In this document: positions 1 to 37,134 of the stretch, piece by piece
Layout: each line of letters starts with the position of its first letter
Numbering within the stretch: position 1 is the stretch's first letter
Origin: Prevotellaceae bacterium UBA7028
Lineage (GTDB): Bacteria; Bacteroidota; Bacteroidia; Bacteroidales; Bacteroidaceae
DNA length: 37,134 nt
NCBI GenBank assembly: GCA_002494215.1
Contig: DLBF01000123.1
Coordinates: 1 to 37,134 of the forward strand
Direction: 5' to 3'
The notes under the pieces: generated by a model
The model's database searches: none
Told to the model about the DNA's origin: nothing
The model's input: only the letters and a program-made list of their open reading frames with translations
Program-made: the position numbers and the translations under genes

Positions 1-206
1 CGTCGTGAGTGGGGACTCCCCTTCGGGCCTCCGTCAGATATGTTATGGTATTGGCAGGGAGATGGGGGAAGCTAGCTTACCGCCAGATTCATGACGATAG
101 CAGAACAAGGGCACAAAGTGCCAAAGCGCTCAAAAAGGGTTTTCGCGGTTTTGGTTATAAATCTGTGCGATCCGTGGGATCTGTATGAGTATTTCCGCTC
201 ACTTAA
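1..206. other. No gene recognised at the left edge
   Basis: I see no convincing gene here. A 68-codon open frame starting at 91 runs into the tandem repeat that follows and resembles no family I know. The stretch ends with CGCTCACTTAATCGTAACTTTG, which recurs inverted at the right end of the window near 36789. Confidence 0.5.
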
Positions 207-388
207 TCGTAACTTTGAGACTGCGTCTCCAACTTACTTCCGCTCGGATAAAGAAATAAATACAAATTTATTTCGTTTATCCCTCGCTTATTCGTAACTT
301 TGAGACTGCGTCTCCAACTTACTTCCGCTCGGATAAAGAAATAAATACAAATTTATTTCGTTTATCCCTCGCTTATTCGTAACTTTGA
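207..388 (+). repeat. 85-bp tandem repeat, two full copies plus a partial third
   Basis: Two full 85-bp units start at 207 and 292, and a third begins at 377 and stops after about 12 bp. Each unit starts TCGTAACTTTGA and so contains a Bacteroidetes -7 box (TAACTTTG at 210-217, 295-302 and 380-387). The copies are nearly identical, so the duplication is recent or kept homogeneous. A diverged copy lies inverted at about 36787-36880. The units may be promoter-carrying dispersed repeats; the last box is the likely promoter of the gene at 428. Confidence 0.9.
380..387 (+). promoter_or_regulatory. -7 box TAACTTTG for the gene at 428
   Basis: TAACTTTG matches the Bacteroidetes sigma consensus TAnnTTTG and lies 40 bp before the ATG. 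The -33 region about 20 bp upstream reads TTTCG rather than TTTG. Two further identical boxes lie 85 and 170 bp upstream in the tandem repeat, so up to three start sites are possible. Confidence 0.6.
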
Positions 389-427
389 ACCCAAATTAAC
401 GCCATATACCCATTTTTTTGACTTATT

Positions 428-874
428 ATGAACAAAGAAGAGCAATATAAAGAACTGGTTGCCAACGTGAAAGCTATCATCGAGGGAGAGACGGATATGA
501 TAGCCATTATGAGCAATGTGGCAGCAGAGATTCATCAGACCATGAAGTTCTGGTGGACAGGATTCTACAGAGTAAAAGACGGCGAACTGATATTGGGACC
601 CTTCCAAGGTCCTATTGCCTGTATGCACATCGCATACGGCAGGGGCGTCTGCGGAACAGCATGGAAGAAGGAAGAAACCATTATTGTGCCAGATGTGGAA
701 CAGTTCCCCGGACATATAGCCTGCAGCAGCGCATCACGCTCGGAGATTGTTGTGCCTGTCTTCGACAAGGACAAGAAAGTAATTGCCGTACTGGACATCG
801 ACAGCGAACACCTGGCAACCTTCGACGAGACCGACAAGAAATATTTGGAAGCAATTTGCAGGGCAATTGCTTAA
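428..874 (+). CDS. msrC: Free methionine-(R)-sulfoxide reductase, GAF-domain type
   Basis: This 148-residue protein is a single GAF domain of the fRMsr (YebR/MsrC) family, which reduces free methionine-R-sulfoxide in the cytoplasm using thioredoxin. The family landmarks are visible: WTGFY, LGPFQGPIAC, GRGVCG, FPGHIAC and SRSEIVVPV. The three redox cysteines are C65, C75 and C99, with spacings of 10 and 24 that match C84, C94 and C118 of the E. coli enzyme. The length is normal for the family. The ATG at 428 follows the last TAACTTTG box of the tandem repeat. The gene appears monocistronic. Its stop codon runs directly into a short 7-bp-periodic array. Confidence 0.95.
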   Translation: MNKEEQYKELVANVKAIIEGETDMIAIMSNVAAEIHQTMKFWWTGFYRVKDGELILGPFQGPIACMHIAYGRGVCGTAWKKEETIIVPDVEQFPGHIACSSASRSEIVVPVFDKDKKVIAVLDIDSEHLATFDETDKKYLEAICRAIA

Positions 875-961
875 ATTCAAAATTTATAAATCCAAAATTC
901 AAAAGAGAAAAGTTATAGATGAGAGATTATAGATTATAGTTCTCTAACCACTAACCACTAA
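873..961. repeat. 7-bp periodic arrays between msrC and the DUF4965 gene
   Basis: Three short runs with 7-bp periodicity follow one another: AAATTCA-type units starting at the msrC stop codon, AGATTAT units near 925-940, and CTAACCA units at about 944-961 that end at the next ATG. The sequences differ but the period is the same. No promoter box is obvious. Confidence 0.6.
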
Positions 962-962
962 A

Positions 963-3575
963 ATGAAATTCATTATCAGAACCATTATCTGCAGTATGGC
1001 ACTTTGCCTGCTACCTATTACAGGCAATGCCCAGGATGAGGACCTGTTCACCCCCGTTCATAAGAACACACTGAGACTGCCGGCCGTGCCGCTCATTACC
1101 GTTGACCCGTACTTCTGCCTGTGGAGCAAGTATGACAACCTGTATGACGGAAGCGTTACGCACTGGAGCGGTGTGAAGAAGCCCCTGAACGGTGCCGTAT
1201 ATGTGGACGGTCAGACATACCGCTTCATGGGCGAGAGCCTGGAGGCCGTTTACCCCGTGGCTTCAGAGAAGGCATGGACAGGCAAATACGTTACCGCCAA
1301 GCCTACGGGTACCTGGACGGACATCAACTACGATGACAGCAGCTGGAAGAGCGGCGAGGCTCCTTGGGGAGGCGGTGATGACGGCTACAACAAGACGGTT
1401 AAGACGGAATGGTCGGGCGGCAATGTGGATATATGGGTGCGCAGGACCGTTAACCTGGAGGAAATTAATGAGAAGGCCCTATATTATATAATGTATAAGC
1501 ATGACGATGTGTTTGAGCTGTACGTAAACGGTACCAAAATTCTCTCCACCGGCGAGGTATGGGACGTAAGCGGCAAGACGGCGCTCATAGACAGAAGCCT
1601 GCTGCGTGAGGGTACCAACGTGATATCCTGCCACTGCCACAATACCAGCGGAGGCGCATACGTGGACATGGGACTGTATCTGAGTGTGCTGCAGGAGGCT
1701 GAGCAGAAGTCGTGCACCGTAACGGCCACCAGCTCATACTACACCTTCAAGTGCGGCGGCATAGACCTGGATGTGGTGTTCACCACCCCGCAGGTAATGA
1801 GTGACCTGACACTCTTCTCCACCCCCATCTCATACATCTCGTACCAGGCACGGTCCAATGACGGCCGGGAGCACGATGTACGCATGTACCTGCAGACAAG
1901 TGCCGAGATGGCCGTACGCAACGCAGGCCAGAGCACAGCCACACGGCGTAGGATTACGAACGGCAATAAGTACTACTATGGCGGCAACCAGACGCAGAAC
2001 GTACTTTCCCAGACGGGCGACCTGATAGACTGGGGCTATGTATATGCCTTCAGCGACCAGAAGGAGGGACACAACCTGTGTCTGGGTGACCGTGATGTAC
2101 TGCTGCATGAGTTCACAAGTACGGGCATCGTCACTACCTCGGTAGTCTCCAAGACCAGTTCCGGCGGAAACTATTACAGCATAGTATATAATGACAGCCT
2201 GGGCATTGTAGGCAGTGAGGGCAAGCAGGCCTTTGCCATGCTGGGATACGATGACACTTACTCTATCCAGTACTTCAATAGCAACCGCAAGGGCTACTGG
2301 ACCAACAACGGAAAGGTAAACATCACCAAGCGCTTTGAGGACCTGTATGAGAACTACGCGGATATCATGCAGCAGTGCCGTGAGGTGGACAGGCAGATCT
2401 ATAATGACGGCTATGCCGTGGGCGGCGTCAAGTATGCCGAGATTCTGGCCAGCGTGTACAGGCAGACCAATGCGGCACACAAGCTCTTTGCCGACAGCAA
2501 AGGCAACCTGATGTTCATGAGCCGCGAGAACAACTCAGGCGGATTCATAAACACGCTGGACGTGACCTACCCCTCGCAGCCCCTGTACTGGATATACTCC
2601 CCCGCTCTGGCCAAGGCGATGATTACACCCGTCTTTGAGTACAGCGCCTTGGGCAAATGGAACTATGACTTCCCCAACCATGACCTGGGCCACTACCCAA
2701 TTGCCAACGGTAATCACTACGGCAACCCGGCGGACGGAAGCGGCAGCACAATGCCCGTGGAGCAGAGCGGCAACATGCTGACCCTGGCAGCCATCATTGC
2801 CACACGTGACTGTGACTTGGACTACCTGCGCAAGTATCTGCCCTATATGACCAAGTGGGCCGACTACCTGGTAGAGAACGGCAAGGACCCGGCCAACCAG
2901 CTCTGTACCGACGACTTCATGGGACACAGTGCCCGTAACACCAACCTGGCCGCCAAGGCTATCATGGGCGTGATGAGCTACAGCGAGATTTGCCACATGC
3001 TGGGTGATGACGAGAAGGCCGCTGAGTACAGGGCCAAGGCACTGGATATGGCTGACTTCTGGAAGAAGACGGCCTACACCACCAGCGGTGGCAAGCACTA
3101 TGTGCTGAACTTCGGTGCCGGCAACTCAACTTGGAGCAGCAAGTACAATCTGGTATGGGACAGAATATGGGGATGGGACATCATGAAGGATGTGCGTACC
3201 AGCGAGATGTCGTACTACATGAACAAGATACAGTCATACGGTCTGCCCCTGGACAGCCGGGGCGACCTGTGCAAGAGCGACTGGCAGATGTGGGTAATGG
3301 GCTTTGCCGACCTTCAGTCACAGCGCAATACGCTGATCAATACCCTGTGGAAGTATATCAACGAGACCAAGTCGCGTGTGCCCGTCAGCGACAACCACAA
3401 CGTTAAGTCGGGCTCGCAGGCTATGTTCCAGGCCCGAAGCGTAGTGGGCGGCTACTGGATGCGTGTATTCGTGAACCAGTTCTCCCAAGATGTATATACG
3501 GGGATTAAAGCCCCTCTTCCCAGCCCTCCAACGAATGGAAGAGCGAGACCTTTGACCTTTCCGGAAGAAAGGTAA
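963..3575 (+). CDS. Secreted DUF4964/DUF5127/DUF4965/DUF1793 protein (glutaminase A-like), C-terminal tail frameshifted
   Basis: This 870-residue protein has a signal peptide (cleavage near A23). Its N-terminus (LRLPAVPLITVDPYFCLWS) is typical of DUF4964, and later segments with an alpha/alpha-barrel look (NHDLGHYPIANG, MPVEQSGNML, FMGHSARNTNL, WMRVFV) match DUF4965/DUF1793. The family is named for fungal glutaminase A, but the bacterial members' substrate is uncertain. A beta-sandwich module at residues 101-243 (DDSSWK, WVRR, HDDVFELYVNG, GGAYVDMGLY) interrupts the N-terminal domain; the phospholipase at 21398 carries a related module. The last 24 codons are out of frame. A second frame ending at 3637 encodes the expected tail (DLSGRKV, GIYIKNGKKVLY). 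One extra C in the C-run at 3511-3514 would join the two. This is either a real truncation or an indel error. Confidence 0.85.
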   Translation: MKFIIRTIICSMALCLLPITGNAQDEDLFTPVHKNTLRLPAVPLITVDPYFCLWSKYDNLYDGSVTHWSGVKKPLNGAVYVDGQTYRFMGESLEAVYPVASEKAWTGKYVTAKPTGTWTDINYDDSSWKSGEAPWGGGDDGYNKTVKTEWSGGNVDIWVRRTVNLEEINEKALYYIMYKHDDVFELYVNGTKILSTGEVWDVSGKTALIDRSLLREGTNVISCHCHNTSGGAYVDMGLYLSVLQEAEQKSCTVTATSSYYTFKCGGIDLDVVFTTPQVMSDLTLFSTPISYISYQARSNDGREHDVRMYLQTSAEMAVRNAGQSTATRRRITNGNKYYYGGNQTQNVLSQTGDLIDWGYVYAFSDQKEGHNLCLGDRDVLLHEFTSTGIVTTSVVSKTSSGGNYYSIVYNDSLGIVGSEGKQAFAMLGYDDTYSIQYFNSNRKGYWTNNGKVNITKRFEDLYENYADIMQQCREVDRQIYNDGYAVGGVKYAEILASVYRQTNAAHKLFADSKGNLMFMSRENNSGGFINTLDVTYPSQPLYWIYSPALAKAMITPVFEYSALGKWNYDFPNHDLGHYPIANGNHYGNPADGSGSTMPVEQSGNMLTLAAIIATRDCDLDYLRKYLPYMTKWADYLVENGKDPANQLCTDDFMGHSARNTNLAAKAIMGVMSYSEICHMLGDDEKAAEYRAKALDMADFWKKTAYTTSGGKHYVLNFGAGNSTWSSKYNLVWDRIWGWDIMKDVRTSEMSYYMNKIQSYGLPLDSRGDLCKSDWQMWVMGFADLQSQRNTLINTLWKYINETKSRVPVSDNHNVKSGSQAMFQARSVVGGYWMRVFVNQFSQDVYTGIKAPLPSPPTNGRARPLTFPEER
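3514..3543. repeat. GC-rich hairpin at the body/tail junction of the DUF4965 gene
   Basis: CTCTTCC at 3514-3520 pairs with GGAAGAG at 3537-3543. It lies exactly where the globular protein gives way to the C-terminal tail, in the interval where the reading frame is lost. Equivalent hairpins sit at the same junction in the genes ending at 12328 and 21398. Confidence 0.6.
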
Positions 3576-3637
3576 ACTCAAACTCCGAAATTAAGAAAGG
3601 TATTTACATCAAGAACGGAAAGAAGGTTCTGTATTAG
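3551..3637 (+). other. Displaced C-terminal tail of the DUF4965 protein
   Basis: In the frame shifted from the main ORF these 29 codons read FDLSGRKV, then about eight linker residues, then KKGIYIKNGKKVLY and a TAG stop. This is the same tail type as the in-frame one on the phospholipase (YDLSGRKV..KGLYVINGKKKVIR) and on the beta-helix protein (GVNIINGHKVLF). It therefore belongs to the upstream gene and was separated by an indel between about 3507 and 3550. Confidence 0.85.
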
Positions 3638-3800
3638 ATAATAGATAATAGATGATAGATAATAGATGATAGATAGTTTCAAGTTTCAGGTTTCAAGTAA
3701 TTATGAATTATGAATTGTGAATTATGAATTAACTAAAGTCTAGAGTCTAATTCTTAATTCAAAATTAGCCCTCCCCCTCGGGGGAGTTGGAGAGGGGTCA
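3638..3800. repeat. Intergenic mosaic: AGATAAT heptamers, dispersed repeat copy L, GC hairpin
   Basis: Directly after the displaced stop codon come six 7-bp units of AGATAAT/AGATGAT type (to about 3675). Copy L of a dispersed repeat follows (3676-3753: GTTTCAA, GAATTAT and TAAAGTC heptamers). A hairpin, CTCCCC at 3771-3776 and GGGGAG at 3781-3786, ends the stretch. Copy R of the dispersed repeat is at 36979-37113 with two insertions. Confidence 0.75.
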
Positions 3801-3826
3801 TCAGTAAGCATAAAAAACAATATATA

Positions 3827-6781
3827 ATGAAAAGAATCATCAGAACCATTATCTGCAGCATGATGCTATGTGCATCTGTTCCTGCAATGGCGGACGTTGT
3901 GTACAAGGATGCCAATGTGCGCTTTACCCTGATTGACGAGGGAACACTGCGTCTGGAGTATGCTCCCGACGGTAAGTTTGTGGACAACAAGAGCTTTATG
4001 GCCGTTATCCGCGAGTACCCCAATGTGCTTTATACCATTAAGGATAACGCGAAGCAGGTTACCATCAGCACCAGCAAGCTGAAGCTGGTTTACAAGAAAG
4101 GTTCTGCACCCCTGAGTGCCGAGAACCTAACCATCAGCAGCACAAAGGCAATCTCTACCCCATTCACATGGAAGCCTGGCATGCAGCAGAAGGGTAACCT
4201 GAAGGGTACCTATCGCACGCTGGACGGCTACGACGGCTCGGAATACCAGTACAGCAACCCTAAACGCGAGATGCCCATAGAGGATGGTATTCTGGCTACC
4301 GACGGATGGAGCCTTATCGATGATAGCAAGAGCCTGCTCTTCGACGGAGCCCAGGACTGGGACTGGGTAACAGAGCGCAAGAGTGCCGAGGGAGCTCAGG
4401 ACTGGTACTTCATGGCTTACGGACACGACTACAAGGGGGCGCTGCTCTCCTACACCAAGTTTGCCGGCAAGGTGCCCCTGCCTCCGCGCTACACCTTCGG
4501 TTACTGGTGGAGCCGCTACTGGAGCTACAGCGACCAGGACCTGCGTAATCTGATCGGGAACTTCCAGCGACTGGACCTCCCCCTGGATGTACTGGTAATA
4601 GATATGGACTGGCATCCCATCAGCGAGCAGGCAGGCGGCGGCTGGACGGGCTGGGACTGGAACGAGATTCTGTTCCCTGACTACAAGGCCTTCCTGAAAT
4701 ACCTGGACGAGCAGGGTGTGAAGACCACCATGAACCTGCATCCTGCCGACGGTGTGCGTCCCTACGAGAAGAAATACAACGAGTTTATGCAGCGTCTGGG
4801 CAAGAACGATGGCAAGACATACAGCTGGGTTGGCTCGGACAAGAAATACGTGAAGGCCCTATTCGACACGTATCTGCATCCCTACATCGACGAGGGCGTT
4901 GACTTCTGGTGGCTGGACTGGCAGCAGTGGGAGAAGGACCGCGCTATCAAGAGCCTGGACAATGTGTTCTGGTGTAACTACATCTGGTTCACTGACATGG
5001 AACGTAACGGCACCAAGCGTCCTATGCTGTACCACCGCTGGGGCGGACTGGGTAACCACCGTTATCAGATTGGCTTCTCGGGCGACTCTTACATCACCTG
5101 GAAGAGCCTGAAGTTCCTGCCCTACTTCAACTCAACAGCCTCTAACGTGCTGTACGGCTACTGGAGCCATGACATTGGCGGCCACCAGAGCAAGAAGTAC
5201 GGAACACCCGTTGAACCTCAGCTCTATACCCGTGCCATGCAGATGGGACAGTATATGCCTATCATCCGCAGCCACAGCACCAAGGACCCCAGTCTGAACA
5301 AGGAACCGTGGGCCTTTGACCAGGTAACACAGCAGCGACTGGCCAACGTAATCAACGGACGTTATGCCCTTGTACCTTATATATATACTATGGCTCGCAA
5401 GGCATACGAAACAGGTATCTCGCTCTGCCGTCCCCTCTATTACGACAGCCCCGAGGCTAAGGAGGCATACGAGTACAAGGAGGAATATATGTTTGGCGAC
5501 AACATGCTGATTGCCCCCGTTACGGAGGAAGTGGATAAGGAAAGTGGCTATGCCACCGTTAAGTTGTGGTTGCCCGCAGGCGAGTGGCTGGAGTATGAGA
5601 CTGGCGAGATGCTGCAAGGCGGCAAGACCTACGAGCGTAGCTTCACCATGGACGAATACCCCGTTTACATTAAGGCAGGCAGCATCCTGCCCTACTATGG
5701 CAAGTTGAAGAATCTGTCAGGAACGGAGCAGGCAGTAACCGTTCGTGTATTCCCTGGTGCCGAAAAGGGCGAGTTCCAACTCTATGAGGATAATGGCGAG
5801 GACAAGAACTATGTTACAGAATATGCCACCACTCCCCTCTCCTACACACGCAATGGCAACAAGCTCTGCGTTACCATTGGTGCCCGTAAGGGTCAGTATA
5901 AGGATATGCCCGCAAAGCGTCAGTACTACGTAGCACTGCCCTGCCAAAAGGCTCCTGTAAGTGTAACCTGCCAGGGGAAGAAACTGGCCTTCACCTATGA
6001 CGGCATGAACCTGGAGGCTACCGTTGACCTGGGCAAACTGGATTGTGCCGCAGGTGCGACCGTTGAGATAGAGATGCCCGGGGAGTCTGCCCTGACAGCA
6101 GGAACCAAGGGTGCTTTCCGCCATATTCAGACAGTAGTGCAGGACTTCAAGCAGCACGATGCCGGCATGGTATATACAGCTGACTTCGGCTACCTGGAAG
6201 CAACACCACTGCGATTGTCATACCATCCTGAAAATCAAGAAGAGACACTTGGTCAGTTCTTCCAGAAATACAACAACATCAACAAGGTGCTTATGGAGCA
6301 GATGGGCATAGGTGGCAACTACCAGCGTGCCATAAAACTACTGAACCTGAAGAGCGCTCTGACTGATGTTCCTGCAGAAGCTTTCCAGGCCAATGGCAAG
6401 ACTGGATTCTGTGCCCGTTACTTCAACAACAAAACGCTGAGCGGAAACGTAGTGGCTACGGCTCAGATGGAGAAGGTGGACATGTTCGAGAGTCAGAGCC
6501 CACGTGAAGGCGTAACACCTGACGGATGGAGTATGATTCTGGAGAGTGAGCTCACCTCGCCCCAGGATGGAGAGCTTATCTTCTCTATTACTGGCGACGA
6601 CGGCTACCGCCTGATTGTTGACGGCAAGGAGCTCTGCGGCGATTGGGGCGACCATGCCGAGACTTCACGCCTGGCCAGCGTCAGCACCGCCAAGGGTCAG
6701 AAGCACAGCATCCGCATAGAGTACTACGATAACGAGTACAACGGTATCCTGCGCCTGAAGACAATGATTATCAGGAAGTAA
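3827..6781 (+). CDS. Secreted GH31 alpha-glycosidase with C-terminal PA14 domain
   Basis: This 984-residue protein has a signal peptide ending near VPAMA. The order is N-terminal beta-sandwich (about 24-215), GH31 barrel (about 216-560), DUF5110-like C-terminal sandwich (to about 745), linker, and PA14 domain (860-984: ARYFNN, GDDGYRLIVDG). The predicted nucleophile is D364 in WWLDWQQ and the acid/base D420 in FSGDSY; D259 in VIDMDWH is the conserved sugar-binding Asp. The WWLDWQQ form differs from the WNDMNEP of classical alpha-glucosidases, so the substrate is open. PA14 domains often bind glycans. The first 15 codons are nearly identical to those of the DUF4965 gene upstream. Valine is almost never encoded by GTC, unlike in its paralogue at 29011. 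Confidence 0.9.
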   Translation: MKRIIRTIICSMMLCASVPAMADVVYKDANVRFTLIDEGTLRLEYAPDGKFVDNKSFMAVIREYPNVLYTIKDNAKQVTISTSKLKLVYKKGSAPLSAENLTISSTKAISTPFTWKPGMQQKGNLKGTYRTLDGYDGSEYQYSNPKREMPIEDGILATDGWSLIDDSKSLLFDGAQDWDWVTERKSAEGAQDWYFMAYGHDYKGALLSYTKFAGKVPLPPRYTFGYWWSRYWSYSDQDLRNLIGNFQRLDLPLDVLVIDMDWHPISEQAGGGWTGWDWNEILFPDYKAFLKYLDEQGVKTTMNLHPADGVRPYEKKYNEFMQRLGKNDGKTYSWVGSDKKYVKALFDTYLHPYIDEGVDFWWLDWQQWEKDRAIKSLDNVFWCNYIWFTDMERNGTKRPMLYHRWGGLGNHRYQIGFSGDSYITWKSLKFLPYFNSTASNVLYGYWSHDIGGHQSKKYGTPVEPQLYTRAMQMGQYMPIIRSHSTKDPSLNKEPWAFDQVTQQRLANVINGRYALVPYIYTMARKAYETGISLCRPLYYDSPEAKEAYEYKEEYMFGDNMLIAPVTEEVDKESGYATVKLWLPAGEWLEYETGEMLQGGKTYERSFTMDEYPVYIKAGSILPYYGKLKNLSGTEQAVTVRVFPGAEKGEFQLYEDNGEDKNYVTEYATTPLSYTRNGNKLCVTIGARKGQYKDMPAKRQYYVALPCQKAPVSVTCQGKKLAFTYDGMNLEATVDLGKLDCAAGATVEIEMPGESALTAGTKGAFRHIQTVVQDFKQHDAGMVYTADFGYLEATPLRLSYHPENQEETLGQFFQKYNNINKVLMEQMGIGGNYQRAIKLLNLKSALTDVPAEAFQANGKTGFCARYFNNKTLSGNVVATAQMEKVDMFESQSPREGVTPDGWSMILESELTSPQDGELIFSITGDDGYRLIVDGKELCGDWGDHAETSRLASVSTAKGQKHSIRIEYYDNEYNGILRLKTMIIRK

Positions 6782-6796
6782 GGGATTCCCCTACTT
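6776..6796. terminator. Bidirectional hairpin between convergent genes
   Basis: AAGTAAGGG at 6776-6784 and CCCCTACTT at 6788-6796 form a nine-position stem with one mismatch around a 3-nt loop. It overlaps the stop codons of both convergent genes. No strong T tract is present, so termination is inferred from position. Confidence 0.5.
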
Positions 6797-8466
6797 CAGA
6801 ACTTATAGCTAAGCGCCAGATTCACCGTATTGGGATTGTGTTCGCGCACATAAATACTTCCCGTATAGCCACTCTGAGGAGCTCCCTGAGTGAGTTCTAT
6901 CACGGGAAGTTTTTTGTACTCATAACCCAGGGTGGCAGTAAGCTTGTCATTCAGGAAAGAACGCTCCAGATTGCCGCCAAAGACGTAGTTGAGCCCCTCA
7001 TGCGAATAGACATCTACGGTATTGCCCTTTGAGATCATGGCATCAATACCTAATTTGAAGCCTAAGGGCAGCTGCTGCTCCCATCCGGCACGTCCGGTAA
7101 AGCCCCAGTTGGGATTCCGCAGATTGATGGCATAGGCAATACGCTCGTCCCACAGGGCTGTGAAGGCGGCTCTGAGTTTGGTTCCCTCTACGGGACGCCA
7201 AAGCACCTCGGGGGTAATCTCAATAGCCTTACGTACACCCTCGTTTCCCCAGGTAGAGAAACGGACATTCTCTATTTCATACCAGATGGCATTGAAGCCG
7301 TCAGTAACATTGGTATGTGCAACGGTGGCCGTAAAATCCACCTGCTTAGTCTTCAGCTGATAAGCCAGGGCCATACGGTTAATGTGGATGCCCTCCAGTT
7401 CCTCGTTACCGAAGTCCAGAGTGTAGGGGCCCTTTACCTTATCGTCATACAGGTAATGCAGGGTAGGACGTACAATGCGCATGGCATAGCTGGCCGTAAG
7501 GGTGTTCTGGGGATTCAGGTGATAGGCAAAGCGTGCCTGCGGGATGACATCATGCAGGTTCTTCTTGTTCATGCGGCTATAGTTATACTCCACCCGGGCA
7601 TCCGCCTCTATGGCATTGATTTTAAGCCCGTAACCGGCATAGGCGCCAACTGTGTTGGTACGGTGGCGGAACTCGCTGTCATTATATACAAAGTCATCCA
7701 GCAACTGTCCGTCAAGGGAGTTGATGAAGTTATTGATGTACCTGACACCCACGTTGAGGTTACCTACGAAAAGGGGACGTTTCCAGTCTAACAGGAGTTC
7801 GTGCCTGTGGATGAATATATCAGAAGTAATTATGTTCCGGGTGTACATATCAAGACCGAAGCCTGTTGCCCCGGTAATCAGCTGCAGGCTGTTGTCATCA
7901 TCCAAATCAGTAGAATAATTATACTGGAATAGCACGCTCTCACCCTTCAGAGCGGTCTTATGCAGATAAGAGGCCTGTACATTCACTTCGTCACGGTAAA
8001 GGGTGGGTGAACTGAGCAGGGACTGCACGCTGGACAGGAGTGTTCCATCAGGAGCATACAGGAACTCGGTACGCTCGCCGGTAAAACGTCTGTGGGTGTG
8101 CACACCGTCCACACTGGCCTGGAAGATATTGCGGTCATCCAGCCTGTACTGCACATCCACGCCGTAACCTAACTTGTAACCTTTCTGCTGCTTCTCCTGC
8201 TCTTGGGTGTAATGGTTACCCGAGCTGGCATATATGAAGTCAAGGCTGGTAAGCTCGCCTGAGTTATAAGGGGTAATACCCTTGATGTTCAGGTAAGGCT
8301 TAATAGTAAACTTTTCAGCATCTATCTTCAGATTGACGCCTGCCATATAAGGGGCTGTCTCGCCGTATCCTGCACCGAGGGTAGCTTCACCCTCAACTTT
8401 TGTCTGAGCCGTCATCCCCAAGGCAAAAGGGAATGCAAGCAAACAAATTAATATCTTTTTCATCAT
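6796..8466 (-). CDS. Outer-membrane beta-barrel protein, TonB-receptor-like barrel without a plug
   Basis: This 556-residue protein has a signal peptide (cleavage after GMTAQ) and then long alternating amphipathic strands through to a terminal aromatic (NLALSYKF), typical of a Bam-assembled barrel. The C-terminal half resembles the barrel of outer-membrane protein beta-barrel family 3 and TonB-dependent receptors (NPQNTLTASYAMRIVRPTLHYL). I see no plug domain, TonB box or carboxypeptidase-like repeat, so it is shorter than true TonB receptors. It could be a pore, an adhesin or a receptor remnant; its ligand cannot be read from the sequence. Confidence 0.75.
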   Translation of the reverse strand: MMKKILICLLAFPFALGMTAQTKVEGEATLGAGYGETAPYMAGVNLKIDAEKFTIKPYLNIKGITPYNSGELTSLDFIYASSGNHYTQEQEKQQKGYKLGYGVDVQYRLDDRNIFQASVDGVHTHRRFTGERTEFLYAPDGTLLSSVQSLLSSPTLYRDEVNVQASYLHKTALKGESVLFQYNYSTDLDDDNSLQLITGATGFGLDMYTRNIITSDIFIHRHELLLDWKRPLFVGNLNVGVRYINNFINSLDGQLLDDFVYNDSEFRHRTNTVGAYAGYGLKINAIEADARVEYNYSRMNKKNLHDVIPQARFAYHLNPQNTLTASYAMRIVRPTLHYLYDDKVKGPYTLDFGNEELEGIHINRMALAYQLKTKQVDFTATVAHTNVTDGFNAIWYEIENVRFSTWGNEGVRKAIEITPEVLWRPVEGTKLRAAFTALWDERIAYAINLRNPNWGFTGRAGWEQQLPLGFKLGIDAMISKGNTVDVYSHEGLNYVFGGNLERSFLNDKLTATLGYEYKKLPVIELTQGAPQSGYTGSIYVREHNPNTVNLALSYKF

Positions 8467-8472
8467 TATATT

Positions 8473-8556
8473 TTAGACTTTAGACCTTAGACTTTAGTCA
8501 ATTTTTATTTCAATAATTAACTTTTATCTTTTAATTTTTATCTCTCATCTTAATCC
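8473..8556. repeat. Two 7-bp arrays, the second encoding the end of the symporter
   Basis: TTAGACT/TTAGACC/TTAGACT/TTAGTCA occupy 8473-8500. From about 8508 a second array of TTTTATC/TTTTAAT/TCTCATC units begins. Read on the minus strand, this second array supplies the final codons (MRDKN) and the stop of the symporter gene. Confidence 0.75.
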
Positions 8557-9382
8557 CTCCCACGTACGACAAAAGTACTACATTCATCATCAGCGCATAG
8601 AGGATAGCGGGGATGGCAAACCTGCCGTCGTTGAAGACAAATGGGCTGGATGCAATGGCTATGGCCTGCGCTGCATTCTGCATACCCACCTCGATGATGA
8701 TGGTGCGACGCTCCTTGGTATGCAACCCAAAGACATAACAAAGCACACAAGCAAACAGGGCTGCTACCAAGAGCAGAACTGTAACAGCCAATCCCAAGAC
8801 ACTAAAGTTGGTTGCGATAGTCTCTCTGTGCTGGACAAAGAAGATACCCGCCAACAGCATCAGAGCAGGAAAGGCCATCTTGGAGAGCACCTTTGCTATA
8901 CGAGCTGCCAACTGGGGCTTATAATACCTTATTATAATACCTATTACTATAGGCAACAGCATGGTAACAAGGTTCTGCATGAGCAGATTCTTAATAGGCA
9001 ACTGTATGCCAACTTGCTGCCCTACTGATGCGGTAACAAACTGCATAATCAGTGGAAGAGTGAACAGCGTGATGATGCTGCTCAGGGCTGTCAACGATAC
9101 AGAAAGGGCTACATCACCCTTTGCCAACATGCTGAAAATATTGCTGGAACTGCCACCAGGGCAACATGCAATCAGCACCAGACCAATGGTGAAGATGGGA
9201 TCAAGATGCATCACCATGGCAACAACTAATGCAATGGCAGGCATCAAGAGCTGACCAGCCAAACCGCCAAGCACAGCTTTCCCACGTTTAATCACTAAAA
9301 GAAAATCATTTGCTTCCAGCGTAAGTCCTAAGCAGAACATCAACAATGTAAGGATGGGAAGCACTATAAGTATACTATTCAT
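8531..9382 (-). CDS. Bile acid:sodium symporter family (BASS) membrane transporter
   Basis: This is an integral inner-membrane protein of about 283 residues with nine to ten hydrophobic helices. The BASS hallmarks are CCPGGSSSNIFS (crossover and Na+-site region) and EVGMQNAAQA. Bacterial members import bile acids, pantoate or other organic anions with sodium; the substrate is not predictable here. I chose the ATG at 9382 (MNSILIVLP): the longer frame beginning at 9418 would start upstream of the TACCTTTG -7 box at 9408-9415. The last residues are encoded by a heptamer array. Confidence 0.88.
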   Translation of the reverse strand: MNSILIVLPILTLLMFCLGLTLEANDFLLVIKRGKAVLGGLAGQLLMPAIALVVAMVMHLDPIFTIGLVLIACCPGGSSSNIFSMLAKGDVALSVSLTALSSIITLFTLPLIMQFVTASVGQQVGIQLPIKNLLMQNLVTMLLPIVIGIIIRYYKPQLAARIAKVLSKMAFPALMLLAGIFFVQHRETIATNFSVLGLAVTVLLLVAALFACVLCYVFGLHTKERRTIIIEVGMQNAAQAIAIASSPFVFNDGRFAIPAILYALMMNVVLLSYVGGIKMRDKN

Positions 9383-9407
9383 ATCCCTGTTATCGTGAAA
9401 TCGGGTG

Positions 9408-9415
9408 CAAAGGTA
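9408..9415 (-). promoter_or_regulatory. -7 box TACCTTTG for the BASS symporter
   Basis: On the minus strand TACCTTTG lies 25 bp before the chosen ATG. It decides the start, because the longer frame would begin before the expected transcription start. Confidence 0.6.
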
Positions 9416-9500
9416 CACTTTTTTTTCTCATTTTGGGGACTAAAGCATACAACTTTCAAAAAATAATATGTAACATTGCGCCTATCGCCTCGAAATTACG

Positions 9501-9508
9501 TAACTTTG
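9501..9508 (+). promoter_or_regulatory. -7 box TAACTTTG for upp
   Basis: TAACTTTG lies 24 bp before the ATG at 9533. An ATTG about 22 bp upstream is a plausible weak -33 element. This box argues against the longer open frame from 9476. Confidence 0.65.
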
Positions 9509-9532
9509 CACAAACAAACTTTAAAGAATACA

Positions 9533-10192
9533 ATGAAGGTAATAAATCTAAGCGAAAACAACAGCGTACTGAACAAGTACATGAGTGAGCTGAGAAACAT
9601 TGACGTACAGTCCGACCGTATGCGATTCCGCCAGAATATTGTACGAATCGGACATGTAGAGGCTTACGAAATAAGCAAGTTCCTTACCTATAGCCAGAAA
9701 ACCATACAGACACCATTGGACAAATGCGAAATCAACACATACGACGACAAGGTGGTTGTAGGAACCGTTTTCCGTGCCGGGCTGCCTCTGCACCAAGCCT
9801 TCTTGGATATATTTGACGAGGCAGGCAACGCCTTCGTTTCTGCTTACCGCTACTATAAGGATCGCGAGATGAACGAGGTTGGCATTAAGGTGGAGTACTG
9901 TGCATCACCTGACCTGGACGGCAAGACGCTCATCCTGGTAGATCCCATGCTGGCAACAGGCGGTAGCTTGGAACTAGCCTACGAGGCGCTGAAAGGAAAG
10001 GGTACCCCCAAACGCTTGGTAATGGCCTGCGTGATAGCAGCCCAGAGCGGTGTGGACTATCTGCAGAACATCTTCCCCACCAATGATGTTGTGCTGGTAT
10101 GTGGTGCCATAGACCCTGTGCTGAACGAGCATAAATACATTGTTCCCGGCTTAGGCGATGCCGGCGACCTGATGTATGGGGAGAAGATATAA
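9533..10192 (+). CDS. upp: Uracil phosphoribosyltransferase
   Basis: This is a cytoplasmic salvage enzyme that converts uracil and PRPP to UMP, about 219 residues, normal for the family. The PRPP-binding loop is LILVDPMLATGGS. The C-terminal uracil-binding region includes NEHKYIVPGLGDAGDLMYG, whose GLGDAGD is a UPRTase signature. The start MKVINLSENN at 9533 is preferred over 9476 because the -7 box at 9501-9508 lies between them. The next gene downstream, DUF5020, is Tsx-like, so uptake and salvage of nucleobases or nucleosides may be linked. Confidence 0.96.
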   Translation: MKVINLSENNSVLNKYMSELRNIDVQSDRMRFRQNIVRIGHVEAYEISKFLTYSQKTIQTPLDKCEINTYDDKVVVGTVFRAGLPLHQAFLDIFDEAGNAFVSAYRYYKDREMNEVGIKVEYCASPDLDGKTLILVDPMLATGGSLELAYEALKGKGTPKRLVMACVIAAQSGVDYLQNIFPTNDVVLVCGAIDPVLNEHKYIVPGLGDAGDLMYGEKI

Positions 10193-10198
10193 AAACCT

Positions 10199-10213
10199 CT
10201 CCCCCATGGGGAG
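10199..10213. terminator. Hairpin CTCCCC..GGGGAG after upp
   Basis: A six-pair GC stem with a 3-nt loop lies 7 bp after the upp stop codon, without a T tract. The same CTCCCC..GGGGAG palindrome recurs at 3771-3786, so it may be a dispersed repeat rather than a dedicated terminator. Confidence 0.4.
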
Positions 10214-10261
10214 GGAATGATATAACGTAATAACTTCAATTATTAACAACAAAATTCAAAG

Positions 10262-11014
10262 ATGAAAAGATTGTTCTTTCTTTCTGCGCTGATGGGCTTT
10301 GCAATGGCAGCCAGTGCACAGTTTAACTTGCAGTATCACTATGATCTGGGGCGTCACATGAATTCAAATTCTGAGGCTAACCGTCAGTTGTTCACCGTTA
10401 CGGCAGAGTTCTTCAGACCCGACAAGCTGGGTTCTACCTACCTGTTCATTGATATGGACTACAGAGGAGACGGCCCCACAAACAATGGAGCTATCGGAAC
10501 ATACTGGGAGATGAGCCGTGATTTCACCTTTGCCAAAGTAAAGAATACCAACAGCAGCTTCACAGCTCACATCGAGTACAATGGCGGTCTTAAGAACCAG
10601 TTCTCTTTCCAGCAGTGTATGTTGGTTGGTCCCGCATGGCAGTGGCACAACAACGACTTCAGCAAGACCTTTACCTTCCAAGCTCTCTACAAGCAGTTCT
10701 TTAGCGGAAATGGATTTGAGGCTCACCCCAGCTTCCAGACAACAGCTGTATGGGGCATTAACTTTGCCAAGGGCCTGTGTACCTTCAGCGGTTTTGCTGA
10801 TTTGTGGTATGGTTACACACCAGGCTTAGACAAGGGTCTGATCTTCCTCTCTGAGCCTCAGTTCTGGTTCAATATTATTGGCAAGGATCGTCAGAACGAC
10901 AAGCTGAGCATTGGTACTGAGTTTGAATTGAGCAACAACTTTATCTGGCCCACCAATGGCGCTACACGTACTTTCTACTTCAACCCCACCGTGGCAGTGA
11001 AGTATACATTCTAA
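10262..11014 (+). CDS. DUF5020 family outer-membrane protein (Tsx-like channel)
   Basis: This 250-residue protein has a signal peptide (cleavage after AASAQ). It has alternating strands rich in Phe, Trp and Tyr and a terminal KYTF, as in small outer-membrane barrels. The start (FNLQYHYDLGRHMNSNSE) and the EFFRPDKLGSTYLFIDMDY segment match DUF5020, a family related to nucleoside-specific Tsx channels. It lies 69 bp after upp on the same strand. A role in nucleoside or nucleobase uptake is inferred from family and position. Confidence 0.85.
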   Translation: MKRLFFLSALMGFAMAASAQFNLQYHYDLGRHMNSNSEANRQLFTVTAEFFRPDKLGSTYLFIDMDYRGDGPTNNGAIGTYWEMSRDFTFAKVKNTNSSFTAHIEYNGGLKNQFSFQQCMLVGPAWQWHNNDFSKTFTFQALYKQFFSGNGFEAHPSFQTTAVWGINFAKGLCTFSGFADLWYGYTPGLDKGLIFLSEPQFWFNIIGKDRQNDKLSIGTEFELSNNFIWPTNGATRTFYFNPTVAVKYTF

Positions 11015-11043
11015 GCTAATCTCTAATCTATCTAATATAAAAA

Positions 11044-11075
11044 AAATGTGGAGGCCCAAACAGGCTTCCACATTT
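11044..11075. terminator. Bidirectional terminator between DUF5020 and the thioredoxin gene
   Basis: AAATGTGGAGGCC at 11044-11056 pairs with GGCTTCCACATTT at 11063-11075. The stem is flanked by an A tract to the left and TTTAGTTT to the right, suiting convergent transcription. Confidence 0.8.
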
Positions 11076-11097
11076 AGTTTATTATAGATTGGAATTA

Positions 11098-11646
11098 TTA
11101 TTCTAATGCTTTCTGGATGGTAGAAACACAGATATCGTCTGAAGGACGTGGAGCATCTGAATTGATGATACTACCATCAGGACTTACAATAAGGAAACGA
11201 GGAATGGTCTCCAACTCTATAGCGGTGAAGAAATCGTCTGCATCATCAGAAGAAATACGATATTGTTCCCAAGTGGGCTTATCCTCGGTCACCTTCTTAA
11301 CCCAAGCGTCACGATCCTGATCGACAGAAATGCTGATAATACGTACATCCTGATTACCGGCAAACTGCTTGGCCAAGGTATCGAGATAAGGAATCTCGGC
11401 ACAGCAGGGAGGGCACCATGTTGCCCAGAAATCGAGGAAAAGGGTCTTTCCGAACAGGCTGGAAAGTTCCAACTTTGTACCATCAGGACGTTCCAAAGTT
11501 ACATCTGGCAAAGCAGCTTCTGTGACTGTTGTGGATAGGCTGTCTGCAGCAACACCATTCTCAGAAGTATTGTTGCTCTTTGACTGACATGCAGCAAATG
11601 CAAAGGCTGCAAACATCAATACCGTTACAATTGATTTAAATTTCAT
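11098..11646 (-). CDS. TlpA/ResA-like thioredoxin-fold lipoprotein
   Basis: This protein of about 182 residues has a lipobox (AFAFAAC, Cys near residue 19), so it is probably anchored in the envelope and faces the periplasm. The thioredoxin fold carries the active site WATWCPPCC and the cis-Pro region TIPRFLIVSPDG. Such proteins reduce disulfides in apocytochromes or other exported proteins, or act as peroxiredoxin-like AhpC/TSA members. An extra Cys directly follows the CPPC motif. The start is put at MKFKSIV (11646): the longer frame begins at 11670, about 10 bp from the -7 box. Confidence 0.88.
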   Translation of the reverse strand: MKFKSIVTVLMFAAFAFAACQSKSNNTSENGVAADSLSTTVTEAALPDVTLERPDGTKLELSSLFGKTLFLDFWATWCPPCCAEIPYLDTLAKQFAGNQDVRIISISVDQDRDAWVKKVTEDKPTWEQYRISSDDADDFFTAIELETIPRFLIVSPDGSIINSDAPRPSDDICVSTIQKALE

Positions 11647-11679
11647 TTTTATGTTATGTTTTAGGTTCAATTTTTAATG

Positions 11680-11687
11680 CAAAGGTA
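11680..11687 (-). promoter_or_regulatory. -7 box TACCTTTG for the thioredoxin lipoprotein
   Basis: TACCTTTG on the minus strand lies 33 bp upstream of the chosen ATG at 11646. Confidence 0.55.
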
Positions 11688-11760
11688 ATTATAAATATGG
11701 TATTATATGGATTTTATACATTTTTTAATTTCAGAGATAGCGTTTTTGTGAAAAAATGGC

Positions 11761-11768
11761 TATCTTTG
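11761..11768 (+). promoter_or_regulatory. -7 box TATCTTTG for the 86-residue protein
   Basis: TATCTTTG lies 26 bp before the ATG at 11795. The nearest TTTG (11745-11748) is only 12 bp upstream, so the -33 element is unclear. Confidence 0.5.
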
Positions 11769-11794
11769 GGCATAAATAAGAAATATCTTTTAAC

Positions 11795-12055
11795 ATGAAC
11801 AAACAATTTAGACGCGAACAAGCCATACAAACGCTAAACGCTATAGTAATGGCAATGGAGGGTGAAGTACCAATGGGATACCATGGATTTATCAAAGCCT
11901 ATAGCAACGATGGGTATAACGTGACAATGCTGATGGAAGACGGCAAAGAAATACCACCTGAGCAGGCCAATCTGGATGCGTTGGAGTCTGCCATATACCA
12001 ATGGAGGGATGAACACATGCAATTCTTCCAGAAGATTCTAAGCGCTATGATGTAA
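11795..12055 (+). CDS. Hypothetical small cytoplasmic protein (86 aa)
   Basis: I do not recognise the family. The protein is 86 residues, without a signal peptide or membrane segment. An N-terminal helix (REQAIQTLNAIVMAMEGE) leads into a short strand-rich middle (NVTMLMEDGKEI) and a C-terminal helix (NLDALESAIYQWRDEHMQFFQKIL). It has its own -7 box upstream and a strong hairpin after it, so it looks like an independent, genuinely expressed gene. Confidence 0.75.
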   Translation: MNKQFRREQAIQTLNAIVMAMEGEVPMGYHGFIKAYSNDGYNVTMLMEDGKEIPPEQANLDALESAIYQWRDEHMQFFQKILSAMM

Positions 12056-12076
12056 TTACTCTAAACTTTAATAATA

Positions 12077-12116
12077 AAGGAAGAAGGCAACCCTTAACAG
12101 AGTTGCCTTCTTCCTT
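12077..12116. terminator. Strong 15-bp stem terminator
   Basis: AAGGAAGAAGGCAAC at 12077-12091 pairs perfectly with GTTGCCTTCTTCCTT at 12102-12116. It lies between the 86-residue gene and the convergent small peptide gene and can serve both. Confidence 0.85.
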
Positions 12117-12136
12117 ATAGTATAGGTAACTAAGGA

Positions 12137-12289
12137 CTATTCCTCGTCGTCAGACCAGGCTGCCCAGTCATTCTCCTTGGTCAATGCATTGCCACCATCT
12201 ACTTCTGTTTTACCATCTATTGGCAGGCTCTCTGCCAGCATGCTGACAACCTGAGCCTCTTCAATCTTAAAAGCGGGTTTAATGTACAT
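12137..12289 (-). CDS. Small acidic peptide (50 aa) downstream of the beta-helix protein
   Basis: The frame starts MYIKPAFKIEEAQVVSMLA and ends ALTKENDWAAWSDDEE. It is 50 residues, with a YIKP start, a hydrophobic-acidic middle and a Trp-rich acidic end. I recall similar short MKYIKP..-type proteins as common in Prevotella and Bacteroides, but know of no function. It lies 38 bp after the stop of the 1190-residue surface protein on the same strand and before a strong terminator, so the two are probably co-transcribed. It has no signal peptide. Confidence 0.65.
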   Translation of the reverse strand: MYIKPAFKIEEAQVVSMLAESLPIDGKTEVDGGNALTKENDWAAWSDDEE

Positions 12290-12294
12290 ATTCG

Positions 12295-12330
12295 CAATTT
12301 TTGATTTTTGAATTTATCAATTTTGAATTA
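12295..12330. repeat. 7-bp array at the 3' end of the beta-helix gene
   Basis: Units of AATTTTT/GATTTTT/GAATTTA/TCAATTT/TGAATTA type follow at 7-bp spacing. The last unit contains the stop codon of the beta-helix gene on the minus strand. Confidence 0.65.
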
Positions 12331-15300
12331 AAAGAGGACCTTGTGTCCGTTAATGATATTTACGCCCTTCTGCAGCTTAGACAGCTTCTGGCCAGCGAGG
12401 TTATAAATTGCTCCCTCGCCTTCGGAGAGGGCTGGGGTGAGGCTCTTAATTGCTGTCTCGCTCTCGCCATTGAAGAAGAAGGCCTTGACACCTGCGTTAG
12501 AAGGCTGATAGTAAGCCTTGCCAGCAGCAATAGTGGTTCCAGTCTTTGCAAGATAGAAGCCAACTTCCTTATCCGCGGGCTTAGCCAAAATATACATTGT
12601 GCCGTCAGCCTCTGTAGCATCAGCTGTACCCTTCAGGTCATTAGCAATGTTGATGGCAGGTACATCTTTAGCAAACTTGTTGTAATAAGTACCCTTTAGA
12701 ATAACAGGAGTGCCTGCAGGAATATTCTCGATGGCTGTAAGGTCAAGCCATGTGTTGTTCAGGACAGCAACATTAGCCTCAACATCGCCGTTCAGTACAT
12801 AACCAGTAGTAGCGTCGAAGAGAGTTGCATAGCCTGCATCGCCAACGTAGCTGACAGGTGCCTCATTGAGAGGAGATGGGTATTCGTCGATGCCGATAAG
12901 CTGCTTGAAGCCCAAGATGTATGCCACCTTACCATTGGTGAGGTCTGCTTTTGTCAAATCTTCTCTTATGCCACGATTCTCACCGGAATCTGTTCCATCC
13001 ATATTAGTATCACTCAGGTCAATAACATTCTTCCATGTACCTTGGAAGCGTCCCATATTGCCTCCCTTATGACCCGTGATGGTACCGAGGTTCAGGAAAT
13101 TCTCGACAGAACCCTTCTCCTGATAGCAGAAGAGAGCACCAACAAATGGATCCTGGTGAGTAGATGTGATGTTACCAGTGTTGACTACATTATGAATGTA
13201 ATAATTGGCTTTATCTCCACTCTCGCCACCTACAATACCAGCTGCATCCTGACCACTGACAGTAACGTTAGCTTCGTTCACAACATTCTCGATAGTTATG
13301 GTAGCTCCAGCCTTGTAGTTCTGAGAAGCTCCAGCTACACCACCACTCTTATTGCTACCAATGATAGAGCAAGACTTATCAATGATGAGATTCTTGATAG
13401 TTGTGTTATCGTTACCCTGCAGCCAACCAAAGAAACCTTGAGCCTCAGAAGTTGGACGATTGATAATCATGTTCTTGATTCGATAGCCCTGACCGTCAAA
13501 CACGCCCTTGAACTTACTGCCAGTTGTGGGACCAATGGGATTATGAAGGTTCTCTATGTTCAGGAAATCAATATCCTGCGTCAGCTTGGCATAGAATGCA
13601 GCACCACCAGCACCCTTAACAGCGTTAGACAACCACTCTACGTTTCCAGCATTTGCCAGCAAATAGTAGTCACCATCCTTTTGGGGTTCCTGGAACTGGG
13701 TGTAGCAGACATCGCACATACCAATCTTAGCATTTATGTTATGGTCGAGCTGAATAGTCTCGCCGCTTTCATTATTATAATTAAGACCACCTACTGCAAC
13801 ACCTGCACAATTGATAGTTCCTGCCTGATAAACCTGCTTGGATGTTGTACCATAAACAGGCATTGCATCTGTACCAAGAGTCTGAGTATAGACAATAGAT
13901 GTTTGGTCGCCGTTCAAGAGGTAACACAGTTCACCGCTAGAGATAGGATCGTCTGTATTGATAACGGCTACCTTACCCTGGTTACCAGCGTTTGTGGTGC
14001 AAAGGTCAATAATATTTCGTAGAACAATATTGCTGTTGCGGCGAATCAGATTGTAGCCGTTGCCATCGACACCAGTTACCTCACCTATGTTCCAGCAACC
14101 CTCCACATCAACTTCGCCATTGACATTACGCTGACCAGTCCATGCGCAGATAGCAGCACTCTCACCACCATTGCCAACAATGGTACCCTTGTTCCAGAGG
14201 TTGTAAAGCTTCAAGGCTACATTGGTAGAGGCAACGCAACCAAGAATACCAGCAGCATTCTTACCTGAGGTGGTTACGGCGGCTTCGTTACCACAGTTGC
14301 GAATAATAACAGTTGCGCCCGTATTAACAGAATTAACACGGCCTACAACACCTGCCACGAAATTCTTGTCATGCGTTACAGAGCAACTTTCATCGATGAT
14401 AAGGTTCTCAATGACAACCTCATTGTTAGTAGTACCATTTGAATCTGTACCGCCACCACGAACAGAACCGAAGAAGCCCTGACCATCATTGTCACGATCA
14501 GCGAGAGAATTTGCTGTGGTCAAAACCATACCCTTAATACGGTGTCCCTGACCATCGAAATGACCAAAGTACTTCTGTGTATTAGTACCAATAGGCATGT
14601 GTGCATCAGCAACACCACCAAAGTCAATGTCAGCATCCAACTTGACCTTCATAGCACCATGACCAATCTTAACCATTGCAGAGAACCACTCAACCTGAGC
14701 AGCCGTGCTGAGATGATAGAAACCATCCTCTTCTGGAGTCATAAACGCCTCGTTGGGAGCACCACAGTAGGTACAAAGACCAGTTTCATCACTGTAAGTA
14801 TGAGGAGGAATAACCTTGCCAGACTCCTCATTGCTATAGGAAACACCATCCTTGGGAGTACCGTCACAATTGTAGGCAGCTACCTCGTATACTGCTTTAC
14901 CAGGAATGGGCAGAGGAATAGAGTTAGGATCAGAGAGATCCTGAGTGAAAGGATGTGCATTAGGATTGGCATTGGGAGCCAAGTCAGAACGCAAGGCAGT
15001 ATTAAGCAGATAGCAGATCTCACCGCTATGCAGAGGGTCAGCAGTCTTATAGGTAGGATGCTCGCCTTGGAAGTTGCTGGCACTGTGGAAAGTATCGTAG
15101 CAGTTAGCAATAGAACGGTTAGCGCCGCGGAAGAGTTGGCTGCCACCATCCAAAACACTAATTTCTGCAATGTTCAAACAGTTCCACATCTTGGCATTAC
15201 CACCTGCAGATCTGTTCCATCCGCAGAAAGCAGAACCTTTGTTAACTGCTGTAACAGTACCTGCATTCACACAGTTTTCCATATCAAAATAGGGATACTG

Positions 15301-15900
15301 GTCGGCACCGGCACCAATCATACCTGCAGCACCAGAAGTTGTGGTAAGCGTTGCAAAGCTGACGCAGTTCAGAATCTCTAAGCCATCGGGAGATTCTGCG
15401 GTGTAAGTATTTGTTTGAATGAGACCAATAATAGAACCTACACGGTTCTTACCTCTGATTGAACAAGTAGAATCCATGATAATGTTCTTGATCTTGGCAT
15501 TACCGCGAACAAAACCAAAGAGACCGAGAGTCTCGTCATCAGGACGATCAATCACTAAGTTACTGATTGTGTGAAACTGACCATCAAATTTACCAGAAAA
15601 CTTGTAGGTATCGATAACCGCTCCACTCTCGTTTGTATAACGACCAATAGGAGAATGGTCAATACCAGCCATGTCAATGTTAGCTGTCAACACAGCTTGT
15701 GCTGTAAGCTTAGCGTCTTTGTCAGGATCATCATTACCAGTCACAGAATTAACATACTCGGCAAACCACTCCAGTTCAGAAGCTGTACCAATTTGGTAAA
15801 CACCATCTACCTGCGCCGGTTCATCCCACGCACGGGCAGAAAAACCTGTCATCCATGCTAAGGCCAAGAATGCCAGGCTAAAGAGATAGTTTTTTTTCAT
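12328..15900 (-). CDS. Large secreted three-module beta-helix (GLUG-like) surface protein
   Basis: This 1190-residue protein has a signal peptide (cleavage after GFSARA). Three homologous modules begin near residues 32, 390 and 755; each starts with a DG.Y.L.TA..VEWF motif. Each continues with D.GG, PIG, F.G.FDGQGH.I.NM, G.FG...., I.NLIID..CSI and successive I.N..N.G.V rungs, as in GLUG and right-handed beta-helix proteins. A beta-domain at about 1010-1140 (GYATLFDATTGYVLNG) precedes a tail (IYNLAGQKL..KGVNIINGHKVLF). It is probably exported to the cell surface as an adhesin or glycan-binding protein; no catalytic site is seen. A GC hairpin in the gene encodes TPALSEGEG just before the tail. 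Confidence 0.8.
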   Translation of the reverse strand: MKKNYLFSLAFLALAWMTGFSARAWDEPAQVDGVYQIGTASELEWFAEYVNSVTGNDDPDKDAKLTAQAVLTANIDMAGIDHSPIGRYTNESGAVIDTYKFSGKFDGQFHTISNLVIDRPDDETLGLFGFVRGNAKIKNIIMDSTCSIRGKNRVGSIIGLIQTNTYTAESPDGLEILNCVSFATLTTTSGAAGMIGAGADQYPYFDMENCVNAGTVTAVNKGSAFCGWNRSAGGNAKMWNCLNIAEISVLDGGSQLFRGANRSIANCYDTFHSASNFQGEHPTYKTADPLHSGEICYLLNTALRSDLAPNANPNAHPFTQDLSDPNSIPLPIPGKAVYEVAAYNCDGTPKDGVSYSNEESGKVIPPHTYSDETGLCTYCGAPNEAFMTPEEDGFYHLSTAAQVEWFSAMVKIGHGAMKVKLDADIDFGGVADAHMPIGTNTQKYFGHFDGQGHRIKGMVLTTANSLADRDNDGQGFFGSVRGGGTDSNGTTNNEVVIENLIIDESCSVTHDKNFVAGVVGRVNSVNTGATVIIRNCGNEAAVTTSGKNAAGILGCVASTNVALKLYNLWNKGTIVGNGGESAAICAWTGQRNVNGEVDVEGCWNIGEVTGVDGNGYNLIRRNSNIVLRNIIDLCTTNAGNQGKVAVINTDDPISSGELCYLLNGDQTSIVYTQTLGTDAMPVYGTTSKQVYQAGTINCAGVAVGGLNYNNESGETIQLDHNINAKIGMCDVCYTQFQEPQKDGDYYLLANAGNVEWLSNAVKGAGGAAFYAKLTQDIDFLNIENLHNPIGPTTGSKFKGVFDGQGYRIKNMIINRPTSEAQGFFGWLQGNDNTTIKNLIIDKSCSIIGSNKSGGVAGASQNYKAGATITIENVVNEANVTVSGQDAAGIVGGESGDKANYYIHNVVNTGNITSTHQDPFVGALFCYQEKGSVENFLNLGTITGHKGGNMGRFQGTWKNVIDLSDTNMDGTDSGENRGIREDLTKADLTNGKVAYILGFKQLIGIDEYPSPLNEAPVSYVGDAGYATLFDATTGYVLNGDVEANVAVLNNTWLDLTAIENIPAGTPVILKGTYYNKFAKDVPAINIANDLKGTADATEADGTMYILAKPADKEVGFYLAKTGTTIAAGKAYYQPSNAGVKAFFFNGESETAIKSLTPALSEGEGAIYNLAGQKLSKLQKGVNIINGHKVLF
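12413..12431. repeat. In-frame GC-rich hairpin at the body/tail junction of the beta-helix gene
   Basis: CCCTCGCC (12413-12420), loop TTC, GGAGAGGG (12424-12431) form a stem with one mismatch. On the coding strand it is translated as part of TPALSEGEG. It sits immediately before the C-terminal tail. Confidence 0.7.
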
Positions 15901-16009
15901 CTTCTTTTAGTTTAAGTTGATTATTAATTAGGTTAAAATTATATAGCCTCCTTTGTAAACACCCCAGTAAGTTAAGGTAATTTTGTACAAATTTTGCAAC
16001 TGTACGCCG

Positions 16010-16017
16010 CAAAGTTA
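16010..16017 (-). promoter_or_regulatory. -7 box TAACTTTG for the beta-helix surface protein
   Basis: TAACTTTG on the minus strand lies 110 bp upstream of the ATG. I see no TTTG at the right distance, so this is a partial match. Confidence 0.45.
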
Positions 16018-16229
16018 TACAAATATTAAATATCAGTTATAGTATTGTTTGTTAAAATACGTTAACAGAGCAAAAGTTATTATTACACCACTCACCCCCT
16101 ATATATATATAATAAGGTATAAGGAAAGACTAACAGTGCTATAAATGGGCCAATATTACTTCTAAAAGACAAAAAAGAAGATTATTAGTATGAAAATTTG
16201 ACATTTTTTGATAGATTTTGTAAAAAATG

Positions 16230-16261
16230 TTTGGCAGATATCGCAAAATAGCATACCTTTG
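16230..16261 (+). promoter_or_regulatory. Full Bacteroidetes promoter for the OmpA gene: TTTG-N20-TACCTTTG
   Basis: TTTG at 16230-16233 and TACCTTTG at 16254-16261 are separated by exactly 20 bp, the consensus arrangement. This suits a highly expressed porin gene. Confidence 0.8.
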
Positions 16262-16337
16262 CGTTAACAAATGTGTAAAAATGCATACAAATGCATGATT
16301 GAAAAGGAAATGATGTTTAACTTTTTATAAGTTTGTT

Positions 16338-17408
16338 ATGAAAAAAATTACTCTTTTAATGGTTGCCATGTTCTCTATGGCATACAGTGCAAATGCACAG
16401 TACAATGTTGACGGTCACAAGTTTTGGGACAATTGGTCAATAGGTGTTGAGGGTGGTATCACAACTAACGCTCACGATTGGAACACTCCTAATGGTGCTA
16501 TCGTTGGTATCAACGCCACAAAGGCTGTTACTCCTGTAGTTAGCTTCGAACTCGGCATTACTGCTGGCATTAACAACAACTACAACTGGCTGAGACTTAA
16601 GAGCCCCAATGCAATTGACAACTTGAGCGCTATTGCCAGCACCAAGATCAACTTGATGAACTGGTTCTGCGGTTACAAGGGTGCTCCTCGTTTCTTCGAG
16701 ATTCAGGCTCGCGGTGGTTTCGGTTACCAGCGTTGGTTCTTCCCCAGCGAGTGGATTGGTGGTATTAACAACAACGACCTGAGCCGTCCCGTTGCTAAGT
16801 TCGGTTTCGACTTCGACTTCAACCTGGGTGAGGCTAAGGCTTGGACCATCAGCTTGCGTCCCGCAGTTGTTATGAACCTGACAAACGATTTCAATAGCGC
16901 ACTTCCTGGTTACTTCGCAGGTTGCGTATATGCTGACCAGTGCACAGCTTACGGTCACAACGTAGTTGGTCAGATCACTGCTGGTGTAACTTACCACTTC
17001 AAGACCTCTAACGGCACTCACAACTTCGCTCCCGTTAAGCCTCAGATTGTAACTGAGACTGTTGAGAAGGTAGTTGAGAAGCCCGTTGAGAAGATCGTAG
17101 AGAAGGTAGTTGAGAAGAAGGTTGCTACTGGTTCTAGCATCTATGTAGTTGAGTTCGAGCAGAACAAGGCTAACCTGAGCAACGCTGCTAAGGCTACTCT
17201 GGATCAGATTGCTAACGGTTCAACTGTTATCATCGACGCTTACGCTTCTCCCGAAGGTGCTAAGTCTTACAACCAGAAGCTCTCTCAGAAGCGTGCTGAC
17301 GCTGTTAAGGGTTACCTGGAGAACAAGGGTGTTAAGGTTGCTGATGCTCAGGCACACGGTGCTGAGAGCAAGAGCTCACAGCGTATCGTTTACGTTCGCA
17401 TTAAGTAA
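16338..17408 (+). CDS. OmpA/OprF-family major outer-membrane protein
   Basis: This 356-residue protein has a signal peptide (cleavage after ANAQ). An N-terminal barrel (about 22-225: IGVEGGITTN, SFELGITAG, GGFGYQRWFF, GQITAGVTYHF) is joined to a Lys/Glu/Val-rich linker of VEKVVEKPVEK repeats (about 240-262). A periplasmic OmpA peptidoglycan-binding domain (about 268-356: VEFEQNKANLS, IDAYASPEGAKSYNQKLSQKRADAVKGYL) follows. It probably links the outer membrane to peptidoglycan. The consensus promoter, strong terminator and highly biased codons (GGT, GCT, AAG, AAC) suggest abundant expression. Confidence 0.93.
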   Translation: MKKITLLMVAMFSMAYSANAQYNVDGHKFWDNWSIGVEGGITTNAHDWNTPNGAIVGINATKAVTPVVSFELGITAGINNNYNWLRLKSPNAIDNLSAIASTKINLMNWFCGYKGAPRFFEIQARGGFGYQRWFFPSEWIGGINNNDLSRPVAKFGFDFDFNLGEAKAWTISLRPAVVMNLTNDFNSALPGYFAGCVYADQCTAYGHNVVGQITAGVTYHFKTSNGTHNFAPVKPQIVTETVEKVVEKPVEKIVEKVVEKKVATGSSIYVVEFEQNKANLSNAAKATLDQIANGSTVIIDAYASPEGAKSYNQKLSQKRADAVKGYLENKGVKVADAQAHGAESKSSQRIVYVRIK

Positions 17409-17436
17409 TCTAACCTAAGATTTACAGAACATATCT

Positions 17437-17470
17437 GAGCGGCAGGCCACAAGGCTTGCCGCTCTTTTTT
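17437..17470 (+). terminator. Intrinsic terminator after the OmpA gene
   Basis: GAGCGGCAGGCC (17437-17448) pairs with GGCTTGCCGCTC (17453-17464), with one internal mismatch, followed by a run of T residues. Confidence 0.88.
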
Positions 17471-17476
17471 AGCACA

Positions 17477-17926
17477 ATGAAAAGAATACTATTTGTCTGT
17501 CATGGTAATATCTGCCGTAGCCCTATGGCAGAGTTTGTGATGAAGGACCTGGTTAGGAAAAACTGTCTCGAAGAGCAATTTTACATTGAGTCGGCAGCCA
17601 CGTCAACAGAGGAAATCGGCAACAGCGTATATCCCCCAGCTCAACGGAAACTAGCCGAGTACGGCATATCATGCAAGGGCAAGACTGCCCGCCAGATGCG
17701 AAGAGCGGATTATGACCGCTTTGATTTACTGATAGGTATGGACGAGTGGAACATCCGCAATATGAACAGTATCTGCGGAGGGGACCCTGAAGGAAAGATT
17801 CATAAACTGTTAGATTATACAACCAGAAGAGGTGATGTTGCAGACCCATGGTACACTGGAGACTTTGATGCCACATGGCGCGACGTTAACGAAGGGTGCC
17901 AACGTCTGTTGGACACATTACAATAA
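17477..17926 (+). CDS. Low-molecular-weight protein tyrosine phosphatase
   Basis: This cytoplasmic protein of about 149 residues begins MKRILFVCHGNICRSPMAE. C8-X5-R14 forms the phosphate-binding loop and S15 follows, as in LMW-PTPs. The general-acid Asp is in DPWYTGDF near residue 120. The start at 17477 places the P-loop at the usual position; the longer frame from 17456 would begin inside the OmpA terminator. LMW-PTPs dephosphorylate tyrosine kinases of capsule export or other phosphotyrosine proteins; no kinase is nearby. I see no promoter, so low-level read-through from the OmpA gene is possible. Confidence 0.93.
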   Translation: MKRILFVCHGNICRSPMAEFVMKDLVRKNCLEEQFYIESAATSTEEIGNSVYPPAQRKLAEYGISCKGKTARQMRRADYDRFDLLIGMDEWNIRNMNSICGGDPEGKIHKLLDYTTRRGDVADPWYTGDFDATWRDVNEGCQRLLDTLQ

Positions 17927-17966
17927 AAAAATGCAGGCTTTGAAAAATCTAAGCCTGCATTTTTTT
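17925..17966. terminator. Bidirectional terminator between the phosphatase and GH92 genes
   Basis: A 16-bp perfect stem, AAAAAAATGCAGGCTT and its complement at 17951-17966, closes on a 10-nt loop. A tracts and T tracts on both arms fit convergent termination; the stem overlaps the phosphatase stop codon. Confidence 0.9.
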
Positions 17967-17968
17967 TA

Positions 17969-20224
17969 CTAAAGTTGCGGAGCCGAAGGAGGTTCGTTTC
18001 CTACAGCTGCACCCCACTCCTTATTAGGACGACTGCCCATATTCAGGACAAGGGTTGCGCCATTCTTAACTTCCTCGTGTGTAATCCAAGGACGGTTCAG
18101 AGGCTTGCCATTGAGGGTAGCACTCTGGATGTACTTGTTTTCCTCGCTGCAATTCTTGGCAACAATATGGAAGAACTTACCATTTCCCACATTTACCTTA
18201 ATATCAGAGAACAGCGGACTGCCGATGTTGTAAACAGGGAAACCAGGGGTTACAGGATAGAAACCGATGCTGGAGAAAACGACGAAAGAGGTCAGACCAC
18301 CACCGTCCTCATCACCAGGAATCCCCATGAGGTCGTTACGGAACCAAGTCTTCAGACACTGACGGATACGCTTCTGAGTCTTCCAAGGTGCTCCAGCATA
18401 ATTATATATATAAGGTATATGGAGTGAAGGCTCGTTGGCCATGGTGAACTGGCCAATGTTACCAGTCTGGTCGGGCAGCTGAGTGTAGAACTCGCGCTTG
18501 CCACGTCCCATACTCTCTGTGAAGGTCTGGTCGAGGTTGCGAACCAACTCTTCCCTACCCCCCATCAGATTGACAAGGTCGGCAAAGTTATGCTGAACAT
18601 CCCAACGATAAGTCCATCCGTTGTTCTCGTCGTAAGCATCGCGCGCACCAATACCACCACTGAAACGATAGTCGAAATTCTCGATGAACTTACCATCCTT
18701 ATCCTTGGGGTGGAAGAACTTGGTTTCAGGGTTCCAGACATTGCGATAGTTGTAGCTGAGCTTCAAGTATTTCTGCTGCAAATCATTATCGCCCATGTAT
18801 TCAGCAATACGAGAGAGACACCACTCGTCGTATGAAGTACCCAATGTTACGGCTACAGGCTGACGCTTCTCGAAACCAGAGACATTGGGATCAGTCTCCT
18901 CTTCGCCCTTGCGCAAGGCTGGGATATAGCCGTTTTCTTTGTAGAAATCATCAATCCATCCTGCAGGTCTTCCGCTCCAGGGAGCCAAAGTCTTCTCCTC
19001 GATACCCTTACGACAATACTCAAAGGCACGCTTGGCATCTACCTTCAGACCCTTATAGAGTGCATCGGCTACCATGCTGACACCATGATTGGAGTTCATA
19101 CGGCGGGTATCGCCTGTCATCTCGGGGAAGGTAGGCATCCAGTTGGTACCCATCTGCTCGGCCATACGGAGGAAACTCTCGATGATGTTCTCCTGCTTCT
19201 CGGGCTGGATAAGTGCACGAAGGGGATGAGCAGCACGATAGGTATCCCAAATCCAATCATCCGTATAGAAGGGCTTGCCATTATCGTCATGTATGTTACC
19301 ATCGAAAGCAGAGAAATAACGACCATCCTCGCTCAGGCAAACAGGGCGTTCGAAGGTACGATAGTAAGAGGTATAGAGAACCGTCTTCTCATCTTCCGTG
19401 CCACCCTGAACCATAATATTCTTCAGGGTTTCGTTCCATTCCTTGCGACCATCTGCAATAACCTTGGCCATATCGAAGGCTGAGCCCTGCTCGCGCTGGA
19501 GGTTATTCTGAGCCTGCTCTGCACTGATAAGAGAGATACCATAGCGGAAGCTGACCTTCTTGGTTCCGACAGGGAAACTGAGGGCTGAGCAAACATTCTC
19601 GCCTTCCTTGTTTCCATCCTTCGTAATCTGGCCGTTCTGCAGAATACCTGCCTGTACGGGCTCCACATCAAACTCGCCAGCAAAATAAATCTTCATGTTA
19701 TCGCTGAGACTCTGACTGGCAGAAACCTTCTTGCCATTCACCTGCATACGTCCATATTCGGAGTAGAACAGAACCGTTGCAGCCTTGGCAGGATCCTGGA
19801 ATGACAGCTCATAAATAGCACTCTGATGGCTGACAGCCAAGTGAACATCTATGCTGTTGTCGGCAATCTGAACCTGATAATCGTATGGAGTAATCTTCTC
19901 CTGATCCCAGTTAGTGCCAATTATGGGACGCAAAGAAGTTCCCTGTGTAACACTCATACGGAAAGCACTGCGCTCGCGATGGTTAGTGACAACCATTGGC
20001 AGGCCGTCCAACAACTCCCTTGTATATTCGCTGCGAGTTGGATAGATTCGCATCAGACTGTTGGGCAACTGAATGGTCGGAAACGTAGGCACCAGCATGT
20101 GACTGATATTTCCGATGTAGGGATTCACATAATCCACAGGCTCCTGAGTGGCTGCTCCAGCTGTAAGAGAAGAACAAAAAAGAAGTGAGACAAAAAGTCC
20201 CACAGACTTAAGGTTATTATTCAT
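17969..20224 (-). CDS. GH92 exo-alpha-mannosidase, secreted
   Basis: This 751-residue protein has a signal peptide (cleavage after TAGAA). The N-terminal sandwich starts VDYVNPYIGN and the catalytic (alpha/alpha)6 domain carries GH92 hallmarks: WDTYRAAHPL, NSNHGVSM, RNVWNPETKFF, ANEPSLHIPYIY and GIPGDEDGGG. By comparison with Bacteroides GH92 enzymes the base pair is D638/D640, with E533 (DENNGWTYRW) as acid. The usual EGNxWQY context is changed here, so the linkage preference may differ. GH92 enzymes are calcium-dependent, inverting and remove terminal alpha-mannose from N-glycans or fungal mannan. It is divergent to a discoidin-like gene and next but one to a PI-PLC-like gene. Confidence 0.93.
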   Translation of the reverse strand: MNNNLKSVGLFVSLLFCSSLTAGAATQEPVDYVNPYIGNISHMLVPTFPTIQLPNSLMRIYPTRSEYTRELLDGLPMVVTNHRERSAFRMSVTQGTSLRPIIGTNWDQEKITPYDYQVQIADNSIDVHLAVSHQSAIYELSFQDPAKAATVLFYSEYGRMQVNGKKVSASQSLSDNMKIYFAGEFDVEPVQAGILQNGQITKDGNKEGENVCSALSFPVGTKKVSFRYGISLISAEQAQNNLQREQGSAFDMAKVIADGRKEWNETLKNIMVQGGTEDEKTVLYTSYYRTFERPVCLSEDGRYFSAFDGNIHDDNGKPFYTDDWIWDTYRAAHPLRALIQPEKQENIIESFLRMAEQMGTNWMPTFPEMTGDTRRMNSNHGVSMVADALYKGLKVDAKRAFEYCRKGIEEKTLAPWSGRPAGWIDDFYKENGYIPALRKGEEETDPNVSGFEKRQPVAVTLGTSYDEWCLSRIAEYMGDNDLQQKYLKLSYNYRNVWNPETKFFHPKDKDGKFIENFDYRFSGGIGARDAYDENNGWTYRWDVQHNFADLVNLMGGREELVRNLDQTFTESMGRGKREFYTQLPDQTGNIGQFTMANEPSLHIPYIYNYAGAPWKTQKRIRQCLKTWFRNDLMGIPGDEDGGGLTSFVVFSSIGFYPVTPGFPVYNIGSPLFSDIKVNVGNGKFFHIVAKNCSEENKYIQSATLNGKPLNRPWITHEEVKNGATLVLNMGSRPNKEWGAAVGNEPPSAPQL

Positions 20225-20254
20225 TTTAAATACACATTATATTAAACTTTCCGG

Positions 20255-20262
20255 CAAAGTTA
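20255..20262 (-). promoter_or_regulatory. -7 box TAACTTTG for the GH92 gene
   Basis: TAACTTTG on the minus strand, about 30 bp before the GH92 ATG. Confidence 0.6.
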
Positions 20263-20313
20263 ATACTTTTATATGAGAAAGCCGCCAGCGTGGGTCCTTA
20301 TATGAATAAAAAA

Positions 20314-20345
20314 CTTGCGTATCTCGGCAGAAAAGCGTAACTTTG
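20314..20345 (+). promoter_or_regulatory. Promoter CTTG-N20-TAACTTTG for the discoidin-like gene
   Basis: TAACTTTG at 20338-20345 with CTTG (one mismatch to TTTG) exactly 20 bp upstream. It is divergent from the GH92 promoter, so the two genes could share a regulator. Confidence 0.65.
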
Positions 20346-20385
20346 AACGAATTTTAAGGGAAAAGAGAAGGATAACCCTATTATT

Positions 20386-21339
20386 ATGAAACAAAAAACC
20401 AACGAATATAATATGAAGAAAAATGTAATGAGAATGCTGGTACTTACGGGTACCATGGCACTGACAACATCAGTATTGGCACAAGAAACAATCAAGACAA
20501 AACTGGTTAGCGGAACTGGTCGCAACGATGACGAAGGACCTGCCATGATTTGCGACGGTGATGTATCTACCAAGTGGTGCATCGACGAGGAAGAAAACAT
20601 GCCTTACGTCATCATCCTGGATGCTGGCACTCCAACCGGCTTTGCCGAGTATGGTTTTGTTACAGGCGATGATACACAGGACTATCCCGACCGTAACCCT
20701 GTGACCTGGATTGTGAGTGGTTCAAACGATTTGCAGAACTGGACCACCATCGACAAACAGGAGAACGACCGCACACTGCGTGACGAGAACGAACAGGAAT
20801 ACAGATTCAAGCCCGCCAAGAAAGGCCAGTTCCGTTACTATCGCTTCGAATTCCTGAAGATGGCAGACGGTAGCCGCATTCAGCTAAGCGAGATAAACCT
20901 GCACAAGGTAGGCAGAACATACATCAAGACTACTTTCGTGAGCGGTACCGGCAACGGTAAGGAAGGTGCTGCAATGGTTAGCGACGGCATGTTCTATACC
21001 AAATGGTGTGTTGACGAGGCTGACAAGATGCCCTACTCTATCGTTCTGGATGCCGGCACCTCAACAACCATTTCTGAATATGGCCTTGTAACAGGTGACG
21101 ATACCCACAGCTATCCCGGTCGCAACCCACGCAACTGGAAGGTGATGGGTAGCAACGACAAGAGCAACTGGAAGCAGCTGGCTGAGGTAAAGAACGACCG
21201 CAGCATGCGCGACGAGAACGAGCAGGAATACAGATTCAGAGTAAAGAACGCTCCTGCCTATCGTTACTACAAGTTCGTCTTCGAGGAGGTTTGGGAAGAC
21301 ACACGCATCCAGCTGGCAGAAATCAAGCTCTATAAATAA
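20386..21339 (+). CDS. Secreted protein with two tandem F5/8 type C (discoidin/CBM32-like) domains
   Basis: This 317-residue protein has a signal peptide. The ATG at 20413 (MKKNVMRMLVL) is an alternative start with a more typical signal peptide. After it come two domains of about 145 residues, near 29-170 and 176-317. They are internal duplicates: KLVSGTGRND/TFVSGTGNGK, GDVSTKWCIDEE/GMFYTKWCVDEA, FVTGDDTQDYPDRNP/LVTGDDTHSYPGRNP, RDENEQEYRF in both, and IQLSEINL/IQLAEIKL. No catalytic domain is present, so it is probably a glycan-binding protein that helps the neighbouring GH92 or phospholipase. It is convergent with the phospholipase gene. Confidence 0.85.
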   Translation: MKQKTNEYNMKKNVMRMLVLTGTMALTTSVLAQETIKTKLVSGTGRNDDEGPAMICDGDVSTKWCIDEEENMPYVIILDAGTPTGFAEYGFVTGDDTQDYPDRNPVTWIVSGSNDLQNWTTIDKQENDRTLRDENEQEYRFKPAKKGQFRYYRFEFLKMADGSRIQLSEINLHKVGRTYIKTTFVSGTGNGKEGAAMVSDGMFYTKWCVDEADKMPYSIVLDAGTSTTISEYGLVTGDDTHSYPGRNPRNWKVMGSNDKSNWKQLAEVKNDRSMRDENEQEYRFRVKNAPAYRYYKFVFEEVWEDTRIQLAEIKLYK

Positions 21340-21345
21340 GACAGA

Positions 21346-21376
21346 AAAAGCGGACGTGAACCAATCATCCGCTTTT
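21346..21376 (+). terminator. Terminator after the discoidin-like gene
   Basis: AAAAGCGGA (21346-21354) pairs with TCCGCTTTT (21368-21376) soon after the stop codon. Confidence 0.75.
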
Positions 21377-21382
21377 GATAAT

Positions 21383-21420
21383 AAAGAAAGAAGAAGGTTA
21401 ACGAATAACCTTCTTCTTTC
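21383..21420 (-). terminator. Hairpin overlapping the 3' end of the phospholipase gene
   Basis: AAAGAAAGAAGAAGGTTA (21383-21400) pairs with TAACCTTCTTCTTTC (21406-21420). One arm includes the stop codon and last codons (KKKVIR) of the phospholipase gene, so its C-terminal tail is encoded inside the terminator stem. Confidence 0.7.
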
Positions 21421-23068
21421 CGTTTATAACATAAAGACCTTTCGCAGGAACGTCAACTTTTCGTCCTGACAAATCATAAACGACAGCCTTCCCATTACCT
21501 GGGGAGGTTGTTTCGTCTTCTGATATTTCTGAAAGAGAAACCTGCTTTTCTGGGTCGAAGATGCCATACAGACCACAATCGAAATATGCACCTCCGGTAT
21601 TCTGCTGTATGCGAACGGCAATAACATTCTTGCCAACCTTGAGTGTAGCGTTGGTTACCCTCTTGGTTATGGGGTCACCATTTGCCTCCGTCCAATCATC
21701 AGCCTTATGAATCTGGCGGGCATTGAGGTATATCTCGTAATGATCATCATGATAGACTTCCAGATAATAGCTTGTAGCCTCGTTCACCTCGTCGAGTGTA
21801 AACTCACGCCTGATCCAATACGAGTTATACTCCCCTTCCCAGGTTGTTCGGTAAGGTGCCATGTAACTGGGCGAACCCATGGGCATCTCTATACTCTGCC
21901 ATGTGGAAGGGGGAGTATAGGCGATAGCTTTCCACAAAGAAGCAGGTGCCGAAAGTGCATCCAGCGTAGAGGCCGTATTCTTGGGATCGTCCTTGAAGAA
22001 GCACAGTCCCTCCCATACGCGGTCTCTTCCCAAGGGCAGGACATAGACCTTGTTGCCTTTCACCACACGATTGGCCTCGTCACGCTCATTGGCATAAGTG
22101 CTGAAATTGTTGTTGATGATTAGGTCTATGAGATTCTGTCCGTTATAATTATTGTCACCGGCAAAGTCCATCATCACGAATCCCATAGGTCCGGTCTTTC
22201 CCTGCATATAATCTATCATCGCCTTATTGCAGGTACGGGCACATTCCTGAACACCCTCGAAAGTAGAATAACTGATAGTGAGGAACGAGGATTTCTTGCT
22301 GTAGCCCGAGGTGTGATTCATGTAAAGACGATACTCTTGCTCGCCCATAGAACGATCCAACAGCGACTTCATGGCAGCAACTTTCTGGTTCAATTGTCCG
22401 CTTCCCGCCACATCGTACATATCCTGAATGGTAAAATTCATATAGGCACCCGAAGGACCGACAAGGGTTTTATTCAGCGTTCCGTTGTCACCCCCACCAT
22501 TCACATATCCTCCAATCGGACCATCGTCATACGTATTCCTACTCATCACCAACATTTTTCCACGCATATCCCTTACCGTTAATGTAGGAGAGTAATCTAT
22601 CAGATATTGCTTCTTTGCATTAAGGCAATTCTTCATCTGTGCAGGCCATTTTGCCTTATCGTCTGAGGAGGCAAAATCATCCTCATGCCTCATAATCACG
22701 AAAAGAAACTCTTTGGGATGAGCATCCAGGAAGTTACAGAGGGTGGTCAGTGCATCGTTGAACTTCACCTTGGTAGAAACCATTCCATGATAAATCATCA
22801 TATTTGAGCCATCCCATACAGGTCGTAGGTCAAACATTCTTACACCATGTTCCAACTGCTGAGCAATGGTATAGGTCTGCGTATGTGCACCTCCTGATAG
22901 GCCGCTACTGCTACAACTGCTGGTTGCTGCGTCATGTGCACCAGGAATCGAGAGCCTGCACAGGAACAGGTTATCGTCTAACGTCTGCATCCAATTTAAA
23001 TAATCAATGGATTGGACAGGAAGAATGAAACATAAAAACAAAGAGGTTAACAAGATGCATCTTTTCAT
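21398..23068 (-). CDS. Secreted PI-PLC X-domain phospholipase-like protein with beta-sandwich module and C-terminal tail
   Basis: This 556-residue protein has a signal peptide (to about S20). The PI-PLC X-like barrel covers about 25-330: SIPGAHDAAT (H45), FDLRPV (R82), MIYHGM (H94), VIMRHED and a late VMMDF. The two histidines match the general base and acid of bacterial PI-PLCs, which cleave phosphatidylinositol and GPI anchors; actual activity is inferred. Residues 375-509 are a beta-sandwich (YWIRREFTLDE, HDDHYEIYLNARQI, GGAYFDCGLYG) related to the insert in the DUF4965 protein at 963. A tail (YDLSGRKV..KGLYVINGKKKVIR) ends the protein. Confidence 0.87.
   Translation of the reverse strand: MKRCILLTSLFLCFILPVQSIDYLNWMQTLDDNLFLCRLSIPGAHDAATSSCSSSGLSGGAHTQTYTIAQQLEHGVRMFDLRPVWDGSNMMIYHGMVSTKVKFNDALTTLCNFLDAHPKEFLFVIMRHEDDFASSDDKAKWPAQMKNCLNAKKQYLIDYSPTLTVRDMRGKMLVMSRNTYDDGPIGGYVNGGGDNGTLNKTLVGPSGAYMNFTIQDMYDVAGSGQLNQKVAAMKSLLDRSMGEQEYRLYMNHTSGYSKKSSFLTISYSTFEGVQECARTCNKAMIDYMQGKTGPMGFVMMDFAGDNNYNGQNLIDLIINNNFSTYANERDEANRVVKGNKVYVLPLGRDRVWEGLCFFKDDPKNTASTLDALSAPASLWKAIAYTPPSTWQSIEMPMGSPSYMAPYRTTWEGEYNSYWIRREFTLDEVNEATSYYLEVYHDDHYEIYLNARQIHKADDWTEANGDPITKRVTNATLKVGKNVIAVRIQQNTGGAYFDCGLYGIFDPEKQVSLSEISEDETTSPGNGKAVVYDLSGRKVDVPAKGLYVINGKKKVIR
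21487..21507. repeat. In-frame GC-rich hairpin at the body/tail junction of the phospholipase gene
   Basis: CCTTCCC (21487-21493) pairs with GGGGAGG (21501-21507), with one G-T wobble, 7-nt loop. On the coding strand it is read as TSPGNGKA, immediately before the DLSGRKV tail. Confidence 0.6.
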
Positions 23069-23078
23069 AATATTAATG

Positions 23079-23099
23079 TATTTGGTATATACGAAATAT
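23079..23099. repeat. Left copy of a 21-bp near-palindrome flanking the replicon module
   Basis: The element reads TATTTGGTATATAC, then G, then AAATAT. A copy differing at one base lies at 27725-27745 in the same orientation. It is an imperfect palindrome centred on GTATATAC and lies about 10 bp upstream of the phospholipase ATG. Confidence 0.7.
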
Positions 23100-23131
23100 A
23101 TTTATGGTTCTACGTCATATATATATATAAC

Positions 23132-23162
23132 ATATAATGTACGCGCGTACGAGGCAAAATTA
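23132..23162 (-). promoter_or_regulatory. Probable phospholipase promoter with the 15-bp element shared with rep
   Basis: On the minus strand TAATTTTG (23155-23162) fits the -7 consensus and overlaps the rep stop codon. Just downstream, 23132-23146 is ATATAATGTACGCGC on the plus strand, identical to 24359-24373 in the rep promoter. Here the element extends into the palindrome GTACGCGCGTAC. Confidence 0.5.
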
Positions 23163-24344
23163 TTTGTACGAAGGATTCTCCACCTTATAGGACAATGTTA
23201 CAGGCCCAAAAACCTCCTTCAGTGTATCAAAGAATTCTACTCCACACTTCTCTACCTGCTCGCTTACAAACTGATTGGGTGTTATAAGTGTGATGTGTGA
23301 ATCCGTGATACTACCTACTCTACAGTAAACAAAGTATGTGCTGAAGAACGGTTCCCCTACCCTTTCCTGTACCAATTGCATGAACTGGAACCACTTTGTC
23401 TGCTGTTCTTCGGTCAGATGATTAACCTCGGAATTGGGAGATTTATCCTGTTCCTGAACATTATTATCTGGGATAGCAGGATTCAGAAGGAAGCGAACAC
23501 TGTCCGGATTACCCCTCTTTTTCCCATTATGATATACAGGTTCGTACTCGAAGGTGAACTCAATTTCGCCTCTTTTGGCCAATTTTTCCATCTCGCGTTG
23601 CGCCGGTTTCAGCACATCACGATGGAAAACAGCCCACGTAGAACTCTTATCTTGCAAAACTTTGGTTCTATCTTTGCTGTAAACCAGCACTCCGAGGAAC
23701 TCTTTTAGGGCTTCGTAACCAAGCGTACACATGCGCATTTTCTTCCAGGCGCTCAGATAAATATACAAACGAGGCGTTCTGGGACTGCGACAAAGCTTAA
23801 CAATACCACCCAAATGTTCTACATAAGCACCACTTTTATTGAAGACAAGGTCGGCAACAGAGGCATTCATATCAATCTTTATAATACCGCTTCTTCGTTC
23901 CTGACCAGTGGTTGTGGTATAGGTTGGCACATCCACATCAGTAAAAATAACACTGGTTTTGGTTCTTTTCTGTCCATCAACGTCTGTATAATTGATGGTT
24001 GTATCCAGTTTTGTGAGCGCTTTGCATGCCTCATGAACGGCTGCATACTCCTTTGTTTTTACTCCCAGAGACTGCAAAGGAACCTCGAAAGTGATCTTTC
24101 CCTTTGATAATTCTTCCTCCGAAAAGAGCGGTCCCATCTTTCCTTCAACGAATCTTTCGTTGATTCTGGTCTGCATAGTTGCCGCTATGGCCACAAGAAC
24201 ATTGGTCTGAATCAGCGAGAAATCTCCTCTTATCTGTGAATAAACGAGGGGATTTTTTATGTAGTCCGAGTTTTCCAGCTGCTGAATAAGCTCGTTTTTC
24301 GGACTTACCATCTGCAACTTTCCGTTTGTTTTCTTTGTAGCCAT
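23160..24344 (-). CDS. Replication initiator, Rep_3/RepB winged-helix family, with DnaA domain I-like C-terminus
   Basis: This 394-residue protein belongs to the Rep_3 family of iteron-binding initiators: two winged-helix domains at about 20-280, with YSQIRGDFSLIQTNVLVAIAATMQ at the start, TPRLYIYLSAWKK and WAVFHRDVLKPAQREMEKLAKRGEIEFTFEY. After an acidic linker, residues 310-394 look like DnaA domain I (WFQFMQLVQERVGEPFFSTYF, ITLITPNQFVSEQV, TLKEVFGPVTLSYKVE). F359 aligns with the helicase-contacting F46 of E. coli DnaA. The gene reads away from an iteron array directly upstream, and a TTTG-N18-TATCTTTG promoter precedes it. The fusion suggests direct DnaB loading, which is inference. Confidence 0.9.
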   Translation of the reverse strand: MATKKTNGKLQMVSPKNELIQQLENSDYIKNPLVYSQIRGDFSLIQTNVLVAIAATMQTRINERFVEGKMGPLFSEEELSKGKITFEVPLQSLGVKTKEYAAVHEACKALTKLDTTINYTDVDGQKRTKTSVIFTDVDVPTYTTTTGQERRSGIIKIDMNASVADLVFNKSGAYVEHLGGIVKLCRSPRTPRLYIYLSAWKKMRMCTLGYEALKEFLGVLVYSKDRTKVLQDKSSTWAVFHRDVLKPAQREMEKLAKRGEIEFTFEYEPVYHNGKKRGNPDSVRFLLNPAIPDNNVQEQDKSPNSEVNHLTEEQQTKWFQFMQLVQERVGEPFFSTYFVYCRVGSITDSHITLITPNQFVSEQVEKCGVEFFDTLKEVFGPVTLSYKVENPSYK

Positions 24345-24358
24345 TGCCTATATATATT

Positions 24359-24402
24359 ATATAATGTACGCGCAAAGATATTGCTTTTTTTCGATTGACA
24401 AA
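24359..24402 (-). promoter_or_regulatory. rep promoter TTTG-N18-TATCTTTG with operator-like ATATAATGTACGCGC
   Basis: On the minus strand TTTG (24399-24402) precedes TATCTTTG (24373-24380) by 18 bp. The transcribed leader begins in the 15-bp element at 24359-24373 that is also found after the phospholipase -7 box. The rep ATG lies about 28 bp after the -7 box. The element could bind Rep for autoregulation. Confidence 0.65.
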
Positions 24403-24443
24403 AAGAAATAGTAAATAAAAACAAGGAAAAACAAAAAAATATT

Positions 24444-24570
24444 GATTACCTCCTTCTCAACAGGAAGAAACCATCTCCTCAGGAACAGATAACTTACCCC
24501 TCAAGAAGAGAAAACCAGGTTCTCAAAACATGATTACTTAAACCTCAAATAAAGGTTACTTTTTCCTCCA
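24444..24570 (+). repeat. Iteron cluster A: six 17-bp copies at exact 22-bp spacing
   Basis: Copies start at 24444, 24466, 24488, 24510, 24532 and 24554, each 22 bp apart. They are the more degenerate set; the best conserved part is TTACyy near the start and CCTCAA at the end. The cluster nearest rep may serve both origin function and repression. Confidence 0.85.
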
Positions 24571-24855
24571 TTTTCAATAATCGATTTCCCAAATTTCGTT
24601 TTCCTTTTTTCGCCAACGGGCACATATTTTTTTCCAGGCAGGGAAAAATTATTCTCCTCCTGGAGAAGAAAATCCCCCCTACCGAGGAGCAAAAATTCTC
24701 CAACTAAAGTCCTGAAAAGAAAAACAATAACTGAAGATTTTTCAGCCATTTAGCTCCCCCATTTCTTCCATTAAGACCGGATATCGTTACTATGATTACG
24801 GGCAAAAACAGACATCGGCTCCCCTACCCCCTCAGTTTAGGGAAAAAGGCGGAAA

Positions 24856-24918
24856 GGTTACTTTCTCCGCAATTCAGAAGTTACCTTCTCCTCAACTCAA
24901 AAGTAACCAAGACCTCAA
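24856..24918 (+). repeat. Iteron cluster B: three copies at 23-bp spacing
   Basis: Copies start at 24856 (GGTTACTTTCTCCGCAA), 24879 (AGTTACCTTCTCCTCAA) and 24902 (AGTAACCAAGACCTCAA). Confidence 0.88.
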
Positions 24919-25112
24919 TTTGAAATATATATTCTGCTGATAGAAATACTTTAATGCAAAACAAGAGCAAATATTCCACAAATAATTGTATTACAAAAGA
25001 ATAAGATTGCAAAAAAGTTGAAATTTTCCCTAAAAAACGGAATATTAATAATGAGTTGTCTTAAAGCAAACGTTTAAATAAAAGCACCAGAAAACGCTAA
25101 AAATGCCTATAA

Positions 25113-25217
25113 GGTTACCTTCTCCTCAACAAAAAGTTACTTTCTCCGCAAAAAAAGGTTCCATTTTTCTCATTTTAAAGTTGGTTTTTCCTCAAAAGAA
25201 GATTACCTTCTCCGCAA
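25113..25217 (+). repeat. Iteron cluster C: five copies at exact 22-bp spacing
   Basis: Copies start at 25113, 25135, 25157, 25179 and 25201. The first, GGTTACCTTCTCCTCAA, is a perfect consensus; the third and fourth are degenerate. The AT-rich segment follows immediately. Confidence 0.92.
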
Positions 25218-25229
25218 TTCGTTTTTTGG

Positions 25230-25384
25230 AAAACACTGGGTTTCAATAAGTTAGGGCTAACACATATATTAATATGCCTAATATGTTATATTAATAAAAG
25301 AAGTAATTTTATTAGGGATATTAACTATATTATCTATATTAGGGATTTGTATGTTGTTGAAAAACAACGTTTTGCGCAGGTTTC
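25230..25384. other. AT-rich segment, candidate unwinding element
   Basis: A strongly AT-rich stretch lies between the direct and inverted iteron clusters. It contains two copies of TATTAGGGAT and a small hairpin at about 25353-25370 (GTTGTT..AACAAC). The position suits the site of strand opening. Confidence 0.6.
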
Positions 25385-25497
25385 TTGTGGAGAACGTAAC
25401 CTTAAATTGAGGAGAAGGTTACCTTGGATTGCAATAAACCCCGCCTTTTGTTGAGGAGAAGGTTACTTTCCCCCACTTTATTGAGGAGAAAGTAACC
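25385..25497 (-). repeat. Iteron cluster D: four inverted copies
   Basis: Inverted iterons occupy 25385-25401, 25407-25423, 25451-25467 and 25481-25497. The first two are 22 bp apart; the third is 44 bp on, leaving one degenerate slot. The last lies just before the stop codon of the ParB-like gene. Confidence 0.88.
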
Positions 25498-25507
25498 TTT
25501 ATGGGTA

Positions 25508-25897
25508 TTATAAATGTGTATCGCGTACATATTGTCTGATTAGCTCAGCTCCTTCTGGCAAGATCTGCTCACCAGCCATATATCGTTTCAGAAATTCGTT
25601 CAGGGCTGTGCGTACCACATCCTGCCTGTCAACCTTACATTGCCAGTGTATTTCCTCCACAGCTCTGTTGTGTCGCTCCTCGAAGAAGATAAGCTTACCG
25701 TTCTGTCGAGGGATGATACTGTTGTCTTTCTTGCGTCCAGGTTTCTTGTATGTGGGCGCTGCGACTTCAGATGTTACATTCTCCGCAATTGGAGCAGGCG
25801 GAGTGCTGGTTGGAACCTTTTCGTACAGTTCTTCTGTTTTTGTTTTCATTCCGTCAGCGATAGCGCTGATGGGTGTTAGTTGTTTGATCTTTGGCAT
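25508..25897 (-). CDS. Small ribbon-helix-helix ParB-like partition protein
   Basis: This 129-residue protein has a flexible, Pro/Thr-rich N-terminal half with a basic KKPGRKKDN patch (51-59). The C-terminal half (about 67-107, KLIFFEERHNRAVEEIHWQCKVDRQDVVRTALNEFLKRYM) reads as a strand then two helices, the pattern of an RHH DNA-binding fold. It follows ParA by 14 bp on the same strand, the usual place for the centromere-binding partner of a small ParA. I do not recognise the exact family; it resembles ParG-like or DUF3408-like adaptors in outline only. Confidence 0.7.
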   Translation of the reverse strand: MPKIKQLTPISAIADGMKTKTEELYEKVPTSTPPAPIAENVTSEVAAPTYKKPGRKKDNSIIPRQNGKLIFFEERHNRAVEEIHWQCKVDRQDVVRTALNEFLKRYMAGEQILPEGAELIRQYVRDTHL

Positions 25898-25911
25898 AGT
25901 GCTACCCTCCC

Positions 25912-26757
25912 CTATTCTTTTTCTTGTTCATTTATGAATGATAAATATGCTTCGCTTGCTTTCTTGTACCATGCAGCGGGTGTCCACTTCTTGTTGCGTG
26001 TACCCTTACCTGTTATCTGCTCGGCCAGACGCATATAGTCGTCTGCAGCTGTGCAGCTTGGAGCGTACTCGAACAGACTCATCTGTTCCTTGGGTGCCTC
26101 GTTGCATTTTGCACACTTACGGATGGGTACAGGGAACACTGGTGTGTTGGGCTGTGAGCGGAAGAACTCCTGCACTTCCTTACCCATCTTCGTTTTCTCG
26201 AACTGAGTCAGCAGATAGCCCATCAGCTCGATATTCTTTCCCATCATCTTGTTTACTTCCTCCACGATGGTCCTTACGGCGTCTTTTCCTTGTACTGAGT
26301 ACAGGTCTGTTCTTACAGGCACGATAACACCGTCAGAGGCTGCAATGGCATTCTTGTTCAGGATGCTGTTACAGCCAGGTGCACAATCTATAAGAATGTA
26401 GTCGTACATGTCTTTCAGAGCGTTCAGTCTGATCGTCAGATAATTCTCGCGATAAACCTTGTCTGCCAGCCATGTATTCAGCTCGTCTATGCGAATGCTG
26501 CTTGGAATGTAATCCATGCCCTTGTAGCGCTCGTATACAGGCGGAGCAATGGTGTCGTCCTTCAGCCAGTCGTACAACGTGGCCACGCCTACTGTGTAGC
26601 TCGACCGGTCTATCGTTATGGTCATGTTACATTGTTTATCTGTGTCCACCAGCAGAACGCGCTTTCCCAGCAGCCAAAGGGCTGTTCCCAGGTTGATGGT
26701 GGTGGTGGTTTTTGCTACCCCACCCTTGTCGTTGATAATAGAAATTACTTTAGCCAT
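25912..26757 (-). CDS. parA: ParA-family partition ATPase
   Basis: This 281-residue cytoplasmic protein has a deviant Walker A motif NDKGGVAKTTTT, with signature lysines K11 and K16; Ala replaces the usual Gly before K16. Walker A' is LLVDTDKQCNMT and Walker B ILIDCAPGCNS. It lacks an N-terminal helix-turn-helix, so it is a short ParA (MinD/Soj-like). ParA moves replicon copies apart on the nucleoid with its ParB partner. It heads the operon with the RHH protein and lies next to the iteron origin, with an AT-rich repeat array upstream. Confidence 0.95.
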   Translation of the reverse strand: MAKVISIINDKGGVAKTTTTINLGTALWLLGKRVLLVDTDKQCNMTITIDRSSYTVGVATLYDWLKDDTIAPPVYERYKGMDYIPSSIRIDELNTWLADKVYRENYLTIRLNALKDMYDYILIDCAPGCNSILNKNAIAASDGVIVPVRTDLYSVQGKDAVRTIVEEVNKMMGKNIELMGYLLTQFEKTKMGKEVQEFFRSQPNTPVFPVPIRKCAKCNEAPKEQMSLFEYAPSCTAADDYMRLAEQITGKGTRNKKWTPAAWYKKASEAYLSFINEQEKE

Positions 26758-26984
26758 TGCTTACATACATTTATTTGCTGCAAATTTACAAATTTGTTTT
26801 CATCCGGCAATGGTATTTTTCAAATATTTTGTATATTCTGCTATATAACATATTCAATATATTCTTCTATATACATATTTCGTATAATAAAATATAGGGA
26901 ATATACATATAATCAATATATCTATATAAAGGAAATACACATATATCCCATATATAAAGATATGTTATATATCCTATATATCCC

Positions 26985-27087
26985 AACTATATAAACTATT
27001 CCAACTATACAACTATATTAACTATATAACTATATCACATATATAAACTATACAACTATTCAAACTATACAACTATATAAACTATAT
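26985..27087. repeat. AACTAT array at 8-9 bp spacing, candidate centromere (parS)
   Basis: Eleven AACTAT copies follow each other at spacings of 9, 9, 8, 9, 8, 18, 8, 9, 8 and 9 bp. Short direct repeats of 7-9 bp are the typical target of RHH partition proteins such as ParG and omega. The array lies about 230 bp upstream of parA. Confidence 0.7.
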
Positions 27088-27117
27088 TATATATACGAAA
27101 TACATGAATACAAAGTG

Positions 27118-27125
27118 GGGTAGGG
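27118..27125 (+). other. GGGTAGGG motif, intergenic member of a strand-biased set
   Basis: GGGTAGGG fits the E. coli KOPS consensus GGGNAGGG. Other exact copies: minus strand at 18553-18560, 23355-23362 and 24822-24829; plus strand at 27414-27421, 27831-27838, 29690-29697, 32132-32139 and 35490-35497. Orientation flips between 24.8 and 27.1 kb, that is at the origin/par region. Confidence 0.6.
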
Positions 27126-27190
27126 GAGTGTTTACGTGATGTTAAAGAAATGGTTCAAGTCTTAAACTTGGTTTAAACAAATGGTTAAAC

Positions 27191-27222
27191 TTTGGTGGAA
27201 TAAAAAATAATGTATACTTTTG
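27191..27222 (+). promoter_or_regulatory. Promoter TTTG-N20-TACTTTTG for the J-domain gene
   Basis: TTTG at 27191-27194 and TACTTTTG at 27215-27222 are exactly 20 bp apart. The box ends 15 bp before the ATG at 27238 and rules out the TTG start at 27220. Confidence 0.75.
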
Positions 27223-27237
27223 CGCAAAATTTGTTAT

Positions 27238-27666
27238 ATGAGGTTTTTTCTAAAGTTCAAGTGGATTTTCTTGTTCATTGGTTTCAGGGTAGCAGGTGGT
27301 AGGGGAGCCTTCTGGGGTTTCCTGCTGGGCAGTTTGATAGACAGCATGATTTCTCCGCCAACAATCAAGTTCCGTGTTTACACCAATTATTCCGATGCCA
27401 ATCAGCAGCAGTGGGGTAGGGGAGCAGGTTCTGCCAATCCTTATCCTTACTTCGACTCGCAGTTGGACGAAGCCTACCGAACCTTAGGTATAACAGAGTC
27501 AGCTACCGACGACGAGGTACGCCAGGCGTATCGTCAGATGGCCTTGAAGTATCACCCAGATCGTCTTGCTTCTCAAGGCGAGGAGGCGCGTCAGGCAGCC
27601 GAAAAGGCATTTCAGCAGATTAATCAGGCCAAAGAAAGAATATTCAAAGCACGTGGGCTGAAATAG
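27238..27666 (+). CDS. Membrane-associated J-domain (DnaJ-like) protein
   Basis: This protein of about 142 residues starts with a hydrophobic, glycine-spaced segment (residues 8-36: WIFLFIGF, GFLLGSLID) that probably inserts in the membrane. A spacer and a C-terminal J domain (about 78-138) follow, with the HPD motif at 106-108 (LKYHPDRL). It has no G/F, zinc or substrate-binding domains, so it would recruit DnaK to a membrane site, in the manner of DjlA. Its own consensus promoter lies just upstream. A direct link with replication is not evident, although J proteins help some plasmid initiators. Confidence 0.9.
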   Translation: MRFFLKFKWIFLFIGFRVAGGRGAFWGFLLGSLIDSMISPPTIKFRVYTNYSDANQQQWGRGAGSANPYPYFDSQLDEAYRTLGITESATDDEVRQAYRQMALKYHPDRLASQGEEARQAAEKAFQQINQAKERIFKARGLK

Positions 27667-27724
27667 GCAAATAAAATGATATAAGGGTAAGTATTTCAAA
27701 ACAACAGGTTTTAAATAGCCTGAA

Positions 27725-27745
27725 TATTTGGTATATACAAAATAT
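27725..27745. repeat. Right copy of the 21-bp near-palindrome
   Basis: It matches 23079-23099 at 20 of 21 positions in direct orientation and ends directly at the ATG of the HAD gene. The two copies bracket 4.6 kb containing rep, the origin, par and the J-domain gene. Confidence 0.7.
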
Positions 27746-28411
27746 ATGAAAAAGGAGTTTCGTGTTGCATTATTTGATTTGGATGGCACACTAATCAATA
27801 CAGAAAGCCAATATACTCAGTTTTGGGAGAGGGTAGGGGAAGAGCTGAATCTCGGCATTCCCAATCTTGCCCAAATAATCAAGGGGCGGACTCTTTCTTC
27901 TATTTTCAGTACTTTTATTCCATCAAAGGAGTTGCAGAAAGAGATTTCCCTCAGACTTGACGTGTTTGAGAGGCAGATGCAGTTTCCCTTTTATCCTGGC
28001 GTGCTAGATTTTTTGGGAGATGTAAGGAAGAATGGAGTAAAATGTGCGGTTGTAACCAGTTCTAATAAAGCAAAGATGAGTGCCGTTAAGCGTAAGATTC
28101 CTTATTTTGAGAATCTGTTTGACAAGGTTCTAACTGCCGAGGATTTTTCTGCTTCCAAACCTGATCCTGCTTGTTATTTATATGGTGCACAGGTTTTTTC
28201 TGCCCAGAAGAATCAGTGTGTGGTATTTGAGGATGCTGTCAACGGTCTTCAGGCGGGTACGTCAGCGGGTATGTTTACCATAGGTTTTGCAACAACCAAT
28301 CCGAGGAGTGTCATTGCGCCATTATGCCATCATGTTCAGGATGATTTTCTTCATCTTACCTATGCTGACGTTGAGAAATTACTTTCAGATTATTGGAGGA
28401 ATAGAGGTTAG
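27746..28411 (+). CDS. HAD-superfamily phosphatase (beta-phosphoglucomutase/phosphatase-like)
   Basis: This cytoplasmic HAD hydrolase has about 221 residues. Motif I is FDLDGT (nucleophile D11, acid/base D13), motif II VVTSSN, motif III Lys in SKPDP, and motif IV FEDAVNG. The helical cap between motifs I and II is of the C1 type found in phosphoglycolate phosphatase, beta-phosphoglucomutase and sugar phosphatases; the substrate cannot be told. The start at 27746 follows the 21-bp palindrome. Its stop codon overlaps that of the convergent DUF4250 gene. Confidence 0.9.
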   Translation: MKKEFRVALFDLDGTLINTESQYTQFWERVGEELNLGIPNLAQIIKGRTLSSIFSTFIPSKELQKEISLRLDVFERQMQFPFYPGVLDFLGDVRKNGVKCAVVTSSNKAKMSAVKRKIPYFENLFDKVLTAEDFSASKPDPACYLYGAQVFSAQKNQCVVFEDAVNGLQAGTSAGMFTIGFATTNPRSVIAPLCHHVQDDFLHLTYADVEKLLSDYWRNRG

Positions 28412-28590
28412 CGGAACTGCTTTTGTTCCTCCATGTATTCGAAGCCAAATTGGCTTAGGTAGTCCTTAATTTCGTTGATATCCTTGCCGAAATCGTCGCA
28501 TAATGCTTCCAGCGAATCGTACTCATTGTCACGCAGAAGCATATTTATGCTTGAGAACAACATAAACGGGTCTTGTGGTAGTTTATCCAT
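28408..28590 (-). CDS. DUF4250 domain protein
   Basis: This 60-residue protein begins MDKLPQDPFMLFSSINMLLRD and ends FGFEYMEEQKQFR, the DUF4250 pattern (PxDPxxLxSxxNxxLRD..YxSLxxLCxD..GFEYxxxxxQF). The family is small and of unknown function. The longer frame from 28626 starts inside the TATCTTTG box at 28624-28631, so the ATG at 28590 is chosen. It overlaps the HAD gene by 4 bp, tail to tail. Confidence 0.9.
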   Translation of the reverse strand: MDKLPQDPFMLFSSINMLLRDNEYDSLEALCDDFGKDINEIKDYLSQFGFEYMEEQKQFR

Positions 28591-28623
28591 CTCTATTTTT
28601 GAGTGTTTGTTGAAAAATTGGTG

Positions 28624-28631
28624 CAAAGATA
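28624..28631 (-). promoter_or_regulatory. -7 box TATCTTTG for the DUF4250 gene
   Basis: TATCTTTG on the minus strand lies 33 bp upstream of the chosen ATG. Confidence 0.6.
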
Positions 28632-28661
28632 CAAAATATATGGGTAAATGTCCCTGTATGT

Positions 28662-28693
28662 TTTGTCTCTTCTGTTTCTTTTTCGTAAATTTG
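28662..28693 (+). promoter_or_regulatory. Promoter TTTG-N20-TAAATTTG for the GlsB/YeaQ gene
   Basis: TTTG at 28662-28665 and TAAATTTG at 28686-28693 are exactly 20 bp apart, 37 bp before the ATG at 28731. Confidence 0.75.
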
Positions 28694-28730
28694 CTCGCTC
28701 TAGACTATAATTTACATTTAAATAGGAATC

Positions 28731-28964
28731 ATGATAGTAGGATTAATCACAGGAATCCTTGCCGGCTTTGTTGCCAGCAAGTTGTTCGACGGAAAGGGTA
28801 AGGGATGTGTTGTAAACCTTGTTTTGGGCATCATTGGCGGTGCCTTAGGAGGCTGGGTTTTCAGTCTTTTTGGTTTGCAGGCATACAGTTGGATGGGCGA
28901 GTTGGTAGTCGCTGTTATTGGCGCTATGCTGTTCTTGGCTATCTGGAACAAGCTTTTGAAGTAA
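28731..28964 (+). CDS. GlsB/YeaQ/YmgE family stress-response membrane protein
   Basis: This 77-residue protein has three hydrophobic segments (about 2-18, 28-47, 55-75) rich in glycine: GLITGILAGFVASKLF, NLVLGIIGGALGGWVF and ELVVAVIGAMLFLAIWN. This is the transglycosylase-associated/GlsB family of small inner-membrane proteins, often stress-induced; their molecular role is unknown. It has its own consensus promoter. The GH31 operon starts 46 bp downstream and could be transcribed by read-through. Confidence 0.92.
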   Translation: MIVGLITGILAGFVASKLFDGKGKGCVVNLVLGIIGGALGGWVFSLFGLQAYSWMGELVVAVIGAMLFLAIWNKLLK

Positions 28965-29010
28965 CACCTCTCTGTATTCTCCACATTTTGTGAAAACAAA
29001 TTAACCATAT

Positions 29011-32000
29011 ATGAAGATCAAATATTTTAGACATTATTTGTTGTGGCTACTGCTGATTGTCTGTAGCCATATCCATGCGCAGGACCAGCTGAACCCTGTT
29101 GCCGATCCCGCGGCAGTGGTCGAGAGCGGCAATGCCCGTTTCACGGTCCTCACCAGCAAGATGATTCGTATCGAGTACAGCAGCACCAGGCAGTTCGAGG
29201 ACCGCGCCACCTTTGCTATCGTTAACCGCAGGTTGCCCGTTCCCTCTTTTTCTACCGAGGAGTCGGATGGCTATCTGTATATCCGCACGGCCGATGTAAC
29301 ATTGCGTTATAAGATTGGTTCCGAGATTAAGGCCTCCGACAAGAAGCCTGATAATCTGCAGGTTACCTTCCTCCTTAATGGTATTACCTGCACCTGGTAT
29401 CCAGGCAAGGACGATGCCCTGAACCTCTTGGGCACCAACAGAACCCTTGATACCGCCTGGGGCGATAATGCCCGTGGCAAGTTAGAGAAAGGCCTTCTCT
29501 CGCGTGCCGGTTGGAGTATTATCGACGAGAGTCCCACTGCCACACGAGGCGACGGCAGCACCACCTTGCCTATGGCTCCCAATGCCGATGGTTACATGTG
29601 GTGGCAGAAGGCAGCCGATGCCACGGCTATCGACTGGTACTTCCTGGGCTATGGTCACCAGTACAAGGAGTGTATCCAGGATTTCACCAGGGTAGGGGGT
29701 CGTGTACCTTTGCCTCCCAAGTATATCTTTGGCTATTGGTACAGTCGTTATTGGGCTTATACCCAGAGCGATTTCCAGGGCATCATACGTGATGTCGAGA
29801 GCAACGACATCCCCATGGACGTCATCATCATGGATATGGACTGGCACCGCAGTGGCTGGACGGGCTGGAGCTGGAACACCAGTCGCATCCCCAATCCTAC
29901 CTCCCTTATCTCTTTCATGCATAATCATGGCCTTCGTACGGCCCTCAATCTTCACCCCTCCGATGGTATAAGCAGTTCCGAGGACAAGTACAAGAATCTC
30001 CGCACTGCCATGGGATTCCCCTCTTCCTATACCGCGACAATTCCCTGGACCATACAGGATTACAGCTTTGCCCGTCCCTTCTTCGATAATATCATCCGTC
30101 CACTCGAGAAGCAGGGTGTCGACTTCTGGTGGCTCGATTGGCAGCAGGAGAAGACCGTTGGCGAGCATGCCAGTGCCAAGGGTTATTCCCTCGCGGATGG
30201 AGCCGATAAGCTGAGCGAGACCTTCTGGTGCAACCACACCTTCTTCGAGGATATGCAGAAGAACCGTCCCGAGCTTCGCCCCGTCATCTATCACCGATGG
30301 GGTGGGTTAGGTTCGCACCGTTATCCCATCTGTTTCAGTGGCGACACATGGGCGGCATGGTCCACCCTCGGCTACGAGATATTCTTCACCAGCAACGCCA
30401 GCAACGTCTGCTACGCCTATTGGGGCCACGATTTGGGTGGTCATCAGGGAGGCGACAACGACCCCGAGCTCCTGCTGCGCTGGTTGCAGTTCGGAGCCTT
30501 CACTCCCATCTTCCGTACCCATGCCACCAACGATTCCAAGTTAGAGCGTAAGATCTGGAAGTACAGCAACTTCGAGCAGCTTCGCGAGGCTGTCCGCCTG
30601 CGCTATCAGATGTTCCCCTATCTCTATACGGCAGCCCGCGAGACCTACGATACCGGTATTGGCATGAACCGTCCCCTCTATTACGAATGGCCCGAGGAGA
30701 ATAATGCCTATGTCTATGAGGACGAGTACATGTTCGGCAACGATATGCTCGTGGCTCCCATCTATACCGCCTCCCACAATGGCATCAGCAACCGCAACGT
30801 CTGGCTGCCTGCTGGCTTGTGGTGGGATGTAACAGAGAACCGTCTGCGTCAGGGCGGCAGTGTCTTCCGTGGCAAATATACGTTGGACCAGTTCCCCGTC
30901 TTCTATCGCCCCGGCAGTGTCATCCCCTTCTATCCCGTCCAGCGTAGCGTTGTCACCAATCCTGCCGAGATTATCCTCAAGGTAGTCCCTGGAGCCGATG
31001 GCACAGGCTCGTTCTACGAGGATGGTGGAGCCAATCAGGACTACCTCACAGGTGGATATGCCCGCACGACCTTCTCTTATAGCAATCTCTCTGCTTCCAG
31101 CAAGCGTCTTACCATCCATCCCCGCGAGGGCAGCTTCACCGGCATGCCCACCACACGTACCTGGAGCGTTCAGTTCTTGGGCATTCAGAAGGCTCCTCAG
31201 GCTATCAGCGTCAGCAACGACATGCCTTTCGAGCAGAGTTACGATGCCGAGGCGAAGGTCCTGACCGTTAGTATCCCTACGTCAGCTCTCGACAAGGAGA
31301 TTGTCATCCAGTTGGATGGGGTAGAGGCTGATTCCGCCCCCCAGGCCATTGCTCCTCAGGTGGTTAGCGAGGACGCTTCGCAGTCCGTCGGCTCTCCCAA
31401 CAGGAACGTAGCCCGTGTTTCTGGTGTATCCCGACTCTATGTCCGTGGTTCAGCCATCCCCGGTGGCGTGCAGGAGCTCACCAGCTTCAACAGCCGCAAT
31501 TGCTTCAAGTATCATGGCAAGTTGCTCCCTGGCACCTTCGTTATTTCTCCTTCCAAGACGGGCGGCACACGCTTCTACAAGCCTGCCCAGTTCAATGCCA
31601 ATGTCGTTAACGATGGCATCAGCTATACCACCACTACGGATAGTACCGCTGCCGTCTGGACCGTTCTCTTCGAGGCCGATAACTATCGCTTTACCGTTAC
31701 CCCCACCTCCACTTCGGCCGGCACCATGCAGGGCGAGCTGTTCACCTGGTGGTACGAGTCATGGATCTGTGGCGGTTGTGTCGAGGACAACCAGACCCCT
31801 GGCGCTGGCAACTGGCAGATTTCCAGTGGCAAGGCTATGGAGCAGTCGTCCCTGAATCCTTACGAATGGACTTGGACGGGCGAGCTGCGCAATTATACCA
31901 GCAACGACGAGCCTAAGCGCTTCAAGATCAATGGCCAGTATGGTTGGAGTCCCAAGGTGCTGCACCCCTTCAAGCAGGACGAGAGCATCCTCACGGCCAA

Positions 32001-32361
32001 GGAGGTTTGGTACAATGGCTCTTCCGACTATAAGTGGGCCATCTCTAAGGACGGCTTCTACCGTATCACCATCGATATCTTCCGCGAGACCATCTCGGGC
32101 GAGTACCTGGGCGATAATGTCGATATCGATGGGGTAGGGAGCATCCAGCCCGAGGCCAAGGTGCAGCTCTCTGTCCGCGACCATAGCATACAGGTTACCT
32201 CATCGCAGGTGATGGCTGTCTTCCTCTTTGGTGCCGAGGGTCAGTATCTCACCTCCGAGAGTGGCAGTCAGGTCACCCTGCAGGCTCCCCATGCCGGAAC
32301 CTATATCCTGCATGCCACCAATGGCAAGGAGAACTTTACGCGTAAGATAACTATTCAGTAA
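29011..32361 (+). CDS. Secreted GH31 alpha-glycosidase with SusE/F-like module and T9SS-type C-terminal domain
   Basis: This 1116-residue protein has a signal peptide (cleavage after SHIHA). It consists of an N-terminal sandwich, GH31 barrel (about 230-575), DUF5110-like sandwich (about 650-770), a further beta region, a SusE/SusF-like starch-binding domain (about 904-1030: FKINGQYGWSPKVLHP, FYRITIDIFRETISGEY) and a C-terminal domain (about 1050-1116) resembling type IX sorting domains (VFLFGAEGQYL..APHAGTYILHATNG). The predicted nucleophile is D376 (WWLDWQQ) and acid/base D445 (FSGDTW); D275 lies in MDMDWH. It is a paralogue of the GH31 at 3827 but uses GTC, CTC and ATC codons heavily. It leads an operon with the next gene, 21 bp away. 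Confidence 0.9.
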   Translation: MKIKYFRHYLLWLLLIVCSHIHAQDQLNPVADPAAVVESGNARFTVLTSKMIRIEYSSTRQFEDRATFAIVNRRLPVPSFSTEESDGYLYIRTADVTLRYKIGSEIKASDKKPDNLQVTFLLNGITCTWYPGKDDALNLLGTNRTLDTAWGDNARGKLEKGLLSRAGWSIIDESPTATRGDGSTTLPMAPNADGYMWWQKAADATAIDWYFLGYGHQYKECIQDFTRVGGRVPLPPKYIFGYWYSRYWAYTQSDFQGIIRDVESNDIPMDVIIMDMDWHRSGWTGWSWNTSRIPNPTSLISFMHNHGLRTALNLHPSDGISSSEDKYKNLRTAMGFPSSYTATIPWTIQDYSFARPFFDNIIRPLEKQGVDFWWLDWQQEKTVGEHASAKGYSLADGADKLSETFWCNHTFFEDMQKNRPELRPVIYHRWGGLGSHRYPICFSGDTWAAWSTLGYEIFFTSNASNVCYAYWGHDLGGHQGGDNDPELLLRWLQFGAFTPIFRTHATNDSKLERKIWKYSNFEQLREAVRLRYQMFPYLYTAARETYDTGIGMNRPLYYEWPEENNAYVYEDEYMFGNDMLVAPIYTASHNGISNRNVWLPAGLWWDVTENRLRQGGSVFRGKYTLDQFPVFYRPGSVIPFYPVQRSVVTNPAEIILKVVPGADGTGSFYEDGGANQDYLTGGYARTTFSYSNLSASSKRLTIHPREGSFTGMPTTRTWSVQFLGIQKAPQAISVSNDMPFEQSYDAEAKVLTVSIPTSALDKEIVIQLDGVEADSAPQAIAPQVVSEDASQSVGSPNRNVARVSGVSRLYVRGSAIPGGVQELTSFNSRNCFKYHGKLLPGTFVISPSKTGGTRFYKPAQFNANVVNDGISYTTTTDSTAAVWTVLFEADNYRFTVTPTSTSAGTMQGELFTWWYESWICGGCVEDNQTPGAGNWQISSGKAMEQSSLNPYEWTWTGELRNYTSNDEPKRFKINGQYGWSPKVLHPFKQDESILTAKEVWYNGSSDYKWAISKDGFYRITIDIFRETISGEYLGDNVDIDGVGSIQPEAKVQLSVRDHSIQVTSSQVMAVFLFGAEGQYLTSESGSQVTLQAPHAGTYILHATNGKENFTRKITIQ

Positions 32362-32382
32362 AAGCAATATATCGATAACAAA

Positions 32383-34560
32383 ATGAGAAAACTTAATCAA
32401 CTATTATCCGCATTCCTGTTCTGCGTCAGCCTCTCTGCTGTTGCGCAGAAGAACTACATGGCAGCCCCCGGTGTGGCTGTCTTCTATCCCCAGAATTACG
32501 ATGCCGCTGCGCACAGCCCATCACCTATCTTCGAGCAGGATTTGGCTCCTGTGGGCGATGTGCCTGCTTCGTGGAGGATTCGTCCCCTCTATAGTGTCGA
32601 GGACGGCAAGAACGTTGTCCGTATCCCCGTTGATGCCGATGCCGACCTCTATGGTGGTGGCGAGGTATGGGGCCCGCTGCGTCGCAATGGCAAGACCATA
32701 GAGTTCTTTAATATCGATACCCCCTGCTATGGCGTGGATGGCGGCTCTCACCTCTATCAGAGCCACCCCTGGGTCTTTGGCTTGCACAAGGACGGTTCTG
32801 CCTTCGGAATCATTGCCGATAACACCTGGAAGTCCACTATGACCACCGACTCCGAGGTCGTTTTCCGTTCCGAGGGTCCTGCCTTCCGTGTTGTCATCAT
32901 CGAGAGGGAGAGCCCCGAGGCGCTCATGCAGGCCCTCGTGCAGCTTACCGGCACCATGCCCCTGCCTCCCCTGTGGTCGCTGGGCTATCAGCAGTGCCGC
33001 TACAGCTATCATCCCGATACGCGCGTCAAGGAGATTGCCGATACGCTCCGCCATTACCAGATTCCTTCTGATGTTATCTGGATGGATATCCATTATATGG
33101 ATCAGTACAAGATTTTCACTTGGCACCCCCAGGAGTTCTCTAAGCCCAAGGAGCTGAACGACTATCTGCATAGCCTGAACTTCAAGAGCGTCTATATGAT
33201 AGACCCCGGCGTTAAGGCGCAGGAGGGTTATTGGGTCGATGACCAGCTCATGCAGAACGACTATGCCGTGCTCGACGAGAATGGCAAGCCCTTCGTGGGC
33301 AATGTATGGCCTGGAGCCTGCCATTTCCCTGATTTCACCCGTCCCGAGGTGCGCTCATGGTGGAGCACGCTCTATCCTCCCTTCATGGCGCAGGGCGTGG
33401 ATGGTATCTGGAACGATATGAACGAGCCCAGCGTCTTTGGTGGACCTGCAGGCACCATGCCGCTCACTAACCGTCATTTGGGCGGCGATGGCCTTCGTCC
33501 CGACTCGCACCTGCGTTATCATAATGTCTATGGACTGAATATGGTGCGTGCCAGCCGTCAGGGCCTCTTGTTGGCCAACCCCGACAAGCGTCCCTTCATC
33601 CTCAGCCGTAGCAACTTCCTGGGCGGTCACCGTTATGCCGCCACCTGGACGGGCGACAACCTCTCCAGCTGGGAGCAGTTCATGGCCAGCATCCCCATGA
33701 CCATCACCCTTGGCCTCAGCGGTCAGCCCTTCAATGGTCCTGATATAGGTGGTTTCTGTGGCGATAGCAATGCCAAGCTGGTGGCCAACTGGACCGCCGT
33801 TGGTGTTTATTTCCCCTTCGTGCGTAACCATTGTATCGATGGCGGACGTGCGCAGGAGCCTTGGGCGTTCGACCAGCAGACCCTCGATGTCTGCCGCACA
33901 GCCATCAATCGTCGCTACCGCCTTATGCCCTATATCTATACCCTGTTCCAGGAGGCCAGTGTCAACGGAATGCCTGTTATGCGTCCTGTCTTCATGGCGG
34001 ATGCCAAGGATGCCTCTCTGCGTGCCGAGCAGAAGGCCTTCCTCTTGGGTTCCGACCTGCTCGTCCTTCCCCGTTGGGCGGGCGATGCACAGCTTCCTCA
34101 GGGCGACTGGGACATCATCCCCTTCGAGTCCACCGACGATGGCTTCCAGCCCTACGTAGCCCTTCGTCCCGGTGCCATTGTCCCCATGGCCAACCTCTAT
34201 CAGAACACCACCGAGATGCGCACCGACAGCCTCACCCTCCTCATCAACCCCGATGCCCAGGGACAGGCCTCTGGCCGCCTCTACGAGGATGCTGGCGATG
34301 GCTTCCAGTTCCGTCACGGCCAATATGCCCAGTATAGCATCCAGGCTCAGACGCAGGGCAAGAAGATTACTGTCAGCATCAGTAAGGAGGGTGGCAAGAT
34401 GGATGAGAAGCCTCGCACCCTCCGTGTCGGAATCGTCGCTGACGGTAAGGTAACCTACAGTCCCTGGACCACAGGCAGCGAGGTAACCATGAAGGCCGTA
34501 GCGGACAAACAGCAGTTCATCGATAAGAATAAACTCACGTTCCCACAAAACCCCGAATAG
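32383..34560 (+). CDS. Secreted or periplasmic GH31 alpha-glucosidase
   Basis: This 725-residue protein has a signal peptide (cleavage after SAVAQ). It is a canonical GH31 alpha-glucosidase: nucleophile D345 in WNDMNEPSVF, acid/base D425 in WTGDN, IWMDIHYMD at the barrel start, and RSNFLGGHRYAATW and GPDIGGFCGD. The N-terminal sandwich has YGGGEVWGPLRRNGK. This type removes terminal alpha-1,4- or related glucose from oligosaccharides. It lacks extra C-terminal modules, so it may finish in the periplasm what the larger surface GH31 upstream starts. Codon use matches the upstream gene. The gene ends just before a CCGGCCCTTCGGG stretch and a GTTTCAG array. Confidence 0.94.
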   Translation: MRKLNQLLSAFLFCVSLSAVAQKNYMAAPGVAVFYPQNYDAAAHSPSPIFEQDLAPVGDVPASWRIRPLYSVEDGKNVVRIPVDADADLYGGGEVWGPLRRNGKTIEFFNIDTPCYGVDGGSHLYQSHPWVFGLHKDGSAFGIIADNTWKSTMTTDSEVVFRSEGPAFRVVIIERESPEALMQALVQLTGTMPLPPLWSLGYQQCRYSYHPDTRVKEIADTLRHYQIPSDVIWMDIHYMDQYKIFTWHPQEFSKPKELNDYLHSLNFKSVYMIDPGVKAQEGYWVDDQLMQNDYAVLDENGKPFVGNVWPGACHFPDFTRPEVRSWWSTLYPPFMAQGVDGIWNDMNEPSVFGGPAGTMPLTNRHLGGDGLRPDSHLRYHNVYGLNMVRASRQGLLLANPDKRPFILSRSNFLGGHRYAATWTGDNLSSWEQFMASIPMTITLGLSGQPFNGPDIGGFCGDSNAKLVANWTAVGVYFPFVRNHCIDGGRAQEPWAFDQQTLDVCRTAINRRYRLMPYIYTLFQEASVNGMPVMRPVFMADAKDASLRAEQKAFLLGSDLLVLPRWAGDAQLPQGDWDIIPFESTDDGFQPYVALRPGAIVPMANLYQNTTEMRTDSLTLLINPDAQGQASGRLYEDAGDGFQFRHGQYAQYSIQAQTQGKKITVSISKEGGKMDEKPRTLRVGIVADGKVTYSPWTTGSEVTMKAVADKQQFIDKNKLTFPQNPE

Positions 34561-34579
34561 CCTCCGGCCCTTCGGGTGA

Positions 34580-34608
34580 GTTTCAGGTTTCAGGTTTCAG
34601 GTTTCAGG
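34580..34608 (+). repeat. GTTTCAG heptamer array, left of a four-helix-bundle gene
   Basis: Four perfect GTTTCAG units at 7-bp spacing. The reverse complement unit CTGAAAC forms the array on the other side of the gene (35053-35134), so the gene is framed by inverted arrays. Confidence 0.9.
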
Positions 34609-34628
34609 TGGTAAGATATTTGATAATA

Positions 34629-35063
34629 ATGATTTATAAAATATATAAGCAAACAGAAAAGTTGGAAAAAGTTCAGAGATTCGAGGATTTAATCATCTAT
34701 CAGATGGCGCGTGACCTCTGTAAAGATGTTTATTCCATAACTAAATGTGATATATTCCAAAAGGATTCCAGATTTGTTCAGCAAATACATGCTTCAGCAG
34801 GTTCTGTCATGGATAATATTGCCGAAGGTTATGAACGAGATGGTAATAAGGAGTTTATAAACTTCTTGTATATAGCTAAAGGTTCATGTGGCGAGGTACG
34901 CAGCCAAATCATTCGAGCCTCTGATGTAGGTTTCATTGACTCTGACTGCGCTAAGAAACTTTATAACGACAGTCTAAAATTAAGTAAGGCTATCAGTAAG
35001 TTTATCAGTTCTCTGAAGTCCAGTCCTATAACTGGCAAAAAGTACATGCTCCCTGAAACCTGA
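34629..35063 (+). CDS. Four-helix-bundle protein (23S rRNA IVS-protein family)
   Basis: This protein of about 144 residues has family marks RFEDLIIYQMARDL, QIHASAGSVMDNIAEGYERDGNKEFINFLYIAKGSCGEVRSQIIRA. These are the S23/IVS-type four-helix bundles, found in 23S rRNA intervening sequences, as accessory Avd proteins of diversity-generating retroelements, and scattered alone. No reverse transcriptase is nearby. The ATG at 34629 is chosen; a GTG at 34608 touches the left array. The final residues LPET and the stop are encoded by the right CTGAAAC array. Function here is unknown; nucleic-acid binding is suspected. Confidence 0.88.
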   Translation: MIYKIYKQTEKLEKVQRFEDLIIYQMARDLCKDVYSITKCDIFQKDSRFVQQIHASAGSVMDNIAEGYERDGNKEFINFLYIAKGSCGEVRSQIIRASDVGFIDSDCAKKLYNDSLKLSKAISKFISSLKSSPITGKKYMLPET

Positions 35064-35134
35064 AACCCAAACCTGAAACCTGAATCCTGAAACTTGAAAC
35101 CCAAACTTGAAACTTGAAACTTGAAACTTGAAAC
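35053..35134 (-). repeat. CTGAAAC/TTGAAAC heptamer array, right of the four-helix-bundle gene
   Basis: Twelve units, mostly 7 bp (CTGAAAC or TTGAAAC), with two 6-bp CCAAAC spacers. The array starts inside the last codons of the four-helix-bundle gene and ends 12 bp before the methyltransferase ATG. Confidence 0.9.
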
Positions 35135-35145
35135 CCAATAAAACA

Positions 35146-35961
35146 ATGGAAATAACATCCGCCCAAAATCCCCGCATAAAGCATCTGCTGGCCCTCCAGC
35201 AGAAGTCATCCCTCCGCCGCGAAGAAGGCCTCTTCGTGGTAGAGGGACGCAGGGAGTTGGAACACTGCATCCATGCCGGCATGCAAGTAGAGTCTGTCTA
35301 TTGCCTGGACGGCACAGACCTCTCTCAATTCTCATCTCTAAACTCTAAACTCTCAACTCTCAACTGGAATCTGACCCAGGTGTCAGATTCTGTTTACGAG
35401 CGCATAGCCTATCGCGGCAGTACAGAGGGCATTGTCGCCGTTATCCGTACCCCCCAGCCCCATACCCTGGAGTCCCTCCTCCAGCAGGAGGGTAGGGGAG
35501 TCAACGGCAAGCCCTTGTTCGTTGTTCTGGAGAGCGTAGAGAAGCCCGGCAACCTGGGCGCCATCCTTCGTAGTGCCGATGCAGCCAATGCCACGGGCGT
35601 CATCGTCTGCGACCCCCTTACAGACCTTTACAACCCCAATCTCATCCGCTCCTCCATTGGCGCCATCTTTACTGTCCCCACGGTCGCCTGCACCTCCCAG
35701 CAGTGCATCTCCTTCCTCAAGGAGCATGGCATACAGATACTCACGGCCCAGTTGCAGGATTCACATCTCTACTACGATACCCCCATGTCAGGCCCCACCG
35801 CCATTGTCATGGGCACCGAGAGCACAGGCCTCACCGATGTATGGCGACAGGCAGCCGATGCCCATATCCGCATTCCCATGCTTGGCCAACTGGATTCCCT
35901 CAACGTCTCCGTCTCTGCCGCCATCCTCCTCTTCGAAGCCGTAAGGCAACGCCAAGCGTAG
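35146..35961 (+). CDS. TrmH/SpoU-family RNA 2'-O-methyltransferase
   Basis: This protein of about 271 residues starts MEITSAQNPRIKHLLALQQK, a typical RlmB/TrmH-like N-terminal substrate-binding domain. The SPOUT domain carries motif 1 ESVEKPGNLGAILRSADA, motif 2 DPLTDLYNPNLIRSSIGA and motif 3 MGTESTGL..RIPMLGQLDSLNVSVSAAILL. It methylates ribose in rRNA or tRNA using SAM, probably as a trefoil-knot dimer. The ATG at 35146 is preferred to the TTG at 35128, which lies in the repeat array. A 42-bp heptamer array at 35322-35363 is translated in frame between the N-terminal and SPOUT domains. Confidence 0.93.
   Translation: MEITSAQNPRIKHLLALQQKSSLRREEGLFVVEGRRELEHCIHAGMQVESVYCLDGTDLSQFSSLNSKLSTLNWNLTQVSDSVYERIAYRGSTEGIVAVIRTPQPHTLESLLQQEGRGVNGKPLFVVLESVEKPGNLGAILRSADAANATGVIVCDPLTDLYNPNLIRSSIGAIFTVPTVACTSQQCISFLKEHGIQILTAQLQDSHLYYDTPMSGPTAIVMGTESTGLTDVWRQAADAHIRIPMLGQLDSLNVSVSAAILLFEAVRQRQA
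35322..35363 (+). repeat. In-frame heptamer array inside the methyltransferase gene
   Basis: Six 7-bp units (CTCTCAA, TTCTCAT, CTCTAAA, CTCTAAA, CTCTCAA, CTCTCAA) total 42 bp, that is 14 codons, encoding SQFSSLNSKLSTLN. The length keeps the frame open. It falls in the linker between the two domains. Confidence 0.88.
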
Positions 35962-36014
35962 TTAGCTTAATTCAAGGGTGACAAGGGACAGGTCCCTGAA
36001 ACGTTAAAATTTCC

Positions 36015-36068
36015 TAGATTATCTAGATTTTCTAGATTTTCTAGATTTTCCAGATTATCTGGAATTTC
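36015..36068. repeat. TAGATTTTC nonamer array
   Basis: Six 9-bp units (TAGATTATC, TAGATTTTC three times, CAGATTATC, TGGAATTTC) follow one another exactly from 36015. The right part supplies the last codons (RNSR) and stop of the gene on the minus strand. Confidence 0.88.
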
Positions 36069-36771
36069 TAGCGCCCTTTAACACCGCTATCTCGCGCTCA
36101 AGCGAGGCTATGCGAGCTTTCAGGGCAGCAATCTCTTGTTCTTGCCGGGCTATGATTTGCTTCTGCGTGCCTCGCATGTCCAGGCGGGCGGCCGTCATGC
36201 GTTCACGCACACCGCCCTCTTCCACGAATTCGCGGTCACGCTTTTCCATGAAAGTTGACATGGCCTTGTCCACCATATGGCAGAGGCTGATAGCGGTATT
36301 TGCCATTTCCTCATCGGTCCATTTGGTAAAGAATGGCTCATAGTCCCTTAGGTTATTGTGCGTGCGGCAATACGCCAAAAGCTTGTTATAGCGCCCGTGC
36401 AGCAGCTCCGTCTTCGACCATTCATTCAGTCCATGCTGCTTCAGATAGTCGTGGTAGTCTTCCAGCAGTTCCTGGTTGCTGCCTTTGGCTATGCCCAACA
36501 ATTTTATTTCCGTCTCAAACGAGGTTTGTCCGTCGGTGAGACCTTCGGCTATGTTTTGTTTTATGCTGCGAGCAGCCTGCACCATCTGGTCAACGGTGCG
36601 GTCACCGTATTTGGGCAAAAAGCGCTCGCAGAATACCTTGGTGAGTTGCACCAGCACATCACTCTTGCGGTAGAAGTGCAGCTCGGTATATACCGTTGCT
36701 TTTCGCATGATGCTGGGCGTGCCGTCGTCATATCGTTTCAGATTGATATTCTTGGGGGTAAGCATGATCAT
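36055..36771 (-). CDS. Four-helix-bundle protein with C-terminal suffix and coiled coil
   Basis: This 238-residue protein contains DVLVQLTKVFCERFLPKYGDRTVDQMVQAARSIKQNIAEG and LLGIAKGSNQELLEDYHDYL, matching the four-helix-bundle family with a suffix domain, relatives of the S23/IVS proteins. A coiled coil (about 195-232, QEQEIAALKARIASLEREIAVLK) ends the protein, suggesting oligomers. It is the second member of this superfamily within 1.5 kb, and like the first its 3' end is encoded by a short tandem array. A TAACTTTG box lies 18 bp upstream. Function is unknown. Confidence 0.85.
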   Translation of the reverse strand: MIMLTPKNINLKRYDDGTPSIMRKATVYTELHFYRKSDVLVQLTKVFCERFLPKYGDRTVDQMVQAARSIKQNIAEGLTDGQTSFETEIKLLGIAKGSNQELLEDYHDYLKQHGLNEWSKTELLHGRYNKLLAYCRTHNNLRDYEPFFTKWTDEEMANTAISLCHMVDKAMSTFMEKRDREFVEEGGVRERMTAARLDMRGTQKQIIARQEQEIAALKARIASLEREIAVLKGARNSR

Positions 36772-36786
36772 ATTTCATTAGCGAAG

Positions 36787-36880
36787 TGCAAAGTTACGAT
36801 TAAGTGAGCGGAATACAAAATAAATTAGTTTATTTTTATTCCCGAACGAAAGTAATTTCGAGACGAAGTCTCAAAGTTAC
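36787..36880 (-). repeat. Inverted diverged copy of the left-end 85-bp repeat
   Basis: On the minus strand it reads like the unit at 207-388, starting CGTAACTTTGAGACT and running to CCGCTCACTTAATCGTAACTTTG. Two TAACTTTG boxes lie about 80 bp apart, as in the left-end tandem; the box at 36789-36796 is the likely promoter of the gene at 36771. Confidence 0.75.
36789..36796 (-). promoter_or_regulatory. -7 box TAACTTTG for the four-helix-bundle suffix gene
   Basis: TAACTTTG on the minus strand ends 18 bp before the ATG at 36771, inside the dispersed repeat. Confidence 0.6.
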
Positions 36881-36939
36881 GAAAAAGTCGAGAGCAGAAC
36901 AAAAAGAATAAATTCTTTTTTTATGCCGAGACGAAGTAA

Positions 36940-36979
36940 CCAAAAAGAGGACCGACATTTCTGTCAATCCTCCTTTTGG
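36940..36979. terminator. Long terminator-like hairpin
   Basis: CCAAAAAGAGGACCGACA (36940-36957) pairs with TGTCAATCCTCCTTTTGG (36962-36979) over 18 positions, with two G-T wobbles and one mismatch. It may terminate a gene beyond the right edge, transcribed leftward. Confidence 0.6.
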
Positions 36980-37113
36980 TTTCAAGTTTCATAGGGTCTT
37001 CGACCCGGTCTCAGGTTTCAAGTAATTATGAATTATGAACGTCGAAGAGGTCGCGAGCGGAACGCGAGAACGAAGTGGCAATTGTGAATTATGAATTGAC
37101 TAAAGTCTAATTC
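36979..37113 (+). repeat. Dispersed repeat copy R with two nested insertions
   Basis: It aligns with copy L (3676-3753) except for about 22 bp inserted after GTTTCAAGTTTC, which holds the hairpin GGGTC-TTC-GACCC (36994-37006), and about 41 bp of GC-rich sequence (CGCGAG twice) inserted between the GAATTAT units. Confidence 0.8.
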
Positions 37114-37134
37114 ATGCAGCTGGTAACACCGAAG

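What the first reader, a model, noticed from the sequence alone, without database searches (positions are those of the whole stretch)
23160..23414. Rep_3 initiator fused to a DnaA domain I-like C-terminus
Residues 310-394 of the initiator follow the DnaA domain I pattern: a W and helix, FFSTYF, then ITLITPNQFVSEQV and a closing helix and strand. F359 sits where E. coli DnaA F46 contacts DnaB. Rep_3 proteins normally lack such a domain and depend on host DnaA to load helicase. A built-in domain could make this replicon load DnaB without DnaA.
Basis: inference. Interest (0 to 1): 0.75.

Follow-up and report, generated by a model that had tools for sequence, protein, structure and literature searches.

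The report
Plasmid-type initiator with DnaA domain I
A protein that starts DNA copying of a likely secondary chromosome in uncultured rumen bacteria carries, as its tail, the same small docking domain that the main chromosome's starter protein DnaA probably uses to call in the copying machinery, so this replicon may recruit that machinery by itself.

The parts
23160..24344 (-). Replication initiator (Rep), 394 aa
   Evidence: ORF; Rep3_N, Rep3_C and DnaA_N profiles; whole-model Foldseek best hit RepE 2z9o, E=1.9e-4
23754..24236 (-). WH1 (Rep3_N), residues 37-197
   Evidence: Pfam PF01051 20.7 bits, below cut-off 22.4; 22 of 24 family members match at E<=0.1
23490..23669 (-). WH2 (Rep3_C), residues 226-285
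   Evidence: Pfam PF21205 18.1 bits, below cut-off 21.1; 24 of 24 family members match at E<=0.1
23406..23474 (-). Fast-changing linker, residues 291-313
   Evidence: pLDDT under 50 at residues 295-308; pN 0.09-0.39 against 0.003-0.032 in residues 30-290, window against each of L001-L007
23181..23411 (-). DnaA domain I, residues 312-388
23268..23270 (-). Codon of F359, the position of E. coli DnaA F46 and B. subtilis F49
   Evidence: alignments; F in 21 and Y in 3 of 24 domains
24445..25496 (.). Iteron array, core TGAGGAGAAGGTTAC, many copies 22 bp apart, in both orientations
   Evidence: 16 sites with up to 4 mismatches against 0.2 in mononucleotide shuffles; 12-15 sites in each of L001-L007 in a similar layout; repeats
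25224..25373 (.). Stretch that looks AT-rich, between inverted iteron blocks, with two TATTAGGGAT repeats; candidate unwinding region
   Evidence: by eye; repeats at 25310 and 25337; role inferred
25508..25897 (-). 129-aa protein of unknown family beside ParA; perhaps the ParA partner
   Evidence: no Pfam or NCBIfam match; 88-96% identical and in the same place in 7 of 7 close relatives
25912..26757 (-). ParA-type partition ATPase, 281 aa
   Evidence: Pfam AAA_31 9.4e-41, CbiA 3e-19

Best explanation
The protein is the initiator of an iteron-type, ParA-carrying replicon, most likely a secondary chromosome (chromid) or large plasmid of an uncultured rumen Prevotellaceae-like bacterium. WH1 and WH2 bind the 22-bp-spaced iterons upstream of the gene and open the AT-rich stretch (inferred from RepE-like initiators). 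A fast-changing linker then holds out a DnaA domain I. Several iteron-bound Rep molecules would present an array of these domains. Their alpha2/alpha3 face, by which DnaA domain I binds DnaB in E. coli and whose B. subtilis counterpart binds DnaD, would dock the helicase or its loading factor (DnaB, perhaps with DciA). In effect Rep carries its own copy of DnaA's docking arm. Shown here: domain identity, predicted fold, conservation, iteron array, ParA, conserved locus. Inferred: docking, its partner, and whether it removes the need for host DnaA.
For: DnaA_N above cut-off; A3 (24 Rep tails) against A4 (9 DnaA domain I of relatives): Prob 98.4, E=5.4e-15 over 82 columns; DnaA tops the PDB profile search; two DnaA domain I structures stand above all other rows of the fold comparison. 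Nine positions mapped to the DnaD-binding patch of B. subtilis domain I (residues from PMC6393240, passages seen) have mean entropy 0.69 against 1.65 for the domain, reached by about 1 in 10,000 random sets. The positions of the E. coli dimerisation patch are not special (1.48, p 0.28). P356 and V360 are invariant, F359 is F or Y, and 337 is aromatic in 24 of 24. Purifying selection: dN 0.071, dS 0.85 against L001. Iterons 16 against 0.2. DciA present in 9 of 9 genomes searched. Precedent for a plasmid initiator loading helicase itself: TrfA-44 of RK2 in Pseudomonas (PMC4980987, passages seen).
Against: No interaction data. E21, one of the two DnaB contacts of E. coli, is F333 here. 9 of 30 Rep loci in the family survey pass neither domain profile at E<1e-3, and P0038-P0040, P0121, P0122 and P0125 lack the domain by eye, so it is not required in all relatives. 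The conservation test does not separate buried from exposed residues, and invariant positions exist outside the patch (F379, G380). The three-residue DDBH1 patch (T26, W27, F49) is not significantly conserved (p 0.17).
Confidence: 0.6

Rival explanations
1. The domain pairs with domain I of host DnaA, so that Rep recruits or senses DnaA instead of replacing it. The replicon would then be more, not less, tied to the chromosome's initiation.
For: DnaA domain I dimerises in E. coli through W6 and neighbours (PMC5448010, passages). W318 lies at the W6 position and is W in 20, Y in 3, F in 1 of 24. In many theta plasmids of E. coli the Rep proteins recruit DnaA to the origin (PMC5703833, passages).
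Against: The mapped dimer-patch positions are no better conserved than the rest (1.48 against 1.65, p 0.28), while the partner-face positions are. Ten of 11 upstream regions have no exact TTATCCACA, although this box is unvalidated for these hosts.
Confidence: 0.22
2. The tail is a regulator dock: a DiaA-, HobA- or SirA-like host factor binds it to time the secondary replicon with the cell cycle.
For: In E. coli DiaA, Hda and YfdR use domain I residues of the same patch (PMC5448010, passages). HobA and SirA also bind domain I (PMC6393240, passages), and the two best fold matches are complexes with SirA and HobA.
Against: No such regulator was sought or found here; that many but not all relatives have the domain does not favour this over helicase docking.
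Confidence: 0.12
3. The tail is another KH-like fold, such as a DciA-type module, resembling DnaA domain I only in shape.
For: VcDciA and a DciA DUF721 domain appear among the Foldseek hits of both models; VcDciA is third for the domain alone (E 8.5e-3 against 1.7e-3 for 4tps).
Confidence: 0.03
4. A decaying fusion without function.
For: The domain changes faster than the winged helices (pN 0.068 against 0.003, window against L001).
Against: dN/dS is about 0.08 against L001 (dS is saturated or near it for most other pairs); the domain is kept with an open frame in 7 of 7 near relatives L001-L007 and in diverged members.
Confidence: 0.03

Closest known systems
RepE-type Rep_3 initiators (PF01051/PF21205) of iteron plasmids
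   Same: Two winged-helix domains, iteron origin, partition gene nearby; RepE chains are the two best hits of the whole model
   Different: Carries a C-terminal DnaA domain I, for which 7 Bacteroidota comparators (L044-L050) show no significant match
DnaA domain I (PF11638), chromosomal DnaA
   Same: Profile, predicted fold, and the alpha3 F46/F49 position
   Different: At the C-terminus, on a Rep_3 body, without AAA+ or domain IV (one search lists no such match)
DnaA-like replicons of Rhodobacterales (for example pMaD5 of Marinovum algicola)
   Same: A plasmid initiator with DnaA_N at its C-terminus (residues 165-222 of 235)
   Different: The rest is a short protein with a weak HTH match under its cut-off, not a Rep_3 body (one protein examined). 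The founding paper (Petersen 2011, MBE) was seen only as a reference; it is not held
Rubrobacter plasmid initiators (R. tropicus L144, R. radiotolerans L143, R. marinus L141)
   Same: RPA/Rep_3/TrfA-like body with DnaA_N at the C-terminus (402-460 of 483 in L144); in R. marinus the two parts are neighbouring genes
   Different: Actinomycetota; bodies match RPA better than Rep_3; L143's DnaA_N score is just under its cut-off (23.9 against 24.6)
TrfA-44 of RK2
   Same: A plasmid initiator whose longer form loads helicase itself in Pseudomonas (PMC4980987, passages)
   Different: I made no comparison of its extra part with DnaA domain I

Membership tests
Rep_3 (iteron plasmid) initiators | WH1 and WH2 domains | tested here: met
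   Profiles just under cut-off for this sequence but matched by 22 and 24 of 24 members at E<=0.1; best structure hit RepE
Rep_3 (iteron plasmid) initiators | Iteron array at the origin beside the gene | tested here: met
   16 sites against 0.2 in shuffles; 12-15 in each of 7 relatives
Rep_3 (iteron plasmid) initiators | DnaA boxes at the origin (many, not all, members) | tested here: inconclusive
   No exact TTATCCACA in 10 of 11 upstream regions, but none exact in 14 of 14 dnaA stretches either, and paired TTATMCACA sites in 0 of 9 genomes: the box used by these hosts is unknown
DnaA domain I (PF11638) | Profile match over curated cut-off | tested here: met
   26.7 against 24.6 bits
DnaA domain I (PF11638) | alpha-alpha-beta-beta-alpha-(alpha)-beta fold | tested here: met
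   predicted model
DnaA domain I (PF11638) | Aromatic at F46 (DnaB contact) | tested here: met
   F359; F or Y in 24 of 24
DnaA domain I (PF11638) | Glu at E21 (second DnaB contact in E. coli) | tested here: not met
   F333. B. subtilis has Ser23 there, and by eye none of the 14 DnaA of relatives has Glu, so it does not define the family
DnaA domain I (PF11638) | Binds DnaB or a loader; self-associates | not testable with these tools
   needs protein work
DnaA (whole protein) | AAA+ domain III and DnaA-box-binding domain IV | tested here: not met
   No such Pfam match in the 394 aa; TIGR00362 matches only its first 55 positions
Rhodobacterales DnaA-like replicons | Short HTH + DnaA_N replicase (as seen in one protein, pMaD5) | tested here: not met
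   Body is Rep_3, not that type
Chromid / secondary chromosome | Plasmid-type rep/par on a vertically kept large replicon | tested here: inconclusive
   Gene order kept in 7 of 7 close relatives; tRNA-Thr on one such contig; cumulative GC-skew minimum near the ori in 3 of 4 long contigs, but not in the window; no closed replicon seen, so an origin integrated in the main chromosome is not excluded

The most novel reading that the evidence does not exclude
DnaA domain I is a portable adaptor that unrelated plasmid and secondary-chromosome initiators have acquired more than once (Bacteroidota Rep_3 at the C-terminus; Actinomycetota RPA/TrfA-like at the C-terminus and, in R. marinus, as a separate neighbouring gene; Alphaproteobacteria at either end), each time giving the replicon its own helicase-docking arm and so freeing it from host DnaA. 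In Bacteroidaceae/Prevotellaceae it would define a class of DnaA-independent secondary chromosomes.
Probability: 0.3. Interest if true: 0.8.

Novelty: new variant of a known kind. Interest (0 to 1): 0.62.

Why it matters
How secondary chromosomes of Bacteroidota start replication seems little studied: a search for Prevotella, second chromosome and replication initiator together found no paper, and a search for chromid, Prevotella and replication listed 8, of which I looked at passages of one, a chromid survey; those passages do not treat this. An initiator that carries DnaA's docking domain gives a direct, testable account of helicase recruitment at an iteron origin. It also offers a clean tool: a small Rep/ori pair in which the docking arm can be removed or mutated without touching the host's own DnaA. 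The survey suggests that the arrangement is frequent in gut and rumen Bacteroidaceae/Prevotellaceae, and the Rubrobacter and Rhodobacterales cases suggest that the same trick is used more widely.

Tried and rejected
DnaA-box test of DnaA independence: dropped as uninformative, because the canonical box is not enriched at dnaA in these genomes either. DciA-type KH fold: rejected on profile evidence. Segatella plasmid Reps (L045-L047) as diverged carriers: not supported (hhalign Prob 3.0; Pfam). L093-L098 tails: weak; A6 (L093-L096, L098) has Prob 69 to A3 but 1.6 to A4; these six count as carriers only under the A3 profile. Tree of 43 domains: 27 of 28 Bacteroidota Rep tails on one side of a weak branch (81/73), P0037 apart with the other plasmid initiators; one or several fusions unresolved. 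A seeming stand-alone domain I gene beside dnaA (G201, L146) is a local duplication, probably of assembly. Phage records: no match. Of the 38 plasmid records matched by the P0037 tail I examined 7 and left the other 31 unopened; one of the 7, Endomicrobium L140, has no Pfam match at E<=0.5.

Limits of the counts. Earlier scripts read only one strand of loci from the genome search and missed minus-strand genes; this was repeated on both strands, whose counts I use. A4 was built before that, from the 9 of 14 DnaA genes then seen. The 30 loci are those that one search returned (30 different genomes of 301); more Rep-like matches were given no locus and were not examined. Eight of the 30 (L081-L085, L087-L089) have tails that look the same as rows of A3, so their A3 scores are not independent; with A4 alone 13 of 30 match at E<1e-3. 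The related-loci scan sought two conserved motifs of the Rep body, so it cannot count relatives without them.

Papers: searches. Passages were seen of PMC4980987, PMC6393240, PMC5448010, PMC5703833, PMC9025767, PMC6052148 and PMC12456017; none was read whole. None of these listings or passages described a Rep_3 protein with DnaA_N in Bacteroidota.

Full report
What is there. The window holds, on the minus strand, rep (23160-24344), a non-coding stretch of 1.16 kb, a 129-aa gene (25508-25897) and parA (25912-26757). The rep product matches Rep3_N and Rep3_C slightly under cut-off and DnaA_N above cut-off at residues 316-376. Across 24 homologues Rep3_C is matched by 24, Rep3_N by 22 and DnaA_N by 16 at E<=0.1. 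When the last ~90 residues of 24 window/locus proteins are scanned alone, DnaA_N is matched by 23 of 24 at E<=1.

How common? Genome contigs gave 43 loci, 42 of them titled Prevotellaceae, Bacteroidaceae or Bacteroidales, one Clostridia. Two forms occur: a short one like the window (~390 aa) and a long one (~490 aa) with an extra stretch before the domain. By accession prefix, 6 of the 7 genomes behind L001-L007 also have a long-form locus. Of the 30 Rep loci returned, 21 carry the domain by A3 (E<1e-3) and 13 by the DnaA profile A4; 9 pass neither, among them three 387-aa proteins that resemble the P. nigrescens Rep by eye. Seven Reps from named plasmids or large replicons (P. nigrescens, three Segatella, Prevotella sp. 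E2-28, pBF9343, pBACSA01) have no significant match to either profile.

Which face is kept? In 24 domains P356, V360, F379 and G380 are invariant, F359 is F or Y, position 337 is always aromatic, E362 and E365 are nearly invariant. Positions equivalent to the DnaD-contacting residues K17, S20, S23, F49, A50, D52, W53, E55 and H60 of B. subtilis have mean entropy 0.69 against 1.65 for the domain (about 1 in 10,000 random sets); the E. coli dimer patch has 1.48 (p 0.28) and the DDBH1 patch T26, W27, F49 has 1.23 (p 0.17). This ignores burial, so it supports but does not prove a partner face. The domain is under purifying selection (window against L001 dN 0.071, dS 0.85), while the linker is loose.

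Origin and replicon. Sixteen iteron-like sites (core TGAGGAGAAGGTTAC) lie upstream of rep against 0.2 expected from mononucleotide shuffles, with 12-15 in a similar layout in each of L001-L007. The order DnaJ-like gene, parA, 129-aa gene, ori, rep and an F5/8-type gene is kept in 7 of 7 close relatives, with glycosidase genes around it; the more distant L008 and L011 show rep alone, and L010 rep, parA and the 129-aa gene. The cumulative GC-skew minimum lies within about 2.2 kb of the ori in 3 of 4 long contigs (G001C10, G005C16, G007C69) and not in G002C13; the sharpest 10-kb switch is at the ori only in G007C69. In the window itself the minimum is at 36520, though the sharpest, weak, 10-kb switch is at 25000; in the 20-kb G004 stretch the minimum is elsewhere. 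This fits a working origin on a vertically inherited secondary chromosome but does not prove it.

How it most likely works. Winged helices bind iterons and open the AT-rich stretch (inferred from Rep_3 biology). The tethered domain I then offers DnaA's partner face. In E. coli this face binds DnaB through E21 and F46 (PMC5448010); in B. subtilis an overlapping patch binds DnaD (PMC6393240). Here the F46 position is kept and E21 is not. TrfA-44 shows that an iteron initiator can load helicase itself (PMC4980987). So helicase docking by Rep is likely. Independence from DnaA is possible but unshown; recruitment of DnaA through domain I pairing is the main rival.

Prior art. DnaA-like replicons of Rhodobacterales are an established type, and the pMaD5 protein carries DnaA_N at its C-terminus. 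Rubrobacter initiators combine RPA/Rep_3/TrfA-like bodies with C-terminal DnaA_N, and in R. marinus the parts are adjacent genes; a Pseudosulfitobacter initiator (plasmid pDSM107133_i, listed as RepA_a in PMC9025767) has DnaA_N at its N-terminus. Hence: new variant of a known kind; within my searches, the Bacteroidota Rep_3 version and its spread are undescribed.

Noticed in passing
L002 and L004, 7020-7158: Two loci otherwise about 98% identical over 11.7 kb differ at 29 sites within 139 bp, changing only 3 residues, inside the domain I coding part of rep; the rest of rep differs at 2 sites. Looks like a short recombination tract that kept the protein.
   Followed up: partly
L141 621-1535 and 1600-2040 (Rubrobacter marinus plasmid): RPA-type initiator and a 146-aa DnaA_N protein are adjacent genes, as if the fused form of R. 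tropicus (L144) were split.
   Followed up: partly
L001-L007 with L022, L024, L028-L030, L033: Six of seven genomes with the short-form Rep also have a long-form Rep on another contig, suggesting two secondary replicons in one genome.
   Followed up: no
long-form Reps, for example P0120 about 310-400, and L044, L049 C-termini: The extra stretch of the long form looks by eye like the C-terminal part of Reps that lack domain I; not tested by profile.
   Followed up: no
window 25508-25897: Conserved 129-aa protein beside ParA with no Pfam or NCBIfam match.
   Followed up: no
window 12328-15900: 1190-aa ORF without a Pfam match at E<=0.001 but 81% identical in G001.
   Followed up: no
L045-L047, last about 75 residues: Segatella plasmid Reps end in a conserved stretch of unknown family, not detectably DnaA domain I.
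   Followed up: partly
L139 (OY725985.1, Phocaeicola massiliensis, labelled plasmid 11, 103 kb): Carries a 470-aa dnaA-like ORF; either a mislabelled piece of the chromosome or an unusual plasmid.
   Followed up: no
L009: A 65%-identical Rep on a 3.3-kb contig of a MAG labelled Clostridia, perhaps a mis-binned contig.
   Followed up: no
L061: The DnaA of G001 has Trp, not Phe, at the F46 position, while the Rep of the same genome (L001) keeps Phe.
   Followed up: no
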